Positions 1-64,000 of a stretch of 64,000 nt of DNA are shown here, one piece after another (the first letter of the stretch is position 1; each line of letters starts with the position of its first letter). The notes beneath the pieces were generated by a model that saw only the letters and a program-made list of their open reading frames with translations, had not been told where the DNA came from and searched no databases. Source of the stretch: Amycolatopsis sp. EV170708-02-1 (GTDB lineage Bacteria; Actinomycetota; Actinomycetes; Mycobacteriales; Pseudonocardiaceae); NCBI RefSeq assembly GCF_022479115.1, contig NZ_CP092497.1:5270001-5334000 (forward strand). The letters are read 5' to 3'. The translations under genes were made by a program, and so were the position numbers.

Positions 1-287
1 TCATGGGACAGGCGATGTCCGACGTCGCCCCCGCCGACGCCGGAGTCGCCTCGGGGCTGATCAACACCACGCAGCAGATCGGCGCGGCGATCGGGACCGC
101 CGTGCTCGCGACCACCGCCGCTTCGCGCACCGGATCGCTGCTGGCCGAAGGAGCCGCGATGTCCGAAGCGCTCACTAGCGGCTATCGAGCCGCGTACGCG
201 TTAAGCGCTGGGCTGCTCGCTCTCGCGGTCTTCGCCGCGACAGTGCTCCTTCGCGCCCGGAAGGTTCAGGAAGCGATCGTCGCGTAG
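1..287 (+). CDS. MFS drug-efflux transporter, DHA2 (EmrB/QacA) type, C-terminal fragment
   Basis: Only the last 94 codons or so are in the window; the gene begins upstream of base 1 in the same frame. The visible part has the SGLINTTQQIGAAIG segment typical of the late helices of 14-helix DHA2 exporters. A second strongly hydrophobic helix follows (about residues 62-85 of the visible part) before a short basic tail, LLRARK. These proteins are inner-membrane proton antiporters that expel drugs or metabolites; the substrate cannot be told from this fragment. The stop codon lies inside the 3' end of the convergent nitrilase gene (22-bp tail-to-tail overlap). Confidence 0.8.
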   Translation, partial: MGQAMSDVAPADAGVASGLINTTQQIGAAIGTAVLATTAASRTGSLLAEGAAMSEALTSGYRAAYALSAGLLALAVFAATVLLRARKVQEAIVA

Positions 288-970
288 GCCCACTCGGAGA
301 CCTCGCCGCCGAGACGCACCTCGGCGGCGCCTCCGGGTTTCCAGACCCCGCTGCCACCGAACGCGGCCATCCCGCCGGTCTTGCCGGAGTACTGGGAAAG
401 CACCACCCACATCCCGTGCCCGGCCGCGACGCCGACCTGGTCGAGCAACCGCTGTTCCTGACCATCGCCGAAGAGCGCGCTGAGGACGTACACCTCGGCG
501 CCGGCCTCGGCGAGTTCCCGCGCGTGGTCCGGGTTCGCGGCGTCGAGACAGATCGCCAGCCCGAGGCGCCTCCCGCCGACCTCGACGATCACTTGCCGCG
601 TACCCGGTTCGAAGAGCTCTTCCTCGCTGTCGTGCAGATTCCGTTTCGCATAGGTGGCAACGGTTTCCCCGTCGGGACCGAGGACGAGTGAGCCGATGTG
701 CCCGTGACCGTCCTCCACCAGCGGCAGTCCGATGACGGCGTGGACGGCGCTCGCCCGGCAAGCCTCCCGCAGCGGTTCGAGGCGCTGATCGTCCGGTGTC
801 AGCCAGAGTCCAGGGTCGGCGGCGAGCGCCTCGAACTCCAAACCGGTCAGGGAGAGTTCGGGGAACACACAGAGATCGGCGTCCGCGATCCGGAGGAGCC
901 TGGCGTGTTCTGCGATGTTCGCGGCGAGGCCGGCGGGGACGGTGAACGGCTGCACGGTGGCGACTCGCAT
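266..970 (-). CDS. Carbon-nitrogen hydrolase (nitrilase superfamily)
   Basis: Predicted cytosolic amidase or nitrilase-type hydrolase of 234 aa. The Glu-Lys-Cys catalytic triad is visible: E38 in FPELSLTG, K109 in YAKRNLHD and C141 in AICLDAANPDHA. It is shorter than the usual 260-280 aa but has all three motifs. It starts 9 bp after the stop of the SRPBCC gene, so it is probably the last gene of the sigma/anti-sigma operon. The Shine-Dalgarno is weak, which fits translational coupling. Substrate unknown; the family cleaves amides, nitriles or N-carbamoyl compounds. Confidence 0.85.
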   Translation of the reverse strand: MRVATVQPFTVPAGLAANIAEHARLLRIADADLCVFPELSLTGLEFEALAADPGLWLTPDDQRLEPLREACRASAVHAVIGLPLVEDGHGHIGSLVLGPDGETVATYAKRNLHDSEEELFEPGTRQVIVEVGGRRLGLAICLDAANPDHARELAEAGAEVYVLSALFGDGQEQRLLDQVGVAAGHGMWVVLSQYSGKTGGMAAFGGSGVWKPGGAAEVRLGGEVSEWAYATIAS

Positions 971-979
971 GGCGGAAGC

Positions 980-1444
980 TTAGCGCCCCAGATATCCCTG
1001 CAATCCGTGTTGCCCTCGCCGCATCATGAGCGCGTGGTTGATCCGGAAGACCGGACTGGCGACCCGATCTAGCTTGCGCAGCAACGGTTTCCGCGCCTCG
1101 ACCTCCTGCGTGATCTCCAGTCTCGTGCCGCTTCCCACCGCGACCAGCGCACCGGCCAGCGTCCCTTCGAGGTCACCGCTGAGCAGCACGCGCAGCCGGC
1201 CCTCACGCTCGTCCTGACGGTCCCGGTGCATCCGCACGGTCAACGCGTACGGCAGCCTGGAGCGGCAGACGAGTTCGGCGGTGTCCTCGTCGACCCGGCT
1301 GACCGAACGCACGTCGCGCCACCACAACGGATAGGCGGCCAAGTCGACGACCGCGTCGAAAACCGCCTTGGGCGAGGCGGGCAGCACCCACGTGTCGCGG
1401 AAGCGGTACCAACCGCCTCCGCGACCCGCGAGCGAACCCGTCAT
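980..1444 (-). CDS. SRPBCC (START-like) family protein
   Basis: 154 aa with the SRPBCC pattern. It opens with an aromatic-rich strand (WYRFRDTWVLPASPKAVFDAVVDLAAYPLWW), where the PxxxVFxxVxDxxxYPxW signature marks the first strand and helix. A C-terminal helix follows (residues about 125-154). Such proteins have a deep hydrophobic pocket and act as lipid or polyketide binders or cyclases; no ligand can be inferred. The start codon overlaps the anti-sigma stop by 4 bp (ATGA), so the genes are co-transcribed and probably translationally coupled. Confidence 0.8.
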   Translation of the reverse strand: MTGSLAGRGGGWYRFRDTWVLPASPKAVFDAVVDLAAYPLWWRDVRSVSRVDEDTAELVCRSRLPYALTVRMHRDRQDEREGRLRVLLSGDLEGTLAGALVAVGSGTRLEITQEVEARKPLLRKLDRVASPVFRINHALMMRRGQHGLQGYLGR

Positions 1445-2151
1445 ACCCGCGCCGACACCAGGTTCCGGCCGTCCATCGTCACGACTTCGACCGCGGCGAC
1501 GTCGCCAGGGGCGACCAGCGCGGAACCGTCGACGCCGGTGCCCTCACGCTGCCCCTTCTCCGAAACGAGCCAGCTGCCGGCGTTGACCCGCTCTCCGCTC
1601 TTGGTCACCACGATGAGCGCGCACTTCTCGCCTTCGCGGACACCTGCCGCCTTGGCGTGCAGCCGCACCCAGCCCGCCGCCGGGATCACCCGGACCGCCA
1701 GTTGCACGCCCGTGTCCCGGTTGGTCGCCGCGAGATCGCGGGTGCCGGGTACCGGGGCGGTCGCCGTCGGCACCGGCAAGGCCACCGTCGACGGCTCGGG
1801 CGAGGTCTGCCGCCCGACCAGCACACCCGCGCCGAGCGCCACCACGACCAGTACGGCCGCACCGGCCACGGCGAGGAGCCGCCGCGGCTTGCGCTCCCGG
1901 GTGCCTTCTTCTTCGCGAACCTGGCGCAGCGTGCGCTGCAGGAGCAGATCACCCCCGTCGGGCGGTCCTTCGAGGAACGCCTCCGGGGGCACCTCGTCGA
2001 GGTGGTAGCGCAGCTCCGACAGCTCGCGCACCTCACGACGGCACGTGGGGCAGTTCGCCAGATGCGTCTCGAACGTGGCCGCTTCCGCCGGGGTCAGACC
2101 GCCGAGGACGTAGGCGGCGAGCTGGCCCTGATCGTGTCCCACCGCACTCAT
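1441..2151 (-). CDS. Anti-sigma factor with zinc-binding N-terminus, single membrane span (RslA-like)
   Basis: 236 aa. The N-terminal domain has an H30-x3-C34-x2-C37 zinc motif (ZAS/zf-HC2) that clamps an ECF sigma factor in the cytoplasm. One transmembrane helix spans about residues 91-113. The C-terminal extracytoplasmic domain of about 120 aa resembles the sensor half of RskA/RslA-type factors. The start overlaps the sigma gene stop by 4 bp, the usual sigma/anti-sigma arrangement. Release could be by proteolysis or by thiol oxidation at the zinc site; the sequence cannot decide. The resemblance to M. tuberculosis RslA rests on zinc motif, topology and partner. Confidence 0.87.
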   Translation of the reverse strand: MSAVGHDQGQLAAYVLGGLTPAEAATFETHLANCPTCRREVRELSELRYHLDEVPPEAFLEGPPDGGDLLLQRTLRQVREEEGTRERKPRRLLAVAGAAVLVVVALGAGVLVGRQTSPEPSTVALPVPTATAPVPGTRDLAATNRDTGVQLAVRVIPAAGWVRLHAKAAGVREGEKCALIVVTKSGERVNAGSWLVSEKGQREGTGVDGSALVAPGDVAAVEVVTMDGRNLVSARV

Positions 2152-2798
2152 CGCGCTACCTCCTTTCCGGGTCCGGACATCACGGCTCTGAGCGCCCGTA
2201 ACGCGTAATAGGATCTCGACTTAACGGTACCCGGGGCCACGCCCAGGGATTTCGCAGCTTCGGCCACCGTCCGGCCCCGGTAGTAGATCTCCACCAGTAC
2301 CTCACGATGTTCCGTGGACAGGCCGTCCATGGCCCCGAGCACGGCCATGGAGTCCACGACGCCCTGCGCGTGATCCCGCTCCACCGCCGGGGTGGGCACG
2401 CCTTCCGCCGGCTCCGCCACTTCCGGTGGCCGCGCCGCCCTGGCCCGCGCGCGGTCGGTGATGATGTTCCGGGCGACCGTGAGCAGCCAGCCCCGCACCG
2501 ATCCCTTCGCGTCGTTCTCCAGGTCTTCGGCGTGTTTCCAGGCCCGGACCAAGGTCTCCTGCACGACGTCCTCCGCGGCCGCGCGGTCCCCGGTCAGCCT
2601 TGTCGCGTACGCCAGCAGGCTTCGCCCGTGTTCGGCGTACAAGTGCCGGACCAAGTCCTCGCCTTTGGCCTTTTTGGGCCGCCAGCCTCCGATCGCCACT
2701 CGCGTCCTCCCGACGGTCTTCTGGGTCGGCGAGGACAGTACTGCAACCCGCGATGGCAGAGTGGATCGTTCGGCGCCCGCCGCGATCGAACTGTGCAT
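2148..2798 (-). CDS. ECF RNA polymerase sigma factor (SigL-like)
   Basis: 216 aa from the chosen ATG. Region 2 is visible as LVRHLYAEHGRSLLAYATRLTGDRAAAEDVVQETLVRAW. Region 4 follows as MDGLSTEHREVLVEIYYRGRTVAEAAKSLGVAPGTVKSRSYYALRAL. The frame stays open to 2966, but that would overlap the divergent lipoprotein start, and the extra residues look non-coding. The ATG at 2796-2798 has a GGAGAGG ribosome site about 9 bp upstream. Partner of the zinc anti-sigma factor immediately downstream. The pair, followed by an SRPBCC gene and a nitrilase, forms a four-gene operon probably autoregulated by this sigma factor. Confidence 0.88.
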   Translation of the reverse strand: MHSSIAAGAERSTLPSRVAVLSSPTQKTVGRTRVAIGGWRPKKAKGEDLVRHLYAEHGRSLLAYATRLTGDRAAAEDVVQETLVRAWKHAEDLENDAKGSVRGWLLTVARNIITDRARARAARPPEVAEPAEGVPTPAVERDHAQGVVDSMAVLGAMDGLSTEHREVLVEIYYRGRTVAEAAKSLGVAPGTVKSRSYYALRALRAVMSGPGKEVAR

Positions 2799-2959
2799 CG
2801 GCACCGGCCTCTCCTCGGTTCTCCATGGCCGCCTCCTCTTGCCATCCACACGGATGGCCGGGGGATGCGGTTCAACCGGGGCCTTGTCGATCACCGGACG
2901 CGCTCGTATGCTGACGCCTCCGGATTCCGCCGCCGCCTGATTCCCGGGAGGGTCTCGGC

Positions 2960-3598
2960 GTGCCAAGGAAACTCGCGGCCGTTCTGCTGGCGGTCGCTTT
3001 CGTGTCGGGCTGCGGCGAGGAGCCCGGTTTCACCGCGACGCTGACGGATCCGGTGAACGTCGACCTGAGCTGGCCCGACGACGATCCGGCCGCCGCGGGC
3101 AGGGTCGTCGAATACACCACCGATCCGCACGGCGAGTACACGATCCTGCAGTTCGTGCCGCCTCGGCAGACGACCTTCCGGCATCCGGACCTGATCCCGG
3201 AAACGCGGTTCCACTACCGGATCCGGCCGTTCTACGGCGCCGTCTCGGAGGCCGTGACCGTGTCCGGCCCCGCGACTCTCGCCGCTTCCGGACCCGTCGT
3301 GCCGCTGCGGTCGGGCGATCGGTCGGCCGCCCCGGCGTCGTTCCGGGCCGAGCCCGCGCCGGAGGCGACGGTGCGGTTCAGCTGGGCCGATCGCTCCAGC
3401 GACGAGGACGGCTTCCTGGTGGAGATCAAGAAACCCGGCGCGGACGGGTTCGTGCCGATCGAGGTCTCCGATCCGGGGACGACGTCGGCCGGGCTCGCCA
3501 CCATGCCGGGCGAGGAAGGCGCCTCCTACCGGCTGCGCGCCTTCTACTACGGGCCCGCTTCGCCCGTGCTGGACCTCGTGAGTGGCAAGGACGGTTAG
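2960..3598 (+). CDS. Putative lipoprotein with two fibronectin-III-like halves
   Basis: 212 aa beginning with GTG behind a GGGAGGG ribosome site. A short lipoprotein signal (basic MPRK, hydrophobic core, VSGC lipobox with Cys18) predicts export and lipidation. The body has two halves, about residues 25-105 and 115-205. Each ends in a tyrosine-corner-like pattern (FHYRIRPFYG; SYRLRAFYYG), as in fibronectin-III folds. Function unknown; divergent from the sigma operon. The last seven codons (LVSGKDG) and the stop are supplied by the left arm of a 46-bp palindromic repeat, so the C-terminus may have been rewritten by the repeat. Confidence 0.7.
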   Translation: MPRKLAAVLLAVAFVSGCGEEPGFTATLTDPVNVDLSWPDDDPAAAGRVVEYTTDPHGEYTILQFVPPRQTTFRHPDLIPETRFHYRIRPFYGAVSEAVTVSGPATLAASGPVVPLRSGDRSAAPASFRAEPAPEATVRFSWADRSSDEDGFLVEIKKPGADGFVPIEVSDPGTTSAGLATMPGEEGASYRLRAFYYGPASPVLDLVSGKDG

Positions 3599-3620
3599 AA
3601 CCGTCCTTGCCACTCACGAG
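3575..3620. repeat. 46-bp perfect palindromic element, family A copy 1
   Basis: Two perfect 22-bp arms (left arm begins CTCGTGAGTGGCAAGGACGG) separated by the dinucleotide AG. An identical 46-bp copy lies at 43108-43153. Both copies sit between convergent genes, here the lipoprotein and uvrA, and would form a very stable hairpin on either transcript. It can act as a two-way terminator, but identity over 46 bp at distant sites points to a dispersed extragenic palindrome. The left arm overlaps the end of the lipoprotein reading frame. Confidence 0.9.
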
Positions 3621-3622
3621 CC

Positions 3623-6478
<2,856 letters not shown>

Positions 6479-6554
6479 GCCAGGGTCCCTTCAGGTTCAT
6501 TCTCAGCTGCGGTCGCCGGCCCGGTCGAGAGCTGCACGGGCGGCCGCTTCCATG

Positions 6555-7778
6555 CTACGAGGCACCACCGACAGAAACTGGTTCCGAGTCCTTGACCTGC
6601 GGTTTTCCAGGCTTATCGCGTCGATCCCGGCGAGCGGTGAGCCACCGGTGGACCGGCCGTTCCACGCCAGCGGTGATCGCCCAGCCCCCGAGGACGGCGG
6701 CGGCCAGCACGATGGGGAGCCGCAGCCAGCCGGGGACGCCGACGTTCAGCAGGGCACGGGCCAGGATGTAACCGAGTTCCTGGTGCACCAGATAAAGACC
6801 ATACGAGATGCCCGCGAGCCAGGTGACAGCCGGGGCGATCCTGGCGAGCCAGGGGAACCGCCAGTCCGGCCCGCGCGCGGCCAGGCACACCAGCAGCAGC
6901 ATGATCGCGAACCCGATGGCCGACGGCCAGCGCTCCGGATCGTTCGGCAGGGCTTGGTGGAATGGGAAGACCTGCAGGTCCTGCGCGGCGCAGGCGGCGA
7001 ACACGAACAGCGCGAGATGCCAGTGCGCCAGCCGTCGTTTCGACCACAGCCAGATCGCGATGCCGATCGCGAAGACGTGCACGCGGTGCAGGCCCAGGCC
7101 GTAATAGAAGGTCTCCACGAGCTTCGGCGTGGAAACCGGGTCGAACACGACGAACCGGAGGAACAACGGGACCAGGATCAGCGCCCAGAGCAGCGCGACC
7201 GTGAGCCGGTGGGTACGCCACCGCCGCGGCCACAGCAGGGCCGCGGCGGTGAAGGCGATGAGCTGGACAGGCAGCGTCCAGTAGGCGCCGTCGAGGTAGT
7301 AGAAGAGTTCGTACCGCCAGCCCCATTCCTGGACCATGCCCAGGTTGCCGAGCAGATCGGCGCCGGTGGGGATGTACCAGGGCGACGGATCGGTCGGCGG
7401 GCCCTGGGGGATTCCGAACAGGAACCCGGACAGACCGGGCGGGAACGACAGGCCGCTGAACCGGATCGTCGCGTACCGGGCGACGACGTAGGTGACGATC
7501 ACCGCCACCAGGTACGCGGGCACCAGCCGCGCGGCGCGGCTCCACAGCCACCGCCCGGGCCGCCCCTTCCTCAGGCTCGCGCAGACGAAGAAGGCGGAGA
7601 TCACCAAAAGGATGGCCGCACCGAACTGAGCCGTTACCCGAAAGGGGTACCCCACCAGTTCCGGATGCAGAAGCGCCCCCTGATGGGTGACATGCCCGAG
7701 CATGACCGCGAAGACGGCGACAACGCGAAGGACGTCCCAGCTGATCTTGCGCGGGGTGCGCGGCGAGGCGTCGGGCAC
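6555..7778 (-). CDS. Membrane acyltransferase, acyltransferase-3 family
   Basis: 407 aa integral membrane protein with about ten hydrophobic helices. The N-terminal WDVLRVVAVFAVMLGHV carries the catalytic-type histidine of acyltransferase-3 enzymes, followed by SAFFVCASL and WSRAARLVPAYLVAVIV. These proteins move acetyl or other short acyl groups across or onto surface glycans, antibiotics or lipids. The product acted on here is unknown. Divergent from the MBL hydrolase gene and upstream of uvrA; nothing nearby is an obvious glycan cluster. Confidence 0.85.
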   Translation of the reverse strand: MPDASPRTPRKISWDVLRVVAVFAVMLGHVTHQGALLHPELVGYPFRVTAQFGAAILLVISAFFVCASLRKGRPGRWLWSRAARLVPAYLVAVIVTYVVARYATIRFSGLSFPPGLSGFLFGIPQGPPTDPSPWYIPTGADLLGNLGMVQEWGWRYELFYYLDGAYWTLPVQLIAFTAAALLWPRRWRTHRLTVALLWALILVPLFLRFVVFDPVSTPKLVETFYYGLGLHRVHVFAIGIAIWLWSKRRLAHWHLALFVFAACAAQDLQVFPFHQALPNDPERWPSAIGFAIMLLLVCLAARGPDWRFPWLARIAPAVTWLAGISYGLYLVHQELGYILARALLNVGVPGWLRLPIVLAAAVLGGWAITAGVERPVHRWLTARRDRRDKPGKPQVKDSEPVSVGGAS

Positions 7779-7885
7779 GAGCGTCCTGTGGTTCGGCTTG
7801 CGGGGCGACGCGAGCCTACGTCGTGCACCTGTGCGCCGCCTGTGCGGGTGGAACCGATTGCAGGCGAACGACTACCGTGTGCGGT

Positions 7886-8563
7886 GTGAACATCGTCGAG
7901 ACCTACACCGGGCATGTCGACCCAGGCGGCGACGCCACCCGTCGCACCCTGGACGCGCTCACCATCACGAAGCTGTCGGTCGGCCCGATGGACAACAACG
8001 CGTATCTGCTCGTCTGCCGCGCGGAGAACGAGGCGCTGCTGATCGACGCCGCGAACGACCCGGAACGGATCTCCGACCTCATCGGCCACGGCCCCGACAG
8101 GCCCGCGCTGAGGACCGTCGTGACCACCCATCAGCACCAGGACCACTGGCAGGCCCTCGGCGCCGTCGCCGGAGCGAACGGCTCGAACACCGCCGCCCAC
8201 CCGCTGGACGCCGAGCCGCTGCCGATCCCGCCGGACTTCCTCGTCGAACACGGCGACACCGTCAAGGTCGGGCAGATCACCCTCGAAGTGATCCACCTGC
8301 GCGGCCACACCCCCGGCTCCATCGCGCTGCTGTACCGGGACCCGAACGGACACCCGCACCTGTTCACCGGGGACTCGCTGTTCCCCGGCGGCGTCGGGAA
8401 GACCGGCTCGCCGGAGGACTTCAAGTCGCTGCTGGACGACGTCGAGACGCGGATCTTCGGCGAGCTGCCGGACGAGACTTGGTTCTACCCGGGACATGGG
8501 GACGACTCGACTCTTGGCGCGGAGCGTCCGAAGCTCGCGGAGTGGCGCGAACGCGGCTGGTGA
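7886..8563 (+). CDS. MBL-fold metallo-hydrolase (glyoxalase II-like)
   Basis: 225 aa from the GTG at 7886. The frame opens earlier (7823), but the protein homology begins at VNIVETYTGHVD. The zinc ligands are visible: THQHQDHW (HxHxDH), H in LRGHTPGS, D in FTGDSLF and the final H in YPGHGDD. The family hydrolyses thioesters such as S-lactoylglutathione or mycothiol equivalents, or other esters. A related MBL gene neighbours uvrA in other actinobacteria, as I recall (Rv1637c next to Rv1638), so this belongs to the conserved neighbourhood rather than the accessory cargo. Confidence 0.88.
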   Translation: MNIVETYTGHVDPGGDATRRTLDALTITKLSVGPMDNNAYLLVCRAENEALLIDAANDPERISDLIGHGPDRPALRTVVTTHQHQDHWQALGAVAGANGSNTAAHPLDAEPLPIPPDFLVEHGDTVKVGQITLEVIHLRGHTPGSIALLYRDPNGHPHLFTGDSLFPGGVGKTGSPEDFKSLLDDVETRIFGELPDETWFYPGHGDDSTLGAERPKLAEWRERGW

Positions 8564-8579
8564 CCTGACGACGTTTCTG

Positions 8580-8612
8580 AACGGGGTCGCCTAACTGGTT
8601 GGCAACCCCGTT
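8580..8612. terminator. Bidirectional hairpin terminator
   Basis: AACGGGGT at 8580-8587 pairs with ACCCCGTT at 8605-8612; a GCC/GGC pair inside extends the stem. It lies between the convergent MBL hydrolase and DUF4365 genes and is followed by a short T run on the + strand. Confidence 0.65.
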
Positions 8613-8626
8613 TCGCTGCAGGGAAG

Positions 8627-10030
8627 CTAAGCCGGGAATGCGCCGGAGCGCGTTGGGAAGGGTACCTTCCGAACAAACCTCTCCTCCGGCCAGAAGGTGT
8701 CTCCCAGCATCAATTGGTCGAAAAGCACACAGACGGCTCCGGGTGTGTCCTCGGAATCCCAGACGTCCGACACGTTTCGGCCGCGTTCGTTCCCATGCCG
8801 GCTCAGCCAGTAGATCCTGTCGCCCGGCCTGAGCTCGAAAGCCGATACGAGCTCCCGGCGCGGCGACTTGTGAGTACTCGGTCGTCCGACTCGCGCGTTG
8901 AAACCGAATTCCGGGGCTGGCCGAGGGCACCGCCAGACGATCCGGAATTGCTCGTCGATCGGCTGTGCAGGTGAACCTATCAGTACCTCTTTGACCAGGT
9001 AGAACGTGACGAGCCGACGCGCCTTGGCCGACATCTTGTGCCACGGTTTCGAGACCGCTTCGGCAGACGCCTCGGCATCCGACTCCAACTCCGTGGCGAT
9101 GGTGGCCAGACCGTGGTCGGTCGCTGCTTCGGAGTGAAGTTGCCGGATCGACCGGGTCAACGCGTCGGGGTCCACCCAAAGATGGTGTTCAACTCGTCTG
9201 GACACGTAGTTGTCACGTGCGTCGATGTTGGTATGAAGCGGCGGATCATCGTCGGCCGGTTCGCGAGCCCACTGAGCCGCGTCGAAACAGGCCGCCAGCC
9301 ACTGTGCTTCAGCAGTGCTCAGTATCTTGTCCACCAATACGGCCATACCGGGAAACAGCCCTGGTCGACCGTTGGGATGGAAATGCTCAGGACCCACGTG
9401 CTCCGGATGCCAGTCGAGATCGCTGTGGAGCAGGGTCGCGAATCCTTCACCCCGACGCTGCCAGAAGATCAGATCCTCGCCGAACACGTTCACGTGGTGC
9501 TGCACGATGTCCGACGGACCGAACTCGACGCCGGCCATTTCACCCAGCTGGGCCTGGATGATCCGGTTGCCTCGATAGCGACTCAGGTAGCGTCTGACCT
9601 CGGCGACGAATGCCACAACGGACACGTCGTCCAACTTCTGTTTCGGGCTGATGTTGATCGTCGTCAGCACCTTCCCTTCGCGCCGCGCCGACAGCAATTG
9701 CTTGGTGGCATTGGCCCAGTAGAGACCATCGGTGTCCGGGTCGTGCACCACGCAGAGCACAGGGATGTTGCCATCGGCCCAGGTGCCACCGTGGCCGCCG
9801 ACCGGGACGGCGTAGCTGTCAGCCCTGCGCCACGAACGACCACCCTTGACCTGGACCTTGACCAGGTCGCCAGTGACCTCACCGTCCTCGGTGAATGTGA
9901 CGTGTTGGTCCTCGCCGAAGTCGTTCTGGCCGTCCACCTCCTGAACGATGTGATTGTGTCGCTCCAGAAGCGCCCGCAGCGCGTTGACCGCCGCGCGACT
10001 GGGTCTGCGAGCCTCAGGCACCTTCGGCAA
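8627..10030 (-). CDS. DUF4365 domain protein, nuclease-like N-terminus
   Basis: 467 aa with a TTG start supported by an AGGGGG ribosome site 6 bp upstream. The N-terminal 130 residues match the DUF4365 pattern: HNHIVQEVDGQNDFGEDQHV followed by the strand LVKVQVKGG. Asp/Glu at 37-41 and Q60-x-K62 fit a PD-(D/E)XK-like core. The remaining 330 residues, ending in an all-beta-looking tail (ELRPGDRIYWLSRHG), match nothing I recognise. Base composition and codon use are looser than in flanking housekeeping genes. It is divergent from a second PD-(D/E)XK-like gene 121 bp away. Possible role in DNA restriction or defence; unproven. Confidence 0.75.
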   Translation of the reverse strand: MPKVPEARRPSRAAVNALRALLERHNHIVQEVDGQNDFGEDQHVTFTEDGEVTGDLVKVQVKGGRSWRRADSYAVPVGGHGGTWADGNIPVLCVVHDPDTDGLYWANATKQLLSARREGKVLTTINISPKQKLDDVSVVAFVAEVRRYLSRYRGNRIIQAQLGEMAGVEFGPSDIVQHHVNVFGEDLIFWQRRGEGFATLLHSDLDWHPEHVGPEHFHPNGRPGLFPGMAVLVDKILSTAEAQWLAACFDAAQWAREPADDDPPLHTNIDARDNYVSRRVEHHLWVDPDALTRSIRQLHSEAATDHGLATIATELESDAEASAEAVSKPWHKMSAKARRLVTFYLVKEVLIGSPAQPIDEQFRIVWRCPRPAPEFGFNARVGRPSTHKSPRRELVSAFELRPGDRIYWLSRHGNERGRNVSDVWDSEDTPGAVCVLFDQLMLGDTFWPEERFVRKVPFPTRSGAFPA

Positions 10031-10151
10031 TGGATCCCCCTGGATAGTGGCGCACGCCGGCCGGCGAGTTGGTCCGCGACTGGTTGGGCGCGGTTACAGG
10101 ATAGGGGTTTGATGAACTGGCTGGGATCGTCGCCACCTGAGACACTGCGGT

Positions 10152-11405
10152 GTGGATCTTGATCAGGCGCGGAAGGTCGTCGGCTCGCACGCCTACCTGC
10201 ACGGAGAAAGCAGTGACGGACTCATCCACCGTGTCATGAACGCGCCGGGTTTCGTCAACCCCGGCAAGACACTGTCACCGGCCAGCGGCCTGGAAAATGG
10301 TGTGGTGCTTCGACCGATCGAAGCACTACACCAACTCGCTTACGCGACAGCGTCCCGCTACCAAGACGATCTGCTCGACATTTACGCACAATGGGGACTC
10401 TTGCGTTATTTGGCGTTCTTCGATCTTGTCGACGTCGAAGACCTCACCAGAACTGGACCACCACGGCTCAAGGTGAGCGACGCGGGCAGCCGCATCGTAG
10501 GCAACCAGCGCCGCGTAGCCTCCGAGGAGATAGGGATCGGATTCGGCGTCCTCCTCGCTCGCCAATGGTTCGCTCGGACCGGAGCGGGAATGGCCCCCGT
10601 CAGCATCATCGACCTGGATGCGGCATTGGACGATCGCTATGTCTTCGCCGGCGGGGCCCGGCAAGCGGTGCGAAAAATCGGGAAACATCGCCCCGACTAT
10701 CTCCTGGTCGCCGCTGACCCTCAAGCCAGCCGTCGTTACCGGATCCGCACGCTCGAATGCAAGGGAACCAAGAACCGCCGCACCGCGATACAGCAGCTCG
10801 GAAAAGCGGTCCGGCAACTCGACGGCATCACCGTCGACGGAAGAACCCCCGTCGGCCTTGCCACTTCCGTAGTCGCCTCCGACGGTGCACTTTCATATCT
10901 CGCGATCGATCCCGGCGATGAGGAAGAGCCGGCGTACGAATTCAATTCGCGCCTGATCGACGAGACTCGCCGATTTCGCTTGCGGGATGACATCAGGGAT
11001 CAGCCATCACTCGCGCTCACAAACGCGGCGGTGAGCGCATCGTGGGCGATGCTCGCCGACTTCGGCGGCAACTTCCTCGCGCGCGAACGCTGGACACCCG
11101 AGATCATGCGCGCCCGGCTCAGGCGTCGCCCGCGAGATCGCGTGCACTTCGATACGCCGTTCGGCGGTGCACGCGGTACCAGTGTCACGTTCGATTTCGC
11201 AGAGGGACAAATCACCGCCAGGTATGCGATCAGCGAAGCCGTCGACCAGGAACTCGGCCAGGGCACAACTGACCGCATCATCGAAGCTCAGGCAGCGTTC
11301 GCCAACCGACTGTCACGGGATGACGAGGCAACCAGCTTGGCTGGCGACAACGAGTTGTACTCGGCCACGACCGACGGATCCATCTTCTCGCTGAGTCTCC
11401 GATAG
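10152..11405 (+). CDS. Hypothetical protein with PD-(D/E)XK-like nuclease signature
   Basis: 417 aa, GTG start. Residues 180-215 read HRPDYLL, then after a loop YRIRTLECKGTKNRRTAIQQLGKAV. This is the Asp...Glu-x-Lys arrangement (D182, E202, K204) followed by a helix, as in PD-(D/E)XK nucleases. An earlier acidic pair, E125-E126 in a helix (SEEIGIG), could be the fourth catalytic residue. The N-terminal 120 residues look helical and may form a DNA-binding or scaffold domain; the C-terminal 150 are unassigned. No membrane segments. I do not recognise the family. Divergent partner of the DUF4365 gene. Confidence 0.7.
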   Translation: MDLDQARKVVGSHAYLHGESSDGLIHRVMNAPGFVNPGKTLSPASGLENGVVLRPIEALHQLAYATASRYQDDLLDIYAQWGLLRYLAFFDLVDVEDLTRTGPPRLKVSDAGSRIVGNQRRVASEEIGIGFGVLLARQWFARTGAGMAPVSIIDLDAALDDRYVFAGGARQAVRKIGKHRPDYLLVAADPQASRRYRIRTLECKGTKNRRTAIQQLGKAVRQLDGITVDGRTPVGLATSVVASDGALSYLAIDPGDEEEPAYEFNSRLIDETRRFRLRDDIRDQPSLALTNAAVSASWAMLADFGGNFLARERWTPEIMRARLRRRPRDRVHFDTPFGGARGTSVTFDFAEGQITARYAISEAVDQELGQGTTDRIIEAQAAFANRLSRDDEATSLAGDNELYSATTDGSIFSLSLR

Positions 11406-11430
11406 GTCAGCGATTCGGGCTCGAAGCCGT

Positions 11431-11859
11431 TCAGACCGCGACGACCTCGACCATACCGCCCAGACCTTTGAAGTCGTCCGCGTTGCGGGTGTAGAGCGGC
11501 AGTCCACGCGAAGACGCGATGGCGGCGATCATCAGGTCCATCCGCCGCGGCTTCGGATCACGGTTCGCCACGAGAACCAGCGCGACCAGCGTTCCATAGC
11601 GGGCAGCCGCGTCACCGTCGAACGGCAACGGGGTGAAATCGACAATGGCGGCGCCGAGCATTTCGGTACGTGCCGCTCGGACAGCGGCGTCCTTCGCCAT
11701 CGCGACTCCCTGATGCAGCTCAGCCATGGTGACTGCGGTGAGTTCCGGGAGCTTGGGAAGCGACGCGGGATCGAGCAGGCCGAGGTCGATGTAGGTACAG
11801 GTGTCGAGCACGCCTGCCTCAGGCCGATCAGTCACGAGACCGCCCCCAGGCGTCGTCAT
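11431..11859 (-). CDS. PIN-domain ribonuclease toxin (VapC-like)
   Basis: About 142 aa from the ATG at 11859. A GTG at 11835 would give a shorter form that overlaps the antitoxin by only 8 bp. The PIN active-site acids are visible: LDTCTYIDL (first Asp), MAELHQG (Glu) and [11 protein letters not shown] (Asp), with a final NADDF. Mg-dependent RNases of this kind cleave tRNA or rRNA when free. The gene overlaps the end of the Phd-type antitoxin gene (32 bp with the ATG start), so the pair is translated together. The frame is open further upstream, but that part is antisense-like filler inside the antitoxin gene. Confidence 0.85.
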
Positions 11860-12106
11860 GGTCCACTCGGTCCTCGGTGCCGAAGAACTCATCGGCTTCC
11901 CGTCGCAGCTGAGCCGCCTCGACCCTGGGCAACCCACGGTGACGCTGGACCAACTCCTCCGCACTGAGGCGACGCCTGCGCGATATTGGTCGTAGCTCAG
12001 CTACCTCGACACCGTTCCGCGTGACGTGGTAGGTCTCGCCCGCCTCCACGGCATCCATCACAGCGGCGGAATTGTTCCGGAACTCTCGCTGAGTGATCAC
12101 CTTCAC
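11828..12106 (-). CDS. Phd/YefM-family antitoxin
   Basis: 92 aa. The first 45 residues ([20 protein letters not shown], then a [17 protein letters not shown] strand pair) are the Phd/YefM DNA-binding fold. The basic linker [18 protein letters not shown] leads to an acidic tail that would wrap the PIN toxin. First gene of the pair. An inverted repeat 19-37 bp upstream of the start is the likely autoregulatory operator. Confidence 0.87.
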
Positions 12107-12124
12107 GAGACCAGTGTAGCCATG

Positions 12125-12143
12125 TGTAGCTCACCAAGCTACA
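12125..12143. promoter_or_regulatory. Operator of the Phd/PIN toxin-antitoxin pair
   Basis: TGTAGCT and AGCTACA, perfect 7-bp arms with a 5-bp spacer, just upstream of the antitoxin ATG. The position and size fit binding of a Phd dimer, with repression by the antitoxin-toxin complex. A further TAGC half-site precedes it at about 12116. Confidence 0.6.
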
Positions 12144-12283
12144 TACCCTGAACTACTTCACGTTACGAACGCGATCACTCACAGAGCGCATCCCGCGCCA
12201 CCTGCTCGGAGGACGGCTCCGAACACGGCGTTGCTCGATACTGGAAAAGTTCGACTATGTCGCCGTCCACGGGGAGGAGGCGG

Positions 12284-13354
12284 ATGAACCCCGTTCGCCC
12301 GCTCGTCGCGGTCAAAGCCAAGCTCGGAGAGTTGACCGCCCTGGCCAGTCTGCGATCTCACGGCGCATCGGCCCGTGTAATGGTCGAGTTACTCGACTCC
12401 GTGACACCGACTGGCAGGATCCTCCCCGCGCTCGTCCGAGCCGCCGCTCAGGCCGCGCACCAAGGCCGCACTTTGTGGCTCGACACCACTTGGCTGACAG
12501 CCAACAGTCCGCTCGTACAGCAGCCAGGAGGAGTGTTCGAGTTCCTCGACCATGCCATTGAAGTGGCAGCACAGGCTGAATACGGACTTTTCGCTCCTGA
12601 CAGCCCCTATCTGGTTCCCGTCGTCACGCTCGATGCCACTGAGAACGAGTTACGCAGAGTGCGTCTTCTGCTCGAACATCAGGATCGCGACGTCGCCATC
12701 CGGCTCCCCCAACCTGGCGGACCGCTACGCGAACTCCTCGGGCGGATCGACTCGATCATGAGGTCCACAGGTACGCGACAGGGGCGCGTCCATATGATCC
12801 TCGACGCCGGCTTCGTCGAATCCGTCCGTCCAGGCCATGCCGCCGCGGCGGCCGAAACCGCCTCGGCGTTGTCAGACCTGCTCGGCCCTGCCAAGACCAC
12901 CCTTCTTGCCGGGTCCATCCCAGCCAAGCGAACCACCTACGTGACGACCGAACGCGATCGCCCGGAAGTCACCCTCTGGAACGAAGTACGCCACGCCCGC
13001 ACGAACGAGGTCAACTACGGCGACTATGGCGTGACGCATCCGAGGCCACCGAGGTCCGACGGCCAACCGAGAACCCCTAATCCCTACCTCTGCTACACCG
13101 TGCCGGGAAAGACCGTATTGCTGCGTCGCAAAGTCGAAGACGGCGACGATCCCGCCGAGCGATTCACGGACCTGGTCGAGGAGCTGGTCGAAAGGGCCGA
13201 CTTCGCCGGACCGGGCTACTCATGGGGAGACGATGAACTGACGCGATGCCGGCGCACCGGCGGCAGATCCACCGGTTCCGTCTCTCGCTGGGTCGCCATG
13301 GCCACCTCTCACCACATCGAACATGTGGCACGGAGATCCGCCGCCGACCTCTGA
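12284..13354 (+). CDS. Beta family protein (phage T4 beta-like)
   Basis: 356 aa. I chose the ATG at 12284 because GGAGGAGG sits 5-8 bp upstream; an ATG nine codons earlier has no ribosome site. The opening PLVAVKAKLGELTALASL, then RILPALVRA and YLVPVVTLDA, match the beta-protein family pattern: a P-x-K-x-GE-x-x-AL start and repeated alternating strands and helices as in a TIM-like barrel. Known from phages and scattered bacterial islands; molecular activity uncertain. The C-terminal 40 residues are basic. It stands alone on the + strand between the toxin-antitoxin pair and a minus-strand operon. Confidence 0.65.
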   Translation: MNPVRPLVAVKAKLGELTALASLRSHGASARVMVELLDSVTPTGRILPALVRAAAQAAHQGRTLWLDTTWLTANSPLVQQPGGVFEFLDHAIEVAAQAEYGLFAPDSPYLVPVVTLDATENELRRVRLLLEHQDRDVAIRLPQPGGPLRELLGRIDSIMRSTGTRQGRVHMILDAGFVESVRPGHAAAAAETASALSDLLGPAKTTLLAGSIPAKRTTYVTTERDRPEVTLWNEVRHARTNEVNYGDYGVTHPRPPRSDGQPRTPNPYLCYTVPGKTVLLRRKVEDGDDPAERFTDLVEELVERADFAGPGYSWGDDELTRCRRTGGRSTGSVSRWVAMATSHHIEHVARRSAADL

Positions 13355-13361
13355 CTCGACG

Positions 13362-13697
13362 TCAAAAGCACGCTTCGGGAGCAGGAGCGTGGATCCAGCA
13401 AAGCTCCCCCGTCGCCGCCTCCTCCCCCAGCGCCTTGACCTCACAGGCCAACCGCGAGAGAACGTCGTCCTTCGACCCCGGCCACGCCACGAAGTCGCGA
13501 TCCTTGCCCACCAGATCGCCGGGGACCGCGCCGCGGTCGATCAAGGCGCCGACCACTGAGAGCAGCGCCGCGATCTTCTCCGTGAAGGCCGCGTCTTCGC
13601 CCACCTTCGCTCCTGCCACGGCGAGCACGACCGAGAGTCCGACCCGGTCCTCTCGCGCGTAGCCGAGCAGCGACTCCAAGCCCACGTCACTGGCCAT
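13362..13697 (-). CDS. Hypothetical protein, small acidic
   Basis: 111 aa from the ATG at 13697, preceded by GGGGA; a GTG two codons upstream is possible. Two helices (GLSVVLAVAGAKVGED; AFTEKIAALLSVVGALIDRG) precede a short conserved-looking DRDFVAWPGSKDDVLSRLACEV segment and the end CWIHAP. No signal peptide or membrane span. It starts 12 bp after the stop of the upstream unknown gene, so the two form an operon. The shape suggests a small binding or immunity-type protein, but I cannot name the family. Confidence 0.6.
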   Translation of the reverse strand: MASDVGLESLLGYAREDRVGLSVVLAVAGAKVGEDAAFTEKIAALLSVVGALIDRGAVPGDLVGKDRDFVAWPGSKDDVLSRLACEVKALGEEAATGELCWIHAPAPEACF

Positions 13698-13709
13698 GTT
13701 CACTCCCCA

Positions 13710-14267
13710 TCAGCAGAAGGCGATGCCGTACTGCTCCCGTGGGCGGCACGGCCCACGAAACGTGTGCTCGACGACGCCTCGCCGGATCTCGAGCAGACGG
13801 CCGTCGCCGGCCGGTGGCCGGACCATGCGCTCACACTCGGACTGTTCGGCGTACCACCAGCAGGCCTCGGGGACGCGGTCGTCGAACGTGATGCTGACGT
13901 TCAGCCCTCCGGTCACCTTGCCCTCGTCGTCGACGACACCCGGCGCGATCCCTTGATGGTCGACATCGACGTTGATCCACCGTGTCTCCTCGTCGAGATC
14001 GCCGTGGCATACGAGGGAAACGAACTCGTGCCGTTCTCCTTTGCGCAGTGGTCTGGGGAAGCGCAGGTCCACGGCAGCCGGCGAAGTCTCCACGCGGCAA
14101 CCGAAGATCGCTTTGACGGGAACCGACCCCGGATCGCCGGTCACGTAACCGTCGACACCGTTCTCACAGGCGACGACGGTTCGCACCGCCAGGCGCCGAT
14201 AGGCCCTTCCGCGCCGTATTTCCACGTCCACCATCAGGCGTTCCAGGAACACAGGTTGCGCAGTCAC
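13710..14267 (-). CDS. Hypothetical protein, first gene of a two-gene operon
   Basis: 185 aa from a GTG at 14267; an ATG at 14234 is the alternative. The frame stays open to 14687, but that part is antisense to the divergent DUF6734 gene. The sequence looks mostly beta: LMVDVEIRRGRAYRRLAVRTVVAC, a central DLRFPRPLRKGERHEFVSL and WINVDVDHQGI. It has an aromatic-rich CWWYAEQSECERM near the end and six cysteines. This hints at a substrate-binding or C-terminal effector module. Family not recognised. It shares a palindromic operator region with the DUF6734 gene. Confidence 0.55.
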   Translation of the reverse strand: MTAQPVFLERLMVDVEIRRGRAYRRLAVRTVVACENGVDGYVTGDPGSVPVKAIFGCRVETSPAAVDLRFPRPLRKGERHEFVSLVCHGDLDEETRWINVDVDHQGIAPGVVDDEGKVTGGLNVSITFDDRVPEACWWYAEQSECERMVRPPAGDGRLLEIRRGVVEHTFRGPCRPREQYGIAFC

Positions 14268-14301
14268 TGTCGACGACAAGAAACCCTCCCGCCCGTCCCA
14301 A

Positions 14302-14317
14302 GGTGTACTAGTACACC
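14302..14317. promoter_or_regulatory. Perfect 16-bp palindromic operator between divergent genes
   Basis: GGTGTACTAGTACACC is a perfect palindrome, 4 bp upstream of the DUF6734 ATG and about 35 bp from the divergent start. It resembles operators of GntR-type repressors with a TAC...GTA core, as I recall them. It is placed to control both transcripts. No GntR-type regulator gene is in this window. Confidence 0.65.
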
Positions 14318-14321
14318 ACAA

Positions 14322-15383
14322 ATGAGCGTAACGTTCGACCACCCCGACCCGAACCACTTCGCGATGCCGTACTACGGATACGACCCCGGCACAGCGGTCG
14401 CCATCGGCGGCCACCTGCTCGCGCCCGGGATTTCCCGGAACGGCGGATACGGCGAGGTCGCCGAGCCTGGCTGGGCTCCCCCGCCTGTCCGCGTGGTCCG
14501 TCCGGGTGACCGGGCCGCGCGCCCGATCCGCCGGGCGGTCTGGTCGTTCTGGAGCACTCCGTACCGGCGGCGGCACGGGAGACACTGGCCCAGCGATTTC
14601 TTCCACGCGCTGTCCTGGATCCTGTCGTTCCGCCTCGCGTCCCAGCTCTTCCCCACGACGGCGCTGGTCACCGACGACTGGGGGCATGAACTGCTCGTCA
14701 CCCGGCTCCGGCTGCCCTTCGACGATATTTCCCTGTCACTGAACGGGCTCGACGGACAGGATCCGTCTTGGTGGGCGCTCGGGAAGCTGCACGCGTACCG
14801 GGAGCAGCGCGAACCGTTCCTGCACATCGACAACGACGTGTTCCTCTGGCCGGGCTTCCCGGCGGCTGGGCTGGACGGGGAGATCGTCGCGCAGAATCCC
14901 GAGCACGCACCGGTTTCCGATGCCGGCTACTACCGGCCCTCGGCCGTCGCCGCGGCGATCCGGAGCACCGGCGGCTTCCTGCCGGAGGAATTCCGCGGCT
15001 ACACCGGGGAAGCCGCGTTGTGCACCGGAATCGTCGGCGGCACGGCGGTTCCTCTTCTCCGCCGCTACGCCGAGCTCGCCGTCCGCATGGTGGAGTCGGC
15101 CGAGAATCGGACGGCCTGGCAACGGCTCGCGCCGCTCGAGGACTACAACCTCGTTGTCGAGCAGTACCTTCTCGGCGCGCTGTGCTGGGGCGGCGACACC
15201 ACCGACGTGCAGTGCGTCTTCGGTTCCCAGGACGACGGCTATCGGCAGGCTGACCGGAGATTCACGCATCTCATCGCATCCGCGAAAAGCGATCTCCGTT
15301 ACCTGCGGTCGCTCGCGGAGCGAGTGAAAAACCATTTCCCCGCCGACTTCGAGATCGCTCGACGACTATACGGCGATCAGTAA
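14322..15383 (+). CDS. DUF6734 family protein, glycosyltransferase-like
   Basis: 353 aa. The start is the ATG at 14322; the frame is open upstream but crosses the divergent gene. Conserved family blocks: VWSFWSTPYRRRH, TALVTDDWGHELLV, LRLPFDDISLSL, WWALGKLHAYREQREPFLHIDNDVFLWPGFP. The DNDVFLW motif is a DxD-type metal/nucleotide-sugar site of GT-A glycosyltransferases. Ser/Thr-rich middle and a C-terminal EDYNLVVEQYLL helix match the family. Cytosolic, no signal. The acceptor is unknown; such genes occur near surface-glycan or peptide-modifying clusters. Probably repressed through the palindrome directly upstream. Confidence 0.75.
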   Translation: MSVTFDHPDPNHFAMPYYGYDPGTAVAIGGHLLAPGISRNGGYGEVAEPGWAPPPVRVVRPGDRAARPIRRAVWSFWSTPYRRRHGRHWPSDFFHALSWILSFRLASQLFPTTALVTDDWGHELLVTRLRLPFDDISLSLNGLDGQDPSWWALGKLHAYREQREPFLHIDNDVFLWPGFPAAGLDGEIVAQNPEHAPVSDAGYYRPSAVAAAIRSTGGFLPEEFRGYTGEAALCTGIVGGTAVPLLRRYAELAVRMVESAENRTAWQRLAPLEDYNLVVEQYLLGALCWGGDTTDVQCVFGSQDDGYRQADRRFTHLIASAKSDLRYLRSLAERVKNHFPADFEIARRLYGDQ

Positions 15384-15462
15384 CGATAAGGCGAAGAACA
15401 CCAACCGCCTCGGCGATCCGGGCGTCTTTCCGGAACCAACTCTCCGGCAGGAGGTCATCGCC

Positions 15463-15957
15463 ATGGCCGTCACCCTCCGGCGCGCGCTCGGAGCGCTCGC
15501 CGCCACCTCCATCATGCTGACCGGCGCCATCGCCGCGGCCGCGCCCGCTTCCGTCGCGGCACCGGCGATCCCCACGATGACGGGGATCCGCACCGGCCAG
15601 AACACCGGGTTCGACCGGGTCGTGCTCGACCTGACCGCCGGCCCGGCACCCGCCGTCCGGTACGACCTCGTCGACGAGCTGATCGCCGACGGCTCGGGCG
15701 AAATCGTCTGGCTGACCGGGGAATTCTTCATCGCCGTCACCGCGACCCCGGCCGCCGCGCACGACGACGCCGGGAATCCCACCTATCCCGGTCCGCAGAA
15801 GTTCCGGACCAGGAATCTGCGCAACGTCATGGCGGTCGCGGTCACCGGCGACTACGAAGGCACGTTGTCCATCGGTCTCGGCGTCCGGTCGAGGACAGCG
15901 GTCACCGTGTTCACGCTGACCTCTCCGAACCGGGTCGTCATCGACGTCCGCCATTGA
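15463..15957 (+). CDS. Secreted AMIN-like domain protein
   Basis: 164 aa with a clear Sec signal peptide (residues 1-32; RR, then a hydrophobic core ending ASVAAPA) and a CAGGAGG ribosome site. The mature part holds GIRTGQNTGFDRVVLDLTAGPAPAVRYDLVDEL and the closing TLTSPNRVVIDVRH. These are the strand signatures of the AMIN-like fold, which in other proteins binds cell-wall or outer-surface polysaccharide. No catalytic domain is attached. Likely exported to the cell envelope. It stands alone in its promoter unit, 79 bp after the DUF6734 gene. Confidence 0.75.
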   Translation: MAVTLRRALGALAATSIMLTGAIAAAAPASVAAPAIPTMTGIRTGQNTGFDRVVLDLTAGPAPAVRYDLVDELIADGSGEIVWLTGEFFIAVTATPAAAHDDAGNPTYPGPQKFRTRNLRNVMAVAVTGDYEGTLSIGLGVRSRTAVTVFTLTSPNRVVIDVRH

Positions 15958-16147
15958 CCACGAGCGGGAATCCGTGAAGTCTTTTCGCCTGCCGCCGCAT
16001 TCTTGGTGAGCAAAATCCTTTTCGGATTCCTGCGGTGAAAATCCCGATCTGCCCCAAAAGGCGAATTTTCGGAAAATCAGGTATCTGCCGCCGGGGATCG
16101 CGTTCCTTCCTTCCGTCAGCATCACCGCCGCTGCGAAGGAGAACCTC

Positions 16148-16873
16148 ATGCCGACCCCACGCAATCCCGACACCCCGTCCTTGGGCCCGGGTGGCGACAA
16201 CCTCGAAGCGGGCCCTGGCAGTTCGGGCCTGGGAAGCTTCTCGAACAGCGAAATCGGCGAACTGGTCACCCAGGCCGCCGAAACCATGGCCGCTTCCGGC
16301 GAGGACGCCGAGCGCAATTACCAGCGAAGCCTCGACCGGCTTCGCGAGCGCGCGGACGACGTCGTCCCGGCGCTCGGCGCGCAGTACGAGGCACTGTCCG
16401 AGGAGCAGTACCTCGAACGCTGGGGCCTGGTCCAGCTGCTCACCGACCTGCGGCACGCCGCCGCCGTCCCGGCGCTCGAAAACGTGCTGCGCCGGCCGAT
16501 CCCGCCGGAGCGTTCCGACGATCCCGCACACGGGATCAGCACCGTCGGCGAAGAGGTGATCATCCGCACCACCGCCGTGGAAGCGTTGGCGCGCTTGGCA
16601 TCCGCCGGGGACAGCGCGGCGAAGGAGCTGCTGCTGCGGCAGGTCCGGCACGAGGTGTTCACGGTGCGGCGCGCGGCGGTCCAGGCCATCGCCGAGACCG
16701 GGGACACCGAGCTCACCGCCCGGGTGCGCGAGGAGCTCAGCGGTACCGAGGACGAGCGGCTGCTGAACATCCGGCGGGTCGACGTCCGCGGTGTCCCGCA
16801 GGCCGTCGGCGGCCGGTACGTGAAGGACTCGCGGACCGACGACGTGCCACCGCCCGAGCCTCCGCGCTCCTGA
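16148..16873 (+). CDS. HEAT-repeat protein
   Basis: 241 aa, ATG preceded by AAGGAG. After a Gly/Pro-rich leader (1-30) come paired helices of the HEAT type: LVQLLTDLRHAAAVPALENVL, IIRTTAVEALARLASAGD and VFTVRRAAVQAIAETGD. The rest is disordered, with a proline-rich C-terminus. HEAT arrays are protein-binding scaffolds. The next gene, 38 bp downstream on the same strand, encodes an HExxH zincin-like protein, so the two are probably co-expressed. The 190 bp upstream are AT-rich for this genome and likely hold the promoter. No signal peptide. Confidence 0.75.
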   Translation: MPTPRNPDTPSLGPGGDNLEAGPGSSGLGSFSNSEIGELVTQAAETMAASGEDAERNYQRSLDRLRERADDVVPALGAQYEALSEEQYLERWGLVQLLTDLRHAAAVPALENVLRRPIPPERSDDPAHGISTVGEEVIIRTTAVEALARLASAGDSAAKELLLRQVRHEVFTVRRAAVQAIAETGDTELTARVREELSGTEDERLLNIRRVDVRGVPQAVGGRYVKDSRTDDVPPPEPPRS

Positions 16874-16911
16874 ACCAGAACGAATTCCTTACTACAGACA
16901 GGTGATCTCCG

Positions 16912-17598
16912 ATGGCCACTTGCAGTTACACCGTGCCGGACAAGAACGTGACCGGGGACAATTTCTACGGTGCCTCGATCTGCAATCAGACCTACATCGA
17001 CTATTTCTGGAACACCTACGGTTTCGCGGGCAACAAGGACTACTGGGACGACGGCTTCGGCTGGGAAGACGCGTGCAACACCGACAAGCCGCTGGCCCGG
17101 ACGTTCAACGCGTGCTACCTCCTGACCTACTCGGCTCAGGACTACCAGAACGACGCCTATTCCGGGGCGATGCTGAACTGGGCGCGCCGCTACGTCCGCG
17201 ACAACTGCGACGACCTCCGCTCGCTTTGCGGCGACGGCAGTGCCATCGCGCGGTCGTTCAAAGGTGCGTTCGTCGACGACCGGATCGAGTTGTACCTGGG
17301 TTTCTGGTACTCCAAGGACGTTCCCGGCCGCGCCGAGACACTGATCCACGAATCACGCCATCAGGGCGGGAAGCCGCACAACGCGAACTTCCCGGCGGGT
17401 TCGGTGTTCGGCGCCGGCAAGAGCGGCGCCGACTCCACCTGGGGCTACGAGGGCGCCTGGATGTACGGCGCGCTCTACCTGTGGTGGTTCTACGCCCAGG
17501 GCGCCCGCACGACGTCGGCGTTGCGTGAACGGGCCCGCCAGCGCGGGAACCTCGTGATCGACAACGCCTTCGCGACCCATCCGGGCTTCAACATCTGA
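16912..17598 (+). CDS. Putative zincin-like metallopeptidase (HESRH motif)
   Basis: 228 aa. Residues 141-150 read AETLIHESRH: an HExxH zinc-peptidase motif in a helix (H146, E147, H150). A Gly-Gly turn follows, and a candidate third ligand E180 sits in WGYEGAWMYGALYLWWFY. There is no signal peptide, although six cysteines precede the motif (4, 24, 55, 68, 99, 106) along with many Tyr/Trp/Asn residues, a composition more usual for exported proteins. Family not recognised. Second gene of a pair with the HEAT-repeat protein; a strong hairpin follows the stop. Confidence 0.6.
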   Translation: MATCSYTVPDKNVTGDNFYGASICNQTYIDYFWNTYGFAGNKDYWDDGFGWEDACNTDKPLARTFNACYLLTYSAQDYQNDAYSGAMLNWARRYVRDNCDDLRSLCGDGSAIARSFKGAFVDDRIELYLGFWYSKDVPGRAETLIHESRHQGGKPHNANFPAGSVFGAGKSGADSTWGYEGAWMYGALYLWWFYAQGARTTSALRERARQRGNLVIDNAFATHPGFNI

Positions 17599-17605
17599 GC
17601 CCCGG

Positions 17606-17640
17606 CAAGGTCCTCTCGTACTGCAGACGAGAGGACCTTG
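17606..17640 (+). terminator. Strong hairpin terminator (palindrome family C)
   Basis: Perfect 14-bp arms, CAAGGTCCTCTCGT and ACGAGAGGACCTTG, with a 7-base loop, 8 bp after the zincin-like gene stop. The GGTCCTCTC/GAGAGGACC core recurs in the palindrome at 59191-59248. Confidence 0.8.
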
Positions 17641-17753
17641 TTCACGAAATACCTCGGATGACTTCATTCATGTCCCGCTCATCGGGGCTTGACCATCCAG
17701 TTTTCTGCCGCAATCATCGGATCTCTCGGTAAACATGCCTGGGATGAGAGCGG

Positions 17754-20660
17754 ATGGTCATGAGAGTTCGAGCGCATCGCACCGCCTGGCTCACCGTTGT
17801 TCTCGCCCTGCTGGCGAGCCTGCTCACCACGACCGCGGCGAGCGCGGAAGTGCACCATCCCCGCCAGAAGTGGCTGCGCGAGGCCACCGCGGGACTCTTC
17901 CTCCACTGGGGCATGTTCACCGCGCCACGCCAGACCGACTGTGCCACCTGGGAACGCGCCGTCACCGACGGCGGCTGGAGCGCGGACTACTGGGTGGACG
18001 AAGCCCGCAAACTCGGCGCTTCCTACATCGTGCTGGCGACCTTCCACAGCAGGCTGGGCTACGCGCGGCCCTGGCCGTCGGCGATCCCGGGCAGCTGCTC
18101 CACACGTCGCGATCTCCTCGGCGAACTCGTCAAGGCTGGCAACGCGAAGGGCGTCCGGACGATCCTCTACATGACCGACGATCCCCAGTGGCACAAGGAA
18201 ACCGGCGTCGAGTCGCTGGATTCCGCCGCGTACTCCGCCTACAAGGGCAAGCAGGTCGACCTGACCACCCGTCCCGGCTTCGGCGAGTACAGCTACGACC
18301 TCTTCCACGAGGTCATGGACCGTTACGCGGATCTCGCCGGGTTCTGGATCGACAACGACAACGAGTACTGGGAAAAGAACAAGCTCTACGAACAGATCCG
18401 CGAGAAGCGCCCGTCCTGGTTGCTGAGCAACAACAACGAGGACACCCCGATCATGGACACGGTCAGCAACGAGCAGAAGACGGGCATCACCCCGTCGTAC
18501 GACTATCCGCAGGCCGCCTTCACCCCGATGCCGAGGCTCACCGAAGCCGACTACAAACTGCCGACCAACGGCGCCTGGTGGTACGACGGCACCGATCAGG
18601 CCGTCGACTTCCGGCTGTCCACCGGGCGCTACATCACCAACGCGGGTTCGTCGATGAAATCGCTGATGGCCGAAACCCCGATGGTGAACGGGAAGTTCCC
18701 GCCGCGGCAGGAGGCGTACAACAACTTCATGGCGAGCTGGGTACCGCCGATCAAGGCCTCCCTCCAAGGCAAGGAGGGTGGCGGCTACATGTACGGCGGG
18801 ATGCAGCCCGGGTTCTGGAACGACGGCGCGCACGGCGTGATCACCGTCGAGCCCGGCGCCGGAACCCAATACCTCCACGTCGTCACCCGGCCGCGCACCG
18901 ACCTGCTCCGCTTGCGCGACAACGGCTACAAGGTGACCAAGGTGTCCGACGTGCGCACGGGGAAGCAGCTGCGGTTCGGTCAATCCGGCGGCCATCTGAC
19001 CATTGTGGACATCAAGGACTGGGACACCTACGACACGGTGTTCAAGGTGGAGACGGCCGGGCAGCGGTACTTCCACGACTCCCGCACGATCAAGGCGACC
19101 GCGTCGTCCTCACGCGACGGACATCCCGCGTCGAACCTCGTCGACGGGAACTTCGAGAACTACTGGGACGCCGGCGGCAAGCAGCCGGTGTCGGTCACCT
19201 TGGATCTCGGCAGGCGGCGGGCCGCGACCTATCTCGCGGTGAATCAGCGCGAGATGTCGCCGACGCACGCACGCGAATCGTTCGGCAGGCCGGAGGACTC
19301 TTCCCGGATCAAGGATTATCGCCTGTACGTCAGTGACGACGGGCGGAACTGGGGCGCGCCGATCCGCACCGGGGCGATGCCGAGCGCCCGAGGGGTGCAG
19401 TTCGTCGACTTCGGCGAACGGCAGACCCGGTTCATCAAACTCGAGGTGCTGAACACCTGGTCGGGGCCGCAGGCGAAACCGTTCTACCGGCAGTTGGCCA
19501 TCGACGAGATCAAGGTGGCGTACGGCTACCCGAGTTCGGTACCGGGCGCGCAGGTTCCGCTGGAGGCCGAGTCCTTCCGCAACGACCACGACGGACGCGC
19601 ACACCCGGGCCGCTGCCCGTCCTGCTCCGGGTCGTTCCAGGTCACCGGCCTCGGCGGCGGCCCGCGCAACTCGGTCACCTATCCGGACGTGATGGCCGCC
19701 GAAGCCGGAAGCCACCGGCTTCAGCTCGACACCACGGGCGGGCCCGCGACCTCGGTGGCGGTGAGCGTCAACGGCGGCACCCCCGTCGAGACCGCGATCG
19801 CCGCCGGAACGCCGGGAGTCGTGGCGTCGACGGCGATCCCCGTCGCGCTGAACGCCGGCGCCAACACCGTCAAGGTGTTCAGCGACGCACGCTCAGGGCC
19901 GGGCCTCGACCGGATCGCGATCGCTCCCCTGCCACCGTCGTCCTACACACCGAAGACGACTCTGACCGTCGAACCCTCGGGCATCCAATGGCTCTCGCCC
20001 GGACAGCAGTCCTTGCAGGTGACCGCGAGGCTACGGCTCGACGCCGATGACGCGATCGGGAAGGTCTCGCTGGCACCGGCAGTCCCGGCGGGCTGGACGC
20101 TGAGGGGCGCTCCGGCCACGGCGGAATCCATGCGCGTCGGAGACGAGCTCGAAGCGTCCTGGACGCTCGTCTCCTCCGAAGGCGTCACCGCGGCCGACAT
20201 CCCGGTCACCGCGTCGTTCGACCTGCTCGGGCGGGCGAAAACGGTGAGCAAACCGGTGCGGGTGAGCCCACGACCGGCGGACCGGTTCTTCATGCGGGAG
20301 GCCGAAGATTCGGCGAACGACGTCGGCGATGCGGGCGTCACGAACTGCGGCGTGTGCTCGGGTGGCCAGAAGGTGCGCAACATCGGTGGCGACCCGGGCT
20401 CGTCCGTGCGCTTCGACGGCGTCATCGTGCCCGAGACCAGGCGCTACACCCTCTACATCGACTTCACCGTCAACGGGCCGCGCTCGTACTTCGTCACGGT
20501 CAACGGCGGCACGCCGATCGAGGTGAAGGTCGACGGTGCCGGCAACAACACCCAGCTCACGACGTCCTTGCCGGTCGAGCTGAAGGCGGGGGCGAACACC
20601 ATCGCACTGGGCAACGACCACGCGTCCGCCCCCGATCTCGATCGGCTGTCACTGGGGTGA
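17754..20660 (+). CDS. Secreted GH29 alpha-L-fucosidase with F5/8-type and CBM35-like modules
   Basis: 968 aa. Signal peptide 1-31 ending ASA; a second ATG at 17760 is an alternative start. The GH29 catalytic domain spans about 35-450. D200 in GFWIDNDNEYW sits at the nucleophile position, and HWGMF near 52 and the TFHSR block are family-typical. A discoidin (F5/8 type C) module at about 445-605 contains ASNLVDGNFENYWDAGG. Two CBM35/CBM6-like modules follow (about 610-720 and 845-968), each with a CPSCSG/CGVCSGG cysteine pair, flanking an NPCBM-type linker domain. The enzyme removes fucose from glycans outside the cell; substrate preference unknown. Confidence 0.85.
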   Translation: MVMRVRAHRTAWLTVVLALLASLLTTTAASAEVHHPRQKWLREATAGLFLHWGMFTAPRQTDCATWERAVTDGGWSADYWVDEARKLGASYIVLATFHSRLGYARPWPSAIPGSCSTRRDLLGELVKAGNAKGVRTILYMTDDPQWHKETGVESLDSAAYSAYKGKQVDLTTRPGFGEYSYDLFHEVMDRYADLAGFWIDNDNEYWEKNKLYEQIREKRPSWLLSNNNEDTPIMDTVSNEQKTGITPSYDYPQAAFTPMPRLTEADYKLPTNGAWWYDGTDQAVDFRLSTGRYITNAGSSMKSLMAETPMVNGKFPPRQEAYNNFMASWVPPIKASLQGKEGGGYMYGGMQPGFWNDGAHGVITVEPGAGTQYLHVVTRPRTDLLRLRDNGYKVTKVSDVRTGKQLRFGQSGGHLTIVDIKDWDTYDTVFKVETAGQRYFHDSRTIKATASSSRDGHPASNLVDGNFENYWDAGGKQPVSVTLDLGRRRAATYLAVNQREMSPTHARESFGRPEDSSRIKDYRLYVSDDGRNWGAPIRTGAMPSARGVQFVDFGERQTRFIKLEVLNTWSGPQAKPFYRQLAIDEIKVAYGYPSSVPGAQVPLEAESFRNDHDGRAHPGRCPSCSGSFQVTGLGGGPRNSVTYPDVMAAEAGSHRLQLDTTGGPATSVAVSVNGGTPVETAIAAGTPGVVASTAIPVALNAGANTVKVFSDARSGPGLDRIAIAPLPPSSYTPKTTLTVEPSGIQWLSPGQQSLQVTARLRLDADDAIGKVSLAPAVPAGWTLRGAPATAESMRVGDELEASWTLVSSEGVTAADIPVTASFDLLGRAKTVSKPVRVSPRPADRFFMREAEDSANDVGDAGVTNCGVCSGGQKVRNIGGDPGSSVRFDGVIVPETRRYTLYIDFTVNGPRSYFVTVNGGTPIEVKVDGAGNNTQLTTSLPVELKAGANTIALGNDHASAPDLDRLSLG

Positions 20661-20668
20661 GGTACCGC

Positions 20669-20699
20669 TTGACCCTCTCCCCGGGAGAGGGTTCAGGCT
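20669..20699 (+). promoter_or_regulatory. MerR-type promoter and palindromic operator
   Basis: The 21-bp palindrome at 20672-20692 has perfect 10-bp arms, ACCCTCTCCC and GGGAGAGGGT, around a central C. A TTGACC -35 box at 20669-20674 overlaps its left arm. A weak -10 (CAGGCT, 20694-20699) lies 19 bp further on, the long spacing typical of MerR-activated promoters. Transcription would begin at or next to the ATG at 20706, giving a leaderless mRNA. The hairpin may also terminate the fucosidase transcript. Confidence 0.65.
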
Positions 20700-20705
20700 G
20701 GTCGC

Positions 20706-21509
20706 ATGACGACCTTGATGCCGATCGGCGTGTTCGCGCACGCCACCAGGCTGTCGGTCCGCGCGCTGCGGAACTACGACCGGATCGGGCTGCTGGTGCC
20801 CGCCGTCGTCGACCCCGGCACCGGGTACCGCCGGTATTCGCTCGGCCAGTTCGCGCGCGCGGGATTGATCCGGCGGCTCCGGGAGCTGGAAGTGCCGCTG
20901 GCGGAGATCGCCGAGATCCTCGACGCGGGCGACCAGCACGAGGTGCGGGCCGCGATCAAACGGCATCACGACCGGGTGGCGGCGCGGGCCGCGGAGCTCG
21001 CGGCGATCAGCGACGAGCTCGACTCCGTACTCGCCGAACCGACGCGGTGGCTGCACGTCTACGAACGCGTGCGCGCACCGCAGCACGTCGCCCGCCTGTC
21101 GATCCGGACTCCGCTGAACGGCCTGGCGGAGCTGATCGGTCCCTCGTACGCTCGACTGTTCGCGGCACTCGACGCTCAGGGGATCAGGCCGTCCGGGCCG
21201 CCCGGAACCCGTTACCTCACCGCCGATCCCGACGAGTTGACGGTCGAACTGTTCGTACCCGTGGACGGGCCGGTGCGGGATGACGGCGACATCGGCGCCG
21301 CCGAGCTTCCCGGCGGTCTGCTCGTGGCGACGATCCACGAGGGAGGCTACGAAGACGTCGAGACCGCGTACCGATCACTAGGCCGCTGGATCGCCGAGCG
21401 CGATCGTGCCCTCGCGGGGCCCGCCGAGGAGTTGTATCTGGTGGCGCCCGGGGCGTCGGTCGCTCCCGAGGCGTACCGCACCGAGATCGCCTGGCCGGTG
21501 GCCTCGTGA
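20706..21509 (+). CDS. MerR family regulator with GyrI-like ligand domain
   Basis: 267 aa. The N-terminal winged helix is typical MerR: PIGVFAHATRLSVRALRNYDRIGLL, then GYRRYSLGQFARAGLIRRLREL. A coiled coil (about 85-125) links it to a GyrI/BmrR-like effector domain (about 125-265) that binds small hydrophobic or cationic ligands. It overlaps the next gene by 4 bp (GTGA), so it is an operon regulator that probably controls its own promoter. Confidence 0.88.
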   Translation: MTTLMPIGVFAHATRLSVRALRNYDRIGLLVPAVVDPGTGYRRYSLGQFARAGLIRRLRELEVPLAEIAEILDAGDQHEVRAAIKRHHDRVAARAAELAAISDELDSVLAEPTRWLHVYERVRAPQHVARLSIRTPLNGLAELIGPSYARLFAALDAQGIRPSGPPGTRYLTADPDELTVELFVPVDGPVRDDGDIGAAELPGGLLVATIHEGGYEDVETAYRSLGRWIAERDRALAGPAEELYLVAPGASVAPEAYRTEIAWPVAS

Positions 21510-22501
21510 TCCTCGACGGAATCAAGACCGCGGGCGGAGAGCACTGCGAGACCAGCACACTCGACGTCCTCCTCCGGCACGCCGGGATCGAGCTCTCCGA
21601 GCCGATGCTGTTCGGATTGGGCGAAGGTCTGGGCTTCGTCTATTGGGACGCGAAGAACCTGCCGTTCCCCTTCCTCGGCGGGCGTGCCAAACCGGCCGAG
21701 ATCACGCGGAAGCTGGCCGACCGTCTCGGGCTGGCCCTGCGGGTCAAGGAAACGGCGTCGGTGCGCACGGCGTGGCGGAACGTGGCCGAGGAGATCGACG
21801 CCGGGGTGCCGGTCGGCCTGCAACTCGACTCGTACCACCTGGAGTACTTCACGTCGAAAGTCCACTTCGGCGGGCACTTCGTCGCCTTGTACGGCTATGA
21901 CGACGAGCGGGCCTTCGTCGTCGACACGGCACAGCAGGGTGGCTCGGTATCGACATCCTTGGAGAGCCTGGAACGCGCCCGCGCGGAGAAAGGCCCGATG
22001 ACCGCGAAGAACCGTTCGTTCACCATCGCCGCGGATGCACCCACCAAGCCGCTTTCGGACGCCATCCGAACCGCGGTGCGCGCCAACGCGGCCGATTTCC
22101 TCAACCCGCCCATCGCGAACCTCGGGTATCGCGGGATCGGCAAGGCCGCCGTCCAGGTGCGGAAATGGCTGGACCGCAGCGACGAACCGGCCCGCGACCT
22201 GCCGCAGGCCGCGATCCTGATGGAACGGGCGGGCACCGGCGGCGCTCTCTTCCGCCGGATCTACCGCGACTTCCTCGAAGAATGCGCGACCCTCGTCGAC
22301 GACGCCGGTCTCCGTGCCGCCTACGCGGAATACCGCGAGATCAATCCACTGTGGACCGAAGTCGCGCGCTTGTTCACGCAGGCAGGGGAAACCGGTGACC
22401 CCCGGCACCTGATGGACGCGTCCGCCCTCCTGTCCGAGCTGGCTCAGCGCGAACAGGGGGCGATGACGGCGCTCGCGACGGTTCAGTGTGAGCGTTCGTA
22501 A
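21506..22501 (+). CDS. BtrH_N / DUF4872 domain protein (cysteine acyltransferase/peptidase-like)
   Basis: 331 aa, GTG start inside the MerR stop. The N-terminal half has C14 in GGEHCETSTL, the position of the catalytic cysteine in BtrH-like enzymes, and a later HFGGHFVALYGYDDERAFVVDTA block with the His and Asp. The C-terminal half (about 180-330) is helical, as in DUF4872. BtrH transfers an acyl chain from carrier protein to an aminoglycoside in butirosin synthesis; related proteins are spread through actinobacteria without known substrates. With its MerR partner it may be a small-molecule-inducible modifying enzyme. It overlaps the convergent DUF1684 gene by 19 bp. Confidence 0.78.
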   Translation: MILDGIKTAGGEHCETSTLDVLLRHAGIELSEPMLFGLGEGLGFVYWDAKNLPFPFLGGRAKPAEITRKLADRLGLALRVKETASVRTAWRNVAEEIDAGVPVGLQLDSYHLEYFTSKVHFGGHFVALYGYDDERAFVVDTAQQGGSVSTSLESLERARAEKGPMTAKNRSFTIAADAPTKPLSDAIRTAVRANAADFLNPPIANLGYRGIGKAAVQVRKWLDRSDEPARDLPQAAILMERAGTGGALFRRIYRDFLEECATLVDDAGLRAAYAEYREINPLWTEVARLFTQAGETGDPRHLMDASALLSELAQREQGAMTALATVQCERS

Positions 22502-23234
22502 GGCAGCTTCTCCCCCGCTTCCACCGCGAACGGCAGATCGTTGCCGTCCGGCGGCAACGGGCAAGTGGCGAAATCGGTGAACGCGCACGGGAGATTCGTC
22601 GCGCGGGTACCGCGAGCGACCGGTTCGCCGCGTAGGTGGTGACACCGCTCGTGGCGTCGGTGAACAGGATGAGCAGGCCGTCCTTCTTGCCGTTGAACGC
22701 GGTGAGCGTGTGCTCCGCGCCGTCGTGCTCGAAACGCACGATGCCCGGGGAGACATAGACATGGCTGAGCCCTTCGACGACCGCTCCGACCGTCGTCGGC
22801 CGCGGTTCGTCGAAGGGCTCGAAGGTGCCGGACAACACCCAGGCCGCGTCGGGCTCGTACGCCGGGACACCGCGGAAAGCGTTGAGCACCGGCGCCTTCG
22901 GGTCGTGCGTGCGGATCAGGTACCCGCCACGGCGCGCCACCTCGATCTCGATGTCACCGGCGACCACCCGGGTGGTCGCGCCGCTGTTGACCAGCTCGAA
23001 ACGGCGGACACCGGTGACGCGCTCGCCCTCGTGCGAGAGGTCCGCGCCCTGCGGGTCGAGGTACGCCGCGTCGGCGTCCTGCCACCACAACCCGGGCAGC
23101 CCCTCGTACGCGCGAGGCTTGTCCTCCAGCCAATCGAGCGAGACCAGGGCGAGCCAGCCGAGCGGATCGGCGAGATCGCGCTCGCGCTGGGTCTTCCAGT
23201 CCTGCCAGTCCCGGGTGAACGTGTCTGTGCTCAT
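22483..23234 (-). pseudogene. DUF1684 family protein, frame-disrupted
   Basis: Start ATG at 23234; the protein follows DUF1684 (RERDLADPLGWLALVSLDWL, GDIEIEVARRGGYLIRTHDP, ...) to about residue 205 (GVTTYAANRSLA). The reading frame is then lost. A different frame resumes with the conserved RATNLPCAFTDFATCPLPP and VEAGEKLPYERSH and its own stop at 22483. The segment that usually precedes RAxNxPCAF (ending LDFN in relatives, from memory) is also missing, so a small deletion is possible. Net length change is -1 modulo 3, as in three other genes here. The break lies near 22606-22620. It could be a sequencing error or a true decay. Confidence 0.75.
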
Positions 23235-23298
23235 CGCCGATTCCTTCCGTGACCTTGCTCGTTCTCCCTGGTCAACGGACTGGCGGCGGCGATATTTC

Positions 23299-23613
23299 CT
23301 ATCCCGGTATGTGGTCGCCCGTGACACCCTCCTCGGCCGAGACCAGCTCGGCGATCGGCGCGAAGAAGGCCTTGATCCCGGGCAGGTTCGCCCCCTTCTC
23401 CCGGGACGCCGCGAAGTCTTCGGAGGAGCGCCACCACACGATGTCGAGCCAGGTCTCGTCGTCGACCCGGATCAGCTGGGCGTCGAGGAACCCCTCGCGG
23501 TCGGCCCGGAAATCGGCGACCATCGCGGGACGGGCCTGGAGCAGCTCGTCCGCGCGGTCGGCCGGGACCTTGAAGCGGGTGAGTTCCACTGTCGTCATGG
23601 TGCCTGTCGTCAT
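23299..23613 (-). CDS. ABM-domain (antibiotic biosynthesis monooxygenase-like) protein
   Basis: 104 aa. Ferredoxin-like ABM fold: VELTRFKVPADRADELLQARPAMVADFRADREGFLDAQLIRVDDETWLDIVWWRSSEDF. The paired strands, WWRSSEDF and the C-terminal helix before AFFAPIAE are characteristic. Usually a heme- or cofactor-free monooxygenase or a stress-related small protein. The start could instead be the ATG at 23598. It lies 64 bp upstream of the DUF1684 gene on the same strand and may be co-transcribed with it. Confidence 0.8.
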   Translation of the reverse strand: MTTGTMTTVELTRFKVPADRADELLQARPAMVADFRADREGFLDAQLIRVDDETWLDIVWWRSSEDFAASREKGANLPGIKAFFAPIAELVSAEEGVTGDHIPG

Positions 23614-23645
23614 GGTTCCGATGCTAGGCGACCGCTGTTCGCGTT

Positions 23646-23861
23646 CGGTCGACTACTCGCTTTGCGCACGAAGGGCGCTTAGCCGGCTAACTCGCTTCGC
23701 TCGCGTGCCGCATTTAGTCGACTAACTGCGGGCGCTTTTACGCCTGGCCTCCATGAGGGCCGGCGCCGCGGCGCAGCGGCTCCAGCGGTCGCTCCGCACC
23801 GGCCGTCGATCGCGTGGCCTGGGCTCGGCTTCGACTGAGCGCATTCAGTCGACTAATTGCG
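23646..23861. repeat. Four scattered palindromic SalI/NgoMIV-like repeats in a gene-free stretch
   Basis: Within the 367 bp between the ABM gene and the HNH gene, a short palindromic unit occurs four times: at 23646-23660, 23681-23695, 23710-23730 and 23841-23861. The centre is GTCGAC in three copies and GCCGGC in one, flanked by CTAA or CTAC. The last two copies share about 21 bp with two differences (GCATTYAGTCGACTAAYTGC). Nothing else here looks coding. They may be operator half-sites or remnants of a dispersed repeat. Confidence 0.55.
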
Positions 23862-23944
23862 ACGCGCTTTCTTTGCGTGGTGCTCGCGCTGGGCGGTATC
23901 ACTCTTCAGTGTTGTTGGCGCGTTTCGCTGGTTGCTTAAAATTA

Positions 23945-23958
23945 CGAACACGTGTTCG
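23945..23958. promoter_or_regulatory. LexA (SOS) box upstream of the HNH gene
   Basis: CGAACACGTGTTCG is a perfect palindrome and matches the CGAAC-N4-GTTCG LexA consensus of Gram-positive and mycobacterial SOS genes exactly. It lies in a locally AT-rich promoter region with its 3' edge 22 bp before the GTG start. I saw no such box upstream of uvrA or uvrB. Confidence 0.8.
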
Positions 23959-23980
23959 ATTTTTCGGGTATGATGGAGAC

Positions 23981-25234
23981 GTGTCCGAGACCTTCCTCCC
24001 CGAACTGCCGCAGGAACTGTGGCGCGCCGGCAAGCTGGAGCTTGCGCATGGCGTGCAACAGTCGCTGCAGGTGATCCGGATGGCGACCGCCGCGCTGGGG
24101 CAGTTCTTGGCGGAGATCGAATCTCGGGGCGTCAAAGACTTGTACGGCCATGGCAGCACGGCCAGCTGGCTCGCGGAAATGGCGGGGTTGTCGCGTGCCG
24201 AGGCCGGTGCGGTGGTGAAGCGGGCCATCGCGTTGAACCCCACCCGAGCGTTGGACGGCACCGAAGTTCCGCCTATCGCGCCTGCCACCGCCGCAGTCGC
24301 CGCCGAAGGACTGATCGGGAACGAACGGATCGACCAGATCCTGGAGATCCTGAAACGACTCCCGGCCGATACCGCTGCGGAGGATCGGGCGAAGGCGGAG
24401 AAGATCCTCGCCGACCTCGCTCCGAATGCCGGACCCGCACAGCTCACGAAAGCCGAGGCGAACCTTCTCGGCTGGCTGGACCCCGACGGCAAAGAACCCA
24501 AAGATCCTGAACCCAAAGAGCCACGCCGCGAGATCACTCTGGAACGCCGCAAAGACGGCTTCTGGAAACTCACCGGCCTCCTCGACGACGAGACCGGCGC
24601 CCGCACCGCCGCCGCGTTGGAAGCGCACGCCCAGCCACGGCCAGTCGACGAATTCGGCCAAGCCGATCTGCGGATGAAATGCGAGCGCATGGGAGACGCC
24701 TGGGCCGACCTCCTGGATCTGGCGATCGCCTGCCCGGACCAGCCCGGGACCAGCGGCTACCGCACCTTGGTGAACGTCACCATCGGACTCGAAGAGCTGA
24801 AATCGGGTCTCGGGACCGCGTGTCTCGATTTCGTCGGCACGATGACCGCGCGGGAAGCCCGGCTCGCCGCCTGCGACTGCCTCATGCTCCCGGTCGTCAT
24901 GAGCGCCTCGGGCGAACCACTCGACATGGGACGCCTGCGAAGATTCGTCACCCCAGGTCAGAGACGGGCGCTGAATATTCGCGACGGTGGCTGCGCGTTC
25001 CCGGGCTGTCATCGGAAGCCGAAGAACTGCCACGCTCATCACATTGAGCACTGGGCAGACGGCGGCCCCACGGATCTCCGAAATCTGGTGCTGCTCTGTA
25101 GCTTCCACCATCGCCTGATTCACCACGGGGACTGGGAAGTACGCATGGCCGCCGACGGCCTACCGGAGTTCATCCCACCCCAATACCGAGATCCGCTCCG
25201 AATACCCCGCCGCAACACCCTGCACCACCGCTGA
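23981..25234 (+). CDS. DUF222 / HNH endonuclease-signature protein (13E12-repeat type)
   Basis: 417 aa, GTG start behind GGAG. The DUF222 helical region (about 15-300) includes LAEMAGLSRAEAGAVVKRA. A long acidic, lysine-rich linker sits near 160-185. The C-terminal HNH nuclease motif runs through GCAFPGCHRKPKNCHAHHIEHWADGGPTDLRNLVLLCSFHHRLIHHGDW: two metal-binding cysteines, the HHI histidines, the central Asn and the final HH. In mycobacteria, genes of this family (REP13E12) are LexA-controlled, and a perfect LexA box lies upstream here too. Target and role unknown; possibly DNA mobility or processing under damage. Confidence 0.88.
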   Translation: MSETFLPELPQELWRAGKLELAHGVQQSLQVIRMATAALGQFLAEIESRGVKDLYGHGSTASWLAEMAGLSRAEAGAVVKRAIALNPTRALDGTEVPPIAPATAAVAAEGLIGNERIDQILEILKRLPADTAAEDRAKAEKILADLAPNAGPAQLTKAEANLLGWLDPDGKEPKDPEPKEPRREITLERRKDGFWKLTGLLDDETGARTAAALEAHAQPRPVDEFGQADLRMKCERMGDAWADLLDLAIACPDQPGTSGYRTLVNVTIGLEELKSGLGTACLDFVGTMTAREARLAACDCLMLPVVMSASGEPLDMGRLRRFVTPGQRRALNIRDGGCAFPGCHRKPKNCHAHHIEHWADGGPTDLRNLVLLCSFHHRLIHHGDWEVRMAADGLPEFIPPQYRDPLRIPRRNTLHHR

Positions 25235-26262
25235 CCCCGAGGAGCCCGCCAGCCACCCAGGCGACGGGCCCCTCGGCATGCCCGCAGTCGGTGACCGTGT
25301 GGTACCTCCGAGCCCCACACCTTGATCAACCGAAGATCCGCGACATTCCCCGATCCTCCGTTGCTCAAGCCCCATTACCGGACCGATCACCCACAACCGT
25401 GTGGATTCCGGGTCATCCAACGCACCGAATCCACACAGTCCGCCGCCAACGGACCGGTCACGACCGAACAAGACGAGCAGAACCCGCAGGAGACCCACAC
25501 TGCCGACCTGAACCCGACTACCGGACCACCGCACGCACCGGAGGTCTTCCCCACAGACGATCCAATCCACTGGACCCCCGAGGTGGTCTCTCGTCACGCC
25601 CGGAACTGTTCGGTACCGGCGGATTCCCGAAGGTCGATTGCGCCGTTCGGGCGTATTCCCCCGGAAGTTCTCGTTTCTCCCGTAGCCCTCGGAGCAAGAT
25701 CGTCCGTTCCGGACTTGGGAGGGGACGGAGTGGTGGATCGACCACGTGGCCTGGACGGCCGTTTGAGCAAAGACGAATACGGTGCGGGCGCACTGGCCGC
25801 CACCAGCGACATAGACAGAGACACCGCCGCCTCGCTGGATTCCGCCGCGAGCCAAGCCCTCAAAAGCAAAGGCTCCAGCAAGAAATCCGAGCAAAGGGCC
25901 ACCATTCCGAAGCCTGGCAACGCTTCGGCCGGCGCGAGGCCAAGAAGACAGTCAAGCGGGAACTTAGCTGCGGACCGCATTTCCTTCGGCGAAGTCCTGC
26001 GCCATCCTCGCGTCGATCTCGATCGCATGCTGACGTCTCCGTCGCATGGGTGAAGATGCCCAAGACAACCGAAACGAGCGACCTGAAACGGCTCGTCGAC
26101 AAAGACGGCACCGGCAACGTCATCTTCTTCGGCGCGGCCCCGCCCGGTAGCCGCATCACCGGCGACAAATACGACTCCCGCCTGACCAAGAGCTTGTCGT
26201 GATCGCCGAAGCCGCCGTCGAGTTTCCCGCACCTTGAACCGCCACCGACGAACGGAACGCAT
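25235..26262 (+). other. 1-kb stretch without a confident gene; probably degenerate coding remnant
   Basis: No single frame is convincing across the interval. From 25741 to about 25900 the frame opened at 25322 looks coding (KDEYGAGALAATSDIDRDTAASLD). Around 25880-25980 the frame of 25291 takes over with better third-position GC (HHSEAWQRFGRREAKKTVKREL). At 25960-26045 the first frame is again plausible (RISFGEVLRHPRVDLDRML). From 26050 to 26202 the second frame reads VKMPKTTETSDLKRLVDKDG...GDKYDSRL with strong GC bias. This switching suggests one or more indels in an old gene, or sequence errors. No family is recognised. 25235-25740 shows nothing I can support. Confidence 0.4.
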
Positions 26263-28518
26263 GTGAGCAGGAGCGACCATTCCAGAAGGCGACTCGAAAA
26301 CCAGGCCCGGCAAGCGCTCGAGAGAACCTTCACCGGTCTGGACTCGCTACAACGCAACGTGCTCACCGCCTTGCTCAGCCGGACCGGCACGGGCTGGCGG
26401 CTCCTGGTCAAGGCGGCGCTGCCGTCGGGCGACAGCCGGAGCGCGGACGCCTTCCTGATCGGGCATACCGGCGTTTTCGCTCTCGTGATCTCGGACAAGG
26501 GACCCGACCTCGAAACCGCGAACCAGATCCTGCGCCATGCGAAAGAGCGTTTCGCCGGGATCCCCGGGCCACCGGGCCGTTCCCTTGCCGAGAGCGCCAT
26601 CCATCTCGCGGTGATCGGCCCGGGCGCGGGCGATCCCCGCAAGGACGGCGTCCACTGGTCGCTGACCGAGTCGAGCCTCGACCGGATCTTCCGGCGGGAC
26701 GCGCTCCATCTCGACAAACGGTTGGTCGCCGTCATCGCGGAGCAGGCGGAGCGACGGCTGCGCGGGTACCGGCCCTTGGCGGTCCAGCAGCCGGACCGCG
26801 ATCCGGGCACGGCGGGATTGCTGGACGCCACCGAGCTGATCGAAGACCAGCTCGGTGCGGCTCAGCGACGACCGTTCGATTCGTGGCTCACCTTCCTGCA
26901 TCCGCAGCAGAACGCGATCGTCAAACGGGACTACTCGGGACCGGCGCGGATCAGCGGCCCGGCGGGGACCGGCAAGACGGTCGTCGCCCTCCACCGGCTC
27001 AGGCATCTGGCGCGGCTCAGCACGGGGCCGCTGCTGTTCACCACCTACGTCCACTCGCTGCCCTCGGTGATCAAGACGGCCTTCGACCGGCTCGCCCCCG
27101 AGCTGGACGGTCGCGTCGAATTCACGAACCTGCACGCCTGGGTCCGCCGTTTCCTCGCCGAGCGAAACGTGCCCGTGCAGGTGGACCGACGCAAGATCGA
27201 CACCGCCTTCGGCTTCGCGTGGATGGCCCACCGCGAGAAGTTGCAGGTCATCGAACCCAGCGTCGACTACTGGCGCACGGAACTGGACCGGGTGATCAAA
27301 GGCCGAGGGATCACGACGCTTCCCGGGTATGTCGCGGTGCAACGGCGCGGACGCGTCCTGCGGCTCGACGCGAGCCAGAAAGCGCACGTCTGGGACCTCT
27401 ATACGCACTACCAGCGAGGGCTGGCCGAAAGGGAGGTGCACGACTACAACGACCTGATCGAACTCGGCCGCGCCGAGCTCGCGAAGCGGCCGCTCGAAAC
27501 GCCGTACGCGGGAGTCGTCGTCGACGAGGTGCAGGACATCCCGCTGTGCGGGCTGCGGCTGCTGCGCGACCTGGCCGGTGACGGCCCGAACCGGCTGCTT
27601 CTGGTCGGCGACGGTCAACAGCAGGTCTACCCCGGCGGCTGGCGGCTGTCCGACGCCGGCATCCCCGTCCAGGGCCGCGGCGAGATCCTGAAGGTGAACT
27701 ACCGCAACCGTGCCGAGGTCCTGGGTTTCGCACGGCGTTTCGACGCGACGAACCGGGTCGACGATCTCGACGGCGCAGACGGGGTCGCCCTTCACGCGGC
27801 CGAGTCCGCCAGTGAGGGCGGCACGACCGAGACCTGGCGCGGCACCTCCGGAGAACTGCCCGGCGCGCTGGTCGAAGCGGTCCGGAAGCTGCCGGTGCGC
27901 CGTGACCATTCGGCGCTGATCGTCTTCCACCACAAGGATCTCGGCCGATGTGTCGAGATCCTGCGCGCGGCGGGGATCCCCACGCTGGCACTGGAGCATT
28001 ACACCGGCGCGACCGACGGCAAGCTCAAGGTCGGCACCGTGCACCGGGCGAAGGGGCTGGACTTCGAGGCCGTGCTGGTGCTGGAGAACACCCACGAGAG
28101 CGTGACCGGCAGCCAGGCCGAAGAGGAACGCCGCGAGCTGCGCGGCAGGCAGCATCTCGTGGCGGCGACGCGGGCTCGCGACTTCCTCTGGTGGGGCGTG
28201 CTCGACGACACCGCGCCCGAACAGAAGCCCGTGGAAGCCGAAGAGGACTGCGTCCACGACATGCCGATCTCTTGGTGCTCGCTGTGCCGTAAGCCGCCGC
28301 CGAACGTCCTCTCCCACGGCTACCGGACCTCCGGGGGAAACGCGTATCACAACGACCCGGACTGCACTTGGCTGCGCAAAGGCCAGGGACGCGCGCACCG
28401 GCAGGGTATGAACGTCCACGACGTCACACGTCTCGCCTGGGGTTCCGTCGCCCCGGGCGAACTCGAACCGTGCGAGTTCTGCTGCAGTCCACAATGGATG
28501 CGACGGCACGGCCACTGA
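26263..28518 (+). CDS. UvrD/Rep-like superfamily I helicase with N-terminal NERD-like region and Cys-rich tail
   Basis: 751 aa. Walker A GPAGTGKT at 232-239; Walker B VVVDEVQD near 418-425; motif III LLLVGDGQQQVY; motif IV/V VNYRNR and VGTVHRAKGLDFEAVLV; motif VI LVAATRARDFLWW. About 230 residues precede the ATPase and resemble a nuclease-related (NERD-type) fold in layout (ADAFLIGHTGVFALVISD), but the lysine of the nuclease motif is not clear. The C-terminus carries CVHDMPISWCSLCRKPP and later CTWL and CEFCC, probably one or two zinc sites. A cytosolic DNA helicase or repair protein, not the housekeeping PcrA/UvrD. A small HhH protein gene follows by 14 bp. Confidence 0.85.
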   Translation: MSRSDHSRRRLENQARQALERTFTGLDSLQRNVLTALLSRTGTGWRLLVKAALPSGDSRSADAFLIGHTGVFALVISDKGPDLETANQILRHAKERFAGIPGPPGRSLAESAIHLAVIGPGAGDPRKDGVHWSLTESSLDRIFRRDALHLDKRLVAVIAEQAERRLRGYRPLAVQQPDRDPGTAGLLDATELIEDQLGAAQRRPFDSWLTFLHPQQNAIVKRDYSGPARISGPAGTGKTVVALHRLRHLARLSTGPLLFTTYVHSLPSVIKTAFDRLAPELDGRVEFTNLHAWVRRFLAERNVPVQVDRRKIDTAFGFAWMAHREKLQVIEPSVDYWRTELDRVIKGRGITTLPGYVAVQRRGRVLRLDASQKAHVWDLYTHYQRGLAEREVHDYNDLIELGRAELAKRPLETPYAGVVVDEVQDIPLCGLRLLRDLAGDGPNRLLLVGDGQQQVYPGGWRLSDAGIPVQGRGEILKVNYRNRAEVLGFARRFDATNRVDDLDGADGVALHAAESASEGGTTETWRGTSGELPGALVEAVRKLPVRRDHSALIVFHHKDLGRCVEILRAAGIPTLALEHYTGATDGKLKVGTVHRAKGLDFEAVLVLENTHESVTGSQAEEERRELRGRQHLVAATRARDFLWWGVLDDTAPEQKPVEAEEDCVHDMPISWCSLCRKPPPNVLSHGYRTSGGNAYHNDPDCTWLRKGQGRAHRQGMNVHDVTRLAWGSVAPGELEPCEFCCSPQWMRRHGH

Positions 28519-28532
28519 CCGAAGAGGACCTC

Positions 28533-28736
28533 ATGGACGAACAGACCGATCTGCCGCCCGGCATCGGCAAACCGGCGACACGCGCCTTCACCGGCGCCGG
28601 CTACACGCGGCTGGAGCACTTCACCCGCGCCACCGAAGCCGAGCTCGCGAGCCTGCACGGCGTCGGTCCCAAAGCGCTCCGCATCATCCGCGAAGCCCTG
28701 GAAACGCGAGGTAAGACATTCAAACCCACCGACTAA
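28533..28736 (+). CDS. Small helix-hairpin-helix DNA-binding protein
   Basis: 67 aa. I chose the ATG at 28533 because of the GAAGAGGA ribosome site; the frame is open further upstream inside the helicase gene. The sequence LPPGIGKPATRAFTGAGYTRLEHFTRATEAELASLHGVGPKALRIIREALETRG contains two helix-hairpin-helix units, the second with the GVGPKAL hairpin that contacts the DNA backbone. It follows the helicase gene by 14 bp and may be its DNA-binding partner. A short AT stretch with a T run follows the stop. Confidence 0.8.
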   Translation: MDEQTDLPPGIGKPATRAFTGAGYTRLEHFTRATEAELASLHGVGPKALRIIREALETRGKTFKPTD

Positions 28737-28808
28737 TTTTTTTGTCTTGACAACTCGAACCTTCGGCCGGTTGACTGAGCGCAGCACACTGACCGAAGGG
28801 ATCCAGTC

Positions 28809-29186
28809 ATGGCCAAGTTCGCGAACGTCGACGACTACATCGCCGCTCTGCCCGAGAACCTGCGTGAAGTCGCCATCGCGCTCCGGCCGATCGTCAACGC
28901 CGCTCTGCCCGGCTCCATCGAGGCGATGTACCACGCCTCCCCGACCTGGAGCGCCGGCGAAGCCGTCGGCAAGAACCTCGTCTGCCTGATGAAGGCGTAC
29001 TCGTCGTACGTCACCTTCGCGCTCTGGAAGGGGCAGCTCGTCGACGACGAGTCCGGCAGGCTGGAGCCGAGCGCGCGGGAGATGGCGCACGTCAAGCTGC
29101 GCTCGGTCGGCGACATCGACGCGGACCTGTTCACCGGATGGCTCAAGCAGGCCCGAGACCTCGAAAGCGCCTCGGCGGCGCGATGA
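28809..29186 (+). CDS. DUF1801 domain protein
   Basis: 125 aa. The YdhG/YjbR-like DUF1801 fold is recognisable from NVDDYIAALPENLREVAIALRPIVNAALPGSIEAMYHASPTWS and the later YVTFALWKGQLV. Small cytosolic proteins of unknown activity, sometimes linked to stress responses. ATG start; 13 bp before the YchJ-like gene, so probably a two-gene unit. Confidence 0.85.
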   Translation: MAKFANVDDYIAALPENLREVAIALRPIVNAALPGSIEAMYHASPTWSAGEAVGKNLVCLMKAYSSYVTFALWKGQLVDDESGRLEPSAREMAHVKLRSVGDIDADLFTGWLKQARDLESASAAR

Positions 29187-29199
29187 CACAATCGACGAC

Positions 29200-29592
29200 G
29201 TGCCTGTGATCACCGACGATTCCCGTTGCCCCTGCGGTCTCGGCGAGCCCTACGGCGTCTGCTGCGGCCGCTTCCACCGGGGCGCCGCGACCGCGCCGAC
29301 CGCCGAACTCCTGATGCGGTCGCGGTTCAGCGCGTTCGCCGTCGGCGACACCGCGTACCTCACGAAGACCTGGCATCCGAAGACCCGGCCCGCCGATCTC
29401 GAACTCGACCCCGGGCAGCGCTGGACGTTCTTGGAGATCCTCGGCAAGACCGGCGGCGGACCGCTGGAGAACGAGGGCACCGTGGAGTTCCGGGCTCACT
29501 ACCGCCAGGATCGCCGGGCGGACAACATGCACGAGAACAGCCGCTTCGTCCGCGTCGACGGGCAGTGGAGCTACGTGGCCCCCGTCGGCTGA
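29200..29592 (+). CDS. YchJ family protein (UPF0225) with SEC-C zinc motif
   Basis: 130 aa, GTG start. The N-terminal CPCGLGEPYGVCCGRFH is the SEC-C-type Cys/His zinc motif. It is followed by the NTF2-like core: LMRSRFSAFAVGDTAYLTKTWHPKTRP, then FRAHY and HENSRFVRVDGQWSYV. Full length for the family. Function not established; cytosolic. Confidence 0.9.
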   Translation: MPVITDDSRCPCGLGEPYGVCCGRFHRGAATAPTAELLMRSRFSAFAVGDTAYLTKTWHPKTRPADLELDPGQRWTFLEILGKTGGGPLENEGTVEFRAHYRQDRRADNMHENSRFVRVDGQWSYVAPVG

Positions 29593-29653
29593 CGAACCCG
29601 GTGCAAGGGTCTGTTCCCCGCGCGACGTGACGGCTACTATCTCCCCCAACATT

Positions 29654-29672
29654 GTTAGGGAACTTTCTTAAC
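29654..29672 (+). promoter_or_regulatory. Imperfect palindromic operator upstream of csxA
   Basis: GTTAGGGAACTTTCTTAAC is a 19-bp inverted repeat with seven of nine positions pairing around a central C, 45 bp before the GTG start of csxA. Its form recalls operators of the ROK-family repressor CsnR found upstream of chitosanase genes, as I remember them. No ROK gene is in the window. Confidence 0.55.
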
Positions 29673-29717
29673 GATTTCCGCCCAGGTCCGCCGCCGTGTG
29701 CCCGAGGAGGCGCGCTC

Positions 29718-32700
29718 GTGAGTTTTCGGCAGAAGAGAACCCGGATCCCCTTACTGGCCATGACCGTCACCGCGCTGGCCGCCGCGGTCTGCGGGGTGAC
29801 CACCGCCCCCGCCGCCACCGGCGCGGAGGTGGCCGTCGGCGCCGCCGCGGGCGACGCCACCCCGATCCCCGGTTTCGTGATCCAGTCTTCGGCGCAGGTC
29901 AGCGACGATTCGGCGGTGTCGAAGCCGGGCTTCCCCACCGCCGGCTGGTATCCCGTCTCGTCGCGTTCGACGGTCTATGCCGGATTGCTGCAGAACGGCA
30001 AGTACGCCGACCCGTTCTACTCGACGAACATGAAGAACGTCCCGACGGCGCAGTTCTCGGTGCCGTGGTGGTACCGCACCGATCTGAACGTCGACGACAC
30101 CTCGAAGCGCACGTACCTCGACTTCAGCGGCGTGCTCTCCAAGGCCGACGTCTGGGTCAACGGCACCCGGATCGCGACGAAGGACCAGGTCAACGGCGCC
30201 TACACCCGCCACGACCTGGACATCACCGAGCACGTGCGCCAGGGCGCCAACAGCGTCGCGTTCAAGGTCTACCCCAACGACCCCAACAACGACCTCTCGA
30301 TGGGCTGGATCGACTGGGCGCAGACCCCGCCGGACCAGAACATGGGCATCGTGCGGGACGTCCTCGTCCGGCGCGGCGGCCCGGTCGCGCTGCGCAGCGC
30401 CCACGTCGTCCAGAAGCTGAACTCCGCGCTCGACCACGCCGACCTCACGGTGAAGGCCGACGTCCGCAACGACTCGGCGGACGCGGTGCAGACCACCGTC
30501 GCCGGAACGGTCGCGGGCAAGCCGGTCAGCCAGACCGTCTCGCTGGCCGCCAAGGAGCGCAAGACCGTCACCTTCCCCGTCGTCGGCCTCGACAAGCCGA
30601 ACCTGTGGTGGCCAGCCGGGATGGGCGGGCAGCACCGGTACGAACTCGACCTCACCGCGAGCGTCGGCGGCACACCGTCGGACGCCTCGAAGTCGAAGTT
30701 CGGCGTCCGCGACGTCAAGGCGCCGCTGAACTCCAGCGGCGGGCGGCAGTACAGCGTCAACGGCAAACCGCTGCTGATCCGCGGCGGCGGCTACACGCCG
30801 GACCTGTTCCTGCGCTGGAACGAGACCGCGGCGGCCGACAAGCTCAAGTACGTGCTGAACCTCGGGCTCAACACGGTCCGGCTGGAAGGCCATATCGAGC
30901 CGGACGAGTTCTTCGACCTCGCCGACGACCTCGGCGTGCTGACCATGCCCGGCTGGGAATGCTGCGACAAATGGGAAGGGCACGTCAACGGCGAGGAGAA
31001 GGGCGAGCCGTGGGTCGAGTCGGACTACCCGATCGCCAAGGCGTCGATGTTCTCCGAGGCCGAGCGCCTGCGTGACCACCCGAGCGTCATCTCGTTCCAC
31101 ATCGGCAGCGACTTCGCGCCGGACAGGCGGATCGAGCAGGGCTACCTCGACGCGATGAAGGCCGCCGACTTCACCCTCCCGGTGATCCCGTCGGCGTCGA
31201 AGCGGCCGTCCCCGATCACGGGCGCTTCCGGGATGAAGATGAACGGCCCGTACGACTACGTCCCGCCGGTCTACTGGTACGACAAGTCGCAAAAGGACCG
31301 TGGCGGGGCGTGGAGCTTCAACTCCGAGACCAGCGCGGGCGTCGACATCCCGACGATGGACACCCTGAAGCGGATGATGTCGGCCAGTGAGCTGGAAACG
31401 ATGTGGAAGGACCCGTCGGCACCCCAGTACCACCGCTCCTCGTCGACGACCTTCGCGAACCTGAAGCTGTTCGCCAACGCGCTCACCAAGCGCTACGGCG
31501 CGCCGTCGGACCTGAACGACTTCGTGCGGAAGGCGCAGCTCGCGCAGTACGAGAACGTCCGCGCCGAGTTCGAGTCGCACTCGCGCAACTACACCGACTC
31601 GACCAACCCGTCGACCGGGTTGATCTACTGGATGCTCAACAGCCCGTGGACCTCGCTGCACTGGCAGCTGTTCGACGCCTACATGGACCAGAACGGCGCC
31701 TACTACGGGGCGAAGAAGGCCAACGAGCCGCTGCACATCCAGTACTCGCACGACAATCGCTCGGTCGTGGTGATCAACCAGACGTCGAACGCGGCGAGCG
31801 GGCTGACGGCGACCACGAAGCTGTACAACCTCGACGGCACCGAGAAATACAGCAACACCAAGACCGGGCTGTCGGTCGGCGCGCTGGGCGCCAAGGCCAC
31901 CGCGGTCACCGTCCCGGCGGTGAGCGGGCTGTCGAGCACTTACCTCGCGAAGCTGGTGCTCACCGACTCGTCCGGCAAGGAGGTCAGCCGGAACGTGTAC
32001 TGGCTCTCCACCAAGGCCGACACGCTGAACTGGGGCGGCAGCGACTGGTACTACACGCCTCAGTCGGGTTACGCCGATCTGACCGGGCTGAAGAACCTCG
32101 GCCAGTCCGCCGTCGGCGCGACGGCGAAGTCGGTCGCCGGCGCCGACGGCACCACCACGACCACCGTGACGCTGAAGAACACCTCGGGCGGCAAGCTCCC
32201 GGCGTTCTACGTCGACTCGAAGGTCGTGGACGCCGCGGGCAAGCCGGTGCTCCCGGTGGAGTGGAACGACAACGCGGTGAGCCTCTGGCCGGGTGAAACG
32301 ACCACGCTGACCGCGAAGTACCGCACGGCCGACCTCAAGGGCTCCAAGCCTTCGGTGCGGGTCTCGGGCTGGAACACCGGGACGCAGACCGTTCCTGCCG
32401 ACGGCTCCGGGCCGAGCAACCCGGTCGACTACCAGGCCGAGGACGCGGCGATCGACCAGGGCGCGGTGGAGTCCAACCACGCCGGGTTCACCGGCACCGG
32501 GTTCGTCAACTACGACAACGTGGCGGGCAGCTCGGTCGAGTGGACGGTGAACGTGCCGTCCGCGGGTACCTACGACGTGGTCGTCCGGTACGCCAACGGG
32601 ACGACGGCGAGCCGGCCGCTGGACTTCTCCGTCAACGGCTCGATCAGCGCGTCCGGTGTCGGCTTCGGTGGCACCGGGGCCTGGCCGAACTGGACGACGA

Positions 32701-32798
32701 GAACCGTCAAGGTGACGTTGGCGGCGGGAGTGAACAAGATCAAGGCGGTCGCCACCACGGCGAACGGCGGCCCCAACATCGACAAGATCACCCTCTGA
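29718..32798 (+). CDS. csxA: Secreted exo-beta-D-glucosaminidase (GH2) with C-terminal CBM35
   Basis: 1026 aa from the GTG at 29718, which has AGGAGG 9 bp upstream. Signal peptide about 1-36 (RQKR, hydrophobic core, APAATGA). GH2 layout: jelly-roll sugar-binding domain, immunoglobulin-like domain, then the TIM barrel. The acid is D465 in FHIGSDFAP and the nucleophile E537 in NSETSAG. A. orientalis CsxA uses D469 and E541, a uniform four-residue offset. Two beta domains and a CBM35 (about 895-1026, VDYQAEDAAIDQG...) complete it. It removes glucosamine from chitosan oligomer ends outside the cell. Likely induced by chitosan through the upstream operator. Confidence 0.92.
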   Translation: MSFRQKRTRIPLLAMTVTALAAAVCGVTTAPAATGAEVAVGAAAGDATPIPGFVIQSSAQVSDDSAVSKPGFPTAGWYPVSSRSTVYAGLLQNGKYADPFYSTNMKNVPTAQFSVPWWYRTDLNVDDTSKRTYLDFSGVLSKADVWVNGTRIATKDQVNGAYTRHDLDITEHVRQGANSVAFKVYPNDPNNDLSMGWIDWAQTPPDQNMGIVRDVLVRRGGPVALRSAHVVQKLNSALDHADLTVKADVRNDSADAVQTTVAGTVAGKPVSQTVSLAAKERKTVTFPVVGLDKPNLWWPAGMGGQHRYELDLTASVGGTPSDASKSKFGVRDVKAPLNSSGGRQYSVNGKPLLIRGGGYTPDLFLRWNETAAADKLKYVLNLGLNTVRLEGHIEPDEFFDLADDLGVLTMPGWECCDKWEGHVNGEEKGEPWVESDYPIAKASMFSEAERLRDHPSVISFHIGSDFAPDRRIEQGYLDAMKAADFTLPVIPSASKRPSPITGASGMKMNGPYDYVPPVYWYDKSQKDRGGAWSFNSETSAGVDIPTMDTLKRMMSASELETMWKDPSAPQYHRSSSTTFANLKLFANALTKRYGAPSDLNDFVRKAQLAQYENVRAEFESHSRNYTDSTNPSTGLIYWMLNSPWTSLHWQLFDAYMDQNGAYYGAKKANEPLHIQYSHDNRSVVVINQTSNAASGLTATTKLYNLDGTEKYSNTKTGLSVGALGAKATAVTVPAVSGLSSTYLAKLVLTDSSGKEVSRNVYWLSTKADTLNWGGSDWYYTPQSGYADLTGLKNLGQSAVGATAKSVAGADGTTTTTVTLKNTSGGKLPAFYVDSKVVDAAGKPVLPVEWNDNAVSLWPGETTTLTAKYRTADLKGSKPSVRVSGWNTGTQTVPADGSGPSNPVDYQAEDAAIDQGAVESNHAGFTGTGFVNYDNVAGSSVEWTVNVPSAGTYDVVVRYANGTTASRPLDFSVNGSISASGVGFGGTGAWPNWTTRTVKVTLAAGVNKIKAVATTANGGPNIDKITL

Positions 32799-32813
32799 CC
32801 GCGGGAGTCGCCC

Positions 32814-32847
32814 GAGGCCCCCTTCGCCGCCCGGCGGAGGGGGCCTC
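32814..32847 (+). terminator. Hairpin terminator of csxA
   Basis: A 16-bp stem (GAGGCCCCCTTCGCCG with CGGCGGAGGGGGCCTC, one T-G pair) and a tiny loop, 15 bp after the csxA stop. A short T-rich stretch follows. Confidence 0.8.
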
Positions 32848-32876
32848 TTCCGTCGGGCGTGGGTTACGCTTTCCGG

Positions 32877-33320
32877 GTGACCGGCAAACCCGACCCGCGC
32901 CTGCGGGACCTCGCGATGCTGCGCCGTGTCCGCGACCGGATCGATCGCGACTACGCGCAGCCCCTGGACGTCGAAGCGCTGGCCCGCGGCGTGCACGTCT
33001 CCGCCGGTCACCTCAGCCGCGAATTCCGCGCCGCGTACGGCGAATCGCCGTACAGCTACCTGATGACCCGCCGGATCGAGCGGGCCATGATGTTGCTGCG
33101 GCGCGGGGACATGTCGGTCACCGAAGTGTGCTTCGACGTCGGTTTCTCGTCGCTGGGCACGTTCAGCACGCGCTTCTCCGAACTGGTCGGCATCTCGCCG
33201 AGCGCGTACCGCAAGCAGGCGGCGGAAGACGGGCGGGGCATGCCCGGCTGCGTCGTCAAACAGGTCATGCGACCGATCAGGAATCGAGAAGCGGCCCCGC
33301 CGCGCGCCGACCTACCTTGA
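32877..33320 (+). CDS. AraC family regulator, HTH domain only
   Basis: 147 aa from the GTG at 32877 (32859 is an alternative). Almost the whole protein is the AraC double HTH: LRRVRDRIDRDYAQPLDVEALARGVHVSAGHLSREFRAAYGESPYSYLMTRRIERAMMLLRRGDMSVTEVCFDVGFSSLGTFSTRFSELVGISPSAYR. No ligand domain. It sits 5 bp before a VOC-fold gene, a common pairing in actinobacteria, and probably controls that gene. Confidence 0.88.
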   Translation: MTGKPDPRLRDLAMLRRVRDRIDRDYAQPLDVEALARGVHVSAGHLSREFRAAYGESPYSYLMTRRIERAMMLLRRGDMSVTEVCFDVGFSSLGTFSTRFSELVGISPSAYRKQAAEDGRGMPGCVVKQVMRPIRNREAAPPRADLP

Positions 33321-33325
33321 GGCGT

Positions 33326-33721
33326 ATGACCCTCTCGATTCAGGCGTCCTACCTTCCCGCAGACGATCTCGAGGCTTCGGTCTCCTTCTATCGCGACATC
33401 CTGGGCTTCGAAGTGCGCGACCGGGGCCCGCTCCAGGCCACGGTCGGCCCGCCGGGGCAGCCGGAGACGTCGCTCCTGCTCCGGCCGCTCGCCGCCGATC
33501 CGGGGCTCACCGACGAAGAACGCGCCACGATCGCCGAACTGATGGCCAAGGGCGTCCACGGGATCATCGTGCTGTCCACCCCGGACCTGATCGGGACCTT
33601 CGACCGGATCCAGGCGAAGGGCGCGGACGTCGTCCAAGAACCGATGAAGCAGTCCTGGGGCGCTTTCGACTGCTCTTTCCGCGACCCGGCGGGCAATTTG
33701 GTGCGGTTCGAGGAGCGGTAG
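33326..33721 (+). CDS. VOC-fold (glyoxalase/dioxygenase superfamily) protein
   Basis: 131 aa, ATG at 33326. Paired beta-alpha-beta-beta-beta modules: SYLPADDLEASVSFYRDILGFEVRDRG and GTFDRIQAKGADVVQEPMKQSWGAFDCSFRDPAGNLVRFEE. The closing FRDPAGNLVRFEE is the usual metal-ligand strand. Function could be glyoxalase-type or antibiotic binding. Co-transcribed with the AraC gene. Confidence 0.88.
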   Translation: MTLSIQASYLPADDLEASVSFYRDILGFEVRDRGPLQATVGPPGQPETSLLLRPLAADPGLTDEERATIAELMAKGVHGIIVLSTPDLIGTFDRIQAKGADVVQEPMKQSWGAFDCSFRDPAGNLVRFEER

Positions 33722-33755
33722 CCCGGCCTCGGTGCGCGCACTCTGACGCTCCCGG

Positions 33756-35629
33756 GTGATGATGAGCGGCGTGGAGATCGCGGTAGAACTCGTGGCATTG
33801 GTGGTGGCCGTCCTCCTGGTCACCGCCGCGGCGCGGAAACTCGACTGGTCGGCGCCGCTGTGCCTGATCGCGGTCGGGGTCGTCGCCTCGTACGTGCCGG
33901 GCGTCCCGGAGTACGAACTGGATCCGGAGGTCGTGCTGCTGGGGCTGTTGCCCCCGCTGCTGTACGCCACCGCGATCCGCACGTCGCTCATCGACTTCCG
34001 CCGCAACCGCGGGCCGATCCTGCTGTTGTCGGTGGGGCTCGTCATCTTCACCACGGCCGCGGTCGGGGTCGTGGCGTGGCTGGTGATCCCCGGTCTGCCG
34101 CTGGCCGCCGGGCTCGCGATCGGCGCCGTGGTCGCGCCGCCGGACGCGGTCGCGGCCACCGCCGTCGCCCGCAAGGTCGGGATGCCGCGCAAGCTGACCC
34201 GGCTGCTGGAGGGCGAAAGCCTGTTCAACGACGCGGCCGCGCTGGTCGCGTTGCGGACCGCCATCGCGGCCATCGCCGGTTCGGTGAGCCTGCTGCAGGT
34301 CGGCGGCGATTTCCTGCTGGCCGCGGCGGCGGGCTGGTGATCGGGTTCGCCGTCGGCGCGCTCGCCGCGCTGATCCGCACCCGCCTCGAAGACCCGGTCA
34401 CCGACACCGCGCTTTCGCTGGTGGTCCCGTTCGTCGCCTATCTGGCCGCCGAAGCGATCCACGGTTCCGGCGTGATCGCCGTGGTCGTCGCGGGGCTGAT
34501 CCTCGGGCACAAGGCGCCGAGCATGCTTTCGGGTCGCTCGCGGCTGGCCAGCAGGCTGAACTGGCAGACCATCCAGTTCCTGCTGGAGAACATCGTCTTC
34601 CTGCTGATCGGGCTCCAGGTCCGCCGGATCATGACCGAGGTCGGCGACAGCGGGCTGACCGCGCTGGAACTGGTGCTGATCTGTGCCGCCACCCTGGCCG
34701 CGACCATCGTCACGCGAATCATCTGGATGGCGGGGATCGGCCTGGCGCGCCGCGTGTTCCGCCGTCACGCCTGGCCGTGGCGGTACTCGGCCGTGATCGC
34801 CTGGGCGGGGATGCGCGGCGTCGTCACGCTCGCGGCGGCGTTCGTGCTGCCCGCGGACACCCCGCAGCGGGCCGTGCTCGTGCTGGTCGCGTTCGTGGTG
34901 GTGGCGGGAACGCTGCTGTTGCACGGGACGACGTTGCCGGTGCTGGTCCGCCGCCTGAAACTGCCGCCGCCCGATCCGGCCGAGGACGCGCTGCAGGAGG
35001 CGGCCGTGCTCCACGACATGACCAGGGCAGCGCTCGAAGAACTGGAGAAGATCCGGACCCCCGAGGACCCGGACGACATCGTCGAACGCCTGCGCAGCCG
35101 GCTCCAGCACCGATCGGACTCGGCCTGGGAGGAACTCGGCAGGCAGAGTGCGCTGTCCGAGACACCGAGCGACGCGTATCGGCGGCTGCGGCTGCGGCTG
35201 CTCGAAGTCGAACGGGAGAAGTTCCTGGAGGCGCGTGACTCCGGGATGGCCGATGATGATGTCCTGCGCCGGATCCTCGACCGCCTCGACATCGAGGAAT
35301 CCATGCTGGACAGGGAGGAGGAGACCGTGCCGGACTCCGATCGGGAACTGCGCACCCCCGCCGCGACGGCGGGATCCTGCAAACATCTGACCAAGAACTG
35401 GCCGTCGGTCGAACCCAGCTCCCCGGACGTCTGCGCCGTCTGCGTCGAGAACGGGATGACCTGGGTGCACCTGCGCGAATGCGTCAAATGCGGGAACGTC
35501 GCCTGCTGCGATTCCTCACCGGGCAAGCACGCGACCGAGCATTTCCACGACACCCTGCACCCGGTGATGCGCAGCCACGAGCCCGGCGAGACCTGGCGCT
35601 GGTGTTTCGTGGACAAACAGCTCGGCTAG
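33756..35629 (+). pseudogene. Na+/H+ antiporter (CPA1/NhaP) with C-terminal UBP zinc finger, frame-disrupted
   Basis: The first frame encodes helices to residue 193 (LVALVVAVLLVTAAARKL..., GAVVAPPDAVAATAVARKVGMPRKLTRLLEGESLFNDAAALV), including the antiporter motif with Asp and the GESLFNDAAALV helix. It then stops within GCGGCGGCGGG at 34322-34334. One base lower, the frame continues LVIGFAVGALAALIRTRLEDPVTDTALSLVVPFVAYL to 35629. The restored protein would be 624 aa. A coiled region (about 420-530) leads to a UBP-type zinc finger: CKHLTKNWP...CAVCVENGMTWVHLRECVKCGNVACCDSSPGKHATEHFHDTLHPVM. One missing base in a GC run explains the break; programmed frameshifting is unlikely. Confidence 0.85.
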
Positions 35630-35647
35630 CTCGGTAGGGTCCGGGGT

Positions 35648-36334
35648 ATGAGCACCCCTGAGCAGGAAGTCGAATACCGCCAGCACCGGTTCTCACCTCC
35701 CCCGGGCGCGACCGAGATCTTCCTTGTCCGCCACGGTGAATCCGCCCCGGCGAAGGGCGACAACCCGTTCGACCTCGTCGACGGGCAGGCCGATCCGGAC
35801 CTGGCGCCGGAAGGCAGGGACCACGCCGAGCGGGTGGGGCGCCGTCTCGCCGACGAGCGGATCTCCGCGCTGTATGTGACGACGCTGCGCCGGACACCGC
35901 AGACCGCGGCACCGCTGGCGGCGAAGCTCGGGCTCACGCCGGAGGTCGAGCCGGACCTGCGCGAGATCCACCTCGGCGACTGGGAGAACGGCCTCTTCCG
36001 GCGCTACACCTACGAAGGCCACCCGATCGTCGAGCAGCTGTGGCGCGAACAGCGCTGGGACGTCATCCCCGGCGCGGAGACGATGGAGTCGTTCGGCGGG
36101 CGGATCCAGGCGGCCATCGGCAGGCTCGCCGCGGCCAACCCGGACCGGAGGATCGCCGTGTTCACCCACGGCGGCGTCATCGGCGAGGTCTTCGCTCAGG
36201 CGAGCGGCGCGAAGAACCGGTTCGCCTTCCTCGGCGCGGACAACGGCTCGATCTCACATCTGGTGGTGTCGGGCGAGAACTGGCTGGTGCGGCGGTTCAA
36301 CGACACGTCGCATCTTCAGTCGCCTTTCGGCTGA
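35648..36334 (+). CDS. Histidine phosphatase family (phosphoglycerate mutase-like) protein
   Basis: 228 aa. Catalytic pocket: IFLVRHGES with the phospho-accepting His at about 29, YVTTLRRTPQTAAPLA, E in LREIHLGDWENG, and H in AVFTHGGVIGE. The length and the WENGLF/EAQ-type insert fit the broad-specificity phosphatase branch. It overlaps the convergent FetB-like gene by 38 bp. Confidence 0.9.
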   Translation: MSTPEQEVEYRQHRFSPPPGATEIFLVRHGESAPAKGDNPFDLVDGQADPDLAPEGRDHAERVGRRLADERISALYVTTLRRTPQTAAPLAAKLGLTPEVEPDLREIHLGDWENGLFRRYTYEGHPIVEQLWREQRWDVIPGAETMESFGGRIQAAIGRLAAANPDRRIAVFTHGGVIGEVFAQASGAKNRFAFLGADNGSISHLVVSGENWLVRRFNDTSHLQSPFG

Positions 36335-37064
36335 TCCGGCCCGCCGCGACCAGGTGCACGACGACCAGGACCGCGACCGCCTCGGCGGCCAGCAGCCCGA
36401 TCAGCACGAGCACCTGCGTCACCCCGGCCTGTACCGGCCCGGCGCCACCGAGGAGGACACCGACGTAGGCGCCGGGCAAGGTCACCAGGCCGACGGTCCG
36501 GGTCTGGTCGAGGGCCGGGATCAGCGCGTGCCCCGCCGAAGGGCGGCAGATCTCCAGCGCGGCCGGGCGGGGAAGGAAACCCAGTGCCAGCGCGGCTTCG
36601 TACTCGCCGTGCCGGGACACGAGTTCGTCCAGGGCCCGCCTCGCCGCCTGCGAGGTCGCGGACATCGCGCCGCCGATGACGATCCCGGCGATCGGCACGA
36701 TCGCGATGGGCCGCCACGGGACCACTCCGGTCGCGAGGACAAGGGTCAGCACCGGCACCACTCCGGACGCGATGGCGAGCGCGACCCATGCGAGATCCTT
36801 CGCCACCCCGATCCGGCGCGCGGAGGTGACCGCCGCGATCGTGAACATCAGCAGCACGAACCCGCCGGTCAGCCAGCCCGATTTCAGGATCCCGACGATC
36901 ACCAGCGAAACGGCGCTAAGCTGCACGACGGCGCGCGCGGCCGCGAACAGCACCGCCTTGCCCTGCCCCAGCCGTCCGAAGTGCACCACCGCCGCGCCGA
37001 AGATCGCCAGCACGGCCAAGACCACGGCGAGCACCGGGCCGAACTCGATCGCACCATCCGTCAC
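36297..37064 (-). CDS. FetB-like (UPF0014) membrane permease
   Basis: 255 aa with six or seven hydrophobic helices. Family blocks: FAAARAVVQLSAVSLVIVG, RALDELVSRHGEYEAALALGFLPRPAALEICRPSAGHALIPALDQTRTVGLVTLPGAYVGVLLGGAGPVQAGVTQVLVL. In E. coli, FetAB exports iron; here no FetA-type ATPase is adjacent, so the ATPase is elsewhere or the protein works alone. Its 3' end overlaps the phosphatase gene. Confidence 0.85.
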   Translation of the reverse strand: MTDGAIEFGPVLAVVLAVLAIFGAAVVHFGRLGQGKAVLFAAARAVVQLSAVSLVIVGILKSGWLTGGFVLLMFTIAAVTSARRIGVAKDLAWVALAIASGVVPVLTLVLATGVVPWRPIAIVPIAGIVIGGAMSATSQAARRALDELVSRHGEYEAALALGFLPRPAALEICRPSAGHALIPALDQTRTVGLVTLPGAYVGVLLGGAGPVQAGVTQVLVLIGLLAAEAVAVLVVVHLVAAGRISRKATEDATCR

Positions 37065-37093
37065 CCGGATGATCCTGCCTTAGGACGTACAGG

Positions 37094-37564
37094 TCACCGG
37101 TGCGCCCGGGCGGGCGCGGTGCGGTCGCTGACGACCTCGCCGTCGACGAGGATCCGGCACCGCAAGGCACCGCTACCCGAACCCTGCGCGGAGAGGCTGT
37201 AGAACTCGTCGTGGCCTTCCTGGCTCTCGCGCTCGAACGTGGTGCTCCACGGCGCTGTCACCTCGGTCTTCTGCAGGAGCTCGGAACCCTGCGCGACGTA
37301 GGTGACGTTCTGGGCGCCCTTCGCGCCGGAAAGTTCGTAGACGACCGAGTGGATCACGGTGCGCACGGCGGCCGCGGCCTGTTCGACCCGCGGCGCGGGC
37401 GCGCTCTGCACCGGGCGCGAGGCCTTCGGCAGCATGTAACCGGTCAGGGTGACGGCGACGGCCACCACCCCCAGCACGACCACGACGGTCCCCAGCGGCT
37501 TCAGCCTGCCGGGGGCACCCGGCCCCGGCGCCGATGCCGGAGGGGTCGCGGTGGGAACACCCAT
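37094..37564 (-). CDS. MmpS-like membrane-anchored protein
   Basis: 156 aa. Proline-rich cytosolic N-terminus, one transmembrane helix (about 25-45) and an extracytoplasmic beta domain: VVYELSGAKGAQNVTYVAQGSELLQKTEV, PWSTTF, and CRILVDGEVVS. This is the pattern of MmpS transport-accessory proteins, which partner MmpL lipid exporters in mycobacteria. No mmpL is nearby. It follows the region upstream of the FetB-like gene on the same strand, 29 bp apart. Confidence 0.7.
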   Translation of the reverse strand: MGVPTATPPASAPGPGAPGRLKPLGTVVVVLGVVAVAVTLTGYMLPKASRPVQSAPAPRVEQAAAAVRTVIHSVVYELSGAKGAQNVTYVAQGSELLQKTEVTAPWSTTFERESQEGHDEFYSLSAQGSGSGALRCRILVDGEVVSDRTAPARAHR

Positions 37565-37730
37565 GGAGAGGTCTTCTCTCGTCCGAGCGCACTTCCGTCG
37601 AGTGCGTCGACTACTTCTCGTTCGAAGGTGACTCCGCGTTAGCCGTTATCGGGAAGAAACCCGATATTCACCCTTTTGGGTGTCCCAGTGAGCGGAGAGG
37701 GCCTGGTCATGGGGCGATCGGCGTAAACAC

Positions 37731-37750
37731 AGTGAGCCGAACAGCTCACT
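37731..37750 (-). terminator. Hairpin after the NUDIX gene
   Basis: AGTGAGC and GCTCACT, perfect 7-bp arms with a 6-base loop, 15 bp downstream of the NUDIX stop on the minus strand and followed there by GTGTTT. The rest of the 200-bp gap to the MmpS-like gene has a smaller ACCCAAAAGGGT hairpin and probably that gene's promoter. Confidence 0.5.
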
Positions 37751-37765
37751 TTGAGTGATACAGCG

Positions 37766-38169
37766 TCAATCGACGAGACCCGTGCCGGCGAGCAGCCCGA
37801 GCACCCGCCTGCCCGCCGGCGGCAGAGGTGGGCGTCGGCCGAGGACAGCCACGCGGACTCCGCGATCTCGCGTCCCGGCACGGGCTCCCCGCGGTGTTCG
37901 GCGGTGTAGCAGGTCATGCGGACACGGCGGCCGTCCGCGTAACCGTCGGCCTGCTCGTTCAGCACCGCGAAGAAGCGGAAGCTCAGCGGGTCGAGCTCGA
38001 CGCCGAGCTCCTCCCGGATCTCCCGGCACAGGCCGGCGACGTCGCCTTCCCCCGGCTCCCGCTTGCCTCCCGGCAGGTAGAACTTGGCCTTGCCCTCGGT
38101 CCGCACCGACAGGAGGCGGCGGTCACGGACGTGGATCCAGGCCAGTGAATCGATCTCTGCTTCGGACAC
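37766..38169 (-). pseudogene. NUDIX hydrolase, frame-disrupted near the end
   Basis: GTG start (VSEAEIDSLAWIHVRDRRLL). The Nudix box is intact: GGKREPGEGDVAGLCREIREELGVEL (G-x5-E-x7-REUxEE). After SSADAHLC the frame slips. One base over, the family-like ending PPAGRRVLGLLAGTGLVD and a stop at 37766 are present. A single missing C in the CCGCC run near 37812-37825 accounts for it. Restored length 134 aa. Hydrolyses nucleoside diphosphate derivatives; exact substrate unknown. Divergent from an AraC gene by 30 bp. Confidence 0.82.
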
Positions 38170-38199
38170 GGCCTGATTCTGTCGTAGCCCGGGGGCATC

Positions 38200-38886
38200 A
38201 TGGCAACCGTGTATCGGGAGAGGACGGCACCCGGCGGCCTGGAGGGCGTGGTGCGCTGCCTGTGGGAGGACGCGGGCGGAGCGCCGAAGCGGATCGTGCC
38301 CGACGGCTGTGTGGATCTCGTGGAATGCGACGGCGAGGTCTTCGTCGCCGGGCCGGACACGGCGCCCTGGACCTGGGAGGCCGGCGAGCGGGCGCATGGC
38401 GTGCGGTTCGCCCCCGGCCGGGCGAGCGACGTCCTGGGGCTGGGTGCCGACGAGCTGCGTGATCAGCGCGTCTCCCTCGGCGATCTCTGGGGCAAGGAGG
38501 GCGAGCTGCTGGCCGAGCGGGTGCTCTCCGGCGCCGCTTCGCTGACCGATGTCGTCGCGAGGCGCCGGGCCGGGCGAGCCGACCGGGAGATCTCGGAGCT
38601 GATCGCCAGGCTGGACGGCGGCGCGCCCAGGGTTTCGGCCGCGCTGAAGCGGTTCGCCACCGGGGAGCGGCAATTGCGACGGCGGTTCACCCTCGCGGTG
38701 GGCTACGGTCCCGCGACCTACCTGCGTGTCAGCCGGTTCCAGCGCGCCATCGGCCTGTCGGGGTCGGCGCCGGATCTCGCCTCGCTGGCGTTCTCGGCGG
38801 GATACGCCGACCAAGCTCACCTGAGCCGGGATTGCCGGGAGTTCTCCGGGCTGAAGGCGAGTGAGTTCTTCCGCGCCAGGAAGTGA
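38200..38886 (+). CDS. AraC family regulator with N-terminal DUF6597-type domain
   Basis: 228 aa. The N-terminal 125 residues (CLWEDAGGAPKRIVPDGCVDLVECDGEVFVAGPDT) are the cupin-like sensor typical of this AraC branch. The C-terminal AraC HTH includes RQLRRRFTLAVGYGPATYLRVSRFQRAI and LASLAFSAGYADQAHLSRDCREFSGLKASEFF. Divergent from the NUDIX gene. Its 3' end overlaps the convergent FGGY kinase gene by 70 bp, unusually long, with both frames well supported. Confidence 0.85.
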   Translation: MATVYRERTAPGGLEGVVRCLWEDAGGAPKRIVPDGCVDLVECDGEVFVAGPDTAPWTWEAGERAHGVRFAPGRASDVLGLGADELRDQRVSLGDLWGKEGELLAERVLSGAASLTDVVARRRAGRADREISELIARLDGGAPRVSAALKRFATGERQLRRRFTLAVGYGPATYLRVSRFQRAIGLSGSAPDLASLAFSAGYADQAHLSRDCREFSGLKASEFFRARK

Positions 38887-40340
38887 GCGATGTCCACTGT
38901 GGACCGATATAGATCACGGTAATGCGGATAGAACTCGTCGTAGACATCGGCGTCCGCGCTCGGACGGACGATTTCGGCGACGGGGTTCCAGGCTTCGACA
39001 TCCGGCTCCCGTCCCAGTGCGACGGACGCGAGAACGGCGTTCCCGAACGCGGCACCGATGGTTTCCGCGGGGATCTCCTGCTCGATCCGCGCGACGTCGC
39101 TGACGATCCGCGTCCACACCCCGCCCTGTGTCCCACCGCCGACGGCGACGATCCGGCCGGTGCCGCCACCTGCCTCCCGCATGGCTTCCAGGTTGTGCCG
39201 CACCCCGTACGCGGTGCCTTCCAGCGCCGCGCGATACAGATCGGCGCGATCGTGGGAAGTGGTGAGCCCGGCGATGACGCCCCTCGCGTCCGGATCCGGC
39301 ACCGGTGTCCGTTCTCCCGCGAAATACGGCAGCATCAGCAAGCCGCGGCTGCCCGCCGGGACCTCGCCCGCCGCCGCGGCCAGTTCTCCGAACTCTCCGC
39401 TGACGAGCTCCCGCAGCCAGTCGGTGATCGCGCCGGAGGTGGCCATCCCCGCCGCGAGCGAATAAGTACCGGGAAAAGCGCCGCGGGTCGTCCACAACCC
39501 CCGCCCGGGGCGGGGATCGGAGAGCATCTGGACCAGGAACATCGTGGTGCCGTACATGAGCATCGTGTCCCCGGGCGCGGTGACCCCGACGCTGGTCGCC
39601 TCGGCCCAGGCGTCCACCGTGCCCGCCGTCACCGGGATCCCTTGCGGCAGGCCGGTTTCCGCGGCTGCCTCGGCGGTGACCCGGCCGGCCACCTCGGTCG
39701 GCCACGCGAGCCTGGGCAGCTCTACGCCGGGGGCGATCGCGGCGACCCGGTCCGTCGCCCAGCGGGCCTCGCGCAGGTCGTACATCGGGTCGCATTGGCT
39801 CGCGGAGTGATGGTCGAGGACGTATTCACCGGTCAGCCGCAGCACGAGGAACGAACTCGCCATCAAGAAGAGCTCCGCACGGTCGAACACGTCCGGTTCG
39901 TTCTTCGCCAGCCAGCGCCATTTCGGCCCGACGGCCTGCGAACCGAGCGCGCTCCCCCCGCGTTCCACAATGGATTCTTCGCCGAATTCCTCGTTCAATT
40001 CCCGGATTTCGTCGAATGCGCGGGTGTCGACGCCGTAAAGGATCGCGGGGCGCAGCGGTTTACCGGAAGCGTCGGCCGGTAACAGCACCGGGCCGATCCC
40101 GCTGACCGACACCCCGATGATGGGATGATCCTCCGCGCCGGCCGAAAGTTCTCTCGCGAGGGCGAGGAAGTCGTGCCACCACACGGTTTCCGCGTCGTGC
40201 TCGAACCAGCCGGGACGGGGCCGGGAAGTCTCGTGCGGCCGGGACGCGCGCGCCACCACCGTGCCCCGGGAATCGACGAGGACACCTTTGGAACTCGAAG
40301 TGCCGATGTCGATGCCGAGCACCAGGCCCGGTTCCCCCAC
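38817..40340 (-). CDS. FGGY family carbohydrate kinase
   Basis: 507 aa. Phosphate-1 motif GIDIGTSSSKGVLVD (8-22); sugar-site GWFEHDAETVWW; adenosine-site VAVGGGTQGGVWTRIVSDV. Domain I and II actin-like folds are complete. Closest in appearance to xylulokinase/gluconokinase-type enzymes; the sugar is unsure. Divergent from a LacI regulator 114 bp away, which probably represses both. No transporter or isomerase lies beside it, so the rest of the pathway is elsewhere. Confidence 0.87.
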   Translation of the reverse strand: MGEPGLVLGIDIGTSSSKGVLVDSRGTVVARASRPHETSRPRPGWFEHDAETVWWHDFLALARELSAGAEDHPIIGVSVSGIGPVLLPADASGKPLRPAILYGVDTRAFDEIRELNEEFGEESIVERGGSALGSQAVGPKWRWLAKNEPDVFDRAELFLMASSFLVLRLTGEYVLDHHSASQCDPMYDLREARWATDRVAAIAPGVELPRLAWPTEVAGRVTAEAAAETGLPQGIPVTAGTVDAWAEATSVGVTAPGDTMLMYGTTMFLVQMLSDPRPGRGLWTTRGAFPGTYSLAAGMATSGAITDWLRELVSGEFGELAAAAGEVPAGSRGLLMLPYFAGERTPVPDPDARGVIAGLTTSHDRADLYRAALEGTAYGVRHNLEAMREAGGGTGRIVAVGGGTQGGVWTRIVSDVARIEQEIPAETIGAAFGNAVLASVALGREPDVEAWNPVAEIVRPSADADVYDEFYPHYRDLYRSTVDIAHFLARKNSLAFSPENSRQSRLR

Positions 40341-40420
40341 GACCCCTCCGAACTCTTCCGCGCGAGTAGCGCGATCAGCGGATGGTAACGATTGTCGGTC
40401 AAGCTATTCTTCCCGTGCGA

Positions 40421-40436
40421 AGGTGTCAATACACCT
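40421..40436. promoter_or_regulatory. Inverted repeat in the kinase-LacI divergent promoter
   Basis: AGGTGT-CAAT-ACACCT, perfect 6-bp arms, 18 bp before the LacI GTG. A candidate operator for the LacI protein; not the classical LacI/CcpA CG-centred type, so confidence is modest. Confidence 0.4.
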
Positions 40437-40454
40437 GCAGAAGGGGAGGTCACG

Positions 40455-41435
40455 GTGGCCACCATCAACGACGTGGCGGCGAAGGCCGGGGTTTCGACGG
40501 CGACCGTGTCGAGGACGCTCAACGGCAAGTCCACTGTGGACCCGGTACTCGCGGCACGGGTGCAGGCCGCCGCCGCGGAATTGGGCTACCACCCGAACGG
40601 CCTCGCGAGGAATCTGCGCCGCCAGGAGACCGCGGTGCTCGCGCTCATCATCTCCGACGTGGAGAACCCCTTCTTCACCGCGATCGCCCGCGGCGTGGAG
40701 GACATCGCGCAGACCGCGGGCTACTCGGTGGTGCTGTGCAACGCCGACGACAACGAGGAGAAGGAGCGGCGCTACATCGACGTCGCGCTCCAGGAGCGGG
40801 TCGCCGGCGTGGTGCTCTCCCCCACCGGCCGGGCCACCAACGTCGACCGGCTGACCGAACGCGGCACCCCCGTGGTCGCCGTCGACCGGCCGCTGCTGAA
40901 GAACACCGGCGACCAGGTGCTGGTCGACACCAGGCTCGCCGCCCGCGACGCGACCCGGCATCTGCTCGACGGCGGCTACCGGCGGGTCGCCTGCGTCAGC
41001 GGGCCGCCAGGGGTGCGCACGGCCGAAGACCGGCTGGCCGGCTACACGGACGCCGTCGGCGAGGGGAACGCGCTCACCCGGCGGGCCGAGTTCCGCGCCG
41101 AGGGCGGCAGGCTCGCCGCGCTCAGCCTGCTCGACGAGCCCGAGCCGCCGGACGCGCTGCTGGTCGGCAACAGCACGATGGCGATCGGCGTCCTGGAGGC
41201 GCTGGCTTCACGCGGCCTGCGCTCGGGGCAGGACGTGGGGATTGTGTCGTTCGACGACGCGCCGTGGACGACGCTGATCGATCCGCCGCTGACGGTGGTC
41301 GCGCAGCCCGCGAACGAGGTGGGCAGGGTCGCCGCCGAGCTGCTGCTCGCCCGCATCGGCGACAGCACGCGCAAGGCCACGACGACCACGTTGCAGGCGA
41401 AACTGATCGTGCGCCGGAGCTCACGGCGCGACTGA
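40455..41435 (+). CDS. LacI family transcriptional regulator
   Basis: 326 aa from the GTG at 40455 with GGGGAGG upstream; the open frame before it is not homologous. HTH TINDVAAKAGVSTATVSRTLNGKSTVDPVLAARVQAAAAELGYHPNGLARNLR, then a periplasmic-binding-like sugar-sensing domain (DVENPFFTAIARGVEDIAQTAGYSVVLCNADDN..., VGIVSFDDAPWTTLIDPPLTVVAQPANEVG). Probably represses itself and the divergent FGGY kinase until the sugar is present. Confidence 0.9.
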   Translation: MATINDVAAKAGVSTATVSRTLNGKSTVDPVLAARVQAAAAELGYHPNGLARNLRRQETAVLALIISDVENPFFTAIARGVEDIAQTAGYSVVLCNADDNEEKERRYIDVALQERVAGVVLSPTGRATNVDRLTERGTPVVAVDRPLLKNTGDQVLVDTRLAARDATRHLLDGGYRRVACVSGPPGVRTAEDRLAGYTDAVGEGNALTRRAEFRAEGGRLAALSLLDEPEPPDALLVGNSTMAIGVLEALASRGLRSGQDVGIVSFDDAPWTTLIDPPLTVVAQPANEVGRVAAELLLARIGDSTRKATTTTLQAKLIVRRSSRRD

Positions 41436-41457
41436 CGACCGGAGAGTGCACGACGTG

Positions 41458-41489
41458 CCTGGGCGACCGGTTCGCACCGGCCGCCCAGG
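41458..41489 (+). terminator. Hairpin terminator after the LacI gene
   Basis: 14-bp arms with one mismatch (CCTGGGCGACCGGT and ACCGGCCGCCCAGG), loop TCGC, 22 bp after the LacI stop. It opens the 329-bp gene-free stretch before the MbcA-like gene. Confidence 0.7.
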
Positions 41490-41563
41490 AACGCCCCACC
41501 CCCTTGTTCCCCCAAGCCGGCCCCACACCAGCCGGGTTCTCCGAAGCGGTGGGAAGAAATCGT

Positions 41564-41596
41564 TTACCTTTCGGAAGGTAAGTTCCTCCTTACCAC
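41564..41596. repeat. TTACCTT/AAGGTAA inverted repeats in the MbcA upstream region
   Basis: TTACCTT-TCGG-AAGGTAA (41564-41581), with a second TTACC 8 bp further on that could pair alternatively with the same GGTAA. AT-rich for this genome. Possible operator of the downstream toxin-antitoxin pair or a switchable hairpin; the rest of 41490-41764 shows no gene. Confidence 0.4.
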
Positions 41597-41764
41597 CTGT
41601 CAAGCCGAAGTCCTGGACAAGCTCGCCCGATCCGGGCACACTGTGGCGATATTCCCTACTGCACGTGTTTGATTCCGTGCGCTCTGTGTTCATCTCTGGT
41701 GAATTCACCCACGAAATCGAGATGAGACCGCACGAACCCGCACAGACGCGTTACCCTAGGCGTT

Positions 41765-42346
41765 ATGTCGATAGCGCTCGAGAACGTTCTCGCCAAGGCG
41801 GGCCTGAAGGTCGACGCCAACGAGTTCCTGAACCTCGTCGAGGACGCGGCGCGGAGGCTGACCCCACCGAACCCCGACCCGTCGCACTACTTCTCGGCGG
41901 ACCAGCGAGCCGCGCTCACCGACGTCGGCCTGGACCTCTCGCCCCGCGGCGAGGCCGAGCCGGACTTCCGCGCCCGGACGGTCGCCGCGCACGCCGTGCT
42001 CGCCGATTCCGCGCTCAGCGTGCTGGAAGCGGCGAAAACGCTCGGCGTGGACGACAGCCGGATCCGCCACCGCCTGAAGGAGGGCAGGCTCACCGGCTGG
42101 AAGGACCAGGGCTGGCGGTTGCCCGCCTGGCAGTTCGCCGGCTCCGGGGTGCTGCCCGGCCTGGAGGTCGTGCTGCGCGCCGTCCCCGAGGACCAGCCCG
42201 CGCTCGTCGTCGCCGCGTTCATGAGCACCCCGCAGACCGATCTGGTGATCAACGAGCATCCCGCCACCCCGCGCCAATGGCTCCTCTCCGGCGGCGATCC
42301 CGAGCACGTCGCGAGACTGGTGGCCACGCTGGGGTCGCCGTTCTGA
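41765..42346 (+). CDS. MbcA/Xre/ParS-family antitoxin (Rv3188-like)
   Basis: 193 aa. A middle HTH-like segment (ADSALSVLEAAKTLGVDDSRIRHRLKEGRLTGWKDQGWRLPAWQF) and the C-terminal toxin-binding part (INEHPATPRQWLLSGGDPEHVARLVATLG) match the Xre/MbcA/ParS DUF2384 module. Longer than typical MbcA because of an extra N-terminal 60 residues. It would bind and block the RES enzyme encoded 95 bp downstream and repress the promoter. Confidence 0.8.
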   Translation: MSIALENVLAKAGLKVDANEFLNLVEDAARRLTPPNPDPSHYFSADQRAALTDVGLDLSPRGEAEPDFRARTVAAHAVLADSALSVLEAAKTLGVDDSRIRHRLKEGRLTGWKDQGWRLPAWQFAGSGVLPGLEVVLRAVPEDQPALVVAAFMSTPQTDLVINEHPATPRQWLLSGGDPEHVARLVATLGSPF

Positions 42347-42441
42347 GATCTTTGCCCGACGACGGAATTTCAGTCGGGGGTAGGCCGTAGGCTGACCCCA
42401 ACGAGCAAGATCACCCGACAAGGACGGACGACTCCCGAGGT

Positions 42442-43098
42442 ATGGCCCGGCTCCCCCTGCCGCCCGCACGCTCTGTCCTGGTCAAGGAGCTGCACCGCAC
42501 CAACGACGTGGTGGCGGTGCACCCCGGCACCAGGCTGGTCAGGATCTTCACCGCGCACGGCAACCACCCCCAGCAGTGGAATTCGTTCCGCTACAGCGGC
42601 CCGCTCCCGCACGGCCGTTTCGACCCGCAGACCCCCGGTCGCGGCGGTCGCCCGGTCACCGACCCCGGCAACGGCGTCCTGTACTTCGGGCTCACCGTGC
42701 GCACCAGCATCGCGGAGGTCTTCCAGACCACGTCGACGGTCGACCGCAAATCCCGCGGCCCGCGTCTTGTGGTCGTCCGGCCGACCCGCACGCTGCGGCT
42801 GCTCGACCTCGCCGGCCTGTGGCCGACCCGGGTCGGCGCCTCGCAGGAGATCTCCAGCGGCCCGAAGAAGATCACCCAGGCCTGGGCGCGCGCCATCCGC
42901 GCCGCCTTCGGCGACCTCGACGGGGTCTGGTACCGGTCGTCCATGGACTCCGGCGGCCCCGCCCTCGCGCTGTGGGACCCACCGGCCGGGAATTCGCTGC
43001 CGGTCGCGCCCGACGTGCTGCTCCCGCTGGACCATCCGGGGCTCGACGTCCCGCTGGGCCGGGTGTGCGAAGAGCTGAACTACACGCTGCTCAGCTGA
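42442..43098 (+). CDS. RES-domain toxin (MbcT-like NAD+-degrading enzyme)
   Basis: 218 aa. Conserved RES features: HPGTRLVRIFTA (NAD-contacting Arg), WNSFRYSG, GVLYFGLTVRTSIAEVFQTT (Tyr and Glu of the active site) and LDLAGLW. RES toxins such as MbcT and Rv3189 remove nicotinamide from NAD+ and stop growth. Paired with the upstream MbcA-type gene. The 95-bp gap between the two genes is long for a toxin-antitoxin operon but has no terminator. Confidence 0.87.
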   Translation: MARLPLPPARSVLVKELHRTNDVVAVHPGTRLVRIFTAHGNHPQQWNSFRYSGPLPHGRFDPQTPGRGGRPVTDPGNGVLYFGLTVRTSIAEVFQTTSTVDRKSRGPRLVVVRPTRTLRLLDLAGLWPTRVGASQEISSGPKKITQAWARAIRAAFGDLDGVWYRSSMDSGGPALALWDPPAGNSLPVAPDVLLPLDHPGLDVPLGRVCEELNYTLLS

Positions 43099-43107
43099 GC
43101 TTCGGGC

Positions 43108-43153
43108 CTCGTGAGTGGCAAGGACGGTTAGAACCGTCCTTGCCACTCACGAG
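43108..43153. repeat. 46-bp perfect palindromic element, family A copy 2
   Basis: Identical to 3575-3620: perfect 22-bp arms around AG. It fills almost the whole gap between the convergent RES gene (stop at 43098) and S9 peptidase gene (stop at 43156), where it can end both transcripts. Here it does not enter either reading frame. Confidence 0.9.
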
Positions 43154-43155
43154 AC

Positions 43156-45116
43156 TCAGAGGTGACGGCCCCACCACTCGAGCACGGCGTCGAACCGCTG
43201 CACCCGGTGCCGGGGCAACCCCGACCGCGTGAGTTCGTGCCCCTCGCCCGGGAACAGCAGGAACTCGGCAGCGACGCCGTTCTGCCGCAAGGCCACGTAC
43301 ATCCGCTGCGCCTGTTCCAGCGGGCACCGCCAGTCCTGCTCGGAGTGCACGACCATGAACGGGATGTCGATCTTCCCCGCGTACGTCAACGGGCTGCGCT
43401 TGCGCTGCTCGTCGGGATCGTCCCCGACGTAACCCCCGGCGAAGAACCAGCCGATGTCGGAGCTGCCGACGAACGAGTCCCAGGCGTTGACCGCGCGCTC
43501 GCTCCACGCGGCGCGGAACCGGCCGCCGTGATGCGCGGCGAGCCAGCTGGTCATGAAACCGCCGTACGAGCCACCCATCACGCCGACGCGATCACTGTCG
43601 AGGTTGGGCAGTTTGAGCGCTTCGTCCAGCAAGGCCAGCAGATCGTCCGCGTCCACGGTGCCGAAGCCGTGGACGATGCTCCGGCCGTGGCTTTCGCCGT
43701 AGCCGGCGGATCCGCGCGGGTTGCCCAGGACGACGGCGTAGCCCGCGGCGGCGAGCACCTGCGCCTCGTCGAAGACCTTCCATTCGTACGGCGCGAACGG
43801 TCCACCGTGGACCATCAGGACCACGGGATGCGGTCCGTCGCCCTCGGGCCGGACGATCCAGCCGTGGACCGGGTAGCCGTCGGGAGCGGTCGTGTCCAGT
43901 TCCTCCAGCGGCAGGATCCCGGTGTCCCGCAACGCCTTCGAGTAGTCGGTGAGCACGCGCGGCTCCCCGTCCGAGAGCAGCACGACGTCGCCGGAGCTCT
44001 CCGGCGTCCCGATCACCGCGACGATCCGTTCGCCGTCGACGGCGAACGACTTCACCGCGGTGCGCTCGCCCGCCAGGCGCCGCAACGTCTTCAGCTCGGC
44101 CAGTTCGGCCTCAAGGGGGACGGCGCGCAGCTCGGCGGCACCGCGGGTGCGGACCACGACGAGGACCTCGTCACCGAGGACGACCGGAGGGCTCGCCGCG
44201 TTGTCGCAGTCCACCGTTTCGACGTCGGTCAGCCGCCGCGGCGACGAGGTCTCGGCTCCGGAGGGCCAAGAGGCTTGCCAGAGCCCGGTGTTGCGGGCGA
44301 TCTCCTCCTGGCCGGAGAACTCGGTGCCGTAGAAGAGGATCGAACCGTCCGGCGCGACGACCGGCCGGTCCGCGGTGCCCAGGGACCGGACGAGCAGCCG
44401 AGGTTCGCCGCCGGCCGCGGGCACCGAGTAGACGTCCGAGCGGACGGTGTCTTCGGCGGCCCAGTCACGCGGGGCGGTGAACAGGACGTGCTCGCCGTCG
44501 TCCGTCCACGAAGGATGATCGACGTCGGCCCGGTCGTCGGTCAGCGGCGTGAGCTCGGCGGGCTCCTCCTCGTCGAGCGCGGCCGCGGTGTCCACGACGA
44601 ACAGACGCTGTGGACGGTCGTTGAGGAAACCCGCGTCGTCGACGCGGTAGAAGAGGTTCTTGATATGCCGCGGCGCTTCTTCGGACGGCTCCGGCGTTTC
44701 GCCGTCCGCGTTCTCGGTGCCGTAGCGGCCCGGCTCCGGCACGCGGGCGACGAAGGCGACGCGGCGGGAGTCCGGCGCCCAGACCGGCGCGCCCGCGCCG
44801 AGGGGAAGATCGGTGATCCGCTTCGCGTCGCCGCCGGCCGCGGGGATCACGTGCACCTGCGGCTTGGCCACGCGCCCGGAGCCCTCACCCGCCCGGAGGA
44901 AGGCGACCCACCGGCCGTCCGGCGAGATGGCGGGGCGGAGTCCTTGGCCCCGTGGGTCCAGGGCCCTTCCCCGCCACCGCCGAGGTCGACCTTGTGCAGG
45001 CGGCCGCGGTAGCTGTTCGTCTTCAGATCAGGCCTGCTCACCGCGGTGAGCAGCAGGTCGCCGCGCAGCGCGAGGATGCCGGGGACCGTCAGGGCTTCGA
45101 TGTCAACGGGACGCAC
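43156..45116 (-). pseudogene. S9 family (prolyl oligopeptidase/acylaminoacyl-type) peptidase, frame-disrupted
   Basis: N-terminal part MRPVDIEALTVPGILALRGDLLLTAV (start 45116) is in one frame up to AKDSAP. The rest (ISPDGRWVAFLRAGEG, then SGRVAKPQVHVIPAAGGDAKRI to the stop) is one base over. One missing base in GGCGGGGCGG near 44929-44935 restores a 653-aa protein. It has a beta-propeller (SPDGRW, WAPDSRRVAF, WTDDGEHVLF) and an alpha/beta hydrolase with GGSYGG nucleophile Ser, D in HSEQDWRCP and H in GEGHELTR. Cytosolic oligopeptidase. An annotation from one frame would call a shortened 571-aa gene starting at 44871. Confidence 0.85.
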
Positions 45117-45146
45117 GGCCCCGACGGTACCCGATCCTTAGCAGCT

Positions 45147-46121
45147 CTAACTACTGATTGAAGACTCCCGCTCCGCGGCTTCCAGCTTCTTCGCCTTGGC
45201 GAGGCTGGCCACCGTCGTCACGCTCAGGACCACGACGATGACACCCAGGGAGACCCAGTTGTTGATGTCCAGCCAGTCCGGGACGACGTGGTACTCGTGC
45301 AGCGCGTGCAGGAACAGCTTGGCGCCGATGAAGGCGAGGATCACCGCGAGGCCGTAGGACAGGTACACCAGCTTGGTGACCAGGCCACCGAGCAGGAAGT
45401 ACAGCTGGCGCAGGCCCATCAGCGCGAACGCGTTGGCGGTGAAGACCAGGAAGGCCTCCTGCGTGATACCGAAGATCGCGGGGATCGAGTCGACGGCGAA
45501 CAGCAGGTCCGCGCTGCCGATCGCGACGATCACCAGGAACATCGGGGTGATCCAGCGCTTGCCGTCTTTCTTCACGAAGGACTTGTGCCCGTGCCACTCC
45601 TCGGTGACCGGGAAGAGCTTGCGCACCCAGCGGGTGAGCGCGTTCTCCTCGTATTCCTCTTCTTCGTCCTTGTTGCGGACCATGCTGACCGCGGTCCAGA
45701 TGAGGACGGCGCCGAAGAGGAAGAAGACCCAGACGAACTGCGCGATCAGCGCGGCGCCCACGGCGATGAACACGCTGCGCATGGCGAGCGCGAGCAGGAT
45801 GCCGATCAGCAGCACCCGGTGCTGGTGGATCGCGGGCACCTTGAACGACGTCATGATGATCATGAAGATGAACAGGTTGTCGACACTCAGCGAGTACTCG
45901 GTGATGTACCCGGTGAAGAACTGGACCCCTGGGTCGTGTCCGGCGAACACCCAGACACCGACGCCGAAAGCGATGGCCACGGCGATGTAGAAGATGACCC
46001 ACCGGGCGGCTTCGCCGGTGGTGACCTCATGCGGCTTGCGATCGACGATGACCAGGTCCAGCGCGATGAGCGCGAGCAGGCCACCGACCGTGGCGATCCA
46101 TAGCCACAGGGGAACAGACAT
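45147..46121 (-). CDS. TerC family integral membrane protein, probable Mn2+ exporter
   Basis: 324 aa, about nine helices. Signature segments: ITEYSLSVDNLFIFMIIMTSF (acidic metal-site helix) and VAIGSADLLFAVDSIPAIFGITQEAFLVFTANAFALMGLRQLYFLL. A charged cytosolic loop (NKDEEEEYEENALTRW) divides the halves. TerC/Alx/MeeF-type proteins export Mn2+, often to metallate exported enzymes. The upstream RNA element supports Mn control. Part of the conserved uvrB-terC-uvrA neighbourhood. Confidence 0.9.
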   Translation of the reverse strand: MSVPLWLWIATVGGLLALIALDLVIVDRKPHEVTTGEAARWVIFYIAVAIAFGVGVWVFAGHDPGVQFFTGYITEYSLSVDNLFIFMIIMTSFKVPAIHQHRVLLIGILLALAMRSVFIAVGAALIAQFVWVFFLFGAVLIWTAVSMVRNKDEEEEYEENALTRWVRKLFPVTEEWHGHKSFVKKDGKRWITPMFLVIVAIGSADLLFAVDSIPAIFGITQEAFLVFTANAFALMGLRQLYFLLGGLVTKLVYLSYGLAVILAFIGAKLFLHALHEYHVVPDWLDINNWVSLGVIVVVLSVTTVASLAKAKKLEAAERESSISS

Positions 46122-46158
46122 GTATCCAACCCTCCGGATAGTGCACAGCAGCGACTAA

Positions 46159-46256
46159 CCGGAGGTCTCTTCCGCCGGTGCGAAACCGGCCGACGGTGCC
46201 GGGGGCCTGCGAAGGCCACCGTGCTGACGACACCGCCGCGAAGGAATACTCCCCTC
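46159..46256 (-). ncRNA. Probable yybP-ykoY (Mn2+) riboswitch upstream of terC
   Basis: On the minus strand the leader begins GGGGAGTA (46254-46247), has a central TCGTCAGCACGG segment and a GC-rich stem, and closes with GGAAGAGACCTCCGG (46173-46159). These are the conserved ends and middle of the yybP-ykoY family as I remember them. It ends about 37 bp before the terC ATG. Mn2+ binding would turn terC on. Confidence 0.75.
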
Positions 46257-46440
46257 ACAGCTGGTCCAGTTTGACCTGTCTGTACGTCTGACGCCAGTTA
46301 AGGTTGCCCTTGTCACCAAGATGATGGCGTAACTCCCGTCACACCCACCTCTTCTCCCTCGCGGGGTTACCCGTTCCGGTGGTGGCCACACATCACGCTT
46401 GTGTGGTCCCTGTGTGCTGGAGGAGCGACTCTCAGGTTCG

Positions 46441-49350
46441 GTGAAATACGGTCATTCCGTGCCCCGAATCCCGCTCCCTCGTACGCGAAGCGCGAAGCTC
46501 ACCGCGCTCGCCGCGGTCGTGGTGGTCCTGGCCGCCGCGGCCGTCGTGTGGACGAACAGCGAACCCGCCCCGTCCGCGGTCAGAACCCAGGACAAGACCC
46601 TCGATCTGCCCGAAACCCCGGGCTCGTCGGAGGTCGTCAAGATCGACACCACCACGTACCTGCCCGAACAGACCCCGGCTCCGGCCGTGCTGCTCGCCCA
46701 CGGTTTCGGCGGTGACAAGAACAGTGTCGCCACCGAAGCCCGTGAACTCGCCGACAAGGGCTTCGTCGTGCTGACCTGGTCCGCGCGCGGTTTCGGCCGC
46801 AGCACCGGGAAGATCGCGCTGAACGACCCCGACCGCGAGGTCGCCGACGCCCGGAAGCTGATCGACGCCCTGGCCGGGATGCCCGAGGTCCTCACCGACA
46901 AGGGCGACCCGAAGGTGGCCGTGTCCGGCGCCTCGTACGGTGGCGCGCTCTCCCTGTTGCTCGCCGGGACCGACAAGCGGGTCGACGCGATCGCGCCGGT
47001 GATCACCTACAACGACCTCGCGCAGGGCCTCTTCCCGAACGCCGCCGCCCCGGCCGCGCCGAACGCCGCCACCCCGGCCGCCGGCGCGTTCACCGCGGAC
47101 GGCGTCTTCAAGAAGTCGTGGGCCGGCATCTTCTTCTCCGCCGGTTCCGGCGCGGCGCAGTCCGGCTCCCCCGCCAACGACGCGCCCGAAGCCGGTGACG
47201 AGACGAGCGAATCCGGTGCGGCACAGGGCACGGGCGCGGCGGGGGCCGCGGCGCAGTCGCTGCCACTCGGCGGCCCGGACGGGCAGCGCCCGCCCTCCGG
47301 CCCCGCGGACCCTTGTGGACGGTTCACCGCCGAGGTCTGCCAGGCCTACACCGAACTCGCCACCACCGGGAAGGCGAGCCAGAAGACCGTCGACCTGCTC
47401 CGCCGGGTGTCCCCCGCGTCCGTGACGGACAAGATCACCGTGCCGACCCTGCTGGTGCAGGGGGAAAGCGACACGCTGTTCGGGTTGGACCAGTCCGACG
47501 CGACCGCCCGGCAGATCTCCGCCGCGGGCGGCAAGGTCCGCACGATCTGGTACACCGGCGGCCATGACGGCGGAAAGCCAGGACAGAAGCTGCGCGCGCA
47601 GATCGCCGACTTCCTCAAGTTCTCCCTCACCGGGCAGGGCACCGATCCCGGCACCGGGTTCAGTTACGACATCCAGGGCACACTGCGGGCGAACGGCGCC
47701 CCCTCGGTCCGGACCGTCAGCGCCCCGGCGTATCCGGGAGCGACCAGCGACGCCACCGAGCGGCGGCAGTTCGCCTTGGCGGGCCCGGCGCAGTCCGTGG
47801 TCCGGCCCGCCGGCGGCAATCCCGCCGCGGTGAGCGGGATCCCCGGATTGAACGGCGCGGTGGCGGGCTCGTCGCGGCTATCCGGGCTGTTCAGCCTGGA
47901 CCCGCCGGGGCAGGCCGCGCAGTTCGCGACGCCGCCGCTCGACGCGCAGACGATCGCGGCGGGTTCCTCGACGGTCCGGCTCCAGGTCTCCGCGGATCCC
48001 TCCACCGGGACCCCGCAGAAGGAAGCCGTCCTGTTCGCGAAACTCTACGACGTCAACTCGGAAGGCGTCCGCACGCTTCCGGCCAACTCCGTCGCGCCGT
48101 TCCGCGTCACGGGCCTGCCCGCCGACGGCAGTCCGGTCGAGGTGACGGTGACCCTGCCGGGCATCGTGCGGCCGCTGGAGGCCGGGCACACGCTCCGGCT
48201 GGTCGTCGGCACGACGGACCAGGCGTTCGCGACGCCGGTCGAGCCCGCGGTGTTCCGCATCGGGCTGGCGGACGGCGGACGGCTCGCCGTCCCGGTCGTG
48301 CCCGGCAACTCCGTCGGCGCGGGTGCGCCCATCGCGCAGCTGCTCGGGATCGCCGGGACGCTGCTCGCGGGTATCGCGATCACGGTGATCGCCGCGTTCC
48401 GCCGCCGCCGCGCGCACGACGTCGACGAGAGCCTGGCGAAGACGCCACTGGTGATCGAAGGTCTGCGCAAGGCCTACGCGGGCGGTTTCGTCGCGGTGAA
48501 GGATCTGTCCTTCCGGGTCGAACCCGGCCAGGTGCTCGGCCTGCTCGGGCCGAACGGCGCGGGCAAGACGACGACCCTGCGCATGCTGATGGGGCTCATC
48601 ACCCCGACCGCGGGCACCATCCGCGTGTTCGGCCACTTGATCGCGCCCGGCGCGCCGGTGCTGTCCCGGATCGGGTCCTTTGTGGAGGGTTCGGGCTTCC
48701 TGCCGCATCTATCCGGCAAGGAGAACCTGGAGCTGTACTGGGCGAGCACGGGCCGCCCGAGGGACAAGGCGCATTTCGCCGAGGCAGTGGAGATCGCCGG
48801 GCTCGGCGACGCGGTGAACCGGCGGGTCCGCACCTACAGCCAGGGCATGCGGCAGCGGCTCGCGATCGCGCAGGCGATGCTCGGCCTGCCGGAGCTCATG
48901 GTGCTCGACGAACCGACCAACGGGCTCGACCCGCCACAGATCCACCAGATGCGCGAGGTGCTCCAGCGCTACGCGGCGACCGGGCGCACCGTGGTGGTCT
49001 CGAGCCACCTGCTGGCCGAGGTCGAGCAGACCTGTACGCACGTGGTCGTGATGCACCGCGGCATGCTGGTCGCCTCGGGTGAGGTCGGCGAACTGGCCGC
49101 GTCCAGCGGCGAGGCGACGTTCCGCGTCGACAAGCCCGCCGAAGCGGCCGAAGCGCTGCGGAAGGTCGGCGGGGTTTCCGGCGTCGACGTGGACGGGGAG
49201 CTGGTCCACGCGGATCTCGACGGTCTCGCGCGCGCCGAGGCGGTCGCCGTCCTGGTGCGGGCCGGGGTCGCGGTCGAGCAGGCCGGGCCGCGGCGCCGTC
49301 TGGAAGACGCGTTCCTGCAGCTGGTCGGAGAGGACTCGAAGGGTGAGTAA
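46441..49350 (+). CDS. Fusion: exported alpha/beta hydrolase (CocE/S15-like) joined to a cytosolic ABC ATPase
   Basis: About 969 aa from a GTG at 46441 (46459 is an alternative). A membrane anchor lies at about 20-38. The extracytoplasmic hydrolase (about 60-430) has LLAHGFGGDKNS, GASYGGALS (Ser), LLVQGESDTLFG (Asp) and WYTGGHDGG (His), with a long Ala/Gly/Pro-rich insert. A jelly-roll domain as in S15 peptidases and a second membrane helix (about 635-655) follow. The ABC ATPase has GPNGAGKTTTL, the signature at YSQGMRQRLAIAQ and Walker B LMVLDEPTNGLD. The permease gene overlaps its stop. A combined export and extracellular processing machine is the simplest reading. Confidence 0.85.
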   Translation: MKYGHSVPRIPLPRTRSAKLTALAAVVVVLAAAAVVWTNSEPAPSAVRTQDKTLDLPETPGSSEVVKIDTTTYLPEQTPAPAVLLAHGFGGDKNSVATEARELADKGFVVLTWSARGFGRSTGKIALNDPDREVADARKLIDALAGMPEVLTDKGDPKVAVSGASYGGALSLLLAGTDKRVDAIAPVITYNDLAQGLFPNAAAPAAPNAATPAAGAFTADGVFKKSWAGIFFSAGSGAAQSGSPANDAPEAGDETSESGAAQGTGAAGAAAQSLPLGGPDGQRPPSGPADPCGRFTAEVCQAYTELATTGKASQKTVDLLRRVSPASVTDKITVPTLLVQGESDTLFGLDQSDATARQISAAGGKVRTIWYTGGHDGGKPGQKLRAQIADFLKFSLTGQGTDPGTGFSYDIQGTLRANGAPSVRTVSAPAYPGATSDATERRQFALAGPAQSVVRPAGGNPAAVSGIPGLNGAVAGSSRLSGLFSLDPPGQAAQFATPPLDAQTIAAGSSTVRLQVSADPSTGTPQKEAVLFAKLYDVNSEGVRTLPANSVAPFRVTGLPADGSPVEVTVTLPGIVRPLEAGHTLRLVVGTTDQAFATPVEPAVFRIGLADGGRLAVPVVPGNSVGAGAPIAQLLGIAGTLLAGIAITVIAAFRRRRAHDVDESLAKTPLVIEGLRKAYAGGFVAVKDLSFRVEPGQVLGLLGPNGAGKTTTLRMLMGLITPTAGTIRVFGHLIAPGAPVLSRIGSFVEGSGFLPHLSGKENLELYWASTGRPRDKAHFAEAVEIAGLGDAVNRRVRTYSQGMRQRLAIAQAMLGLPELMVLDEPTNGLDPPQIHQMREVLQRYAATGRTVVVSSHLLAEVEQTCTHVVVMHRGMLVASGEVGELAASSGEATFRVDKPAEAAEALRKVGGVSGVDVDGELVHADLDGLARAEAVAVLVRAGVAVEQAGPRRRLEDAFLQLVGEDSKGE

Positions 49351-50302
49351 GACCAATGGTTCCGGCCCGGTGACCCGGGCGGATCACGGAGTGCACACCG
49401 ATCCGGCCGCCTTGCTGGAGCTGACGGAGGTCGCGTCGCACGAACCGACCGAGGTCGGCCCCGACGGGGCGGTGGCGGGGTACCGCGCCGACCGGACGCT
49501 GAGGCTCGGTGTCGAACTGAAACGGCAGCTCAAACGGCGGCGGACCCAGCTGATGCTGGGGTTCGTCGCGCTGCTGCCGTTCATCCTGGTGATCGCGTTC
49601 GAGATCGGGCAGGCCAACCCGAACCGCCGCAGCGGCGGCTTCGTCGACCTCGCCACCGCGAGCGCGCCGAACTTCGTGGTGCTCGCGCTGTTCGTGTCCG
49701 GGACGTTCCTGCTCCCGATGATCGTGGCGTTGTTCTACGGCGACACGATCGCGAGCGAGGCGTCGTGGTCGAGCCTGAAGTACCTGCTCGCGATGCCGGT
49801 CCCCCGGCATCGGGTGCTGCGGCAGAAGGCGATCGTCTCCGGCATCCTCTCGGCGGTCGCGCTGATCCTGTTGCCGCTGGTGTCGCTGGTGGTCGGCGTC
49901 ATCTGGTACGGCGCCGGCGACGCGATCAGCCCGACCGGGGACGCGGTGTCGTTCGGCGACAGTCTCATCGCGATGGGGCTGGCGACGATCTACATCATCC
50001 TGCAGCTGGCGTGGGTGGCCGGGCTGGCGATGCTGCTCTCGGTCGCCACCGACGCCCCGCTGGGCGCCGTCGGCGGCGCGGTGATCGTCGCGATCGTCTC
50101 GCAGATCCTCGACCAGATCACCGCGCTCGAAGGGCTGCGGGACTATCTTCCGACGCATTTCGCGTTCTCGTGGATGGATCTGATCTCGACCGACATCGAC
50201 TGGACGAACATGGCCAACGGCATGGTGTCGGCGGCGTTGTACGGCACGGTGTTCTTCCTCCTCGCCGGCCGCCGGTTCGCGACGAAGGACATCACCAGCT
50301 GA
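49343..50302 (+). CDS. ABC-2 type permease
   Basis: 319 aa, GTG overlapping the ATPase stop. About 60 hydrophilic residues precede VELKRQLKRRRTQLMLGFVALLPFILVIAFEIGQ. Further helices follow near FVVLALFVSGTFLLPMIVALFYGD, AIVSGILSAVALILLPLVSLVVGV, IYIILQLAWVAGLAMLLSVATDA and the C-terminal VSAALYGTVFFLLAG. Together with the upstream fusion ATPase it forms a complete exporter whose substrate is unknown. The element ASEASWSSLKYLLAMPVPRHRVL is typical of ABC-2 permeases. Confidence 0.85.
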   Translation: MSKTNGSGPVTRADHGVHTDPAALLELTEVASHEPTEVGPDGAVAGYRADRTLRLGVELKRQLKRRRTQLMLGFVALLPFILVIAFEIGQANPNRRSGGFVDLATASAPNFVVLALFVSGTFLLPMIVALFYGDTIASEASWSSLKYLLAMPVPRHRVLRQKAIVSGILSAVALILLPLVSLVVGVIWYGAGDAISPTGDAVSFGDSLIAMGLATIYIILQLAWVAGLAMLLSVATDAPLGAVGGAVIVAIVSQILDQITALEGLRDYLPTHFAFSWMDLISTDIDWTNMANGMVSAALYGTVFFLLAGRRFATKDITS

Positions 50303-50320
50303 GAGCGTTTCAGCACTGGA

Positions 50321-50377
50321 AAACGACCGGGGTCCACCGGGAAGACGAAATCTTCTTCCCTGGTGGGCCCCGGTTTT
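50321..50377 (+). terminator. Long hairpin terminator
   Basis: CCGGGGTCCACCGGGAAGA pairs with TCTTCCCTGGTGGGCCCCGG with one bulge and one mismatch, flanked by AAAA on the left and TTTT on the right. It lies 19 bp after the permease stop. The 180 bp that follow, to 50560, are AT-rich and probably hold the promoter of the next gene. Confidence 0.8.
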
Positions 50378-50560
50378 CACTGGCCGTGGCGACCTTCACC
50401 CATTAGCGCCGGTAACCGGTGTTTCATGCGCATGAGAACATCTGTTTTCCGATCATCGACTCATTGGGTGAAAAGCTCCCATTCACCTTCGGAGACCTCC
50501 GGGTAATCCTTATCTTCAGTGAATAAGGTGCCGACGCGAGAAGAAAGCGGGGACGTCACC

Positions 50561-50983
50561 ATGACCCAGTCAGTCGAGACCCCGGTCCAAGAATTCTCTC
50601 TTGATTGGACCATGAGCGCCGGCAAGGGCGGCCGGGTCGGATTCGCCGTCTCGGGCCAGGTGACGCTTCTCGACAACAATCGCTTCTACAAGATCGACGG
50701 GGTCCTCTACATCTCCGAGGGCAGCACCTACTGCCGCGATATCGGCAACCCGCATCTGTTCGTCCGGCGCAACGGCGTCGAGGAGAGCGGCAGGCAGTGG
50801 GGCTGGGAGACCATCTGCAACCGCAAGTCCTGCAGCAGGCTGTGCTCGATGGACGCGTACTTCGTGCGCACCGGCTACTGGGCGCCCGCCGACCGCGCCA
50901 TCCAGCTCAGCATCGGCGCCGAGACCGGCTGGAACCGCAAACGGTCCTTCAGCCCGACGGTCACCGTGCGCCTCAAGGACTAG
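50561..50983 (+). CDS. Hypothetical small cysteine-containing protein
   Basis: 140 aa from the ATG at 50561; the frame is open 14 codons further. Mostly beta: EFSLDWTMSAGKGGRVGFAVSGQVTLLDNNRFYKIDGVLYISEG. The middle has TYCRD, ICNRKSCSRLCSM (Cx4Cx3C) and the end SPTVTVRLKD. No signal peptide or membrane helix. A small beta-sandwich with a possible metal or disulfide site; family not recognised. It ends 42 bp before the enoyl-CoA hydratase gene on the same strand. Confidence 0.6.
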   Translation: MTQSVETPVQEFSLDWTMSAGKGGRVGFAVSGQVTLLDNNRFYKIDGVLYISEGSTYCRDIGNPHLFVRRNGVEESGRQWGWETICNRKSCSRLCSMDAYFVRTGYWAPADRAIQLSIGAETGWNRKRSFSPTVTVRLKD

Positions 50984-51025
50984 CGGTCCACTGTAGATCC
51001 CCGCGGGCTCCGGTACGGTCGGCCC

Positions 51026-51799
51026 ATGGCCACCTCCTCGATCCGCGTGGACGACGAAGGCGGGATCGCCGTCGTCACCCTGCAGCACGGCAAGGCGAAC
51101 ACCCTCGACACGGAGTTCTGCCAGGAGCTCATCGTCCGGCTCGAAGACGTGCAGCTCGGCGGTTGTCGCGGTGTCGTGCTGACCGGTACCGGCGGCATCT
51201 TCTCCGCGGGCGTCGACCTGCGGCGGGTGCACGACGGCGGCACGGGTTATCTCGAGGACTTCTTGCCCGCGCTGTCGGACGCGTTCCTCTCGGTGTTCGG
51301 TTTCCCCGGTCCGGTGGTCGCGGCCGTCAACGGACACGCGATCGCCGGCGGGGCGGTGCTCGCCGCCGCCTGCGACCGCCGCGTCCTCGCCGACGGCCCC
51401 GGCCGGATCGGGATCACCGAGCTGCTCGTCGGTGTGCCGTTCCCGTTGGCGGCGCTGGAGATCCTGCGATCCGGCTTCGGCGCCGACATCCTCGCCGAAC
51501 TCGCGTTCCTCGGCGAGACCCATCTCCCGGCGGACGCGCTCCGGCTCGGCCTGGTGAACGAGGTGACCGCGCCCGGGAACGTCGTCGAGCGGGCGGTGGA
51601 GGTGGCCAGGAAACTCGCCGAGATCCCGGCGGCCGCGTACGCGCACACGAAGGCGCAGCTGCACCGGCCGTTCCACGAGCGGATCGCCGAACACCGCACC
51701 GGCGACGACGCGCACGTCCTCGAACTGTGGAGCTCCCCCGAAGCCCGCGCGGCCATCAAGGCCTATGTCGACCGGGTGCTGCGCGGCTCGACCGGATAG
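51026..51799 (+). CDS. Enoyl-CoA hydratase/isomerase family protein
   Basis: 257 aa. Crotonase fold: oxyanion-hole segments TGTGGIFSAGVDL and NGHAIAGGAVLAAACDRRV. The usual catalytic glutamates are not both clear (GITELLVGVPF has one Glu at the expected position). The protein could therefore be a hydratase, an isomerase or a side-branch member. Acts on acyl-CoA in the cytosol. No fatty-acid genes lie next to it. Confidence 0.85.
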   Translation: MATSSIRVDDEGGIAVVTLQHGKANTLDTEFCQELIVRLEDVQLGGCRGVVLTGTGGIFSAGVDLRRVHDGGTGYLEDFLPALSDAFLSVFGFPGPVVAAVNGHAIAGGAVLAAACDRRVLADGPGRIGITELLVGVPFPLAALEILRSGFGADILAELAFLGETHLPADALRLGLVNEVTAPGNVVERAVEVARKLAEIPAAAYAHTKAQLHRPFHERIAEHRTGDDAHVLELWSSPEARAAIKAYVDRVLRGSTG

Positions 51800-51868
51800 G
51801 CGATTGCCCACCGGCGGTGACTCTGTGAGTATCCGACCGCTCAACAGGTCCCGATGGGGAGGGCATGG

Positions 51869-53278
51869 ATGCGGAAGCTCACGGCCGCGTGGTCGATTCT
51901 GGCGATCACCGTTCTCGCACTGGCCGGGCTGACCCCGGCCGCACAGGCGGCACCCGAAGACATCAAGGAAGCGCTCGGGAGGATCCCCGGACTGACCGTC
52001 GTCTCCGAGAACCCGGCGCCGACCGGATACCGGTTCTTCAAACTCACCTACACCCAGCCCGTCGACCACCGCCGGCCGGACAGCGGCACCTTCGAGCAGC
52101 GTTTCACGTTGCTGCACAAGGAATTCCGCTCGCCGACCGTGGTGTACACGAGCGGGTACAACGTGTCGCAATCGCCCAACCGCTCGGAGCCGACCCAGCT
52201 CGTCGACGGCAACCAGCTGTCGATGGAATACCGCTTCTTCACCCCCTCGCGTCCGGAGCGGCCGAACTGGGGCAAGCAGCTGACGATCTGGCAGGCCGCC
52301 GCCGATCAGCACCGCGCCGTCGAGGCGTTCAAGCGGATCTATCCGGGCAAGTGGCTCGCGACCGGCGGCAGCAAGGGCGGTATGACGGCGACCTACTTCC
52401 GTAGGTTTTTCCCGGACGACGTCGACGCGACGATCCCGTACGTCGCGCCCAACGACGTCATCAACTCGCACGATCGCTACAACGCCTTCCTGGCGAACGT
52501 CGGCGACGATCCGGCCTGCCGTTCGGCACTGAAGGCGATCCAGCGTGACGTGCTGACCCGGCGCTCCGAGTTCGCGGCGCTCGCCGCCGCCGACGCGGCC
52601 AAGAACGGCTACACGTTCAAGACCGTCGGCTCGGCCGATGTGTCGCTGGAGATCTCGGTGATCGACTCGTACTTCGCCTTCTGGCAGTACCAGAGGCAGT
52701 CGGACTGCGCGACGATCCCGAAGGCGGGTGCCCCGGCGGCCGAGGTGTACGCCTGGTTCGAACGCGTCGAGAGCCTCAACACCTACTCCGACCAGAACCT
52801 CGAGGTCTACGTCCCGTACTACTTCCAGGCGGCCTACCAGCTCGGCGCCCCCGAGTCCTACGAAGGCTATCTCCGGGATCTGCTGCGCTACCCGGGCTCC
52901 AACGTGTCGCGGACGTTCGTGCCGAAATCGGTCGACATCCCGCGGTTCGACCATCTCGCGATGCCGGACATCGACTTCTGGGTGAAGTCGCGGGGCAAGC
53001 GGCTGATGTTCGTGTACGGCGGGAACGACCCGTGGGGTGCCGAGCCGTTCAAGCTCGGCTTCGGCACGAAGGACTCCTACAGCTACACGGTGCCGGGCGG
53101 GAACCACGGCGCCCGGATCTCGCAGCTTCCCGCCGAGCAGGCCGCCGAAGCGACGAACACCGTGCGGCGGTGGGCCGGTCTGCCGCCGGTTTCGCCGGGC
53201 GTCAGCATGCGCTCGGCGCCCGCCGGGTTCCCCGACTTCGACGCCGACCTGACCATGCTGGAGCGCCGTCGCCTCTGA
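51869..53278 (+). CDS. Secreted S28-family serine peptidase (tripeptidyl aminopeptidase-like)
   Basis: 469 aa from the ATG at 51869, 6 bp after GGGGAGGG; an ATG five codons upstream is less well placed. Signal peptide 1-26 (RKLTAAWSILAITVLALAGLTPAAQA). The alpha/beta hydrolase catalytic region has WLATGGSKGGMTATYFRRFFP (Ser in GGSKGG), D in FVYGGNDPWGAEPF and H in VPGGNHGARISQLP. The S28 look continues in the helical lid (NGYTFKTVGSADVSLEISVIDSYFAFWQYQ). Streptomyces relatives remove tripeptides from exported proteins. Convergent with uvrB across a palindrome. Confidence 0.87.
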   Translation: MRKLTAAWSILAITVLALAGLTPAAQAAPEDIKEALGRIPGLTVVSENPAPTGYRFFKLTYTQPVDHRRPDSGTFEQRFTLLHKEFRSPTVVYTSGYNVSQSPNRSEPTQLVDGNQLSMEYRFFTPSRPERPNWGKQLTIWQAAADQHRAVEAFKRIYPGKWLATGGSKGGMTATYFRRFFPDDVDATIPYVAPNDVINSHDRYNAFLANVGDDPACRSALKAIQRDVLTRRSEFAALAAADAAKNGYTFKTVGSADVSLEISVIDSYFAFWQYQRQSDCATIPKAGAPAAEVYAWFERVESLNTYSDQNLEVYVPYYFQAAYQLGAPESYEGYLRDLLRYPGSNVSRTFVPKSVDIPRFDHLAMPDIDFWVKSRGKRLMFVYGGNDPWGAEPFKLGFGTKDSYSYTVPGGNHGARISQLPAEQAAEATNTVRRWAGLPPVSPGVSMRSAPAGFPDFDADLTMLERRRL

Positions 53279-53287
53279 CCGGCCTCA

Positions 53288-53351
53288 CGCGTTTCGTCCT
53301 CTGAATGCGGTACTTGCACACGCAACGATCGCATTCAGAGGACGAAACGCG
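53288..53351. repeat. Long palindromic element, family B copy 1
   Basis: Perfect 22-bp arms (left CGCGTTTCGTCCTCTGAATG...; right its exact complement) around a 20-bp loop. It sits exactly between the convergent S28 and uvrB genes, whose stops lie 10 and 2 bp away. Related copy at 62428-62493. Confidence 0.88.
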
Positions 53352-53352
53352 G

Positions 53353-55509
53353 CTACTTGATGCCGGCCGCGTCCATTCCCCGGAGCTCCTTCTTGAGGTC
53401 CGAGACCTCGTCACGCAGCCGGGCCGCCAGTTCGAACTGCAGGTCGCGCGCGGCCTGCATCATCTGGTCGGTCATCTGCTGGATGAGGTCGGCCAGTTCG
53501 GCGCGCGGCATCCCGGCGACGTCCTTGTCCGCGAGCATCCCGGAGCTGCGTACACGGTCGCCCTGCTCGGGCTTCTTGCCACGCGAGGAGTTCCGGCCCG
53601 AGCCACCGACGGCGACCGACTCCGTGTCCTCGGCCTCGCTGTAGACGCGGTCCAGGATGTCGGCGATCTTCTTCCGCAGCGGCTGCGGGTCGACACCGCG
53701 TTCCTCGTTGTAGGCGACCTGCTTGGCGCGGCGGCGATCGGTCTCGTCGATGGCGTGCTGCATCGAGTCCGTGATCTTGTCCGCGTACATGTGCACCTCG
53801 CCCGACACGTTTCGCGCCGCGCGGCCGATCGTCTGGATCAGCGACGTGCCACTGCGGAGGAAGCCCTCCTTGTCCGCGTCGAGGATCGCGACCAGCGACA
53901 CCTCGGGCAGGTCGAGACCCTCACGGAGCAGGTTGATGCCGACCAGCACGTCGAAATCGCCGGCGCGCAGCTGCCGCAGCAGCTCGACCCGGCGCAGCGT
54001 GTCCACCTCGGAGTGCAGGTACCGCACCCGGATACCCAGCTCCAGCAGGTAGTCGGTGAGGTCCTCGGCCATCTTCTTGGTGAGCGTGGTGACCAGGACG
54101 CGCTCGTCCTTCTCGGCCCGCTCGCGGATCTCGTGCACCAGGTCGTCGATCTGGCCCTCGGTGGGCTTCACGACGACCTTCGGGTCGATCAGGCCGGTGG
54201 GCCGGATGACCTGCTCGACGAACTCGCCGCCCGCCTGCCCCATCTCGTACGGCCCCGGCGTCGCCGACAGGTACACCGTCTGCCCGATCCGGTCGCTGAA
54301 CTCCTCCCAGGTCAGCGGCCGGTTGTCGACCGCGCTGGGCAGCCGGAAACCGAAGTCGACCAGGTTCCGCTTCCGCGACATGTCGCCTTCGAACATGCCA
54401 CCGATCTGCGGGACGGTCTGGTGCGACTCGTCGATGACCAGCAGGAAGTCTTCCGGGAAGTAGTCGATGAGCGTGGCGGGCGCGGAGCCGGCGGAACGGC
54501 CGTCGATATGCCGCGAGTAGTTCTCGATGCCGGAGCAGAACCCGACCTGGCGCATCATCTCGATGTCGTACGCGGTGCGCATCCGCAGCCGCTGCGCCTC
54601 GAGCAGCTTGCCCTGCTTCTCCAGCTCGGCCAGCCGCTCCTCCAGCTCGGCCTCGATGCCGCGGATGGCCTTCTCCATCCGCTCCGGGCCCGCGACGTAG
54701 TGCGTGGCCGGGAAGATGCGGACCTCGTCGACCTCTTTCACGATGTCGCCGGTGAGCGGGTGCAGGTAGTAGAGCTTTTCGATCTCGTCGCCGAAGAACT
54801 CGACGCGGATCGCCAGCTCTTCGTACGCCGGGATGATCTCGACCGTGTCGCCGCGGGCGCGGAAGGTGCCGCGTGCGAAGGCGATGTCGTTGCGGGTGTA
54901 CTGCACGTCCACCAGCGCGCGGAGGAAGACGTCGCGGTCGAGCTGTTCGCCGACCTTCAGCTTCGTCGACCGGTCGAGGTACGACTGCGGCGTGCCGAGG
55001 CCGTAGATGCACGAGACACTCGCGACCACGATGACGTCACGCCGGGACAGCAGGTTCATCGTCGCCGAGTGCCGCAGCCGCTCGACGTCGTCGTTGATCG
55101 ACGAGTCCTTCTCGATGTAGGTGTCCGTCTGCGCGATGTACGCCTCGGGCTGGTAGTAGTCGTAGTAGCTGACGAAGTATTCGACCGCGTTGTGCGGGAA
55201 CAACTCCCTCAGCTCGTTCGCCAGCTGCGCGGCGAGCGTCTTGTTCGGCGCCATCACCAGTGTCGGCCGCTGGACGCGCTCGATCAGCCAAGCCGTCGTC
55301 GCCGACTTGCCGGTACCCGTGGCGCCGAGGAGCACGACGTCCTTCTCGCCCGCGTTGATCCGGCGTTCGAGCTCGTCGATGGCCGCCGGCTGGTCACCGG
55401 CGGGTTTGTATTCGCTGACCACCTCGAACCGGCCGCCGGTCCGGGGGATGTCCGTGACGGGGCGGAAGTCCGACTGGGCGAGCACGGGGTGTTCGGTTGC
55501 GAAAGCCAC
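53353..55509 (-). CDS. uvrB: UvrABC excision repair: helicase-like subunit UvrB
   Basis: 718 aa from the GTG at 55509; the frame runs further upstream but the homology starts at [17 protein letters not shown]. Walker A GATGTGKS at 62-69. The beta-hairpin [11 protein letters not shown] clamps DNA. Walker B-like [13 protein letters not shown], helicase motifs [14 protein letters not shown] and IGRAARN are present, and the C-terminal UVR domain ([30 protein letters not shown]) binds UvrC. Receives DNA from UvrA at lesions. Part of the conserved rpsA-coaE-uvrB-terC-uvrA block. Confidence 0.98.
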
Positions 55510-55561
55510 GGGAACCAGAGTAGGCGCTGGGTCCGACAGTTTCTTCGATCCCCTGGTCAGC

Positions 55562-56872
55562 TCAGCATGAGCAGTCACAGCAGTTGCAGCAGTCACAACC
55601 GTCACAGTTGTTGCACCAGGCCTCGTGCGGCTTCCCGCTCCACGACCCGGGGAACGGGTCCCGGCAGCAGAACTGGCAAGAACAGCACATGTAGGTCGCC
55701 ACCGCGCAGCCGAAGAAGAACCCTCTCGGCTGGGCCGGCACCCGGAACTTCGGCGTCCAGCAGCAGCCGCCCTGGCCGTCGGTCGGCGGGCCGCCGTGCT
55801 TCCGTTTCTTCTTCGGCGGCTCCTGCGGCGGGCCTCCGCCACCGGGAGCGCCCTGCGGCGGGACAGGCCTCGGCGGCGGCGCCTGGTGTCCGCCCTGCGG
55901 GTAGGGCGGCTGGGGGTAGGGCTGTTGCTGATACGGCTGGTGGGGATGCTGTTGCGGCCGGGGCCCGGGCCCGATCCAGCCCGGCGGCGGCTGCTGGGGG
56001 CCGTGCCCGTGACCGCTGAGGTTGTGCCCGAAGGACCGTCGCACCGCCTGCCGCAGTTCGTGCACGAGCAGCGCGTGAATCAGCTTCGGCTGTTCGAACC
56101 TCACTTCGCGAAGGGCGAGTTCGACACCGAGCACGGCGTCGTCGCACAAGCGTCGCGCCTCGGCGAGACCGGTGCCGGTGGCCGTCAGCGGGTTCCACGC
56201 CCCGGCGGCCTCGTCCTCGGCGAGGTCCTCGACGGCGTCGAGCAGGTGAGCCGCCCTGCCGAACAGGCGCCCGGCCTCGGCCAGCGGCGCGGCGTTCTCC
56301 GGACGGCCCGCGAGGACCGCGGTGTGCGCGAACGCGGCCGCCGTCGCCAGTTCGGCCGGTTCGGTGGCGAGCACGGCCGAATCACCCAGATGGAGGGCGC
56401 GTTCGATCTCGCCCTGCCGGTCGACGGCCTCGGTCAGGACAGCCGTGTCGAAGCCGATCCGGACGCCCGTGCGGCTCCCCTGGTCAGCCCAACGCGTCGC
56501 GACCCGCTTCGCAGCGAGAGCGACGGAACGCCGCGCGAAGGCGCCGTCGCGATCCTCGACGTGGTCACTGATCTTGGCCGACGCCAGCACCAGGGAGACT
56601 GCCGCCGCGAGCTGGGCACCGCCGCCCTTCGCGACCGACGTTCCCTTCATCGCCCGAAGCGGGCAGGGGCCGGCTTCGCGCCGCCCCTCCGCACGCGGCG
56701 ACTGGGCTTCGACGAGCGCCGAGATGATCAAGCCGTCGTAGTTCGTCACCATTCGGGCGAGATGTCCGTGTTCGTCGCGCAGTGCCAGGCAAAGACCGCA
56801 GAGATGGGCGAGCCAGTCCGCGTGCAGCCCTGCGGAAAGCCGGTGGCGGCACGGCCTGATGATCCCGAACAT
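55562..56872 (-). CDS. DUF5685 family protein with proline-rich linker and cysteine-rich C-terminus
   Basis: 436 aa from the ATG at 56872. The DUF5685 domain begins [49 protein letters not shown] with its conserved CRH and CGLC cysteines. Helices continue to about residue 285. A Pro/Gln/Gly/Tyr-rich linker follows (about 290-365), then a 70-residue tail with 17 cysteines ending in [17 protein letters not shown] (nine Cys in 17 residues). The tail could bind zinc, copper or an iron-sulfur cluster. Cytosolic, no signal. Function unknown; the gene is next to uvrB but separately spaced (52 bp). Confidence 0.85.
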
Positions 56873-57014
56873 ACGTCGACTCCCACTCACCCCTACGGCG
56901 CAACCAGCGCACCTTATCCGGCCGGCTGGCTCCGCTCCCCCGGAACCGCGAAACCGTGATCGTCCACCCGGTTGGGCGGTGTTCGCGGGCGTCGGCGCCT
57001 TCCAAGATGGGCGC

Positions 57015-57530
57015 ATGACCGCGCTGCATCCGCCGAAGGTCGAGTACTTCGACCCGGCCGCGAAGACCAACACCGATCCGAAGGGCTTCGTGAGGGACGT
57101 CGACGAATACCGCGAAGAACCCTTCGGCCTCTACATGGCGCGGCCGACGCCGGGGCGGACGCAGTTCCACTACATCGAGTCATGGCTGCTGCCCGATCTC
57201 GGCCTGCGGATCACCGATTTCTGGTTCAACCCCGGCCACGAACGCGATCAGGACTTCTACCTCGACGTCGTCGACATCCGCCGCGAGGACGGCGTGTGGG
57301 TCGCCACCGACCTCTATCTCGATCTCGTCCTGCGGGACAAGAAGTCCGTCCAGGTGATCGACACCGACGAACTCCTCGCCGCGGTCACCGCCGGGCTGCT
57401 CTCCCCCGCCGACGGCGAACGCGCGCTCGGTGTCAGTCACACGACCGTCGACGGGCTGGCCACCCACGGCCACGACCTGCGCGGATGGCTGTCCACAAAG
57501 GACATCACGCTCGGCTGGCGACGGCACTGA
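57015..57530 (+). CDS. DUF402 domain protein
   Basis: 171 aa, ATG at 57015. The DUF402 beta-barrel is visible in DLGLRITDFWFNPGHERDQDFYLDVVDIRREDGVWVATDLYLDLVLRDKKSVQVIDTDEL; acidic residues in the barrel (EL..., YLDL) fit the metal-dependent nucleoside-phosphatase fold. In Streptomyces and staphylococci relatives hydrolyse nucleotide di- or triphosphates. Divergent from the DUF5685 gene across 142 bp. Confidence 0.85.
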   Translation: MTALHPPKVEYFDPAAKTNTDPKGFVRDVDEYREEPFGLYMARPTPGRTQFHYIESWLLPDLGLRITDFWFNPGHERDQDFYLDVVDIRREDGVWVATDLYLDLVLRDKKSVQVIDTDELLAAVTAGLLSPADGERALGVSHTTVDGLATHGHDLRGWLSTKDITLGWRRH

Positions 57531-57668
57531 GCCACCGTCATCCATCGTTCGGTTGATCTTCGCTCATCCCTTGGGCGCGCGGATCCCGACCGGCCGATGG
57601 ATACCGGGAGGGGCGTCCTTGCGGGACTCTCGATCACGGCGTAACCGATCGAGAGGGGGCGGATACCC

Positions 57669-59183
57669 GTGGTCATCGAGACCGAGAGGCTCCGAGAACG
57701 CACGGAGACCGTGCCGTTCGCGAGGGCACCGGTGCTGGCGATCGCCGGCGCGATGGGGGCGGTTCTCGCGGCGACGGCAGGTCGCTACGGCTACTTCGGC
57801 GACGAGTTGTACTTCCTGGCGGCCGGTCGGCATCTGGACTGGGGGTATGCCGACCAGCCGCCGCTGTTGCCGCTGCTGGCCCGGCTGATGGACGCGTTCG
57901 GCGCCGATTCGCCGTTCGTGCTGCGGATCCCCGCGATGCTGGCGATGGTCGCCGGCGTCGTGCTGACGGCGCTCATCGCCAGGGAACTGGGCGGCGGCCG
58001 CAAAGCGCAGACGATCGCGGCGGCGACCTTCGCGGTGTCCCTCCAGATGCTGGGCAGCGGGCACTACCTGGCGACCAGCACGATCGACCCGTTCCTGTGG
58101 ACACTGCTGATCTGGCTGCTCGTGCGCTGGGTGCGGACCCGCGAGGACGGGCTGCTGCTCTGGAGCGGTGTGGTCACCGGGTTCGCGCTGAACACGAAGT
58201 TCCTCATCGGTGGCTTCTGGCTGGTCGCGCTGATCGCCGCGGTGGTGACCGGGCCCCGCGACCTCGTCCGCCGTCCGGCGCTGTGGCTCGGCGCGCTGAT
58301 CGCCACCGCGATGATCGCGCCCACGCTCGTGTGGCAGGCGGCGAACGGATGGCCGCAGCTGACCATGGGCGCGGCGATCTCCCAAGAGGTCTCGGCGGGC
58401 TGGGGCGGACGGGCCACGTTCGTCCCGACGCTGGTGATCAGCGCCGGAGTACCGGTGGGGATGATCCTGGTCGGCTATGGCCTGTGGCGGCTGCTGCGGT
58501 CCGAACGACTGCGGCCGTACCGCTTCCTCGGCTGGACCGCGCTCGGCGTCCTCGCTCTGTTCCTGCTCGCGAACGGGCGCTACTACTACGCGGCAGGGAT
58601 GTTCGCCCCGCTGTTCGCCGCCGCGGCGGTGGAGATCGAAGCGGGCCAGGCGTCGAAGTACTGGCGGTGGATCGCCACGTGGCCGGTGTACGTCGTGGCC
58701 GTGGTGATCGCGATCCCGCAATCGCTTCCGATCCTCCCGAGGGCGGAGCTGGCGAGTGCGCCGGAGTGGGCCCGGCCGGTCTTCGCCGTCGAGGAGGTCG
58801 GCTGGCGGGAGATCACGGAGTCGGTCGCCCGGGCGTACCGGACCGTGCCCGATCCGTCCCGGACCGGCGTCATCGCGGCGAAGTACTGGCAGGCGAGCGC
58901 GATCGACCACTATGGACCGGAGCTCGGGCTCCCGTCGCCGTCGAGTCCCAATCGCGGCTACGCGACGCTGCCGAGGCCGCCGGAATCGGCACGGGACGTC
59001 CTGTTCGTCGGGAACGACCCTTCGGGGCTTGTGCCGCACTTCACGCGGATCCAGGAGATCGGCGCGCTCGACAACCGGGCCGGGGTCACGAACACGAGCC
59101 AGGGCATGAAGATCTGGCTGGCCACCGGCCGGAACGGGACTTGGGACACGGTATGGCCGAAGCTCACGGACTGGGGCTTCTGA
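57669..59183 (+). CDS. GT39-type membrane glycosyltransferase (ArnT/PMT-like), copy 1
   Basis: 504 aa, GTG start. Ten or more hydrophobic helices. The first extracytoplasmic loop carries RYGYFGDELYFLAAGRHLDWGYADQPPLLP with the catalytic Asp-Glu pair, and SGHYLATSTIDPFLW, as in GT39/GT83 enzymes that use polyprenyl-phosphate sugars. A C-terminal soluble part (about 390-504) faces outside. Acceptor unknown: lipoglycan, protein or cell wall. Clearly a tandem paralogue of the next gene. Confidence 0.85.
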   Translation: MVIETERLRERTETVPFARAPVLAIAGAMGAVLAATAGRYGYFGDELYFLAAGRHLDWGYADQPPLLPLLARLMDAFGADSPFVLRIPAMLAMVAGVVLTALIARELGGGRKAQTIAAATFAVSLQMLGSGHYLATSTIDPFLWTLLIWLLVRWVRTREDGLLLWSGVVTGFALNTKFLIGGFWLVALIAAVVTGPRDLVRRPALWLGALIATAMIAPTLVWQAANGWPQLTMGAAISQEVSAGWGGRATFVPTLVISAGVPVGMILVGYGLWRLLRSERLRPYRFLGWTALGVLALFLLANGRYYYAAGMFAPLFAAAAVEIEAGQASKYWRWIATWPVYVVAVVIAIPQSLPILPRAELASAPEWARPVFAVEEVGWREITESVARAYRTVPDPSRTGVIAAKYWQASAIDHYGPELGLPSPSSPNRGYATLPRPPESARDVLFVGNDPSGLVPHFTRIQEIGALDNRAGVTNTSQGMKIWLATGRNGTWDTVWPKLTDWGF

Positions 59184-59190
59184 TGCCTCA

Positions 59191-59248
59191 CCGGTCCTCT
59201 CACGACCGACGCGCCAGGCCGGTGGCACGTAAGGTGCGAGAGGACCGG
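59191..59248 (+). terminator. Hairpin between the two GT39 genes (palindrome family C)
   Basis: CCGGTCCTCTC (59191-59201) and GAGAGGACCGG (59238-59248), perfect 11-bp arms around a 36-bp loop that can form a smaller GGCC-centred stem. 7 bp after the first GT39 stop. The core is shared with 17606-17640. Confidence 0.6.
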
Positions 59249-59273
59249 CACCCGAGGGATCTGCGAGGAATGG

Positions 59274-60794
59274 ATGGAAGCCGCCCACGCGGCCGAAACA
59301 CCGACCGTGTCCAGTGCGGCGTTCGCCCGGCTCCCGGTGGGGCTGCTCGCCGCCGCGGCCGCGGCGGTCCTGCTGGCGACGGCGTGGCGCTACGGCTACT
59401 TCGGCGACGAACTGTACTTCCTTTCCGCGGGCAAGCGGCTGGCCTGGGGATATGCGGATCAGCCGCCGGTGCTCCCGTTCCTGGCGCTGGCGATGGACAC
59501 GCTCGCGCCGGGCAACGTCTTCGTGTTCCGGCTGCCCGCCGTCATCGCGACGGCCGCCGGTGTCGTGTTCACCGGGCTCATCGCCTACGAGATGGGCGGG
59601 GACCGCCGGGCGCAGACCCGCGCCGCCGCCGCGTACGCGATCTGCGGGCAGTTCCTCGGCAGCGGGCACTACCTGGCCACTTCGACGATCGATCCGGCGC
59701 TGTGGGCGCTCATCGCGTGGCTGCTCGTCCGGTGGATACGGACGCGTGACGACAACCTGCTGCTGTGGCTGGGCGTGGCGACCGCGGTCGCGCTGAACGT
59801 CAAGCTCCTCATCGCGACGTTCTGGGTCGCCGCCGGGATCGCGATCCTGCTCTTCGGGCCCCGGGATCTCTTGCGCAGGCCCAAACTCTGGGCCGGTGCG
59901 GCGATCGCCGCGGTGTCGATGGTGCCGACGCTCTGGTGGCAGGCCGCGAACGGCTGGCCGCAGCTGGAGATGGGCGACGTCATCGCCCACGAGACCACCG
60001 GCGGCTGGAGCGGGCGCGCCGGGTTCCTGCCCGCCCTGCTGACCGGCGCCGGGCTCGGCATCGGTGTCGTCGGTGTCCTTTATGGACTCTGGGTGCTGTC
60101 GTTCTCGCCCAGGCTGCGCACCTACCGGTTCCTCGGCTGGACGACCGTCGGCGTGATCGCGCTGTTCATCCTGTCCAACGGCCGGTACTACTACGCGGCG
60201 GGCATGTTCGGGGTCCTGTGGGCGGGTGCGGCCGTCCACTTCGGACAGCTGAAGCCGTCACTGTGGTTCCGCTGGATCCCGACCTGGCCGGTGTTCCTGC
60301 TTTCCGCGCTGTACACCCTCCCGTACGCGCTGCCCGTGTGGCCCGCCGCCTGGCTCGCGGAAGGCCGCGACGTACCGCGTCCGGCGTACGCGCTGGAGGA
60401 GATCGGCTGGCCGGACCTCGCCCGTTCGGTCGCCGACGCCTATCACCGCCTCCCGCCGGAACAGCGGGCGCGCACCACCCTCGTCACGGCCGGCTACTGG
60501 CAGGCCGGAGCGCTGGACCGGTACGGCGCCGACTACGGGCTGCCCGCCGTGTACAGCCCGAGCCGCGGGTTCTGGTACTTCGGGCATCCACCCGAGACCG
60601 CGGACAGCGTCCTGTTCGTCGGTCCGGATCCCGCGCGGCTGCTCCGGTCCTTCACCGACGCCCGGATCGTCGCGCACGTGGACAACGCGGCCGGTGTCCG
60701 CAATGTGAGCCGCGGGATGCCGATCTGGCTCGTCACCGGCCACACCGAAGCCTGGGCGACGGCGTGGCCGGGGTTGAGGGAATTCCGAGTGTGA
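59274..60794 (+). CDS. GT39-type membrane glycosyltransferase (ArnT/PMT-like), copy 2
   Basis: 506 aa, ATG behind GAGGAAT. Same layout and many identical blocks as copy 1: RYGYFGDELYFLSAGKRLAWGYADQPPVLPFLALAMDTL, SGHYLATSTIDPALWALIAWLLVRW, LVTAGYWQAGALDRYGADYGLP. The catalytic Asp-Glu loop is intact. Duplication then divergence, most likely giving two sugar or acceptor specificities. Convergent with coaE with only 8 bp between the stops. Confidence 0.85.
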   Translation: MEAAHAAETPTVSSAAFARLPVGLLAAAAAAVLLATAWRYGYFGDELYFLSAGKRLAWGYADQPPVLPFLALAMDTLAPGNVFVFRLPAVIATAAGVVFTGLIAYEMGGDRRAQTRAAAAYAICGQFLGSGHYLATSTIDPALWALIAWLLVRWIRTRDDNLLLWLGVATAVALNVKLLIATFWVAAGIAILLFGPRDLLRRPKLWAGAAIAAVSMVPTLWWQAANGWPQLEMGDVIAHETTGGWSGRAGFLPALLTGAGLGIGVVGVLYGLWVLSFSPRLRTYRFLGWTTVGVIALFILSNGRYYYAAGMFGVLWAGAAVHFGQLKPSLWFRWIPTWPVFLLSALYTLPYALPVWPAAWLAEGRDVPRPAYALEEIGWPDLARSVADAYHRLPPEQRARTTLVTAGYWQAGALDRYGADYGLPAVYSPSRGFWYFGHPPETADSVLFVGPDPARLLRSFTDARIVAHVDNAAGVRNVSRGMPIWLVTGHTEAWATAWPGLREFRV

Positions 60795-60802
60795 CTTGAG
60801 GC

Positions 60803-61987
60803 TTACGGCGTCCAGCCGGTCGACTCCGCCCAGGCGTCGGCGCGGGTGAAGGCGGCGTCGACCCAGACCTGCTTCTCGTCGGTGTATCGCTCGACGGTCC
60901 CGTCGCCGGCGTGCTTCGCGGCCATGGCGTTCTTGACCGCCGCATAGGCGTCGCGTTCGCCCGGATTCTGTCGCAGCCATTCCGGGAACAGCAGCGCGAG
61001 CCGCCAGGCCGGGGTCTCCTGCGAGCGGACGTGCAGGTTGACCGGACGCCGGGGGTCGCCGCCGAAGTGGAACCGCTTGGGCCAGGTGCCCTCTTCGCCG
61101 TGCGCGTCGTCGAACCACTCCCCGTCCGCCCGCGGGAACCCCGCGTCGGAGAGCGCGTCCGCCAGCTCGTCGGCCTTGTCCAAAGTGGACACCGTCAGCT
61201 GGAGGTCGAGGATGTCCTTGGCGGGCAGGCCCGGCACGGACGTCGAACCGATGTGATCGATCCGCACGGCGTTGTCGCCCACCGCCACCCGGATCCGCGC
61301 GAGCGCCCGCTCGGCCTGCACCGGCCACGTCTCGTCGTACGGCGCGATCTTCGGCGACATCGGCGCACGCGGTTTGCGGAGCCGCACGTTCGCCTCGAAC
61401 GGGGTCAGCCGGTCCGCCCACAGCGCGTCGACCTCGGCGAGCACGATGTCGGGCGCTCCGCTGTTGTCGAACCACACGTCGGCCACGGCCCGGCGCTGAT
61501 CGGTCGTGGCCTGCGCCTTGATCCTGGCTCGCGCGTCCGTTTCGGCCATTCCCCGTGCCTCGACCAGGCGGCGGACCCGGACCTCCTCCGGCGCGTCGAC
61601 CATGACGACGAGGTGGTACATCGGCGCGAGCCCGCCCTCGACCAGCAGCGGGATGTCGTGGACGATGATCGCGTCCGGCGCGGCGGCCGCCATCAGCTCG
61701 GCCGTCCTGGCGCCGACCCTCGGATGGACGATCGAGTTCAGCCGCTTGCGCGAGTCCTCGTCGGCGAACGCCTTCGCGGCGAGCGCGGCCCGGTCGAGCG
61801 CACCGTCGGAGGCCAGGATGTCTTCCCCGAAGGCCTCGACGAGCTCGGCGAGCCCTGGCGTCCCCGGTTCGACGACCTCCCTGGCGATCTTGTCGGAGTC
61901 GATGAGGACGGCGCCGTGCTCGGAAAGCCGGTTCGCCACCGTCGATTTTCCGGCGCCGATCCCGCCGGTCAGGCCCACACGCAGCAT
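60803..61987 (-). CDS. coaE: Dephospho-CoA kinase fused to a UPF0157/GrpB domain
   Basis: 394 aa. Domain 1 (1-195): P-loop GGIGAGKST (8-16), DSDKIAREVVEPGT and IIVHDIPLLVEGGLAPMYHLVVMVDAP, the last step of CoA synthesis. Domain 2 (about 205-390): UPF0157/GrpB nucleotidyltransferase-like fold, RIDHIGSTSVPGLPAKDILDLQLTV and LHVRSQETPAWRLALLFPEWLRQNPGERDAYAAVKNA. This fusion is normal in actinobacteria; the second domain's role is unclear. Cytosolic. Core gene beside rpsA. Confidence 0.95.
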   Translation of the reverse strand: MLRVGLTGGIGAGKSTVANRLSEHGAVLIDSDKIAREVVEPGTPGLAELVEAFGEDILASDGALDRAALAAKAFADEDSRKRLNSIVHPRVGARTAELMAAAAPDAIIVHDIPLLVEGGLAPMYHLVVMVDAPEEVRVRRLVEARGMAETDARARIKAQATTDQRRAVADVWFDNSGAPDIVLAEVDALWADRLTPFEANVRLRKPRAPMSPKIAPYDETWPVQAERALARIRVAVGDNAVRIDHIGSTSVPGLPAKDILDLQLTVSTLDKADELADALSDAGFPRADGEWFDDAHGEEGTWPKRFHFGGDPRRPVNLHVRSQETPAWRLALLFPEWLRQNPGERDAYAAVKNAMAAKHAGDGTVERYTDEKQVWVDAAFTRADAWAESTGWTP

Positions 61988-62184
61988 GTCGATCAGCCTA
62001 GTGGCGCGACCTGGGCCGACCGCGCAGGGTCACGAGAGGTACGCATCCGGCACAGAAGGATGCAAAAGGCAAGTTCATAGTGACGCGTTACACGACCTTT
62101 ATGGGTGACACGCCGGGCGGTTACGCCGCTTCCGGGGCCTGATTGCGTACCGTGCGCGGCGAAGGTAGCCCACACGGAGGAAAG

Positions 62185-62409
62185 ATGGCAGACGGCAAGC
62201 ACGTCGGAAGGCACCGGCTCGGTACGCCGGGCCTGGTGCACTGTGTCCTCCATCGTCCCGTGGCCGAGGCCCTCGCCGAATATCGGCGCACGTGGCTGAG
62301 CGCGCTCCTGGTTCCGGCCAAGCACAGCTTCGCCGGGCTCCGCCGCAAGGCTCGCGCCGCGGCGCTCGAACGCATCTGGGTGCCGGCCGTCCGGCCCGCC
62401 ACTTCCTGA
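62185..62409 (+). CDS. Hypothetical small basic protein
   Basis: 74 aa with a strong GGAGG ribosome site 5 bp before the ATG. The sequence is basic with one likely amphipathic helix (VAEALAEYRRTWLSALLVPAKHSFAGLRRKARAAALERIW). No family recognised and no signal peptide. It stands divergent from coaE, with a 197-bp upstream gap containing AT-rich promoter-like DNA. Good codon bias makes it likely real. Confidence 0.55.
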   Translation: MADGKHVGRHRLGTPGLVHCVLHRPVAEALAEYRRTWLSALLVPAKHSFAGLRRKARAAALERIWVPAVRPATS

Positions 62410-62427
62410 CGCCCTTCTCTCCCCCTA

Positions 62428-62493
62428 CCGCGTTCAGTCCTCTGGATGCGGTAGTTGCGCGTGCAAGGACCGCATCCAGAGGACTGAACGCGG
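62428..62493. repeat. Long palindromic element, family B copy 2
   Basis: Perfect 24-bp arms (left CCGCGTTCAGTCCTCTGGAT...) around an 18-bp loop, between the convergent small gene and rpsA. It matches 53288-53351 in architecture and in the GTCCTCTG-ATGCGGTA-TTGC core, with compensating changes that keep both arms perfect. Confidence 0.88.
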
Positions 62494-62498
62494 GCAAA

Positions 62499-62538
62499 AG
62501 ACAGCGGCCCCGGTCCGTGTGGACCGGGGCCGCTGTCT
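62499..62538 (-). terminator. Intrinsic terminator of rpsA
   Basis: Perfect 18-bp stem (AGACAGCGGCCCCGGTCC and its complement) with a 4-base loop, followed on the minus strand by TTTTG. It lies 25 bp after the rpsA stop, next to the family B palindrome. Confidence 0.92.
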
Positions 62539-62563
62539 GTCAGCTATTGGCTGAGCGCCTGGA

Positions 62564-64000
62564 TCACGCGCCGCCCGACAGCTTCTCGCGGAGAGCCGCG
62601 AGCTGCTCGTCGCTGGCGAGCGTGCCACCGCTCTTGGCCTCGGCCGGAGCGGAGGTGTAGCTCTGCTCGCCCGAGTCGCCGGAGGTGACACCGGTCGCGG
62701 CGTCGGCCGCGGCTTCCGCGTCGGCCTCGGCGGCCTTCTGGACCTGCTTCATGTGAGCCTCGTAGCGGGTGTGAGCCTCGGCGTACTGACGCTCCCACTC
62801 CTCACGCTGCTTGTCGAAGCCTTCCTGCCACTCCTGGGTGTCCGGGTCGAAGCCTTCGGGGTAGATGTAGTTGCCCTCGGCGTCGTACTCGGCGGCCATG
62901 CCGTACTGAGTGGGGTCGAACTCGGTCTCCGGCGTGACGCCCTCGTTCGCCTGCTTCAGCGACAGCGAGATGCGACGACGCTCGAGGTCGATGTCGATGA
63001 CCTTGACCATCACGTCGCCGTTGACCTGGACGACCTGCTCCGGGATCTCCACGTGGCGCTCGGCCAGCTCGGAGATGTGCACCAGGCCCTCGATGCCCTC
63101 CTCGACGCGCACGAACGCACCGAACGGGACGAGCTTGGTGACCTTGCCCGGCACGATCTGGCCGATCGCGTGGGTGCGGGCGAACTGACGCCACGGGTCT
63201 TCCTGGGTCGCCTTCAGCGACAGCGAGACGCGCTCGCGGTCCATGTCGACGTCCAGAACCTCGACCGTGACCTCCTGGCCGACCTCGACGACCTCGGACG
63301 GGTGGTCGATGTGCTTCCAGGACAGCTCGGAGACGTGCACCAGGCCGTCGACGCCACCCAGGTCCACGAAGGCACCGAAGTTGACGATGGACGACACGAC
63401 ACCCTTGCGGACCTGGCCCTTGGCGAGCGCGTTGAGGAACTCGCTGCGCACCTCGGACTGGGTCTGCTCCAGGTAGGCGCGGCGGGACAGGACCACGTTG
63501 TTGCGGTTCTTGTCCAGCTCGATGATCTTCGCCTCGAGCTCGCGGCCGACGTACGGCTGCAGGTCGCGCACGCGGCGCATCTCGACCAGCGACGCGGGCA
63601 GGAAGCCGCGGAGGCCGATGTCCAGGATGAGGCCGCCCTTGACGACCTCGATGACGGTGCCCTTGACGGGCTCGTCCTTCTCCTTGAGCTCCTCGATCGT
63701 GCCCCAGGCGCGCTCGTACTGCGCGCGCTTCTTGGACAGGATCAGACGGCCTTCCTTGTCCTCCTTCTGGAGAACCAGGGCTTCGACCTCATCGCCGACG
63801 GTGACAACCTCAGCCGGGTCGACATCGTGCTTGATGGAGAGCTCGCGCGAGGGGATGACACCCTCGGTCTTGTAGCCGATGTCGAGCAGGACCTCGTCAC
63901 GGTCGACCTTGACGATGGTTCCTTCGACGATGTCGCCATCGTTGAAGTACTTGATCGTCTTGTCGATCGCAGCGAGGAAGTCTTCCTCCGACCCGATGTC
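62564..64000 (-). CDS. rpsA: 30S ribosomal protein S1, N-terminus beyond the window
   Basis: 478 codons are visible; a few N-terminal residues lie past 64000. Reading in from the edge: DIGSEEDFLAAIDKTIKYFNDGDIVEGTIVKVDRDEVLLDIGYKTEGVIPSRELSI, then further S1 OB-fold repeats (VKGTVIEVVKGGLILDIGLRGFLPASLVEMRRVRDLQPY; VRKGVVSSIVNFGAFVDLGGVDGLVHVSELSW; IVPGKVTKLVPFGAFVRVEEGIEGLVHISELAERHV). The acidic, alanine-rich C-terminus is typical of actinobacterial S1. Binds mRNA on the 30S subunit. The strong terminator follows it. Confidence 0.97.
   Translation of the reverse strand, partial: DIGSEEDFLAAIDKTIKYFNDGDIVEGTIVKVDRDEVLLDIGYKTEGVIPSRELSIKHDVDPAEVVTVGDEVEALVLQKEDKEGRLILSKKRAQYERAWGTIEELKEKDEPVKGTVIEVVKGGLILDIGLRGFLPASLVEMRRVRDLQPYVGRELEAKIIELDKNRNNVVLSRRAYLEQTQSEVRSEFLNALAKGQVRKGVVSSIVNFGAFVDLGGVDGLVHVSELSWKHIDHPSEVVEVGQEVTVEVLDVDMDRERVSLSLKATQEDPWRQFARTHAIGQIVPGKVTKLVPFGAFVRVEEGIEGLVHISELAERHVEIPEQVVQVNGDVMVKVIDIDLERRRISLSLKQANEGVTPETEFDPTQYGMAAEYDAEGNYIYPEGFDPDTQEWQEGFDKQREEWERQYAEAHTRYEAHMKQVQKAAEADAEAAADAATGVTSGDSGEQSYTSAPAEAKSGGTLASDEQLAALREKLSGGA

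Follow-up and report, generated by a model that had tools for sequence, protein, structure and literature searches.

Two kinds of described system come close to a pair of genes in Amycolatopsis sp. EV170708-02-1. One is the group of methyltransferase-free lone restriction nucleases (type IV and DpnI-like), which we take to be the nearest likeness of a gene encoding a 417-aa protein. The other is SPARDA, in which a DREN/DUF4365-APAZ protein is combined with a short prokaryotic Argonaute; a 467-aa protein encoded beside the 417-aa gene also has a DUF4365 domain. The published structural report gives D, Q and K as the catalytic residues of DREN, and describes the nuclease as inactive alone and activated by assembly (PMC12205087).

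Both genes lie in a window of 64,000 nucleotides, the whole stretch of DNA that we analysed, in the single-contig, 9.66 Mb genome of the source strain (G000). The initial annotation suggested that they could form an undescribed two-nuclease restriction or abortive-infection module. Our analysis retains two different PD-(D/E)XK-type nucleases, both of which, judging from structure models, invariant catalytic residues and gene neighbourhood, are probably defensive, and does not support the idea that they form a unit. We consider it likely that both genes are independent cargo of an Amycolatopsis defence hotspot, each encoding a distinct nuclease, and that they lie side by side because they have an insertion site in common. 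This hotspot would be located directly downstream of the uvrA, acyltransferase and MBL-hydrolase genes, with the two nuclease genes as separate cargo.

A GC-poor stretch with two divergent predicted nuclease genes

Both open reading frames are present as first annotated, on opposite strands and with their starts 121 bp apart (Table 1). The description of this region as compositionally distinct also holds: GC content is 0.619-0.648 from 9 to 13 kb, compared with an average of 0.681 for the window, although single kilobases at 25, 45 and 50 kb are equally low, and GC3 is 0.75 in the DUF4365 gene and 0.71 in the 417-aa gene, against 0.92-0.95 in the flanking hydrolase and uvrA genes. Seven genes were called from the hydrolase to the right anchor. 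A Pfam scan of six of these, all except the 111-aa gene, detected no methyltransferase or ATPase, in agreement with the earlier remark that neither nuclease gene has an obvious partner of either kind.

Table 1. Features of the locus and gene remnants in related genomes; positions are those of the window unless a locus is named.
Feature	Position	Strand	Basis or remark
MBL-fold hydrolase gene, conserved, left hotspot anchor	7886..8563	+	PF00753 E 2.3e-14, scanned from longer frame 7823-8563
DUF4365 (DREN-like) nuclease gene, 467 aa, TTG start	8627..10030	-	helical middle and C-terminal SH3-like barrel
Divergent intergenic region, 121 bp between start codons	10031..10151	.	direct sequence reading
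417-aa PD-(D/E)XK nuclease gene, GTG start	10152..11405	+	predicted core and invariant residues
VapC-like PIN toxin gene	11431..11811	-	NF047863 E 1.3e-7, under curated cut-off, longer frame 11431-11964
Phd-family antitoxin gene, partner of VapC-like gene	11828..12106	-	PF02604 E 3.2e-9; TIGR01552
Beta_protein-family gene, hotspot cargo	12257..13354	+	PF14350 E 1.7e-51; PADLOC PD-Lambda-2_C PDLC03984 E 1.1e-24
111-aa gene	13362-13697		gene call
DUF6734 protein gene	13764-15383		PF20508 E 5.5e-48
164-aa conserved gene, family F4, usual right hotspot anchor in genus	15463..15957	+	site comparison
Remnants near hydrolase gene	L056:11723-11935, L114:13699-13902, L075:14199-14612		417-aa in G197, G438; DUF4365 in G449 (tblastn)

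Fold and family of the two proteins

The AlphaFold2 model of the 417-aa protein (mean pLDDT 92.1, pTM 0.92) has a probable winged helix at residues ~55-108, a nuclease core at ~117-254 and a C-terminal domain at 286-417. The order of elements in the predicted core is H117-145, E150-154, E183-188, E195-206, H209-225 and E235-243, and a pair of short strands lies between residues 163 and 172; D182 stands just ahead of E183-188, and E202 and K204 lie within E195-206. The initial annotation had singled out D182, E202 and K204, and these residues are indeed invariant in 109 homologues, in which the only six invariant columns are D182, Y183, E202, K204, G205 and Q215. The protein thus carries the D ... 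(D/E)xK catalytic residues of the PD-(D/E)XK superfamily on a matching predicted core, as had been proposed. Structure prediction, suggested at the outset as a check on both proteins, gives a nuclease core for this one and a DREN-like fold for the DUF4365 protein.

No family in Pfam, NCBIfam or PADLOC matched the 417-aa protein above noise, Foldseek searches of PDB and BFVD with its model gave nothing at E 0.001 or better, and a sequence-profile search of PDB gave nothing convincing for either nuclease. Weak similarity was seen in VIA-align, where six of the top eight rows belong to MspI, CinB, PaqCI, HamA of Hachiman and SwaI, all with alignments that fall entirely or in part on the predicted core. 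CinB and HamA have nuclease folds, and several of the lower rows fall on one stretch of Prp8, an endonuclease-like domain. The homologue searches with each of the two proteins covered the best 120 of ~8000 scored candidates, and a peptide-pattern scan of genome contigs (one pattern, 9 loci) is a weak census; no homologues of the 417-aa protein were found in plasmids, phages or viral contigs. Longer proteins at L044-L050, from related genomes (458-590 aa as called), are ~24-32% identical to part of residues 40-258, and none of the three that were scanned has a Pfam or PADLOC match. By sequence, they appear to form a wider, undescribed nuclease branch.

The DUF4365 identification is sound: PF14280 matches residues 12-139 of the 467-aa protein with E 2e-16, and the profile match is accompanied by the predicted fold and the D/Q/K catalytic residues of DREN. 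The two nucleases are not detectably related to each other (hhalign probability 0.2%), and we rejected homology between them. We also rejected SPARDA as the identity of the DUF4365 gene, having found no match to Piwi (PF02171) in the genome, although a divergent short Argonaute could escape the profile. The PADLOC Argonaute-associated profile covers only residues 12-111, and the SPARDA rows of the structural search align only with residues 1-158 of the model, a range that leaves room for a weak match elsewhere. Whereas the DREN domain of SPARDA is joined to APAZ, the C-terminus of the 467-aa protein is predicted to consist of a helical part and an SH3-like barrel, and whereas SPARDA has an adjoining short Argonaute gene, the neighbours here are the hydrolase, 417-aa, VapC-like and Phd genes. 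Since DREN is reported to be inactive alone and assembly-activated (PMC12205087), the C-terminal part of the 467-aa protein may supply sensing or assembly. A literature search on standalone DREN/DUF4365 returned no title on an Argonaute-free DREN.

The insertion site downstream of the MBL-hydrolase gene

The MBL-hydrolase gene is present in all 80 genomes of our genus sample; in the loci compared, uvrA and an acyltransferase gene are close to it. Every one of the 12 copies of the 417-aa gene is found no more than ~3.2 kb downstream of it. Four of the six DUF4365 genes (G000, G439, G453 and G197) are at the same hotspot, with the other two elsewhere. The stretch downstream of the hydrolase gene was taken for all 80 genomes, some of them shortened by contig ends. 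A right anchor was recognised in 61, and 11 of these 61 sites contain no insert, their gaps measuring 61-360 bp; the other 19 genomes, some of them because the contig or stretch ended, stand outside this count. Atypical genes were in some cases overlooked or called wrongly by the custom gene caller, and G003, which has an Mrr-type and a 417-aa gene, was excluded from the empty sites. In five of the 12 holders (G023, G025, G027, G450 and G457), the 417-aa gene is the sole gene between the hydrolase gene and F4. Moreover, the sequence before F4 in five empty sites is the sequence that follows the 417-aa stop codon in the five occupied sites read, except that it overlaps the end of the gene in G027. 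tblastn of the fetched sites detected parts of the 417-aa gene in G197 (N-terminal) and G438 (C-terminal), and pieces of a DUF4365 gene in G449, all near the hydrolase gene (Table 1), and we therefore conclude that both genes have been gained and lost at the hotspot. Literature searches for a defence-island hotspot in Amycolatopsis, and for Amycolatopsis phage defence together with restriction endonucleases, found nothing.

We compared the 417-aa and hydrolase genes between pairs of genomes for 11 of the 12 holders, leaving aside G022, which has a broken copy only. The dN/dS of the 417-aa gene is ~0.19-0.39 in the 21 of 55 pairs that are >65% identical, a range indicative of purifying selection. 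Median pair identity is 0.57 for the 417-aa protein and 0.91 for the hydrolase, so that the former evolves fast; the hydrolase identities are approximate, one of the 11 translations having been kept despite a stop codon (probably an offset start).

At this site beside uvrA, candidate defence genes, some known and some unknown, seem to replace one another while the flanks stay fixed. We picked 13 cargo proteins by hand and searched nine, including an Mrr-type protein, against Pfam and PADLOC, two against PADLOC only and two against Pfam only; no right anchor was seen at two of the loci picked, L112 and L126. Eight of the 13 gave defence-like matches: a UvrD/NERD-like helicase, mad8/HerA, an NB-ARC protein with WD40, an nSTAND5 NTPase (Pfam only), GmrSD/PDC-M55C, a type II methyltransferase (PADLOC only), an NB-ARC protein with TPR and GT4-conflict, and Mrr_cat. 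The other five gave no convincing match in the libraries searched, namely both for the proteins of 687 and 1410 aa, PADLOC for that of 1258 aa, and Pfam for those of 487 and 306 aa. Large cargo of this kind, which adds to the unknown candidates, is found at L082:1436-3499 (687 aa), L126:1432-5661 (1410 aa), L087:12016-13479 (487 aa, Pfam only) and L063:1369-5145 (1258 aa, PADLOC only). The Mrr_cat match (PF04471, E 7.1e-11) comes from the G003 copy of a 272-273-aa family, which is present at the hotspot at L040:8172-8990 and has relatives in G005, G445 and G434.

Other genes in the window also belong to this cargo. Genomes that lack both nuclease genes (e.g. G007) can have relatives of the VapC-like gene at the hotspot, and the VapC-like gene is a separate resident of the site. 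The Beta_protein gene, whose family (F40) is hotspot cargo in five other genomes too, has a PD-Lambda-2_C match and adjoins the VapC/Phd pair; PADLOC gave no match for its VapC-like neighbour. It is possible that these genes form a PD-Lambda-2-like unit, incomplete by PADLOC as run on the Beta_protein and VapC-like genes. The DUF6734 protein family (F27) recurs near the right side of the hotspot in related genomes.

Relationship between the two genes, and their likely roles

A dedicated two-nuclease defence module, in which both proteins would be needed and would be co-regulated from the 121-bp divergent region, is in our judgement quite improbable, even though both genes are nuclease-like and divergent in the source genome and both are also present at the same site in G453. 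The initial annotation had proposed a search for conserved co-occurrence and had counted rarity of the pair elsewhere against the module, and the pair is indeed rare. With a threshold of E 1e-30 or better for DUF4365, the 417-aa gene is found in 12 of the 80 genus genomes (one copy, in G022, being broken) and DUF4365 in six, and the two occur together in two (Fisher p 0.22); DUF4365 is missing from ten of the 12 genomes with the 417-aa gene, and the 417-aa gene is missing from four of the six with DUF4365. The number of genomes with both falls to one if only intact genes are considered (p 0.53). It rises to three if remnants at the site are counted (14 sites with the 417-aa gene and five with DUF4365 in all; p 0.035, or p 0.098 genome-wide), the third being G197, with a DUF4365 gene only ~40% identical and a 417-aa remnant, but these p values overstate independence because G000, G022 and G197 are close by uvrA (98.6-98.7%). 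In G022, a close relative of the source strain (uvrA 98.7%), DUF4365 was not found. In G453, the two genes are separated by a minus-strand gene of family F67, whose copies in G423 and G004 are 66-78% identical to it, and the DUF4365 frame is broken, with a disturbance near its start. In an order-wide draw of 397 genomes, seven had DUF4365 at E 1e-40 or better and four had the 417-aa gene at E 1e-25 or better; the source genome alone appears in both lists. In tblastn searches, none of the stretches fetched around five DUF4365 loci from outside the genus (L051-L055) gave a 417-aa homologue, nor did DUF4365 turn up at nine named 417-aa loci, several of them truncated. Given the rarity of co-occurrence in the genus and the interrupted pair in G453, we rejected a conserved divergent pair. 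The residual co-occurrence signal is as expected for genes with a common insertion site, and leaves room for a partnership; most likely, the two genes are not each other's partner.

An Mrr_cat-family gene lies immediately upstream of the 417-aa gene, on the same strand, in three of the 12 holders (G003, G005 and G445), so the two may cooperate in some species without this being needed for insertion. That the 417-aa gene generally works with this nuclease, and that the copy in the source genome has lost its partner, seems most improbable, since nine of the 12 holders have no Mrr-type gene at the site, five of these have the 417-aa gene as sole insert, and G434 has an Mrr-type gene without a 417-aa gene. 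It is also very unlikely that either or both of the genes encode ordinary nucleases for DNA repair or housekeeping and lie beside uvrA by descent. Closeness to uvrA would fit such a role, as would the correlation between 417-aa and hydrolase identities across genome pairs (Spearman 0.64), which indicates that the history of the 417-aa gene has been partly vertical. However, both genes are patchily distributed, with low GC3 and empty sites; the 417-aa protein changes much faster than its neighbour; and the cargo at the same site is interchangeable and often defence-like.

As independent cargo, the 417-aa protein would be a stand-alone nuclease that binds DNA through its winged helix and cuts invading DNA, acting as a methyltransferase-free restriction factor. 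Like lone restriction nucleases, it is encoded by a gene inserted without a methyltransferase in five genomes, and has a probable winged helix and a PD-(D/E)XK core; unlike them, it matches no solved enzyme in sequence, nor significantly in structure. The linked cognate methyltransferase of type II restriction-modification is absent from the five single-gene inserts among the 12 holders. A nuclease that moves on its own has to leave the host unharmed, and therefore would either read a foreign or modified feature, such as a mark or structure carried by phage DNA, or await a trigger that activates it. Co-occurrence does not support restriction aimed at 5mC or phosphorothioate DNA, a reading that we set aside on these grounds, as hand-made counts revealed no exclusion: a C5 methyltransferase gene is present in seven of 12 holders and 50 of 68 other genomes (p 0.31), and dndC in one of 12 and five of 68 (p 1.0). 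The source genome itself has no C5 methyltransferase match. The DUF4365 protein would be a DREN-type nuclease in which the helical and SH3-like part at the C-terminus stands in for the Argonaute/APAZ sensor of SPARDA, setting free a non-specific, abortive nuclease activity. More tentatively, each gene may found a self-contained, single-gene immune family, one being a winged-helix PD-(D/E)XK nuclease with a C-terminal host-sparing or sensing domain and the other an Argonaute-free DREN under the control of a fused sensor with helical and SH3-like parts.

The evidence weighs against following up the pair as a two-component system; better targets are the two uncharacterised single-gene nuclease families and the insertion site beside uvrA. 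The existence of single-gene inserts makes the 417-aa family directly testable, and an Argonaute-free DREN protein would help to show how the nuclease is switched on without the SPARDA filament. We rejected a constant partner gene for DUF4365, since L129 and L130, the two loci situated outside the hotspot, have none in common. The DUF4365 gene of G424 adjoins a complete JetABCD (Wadjet) set (L129:8414-16896); the same locus has a second, decayed DUF4365 remnant at 5553-5986, of which one called frame is an antisense reading. The source genome encodes a second, shorter DUF4365 gene (G000:C1:8522676-8523134, L131; E 3.2e-18). In Frankia, a 417-aa homologue lies one small gene away from genes for UvrD-like and DruE-like helicases.
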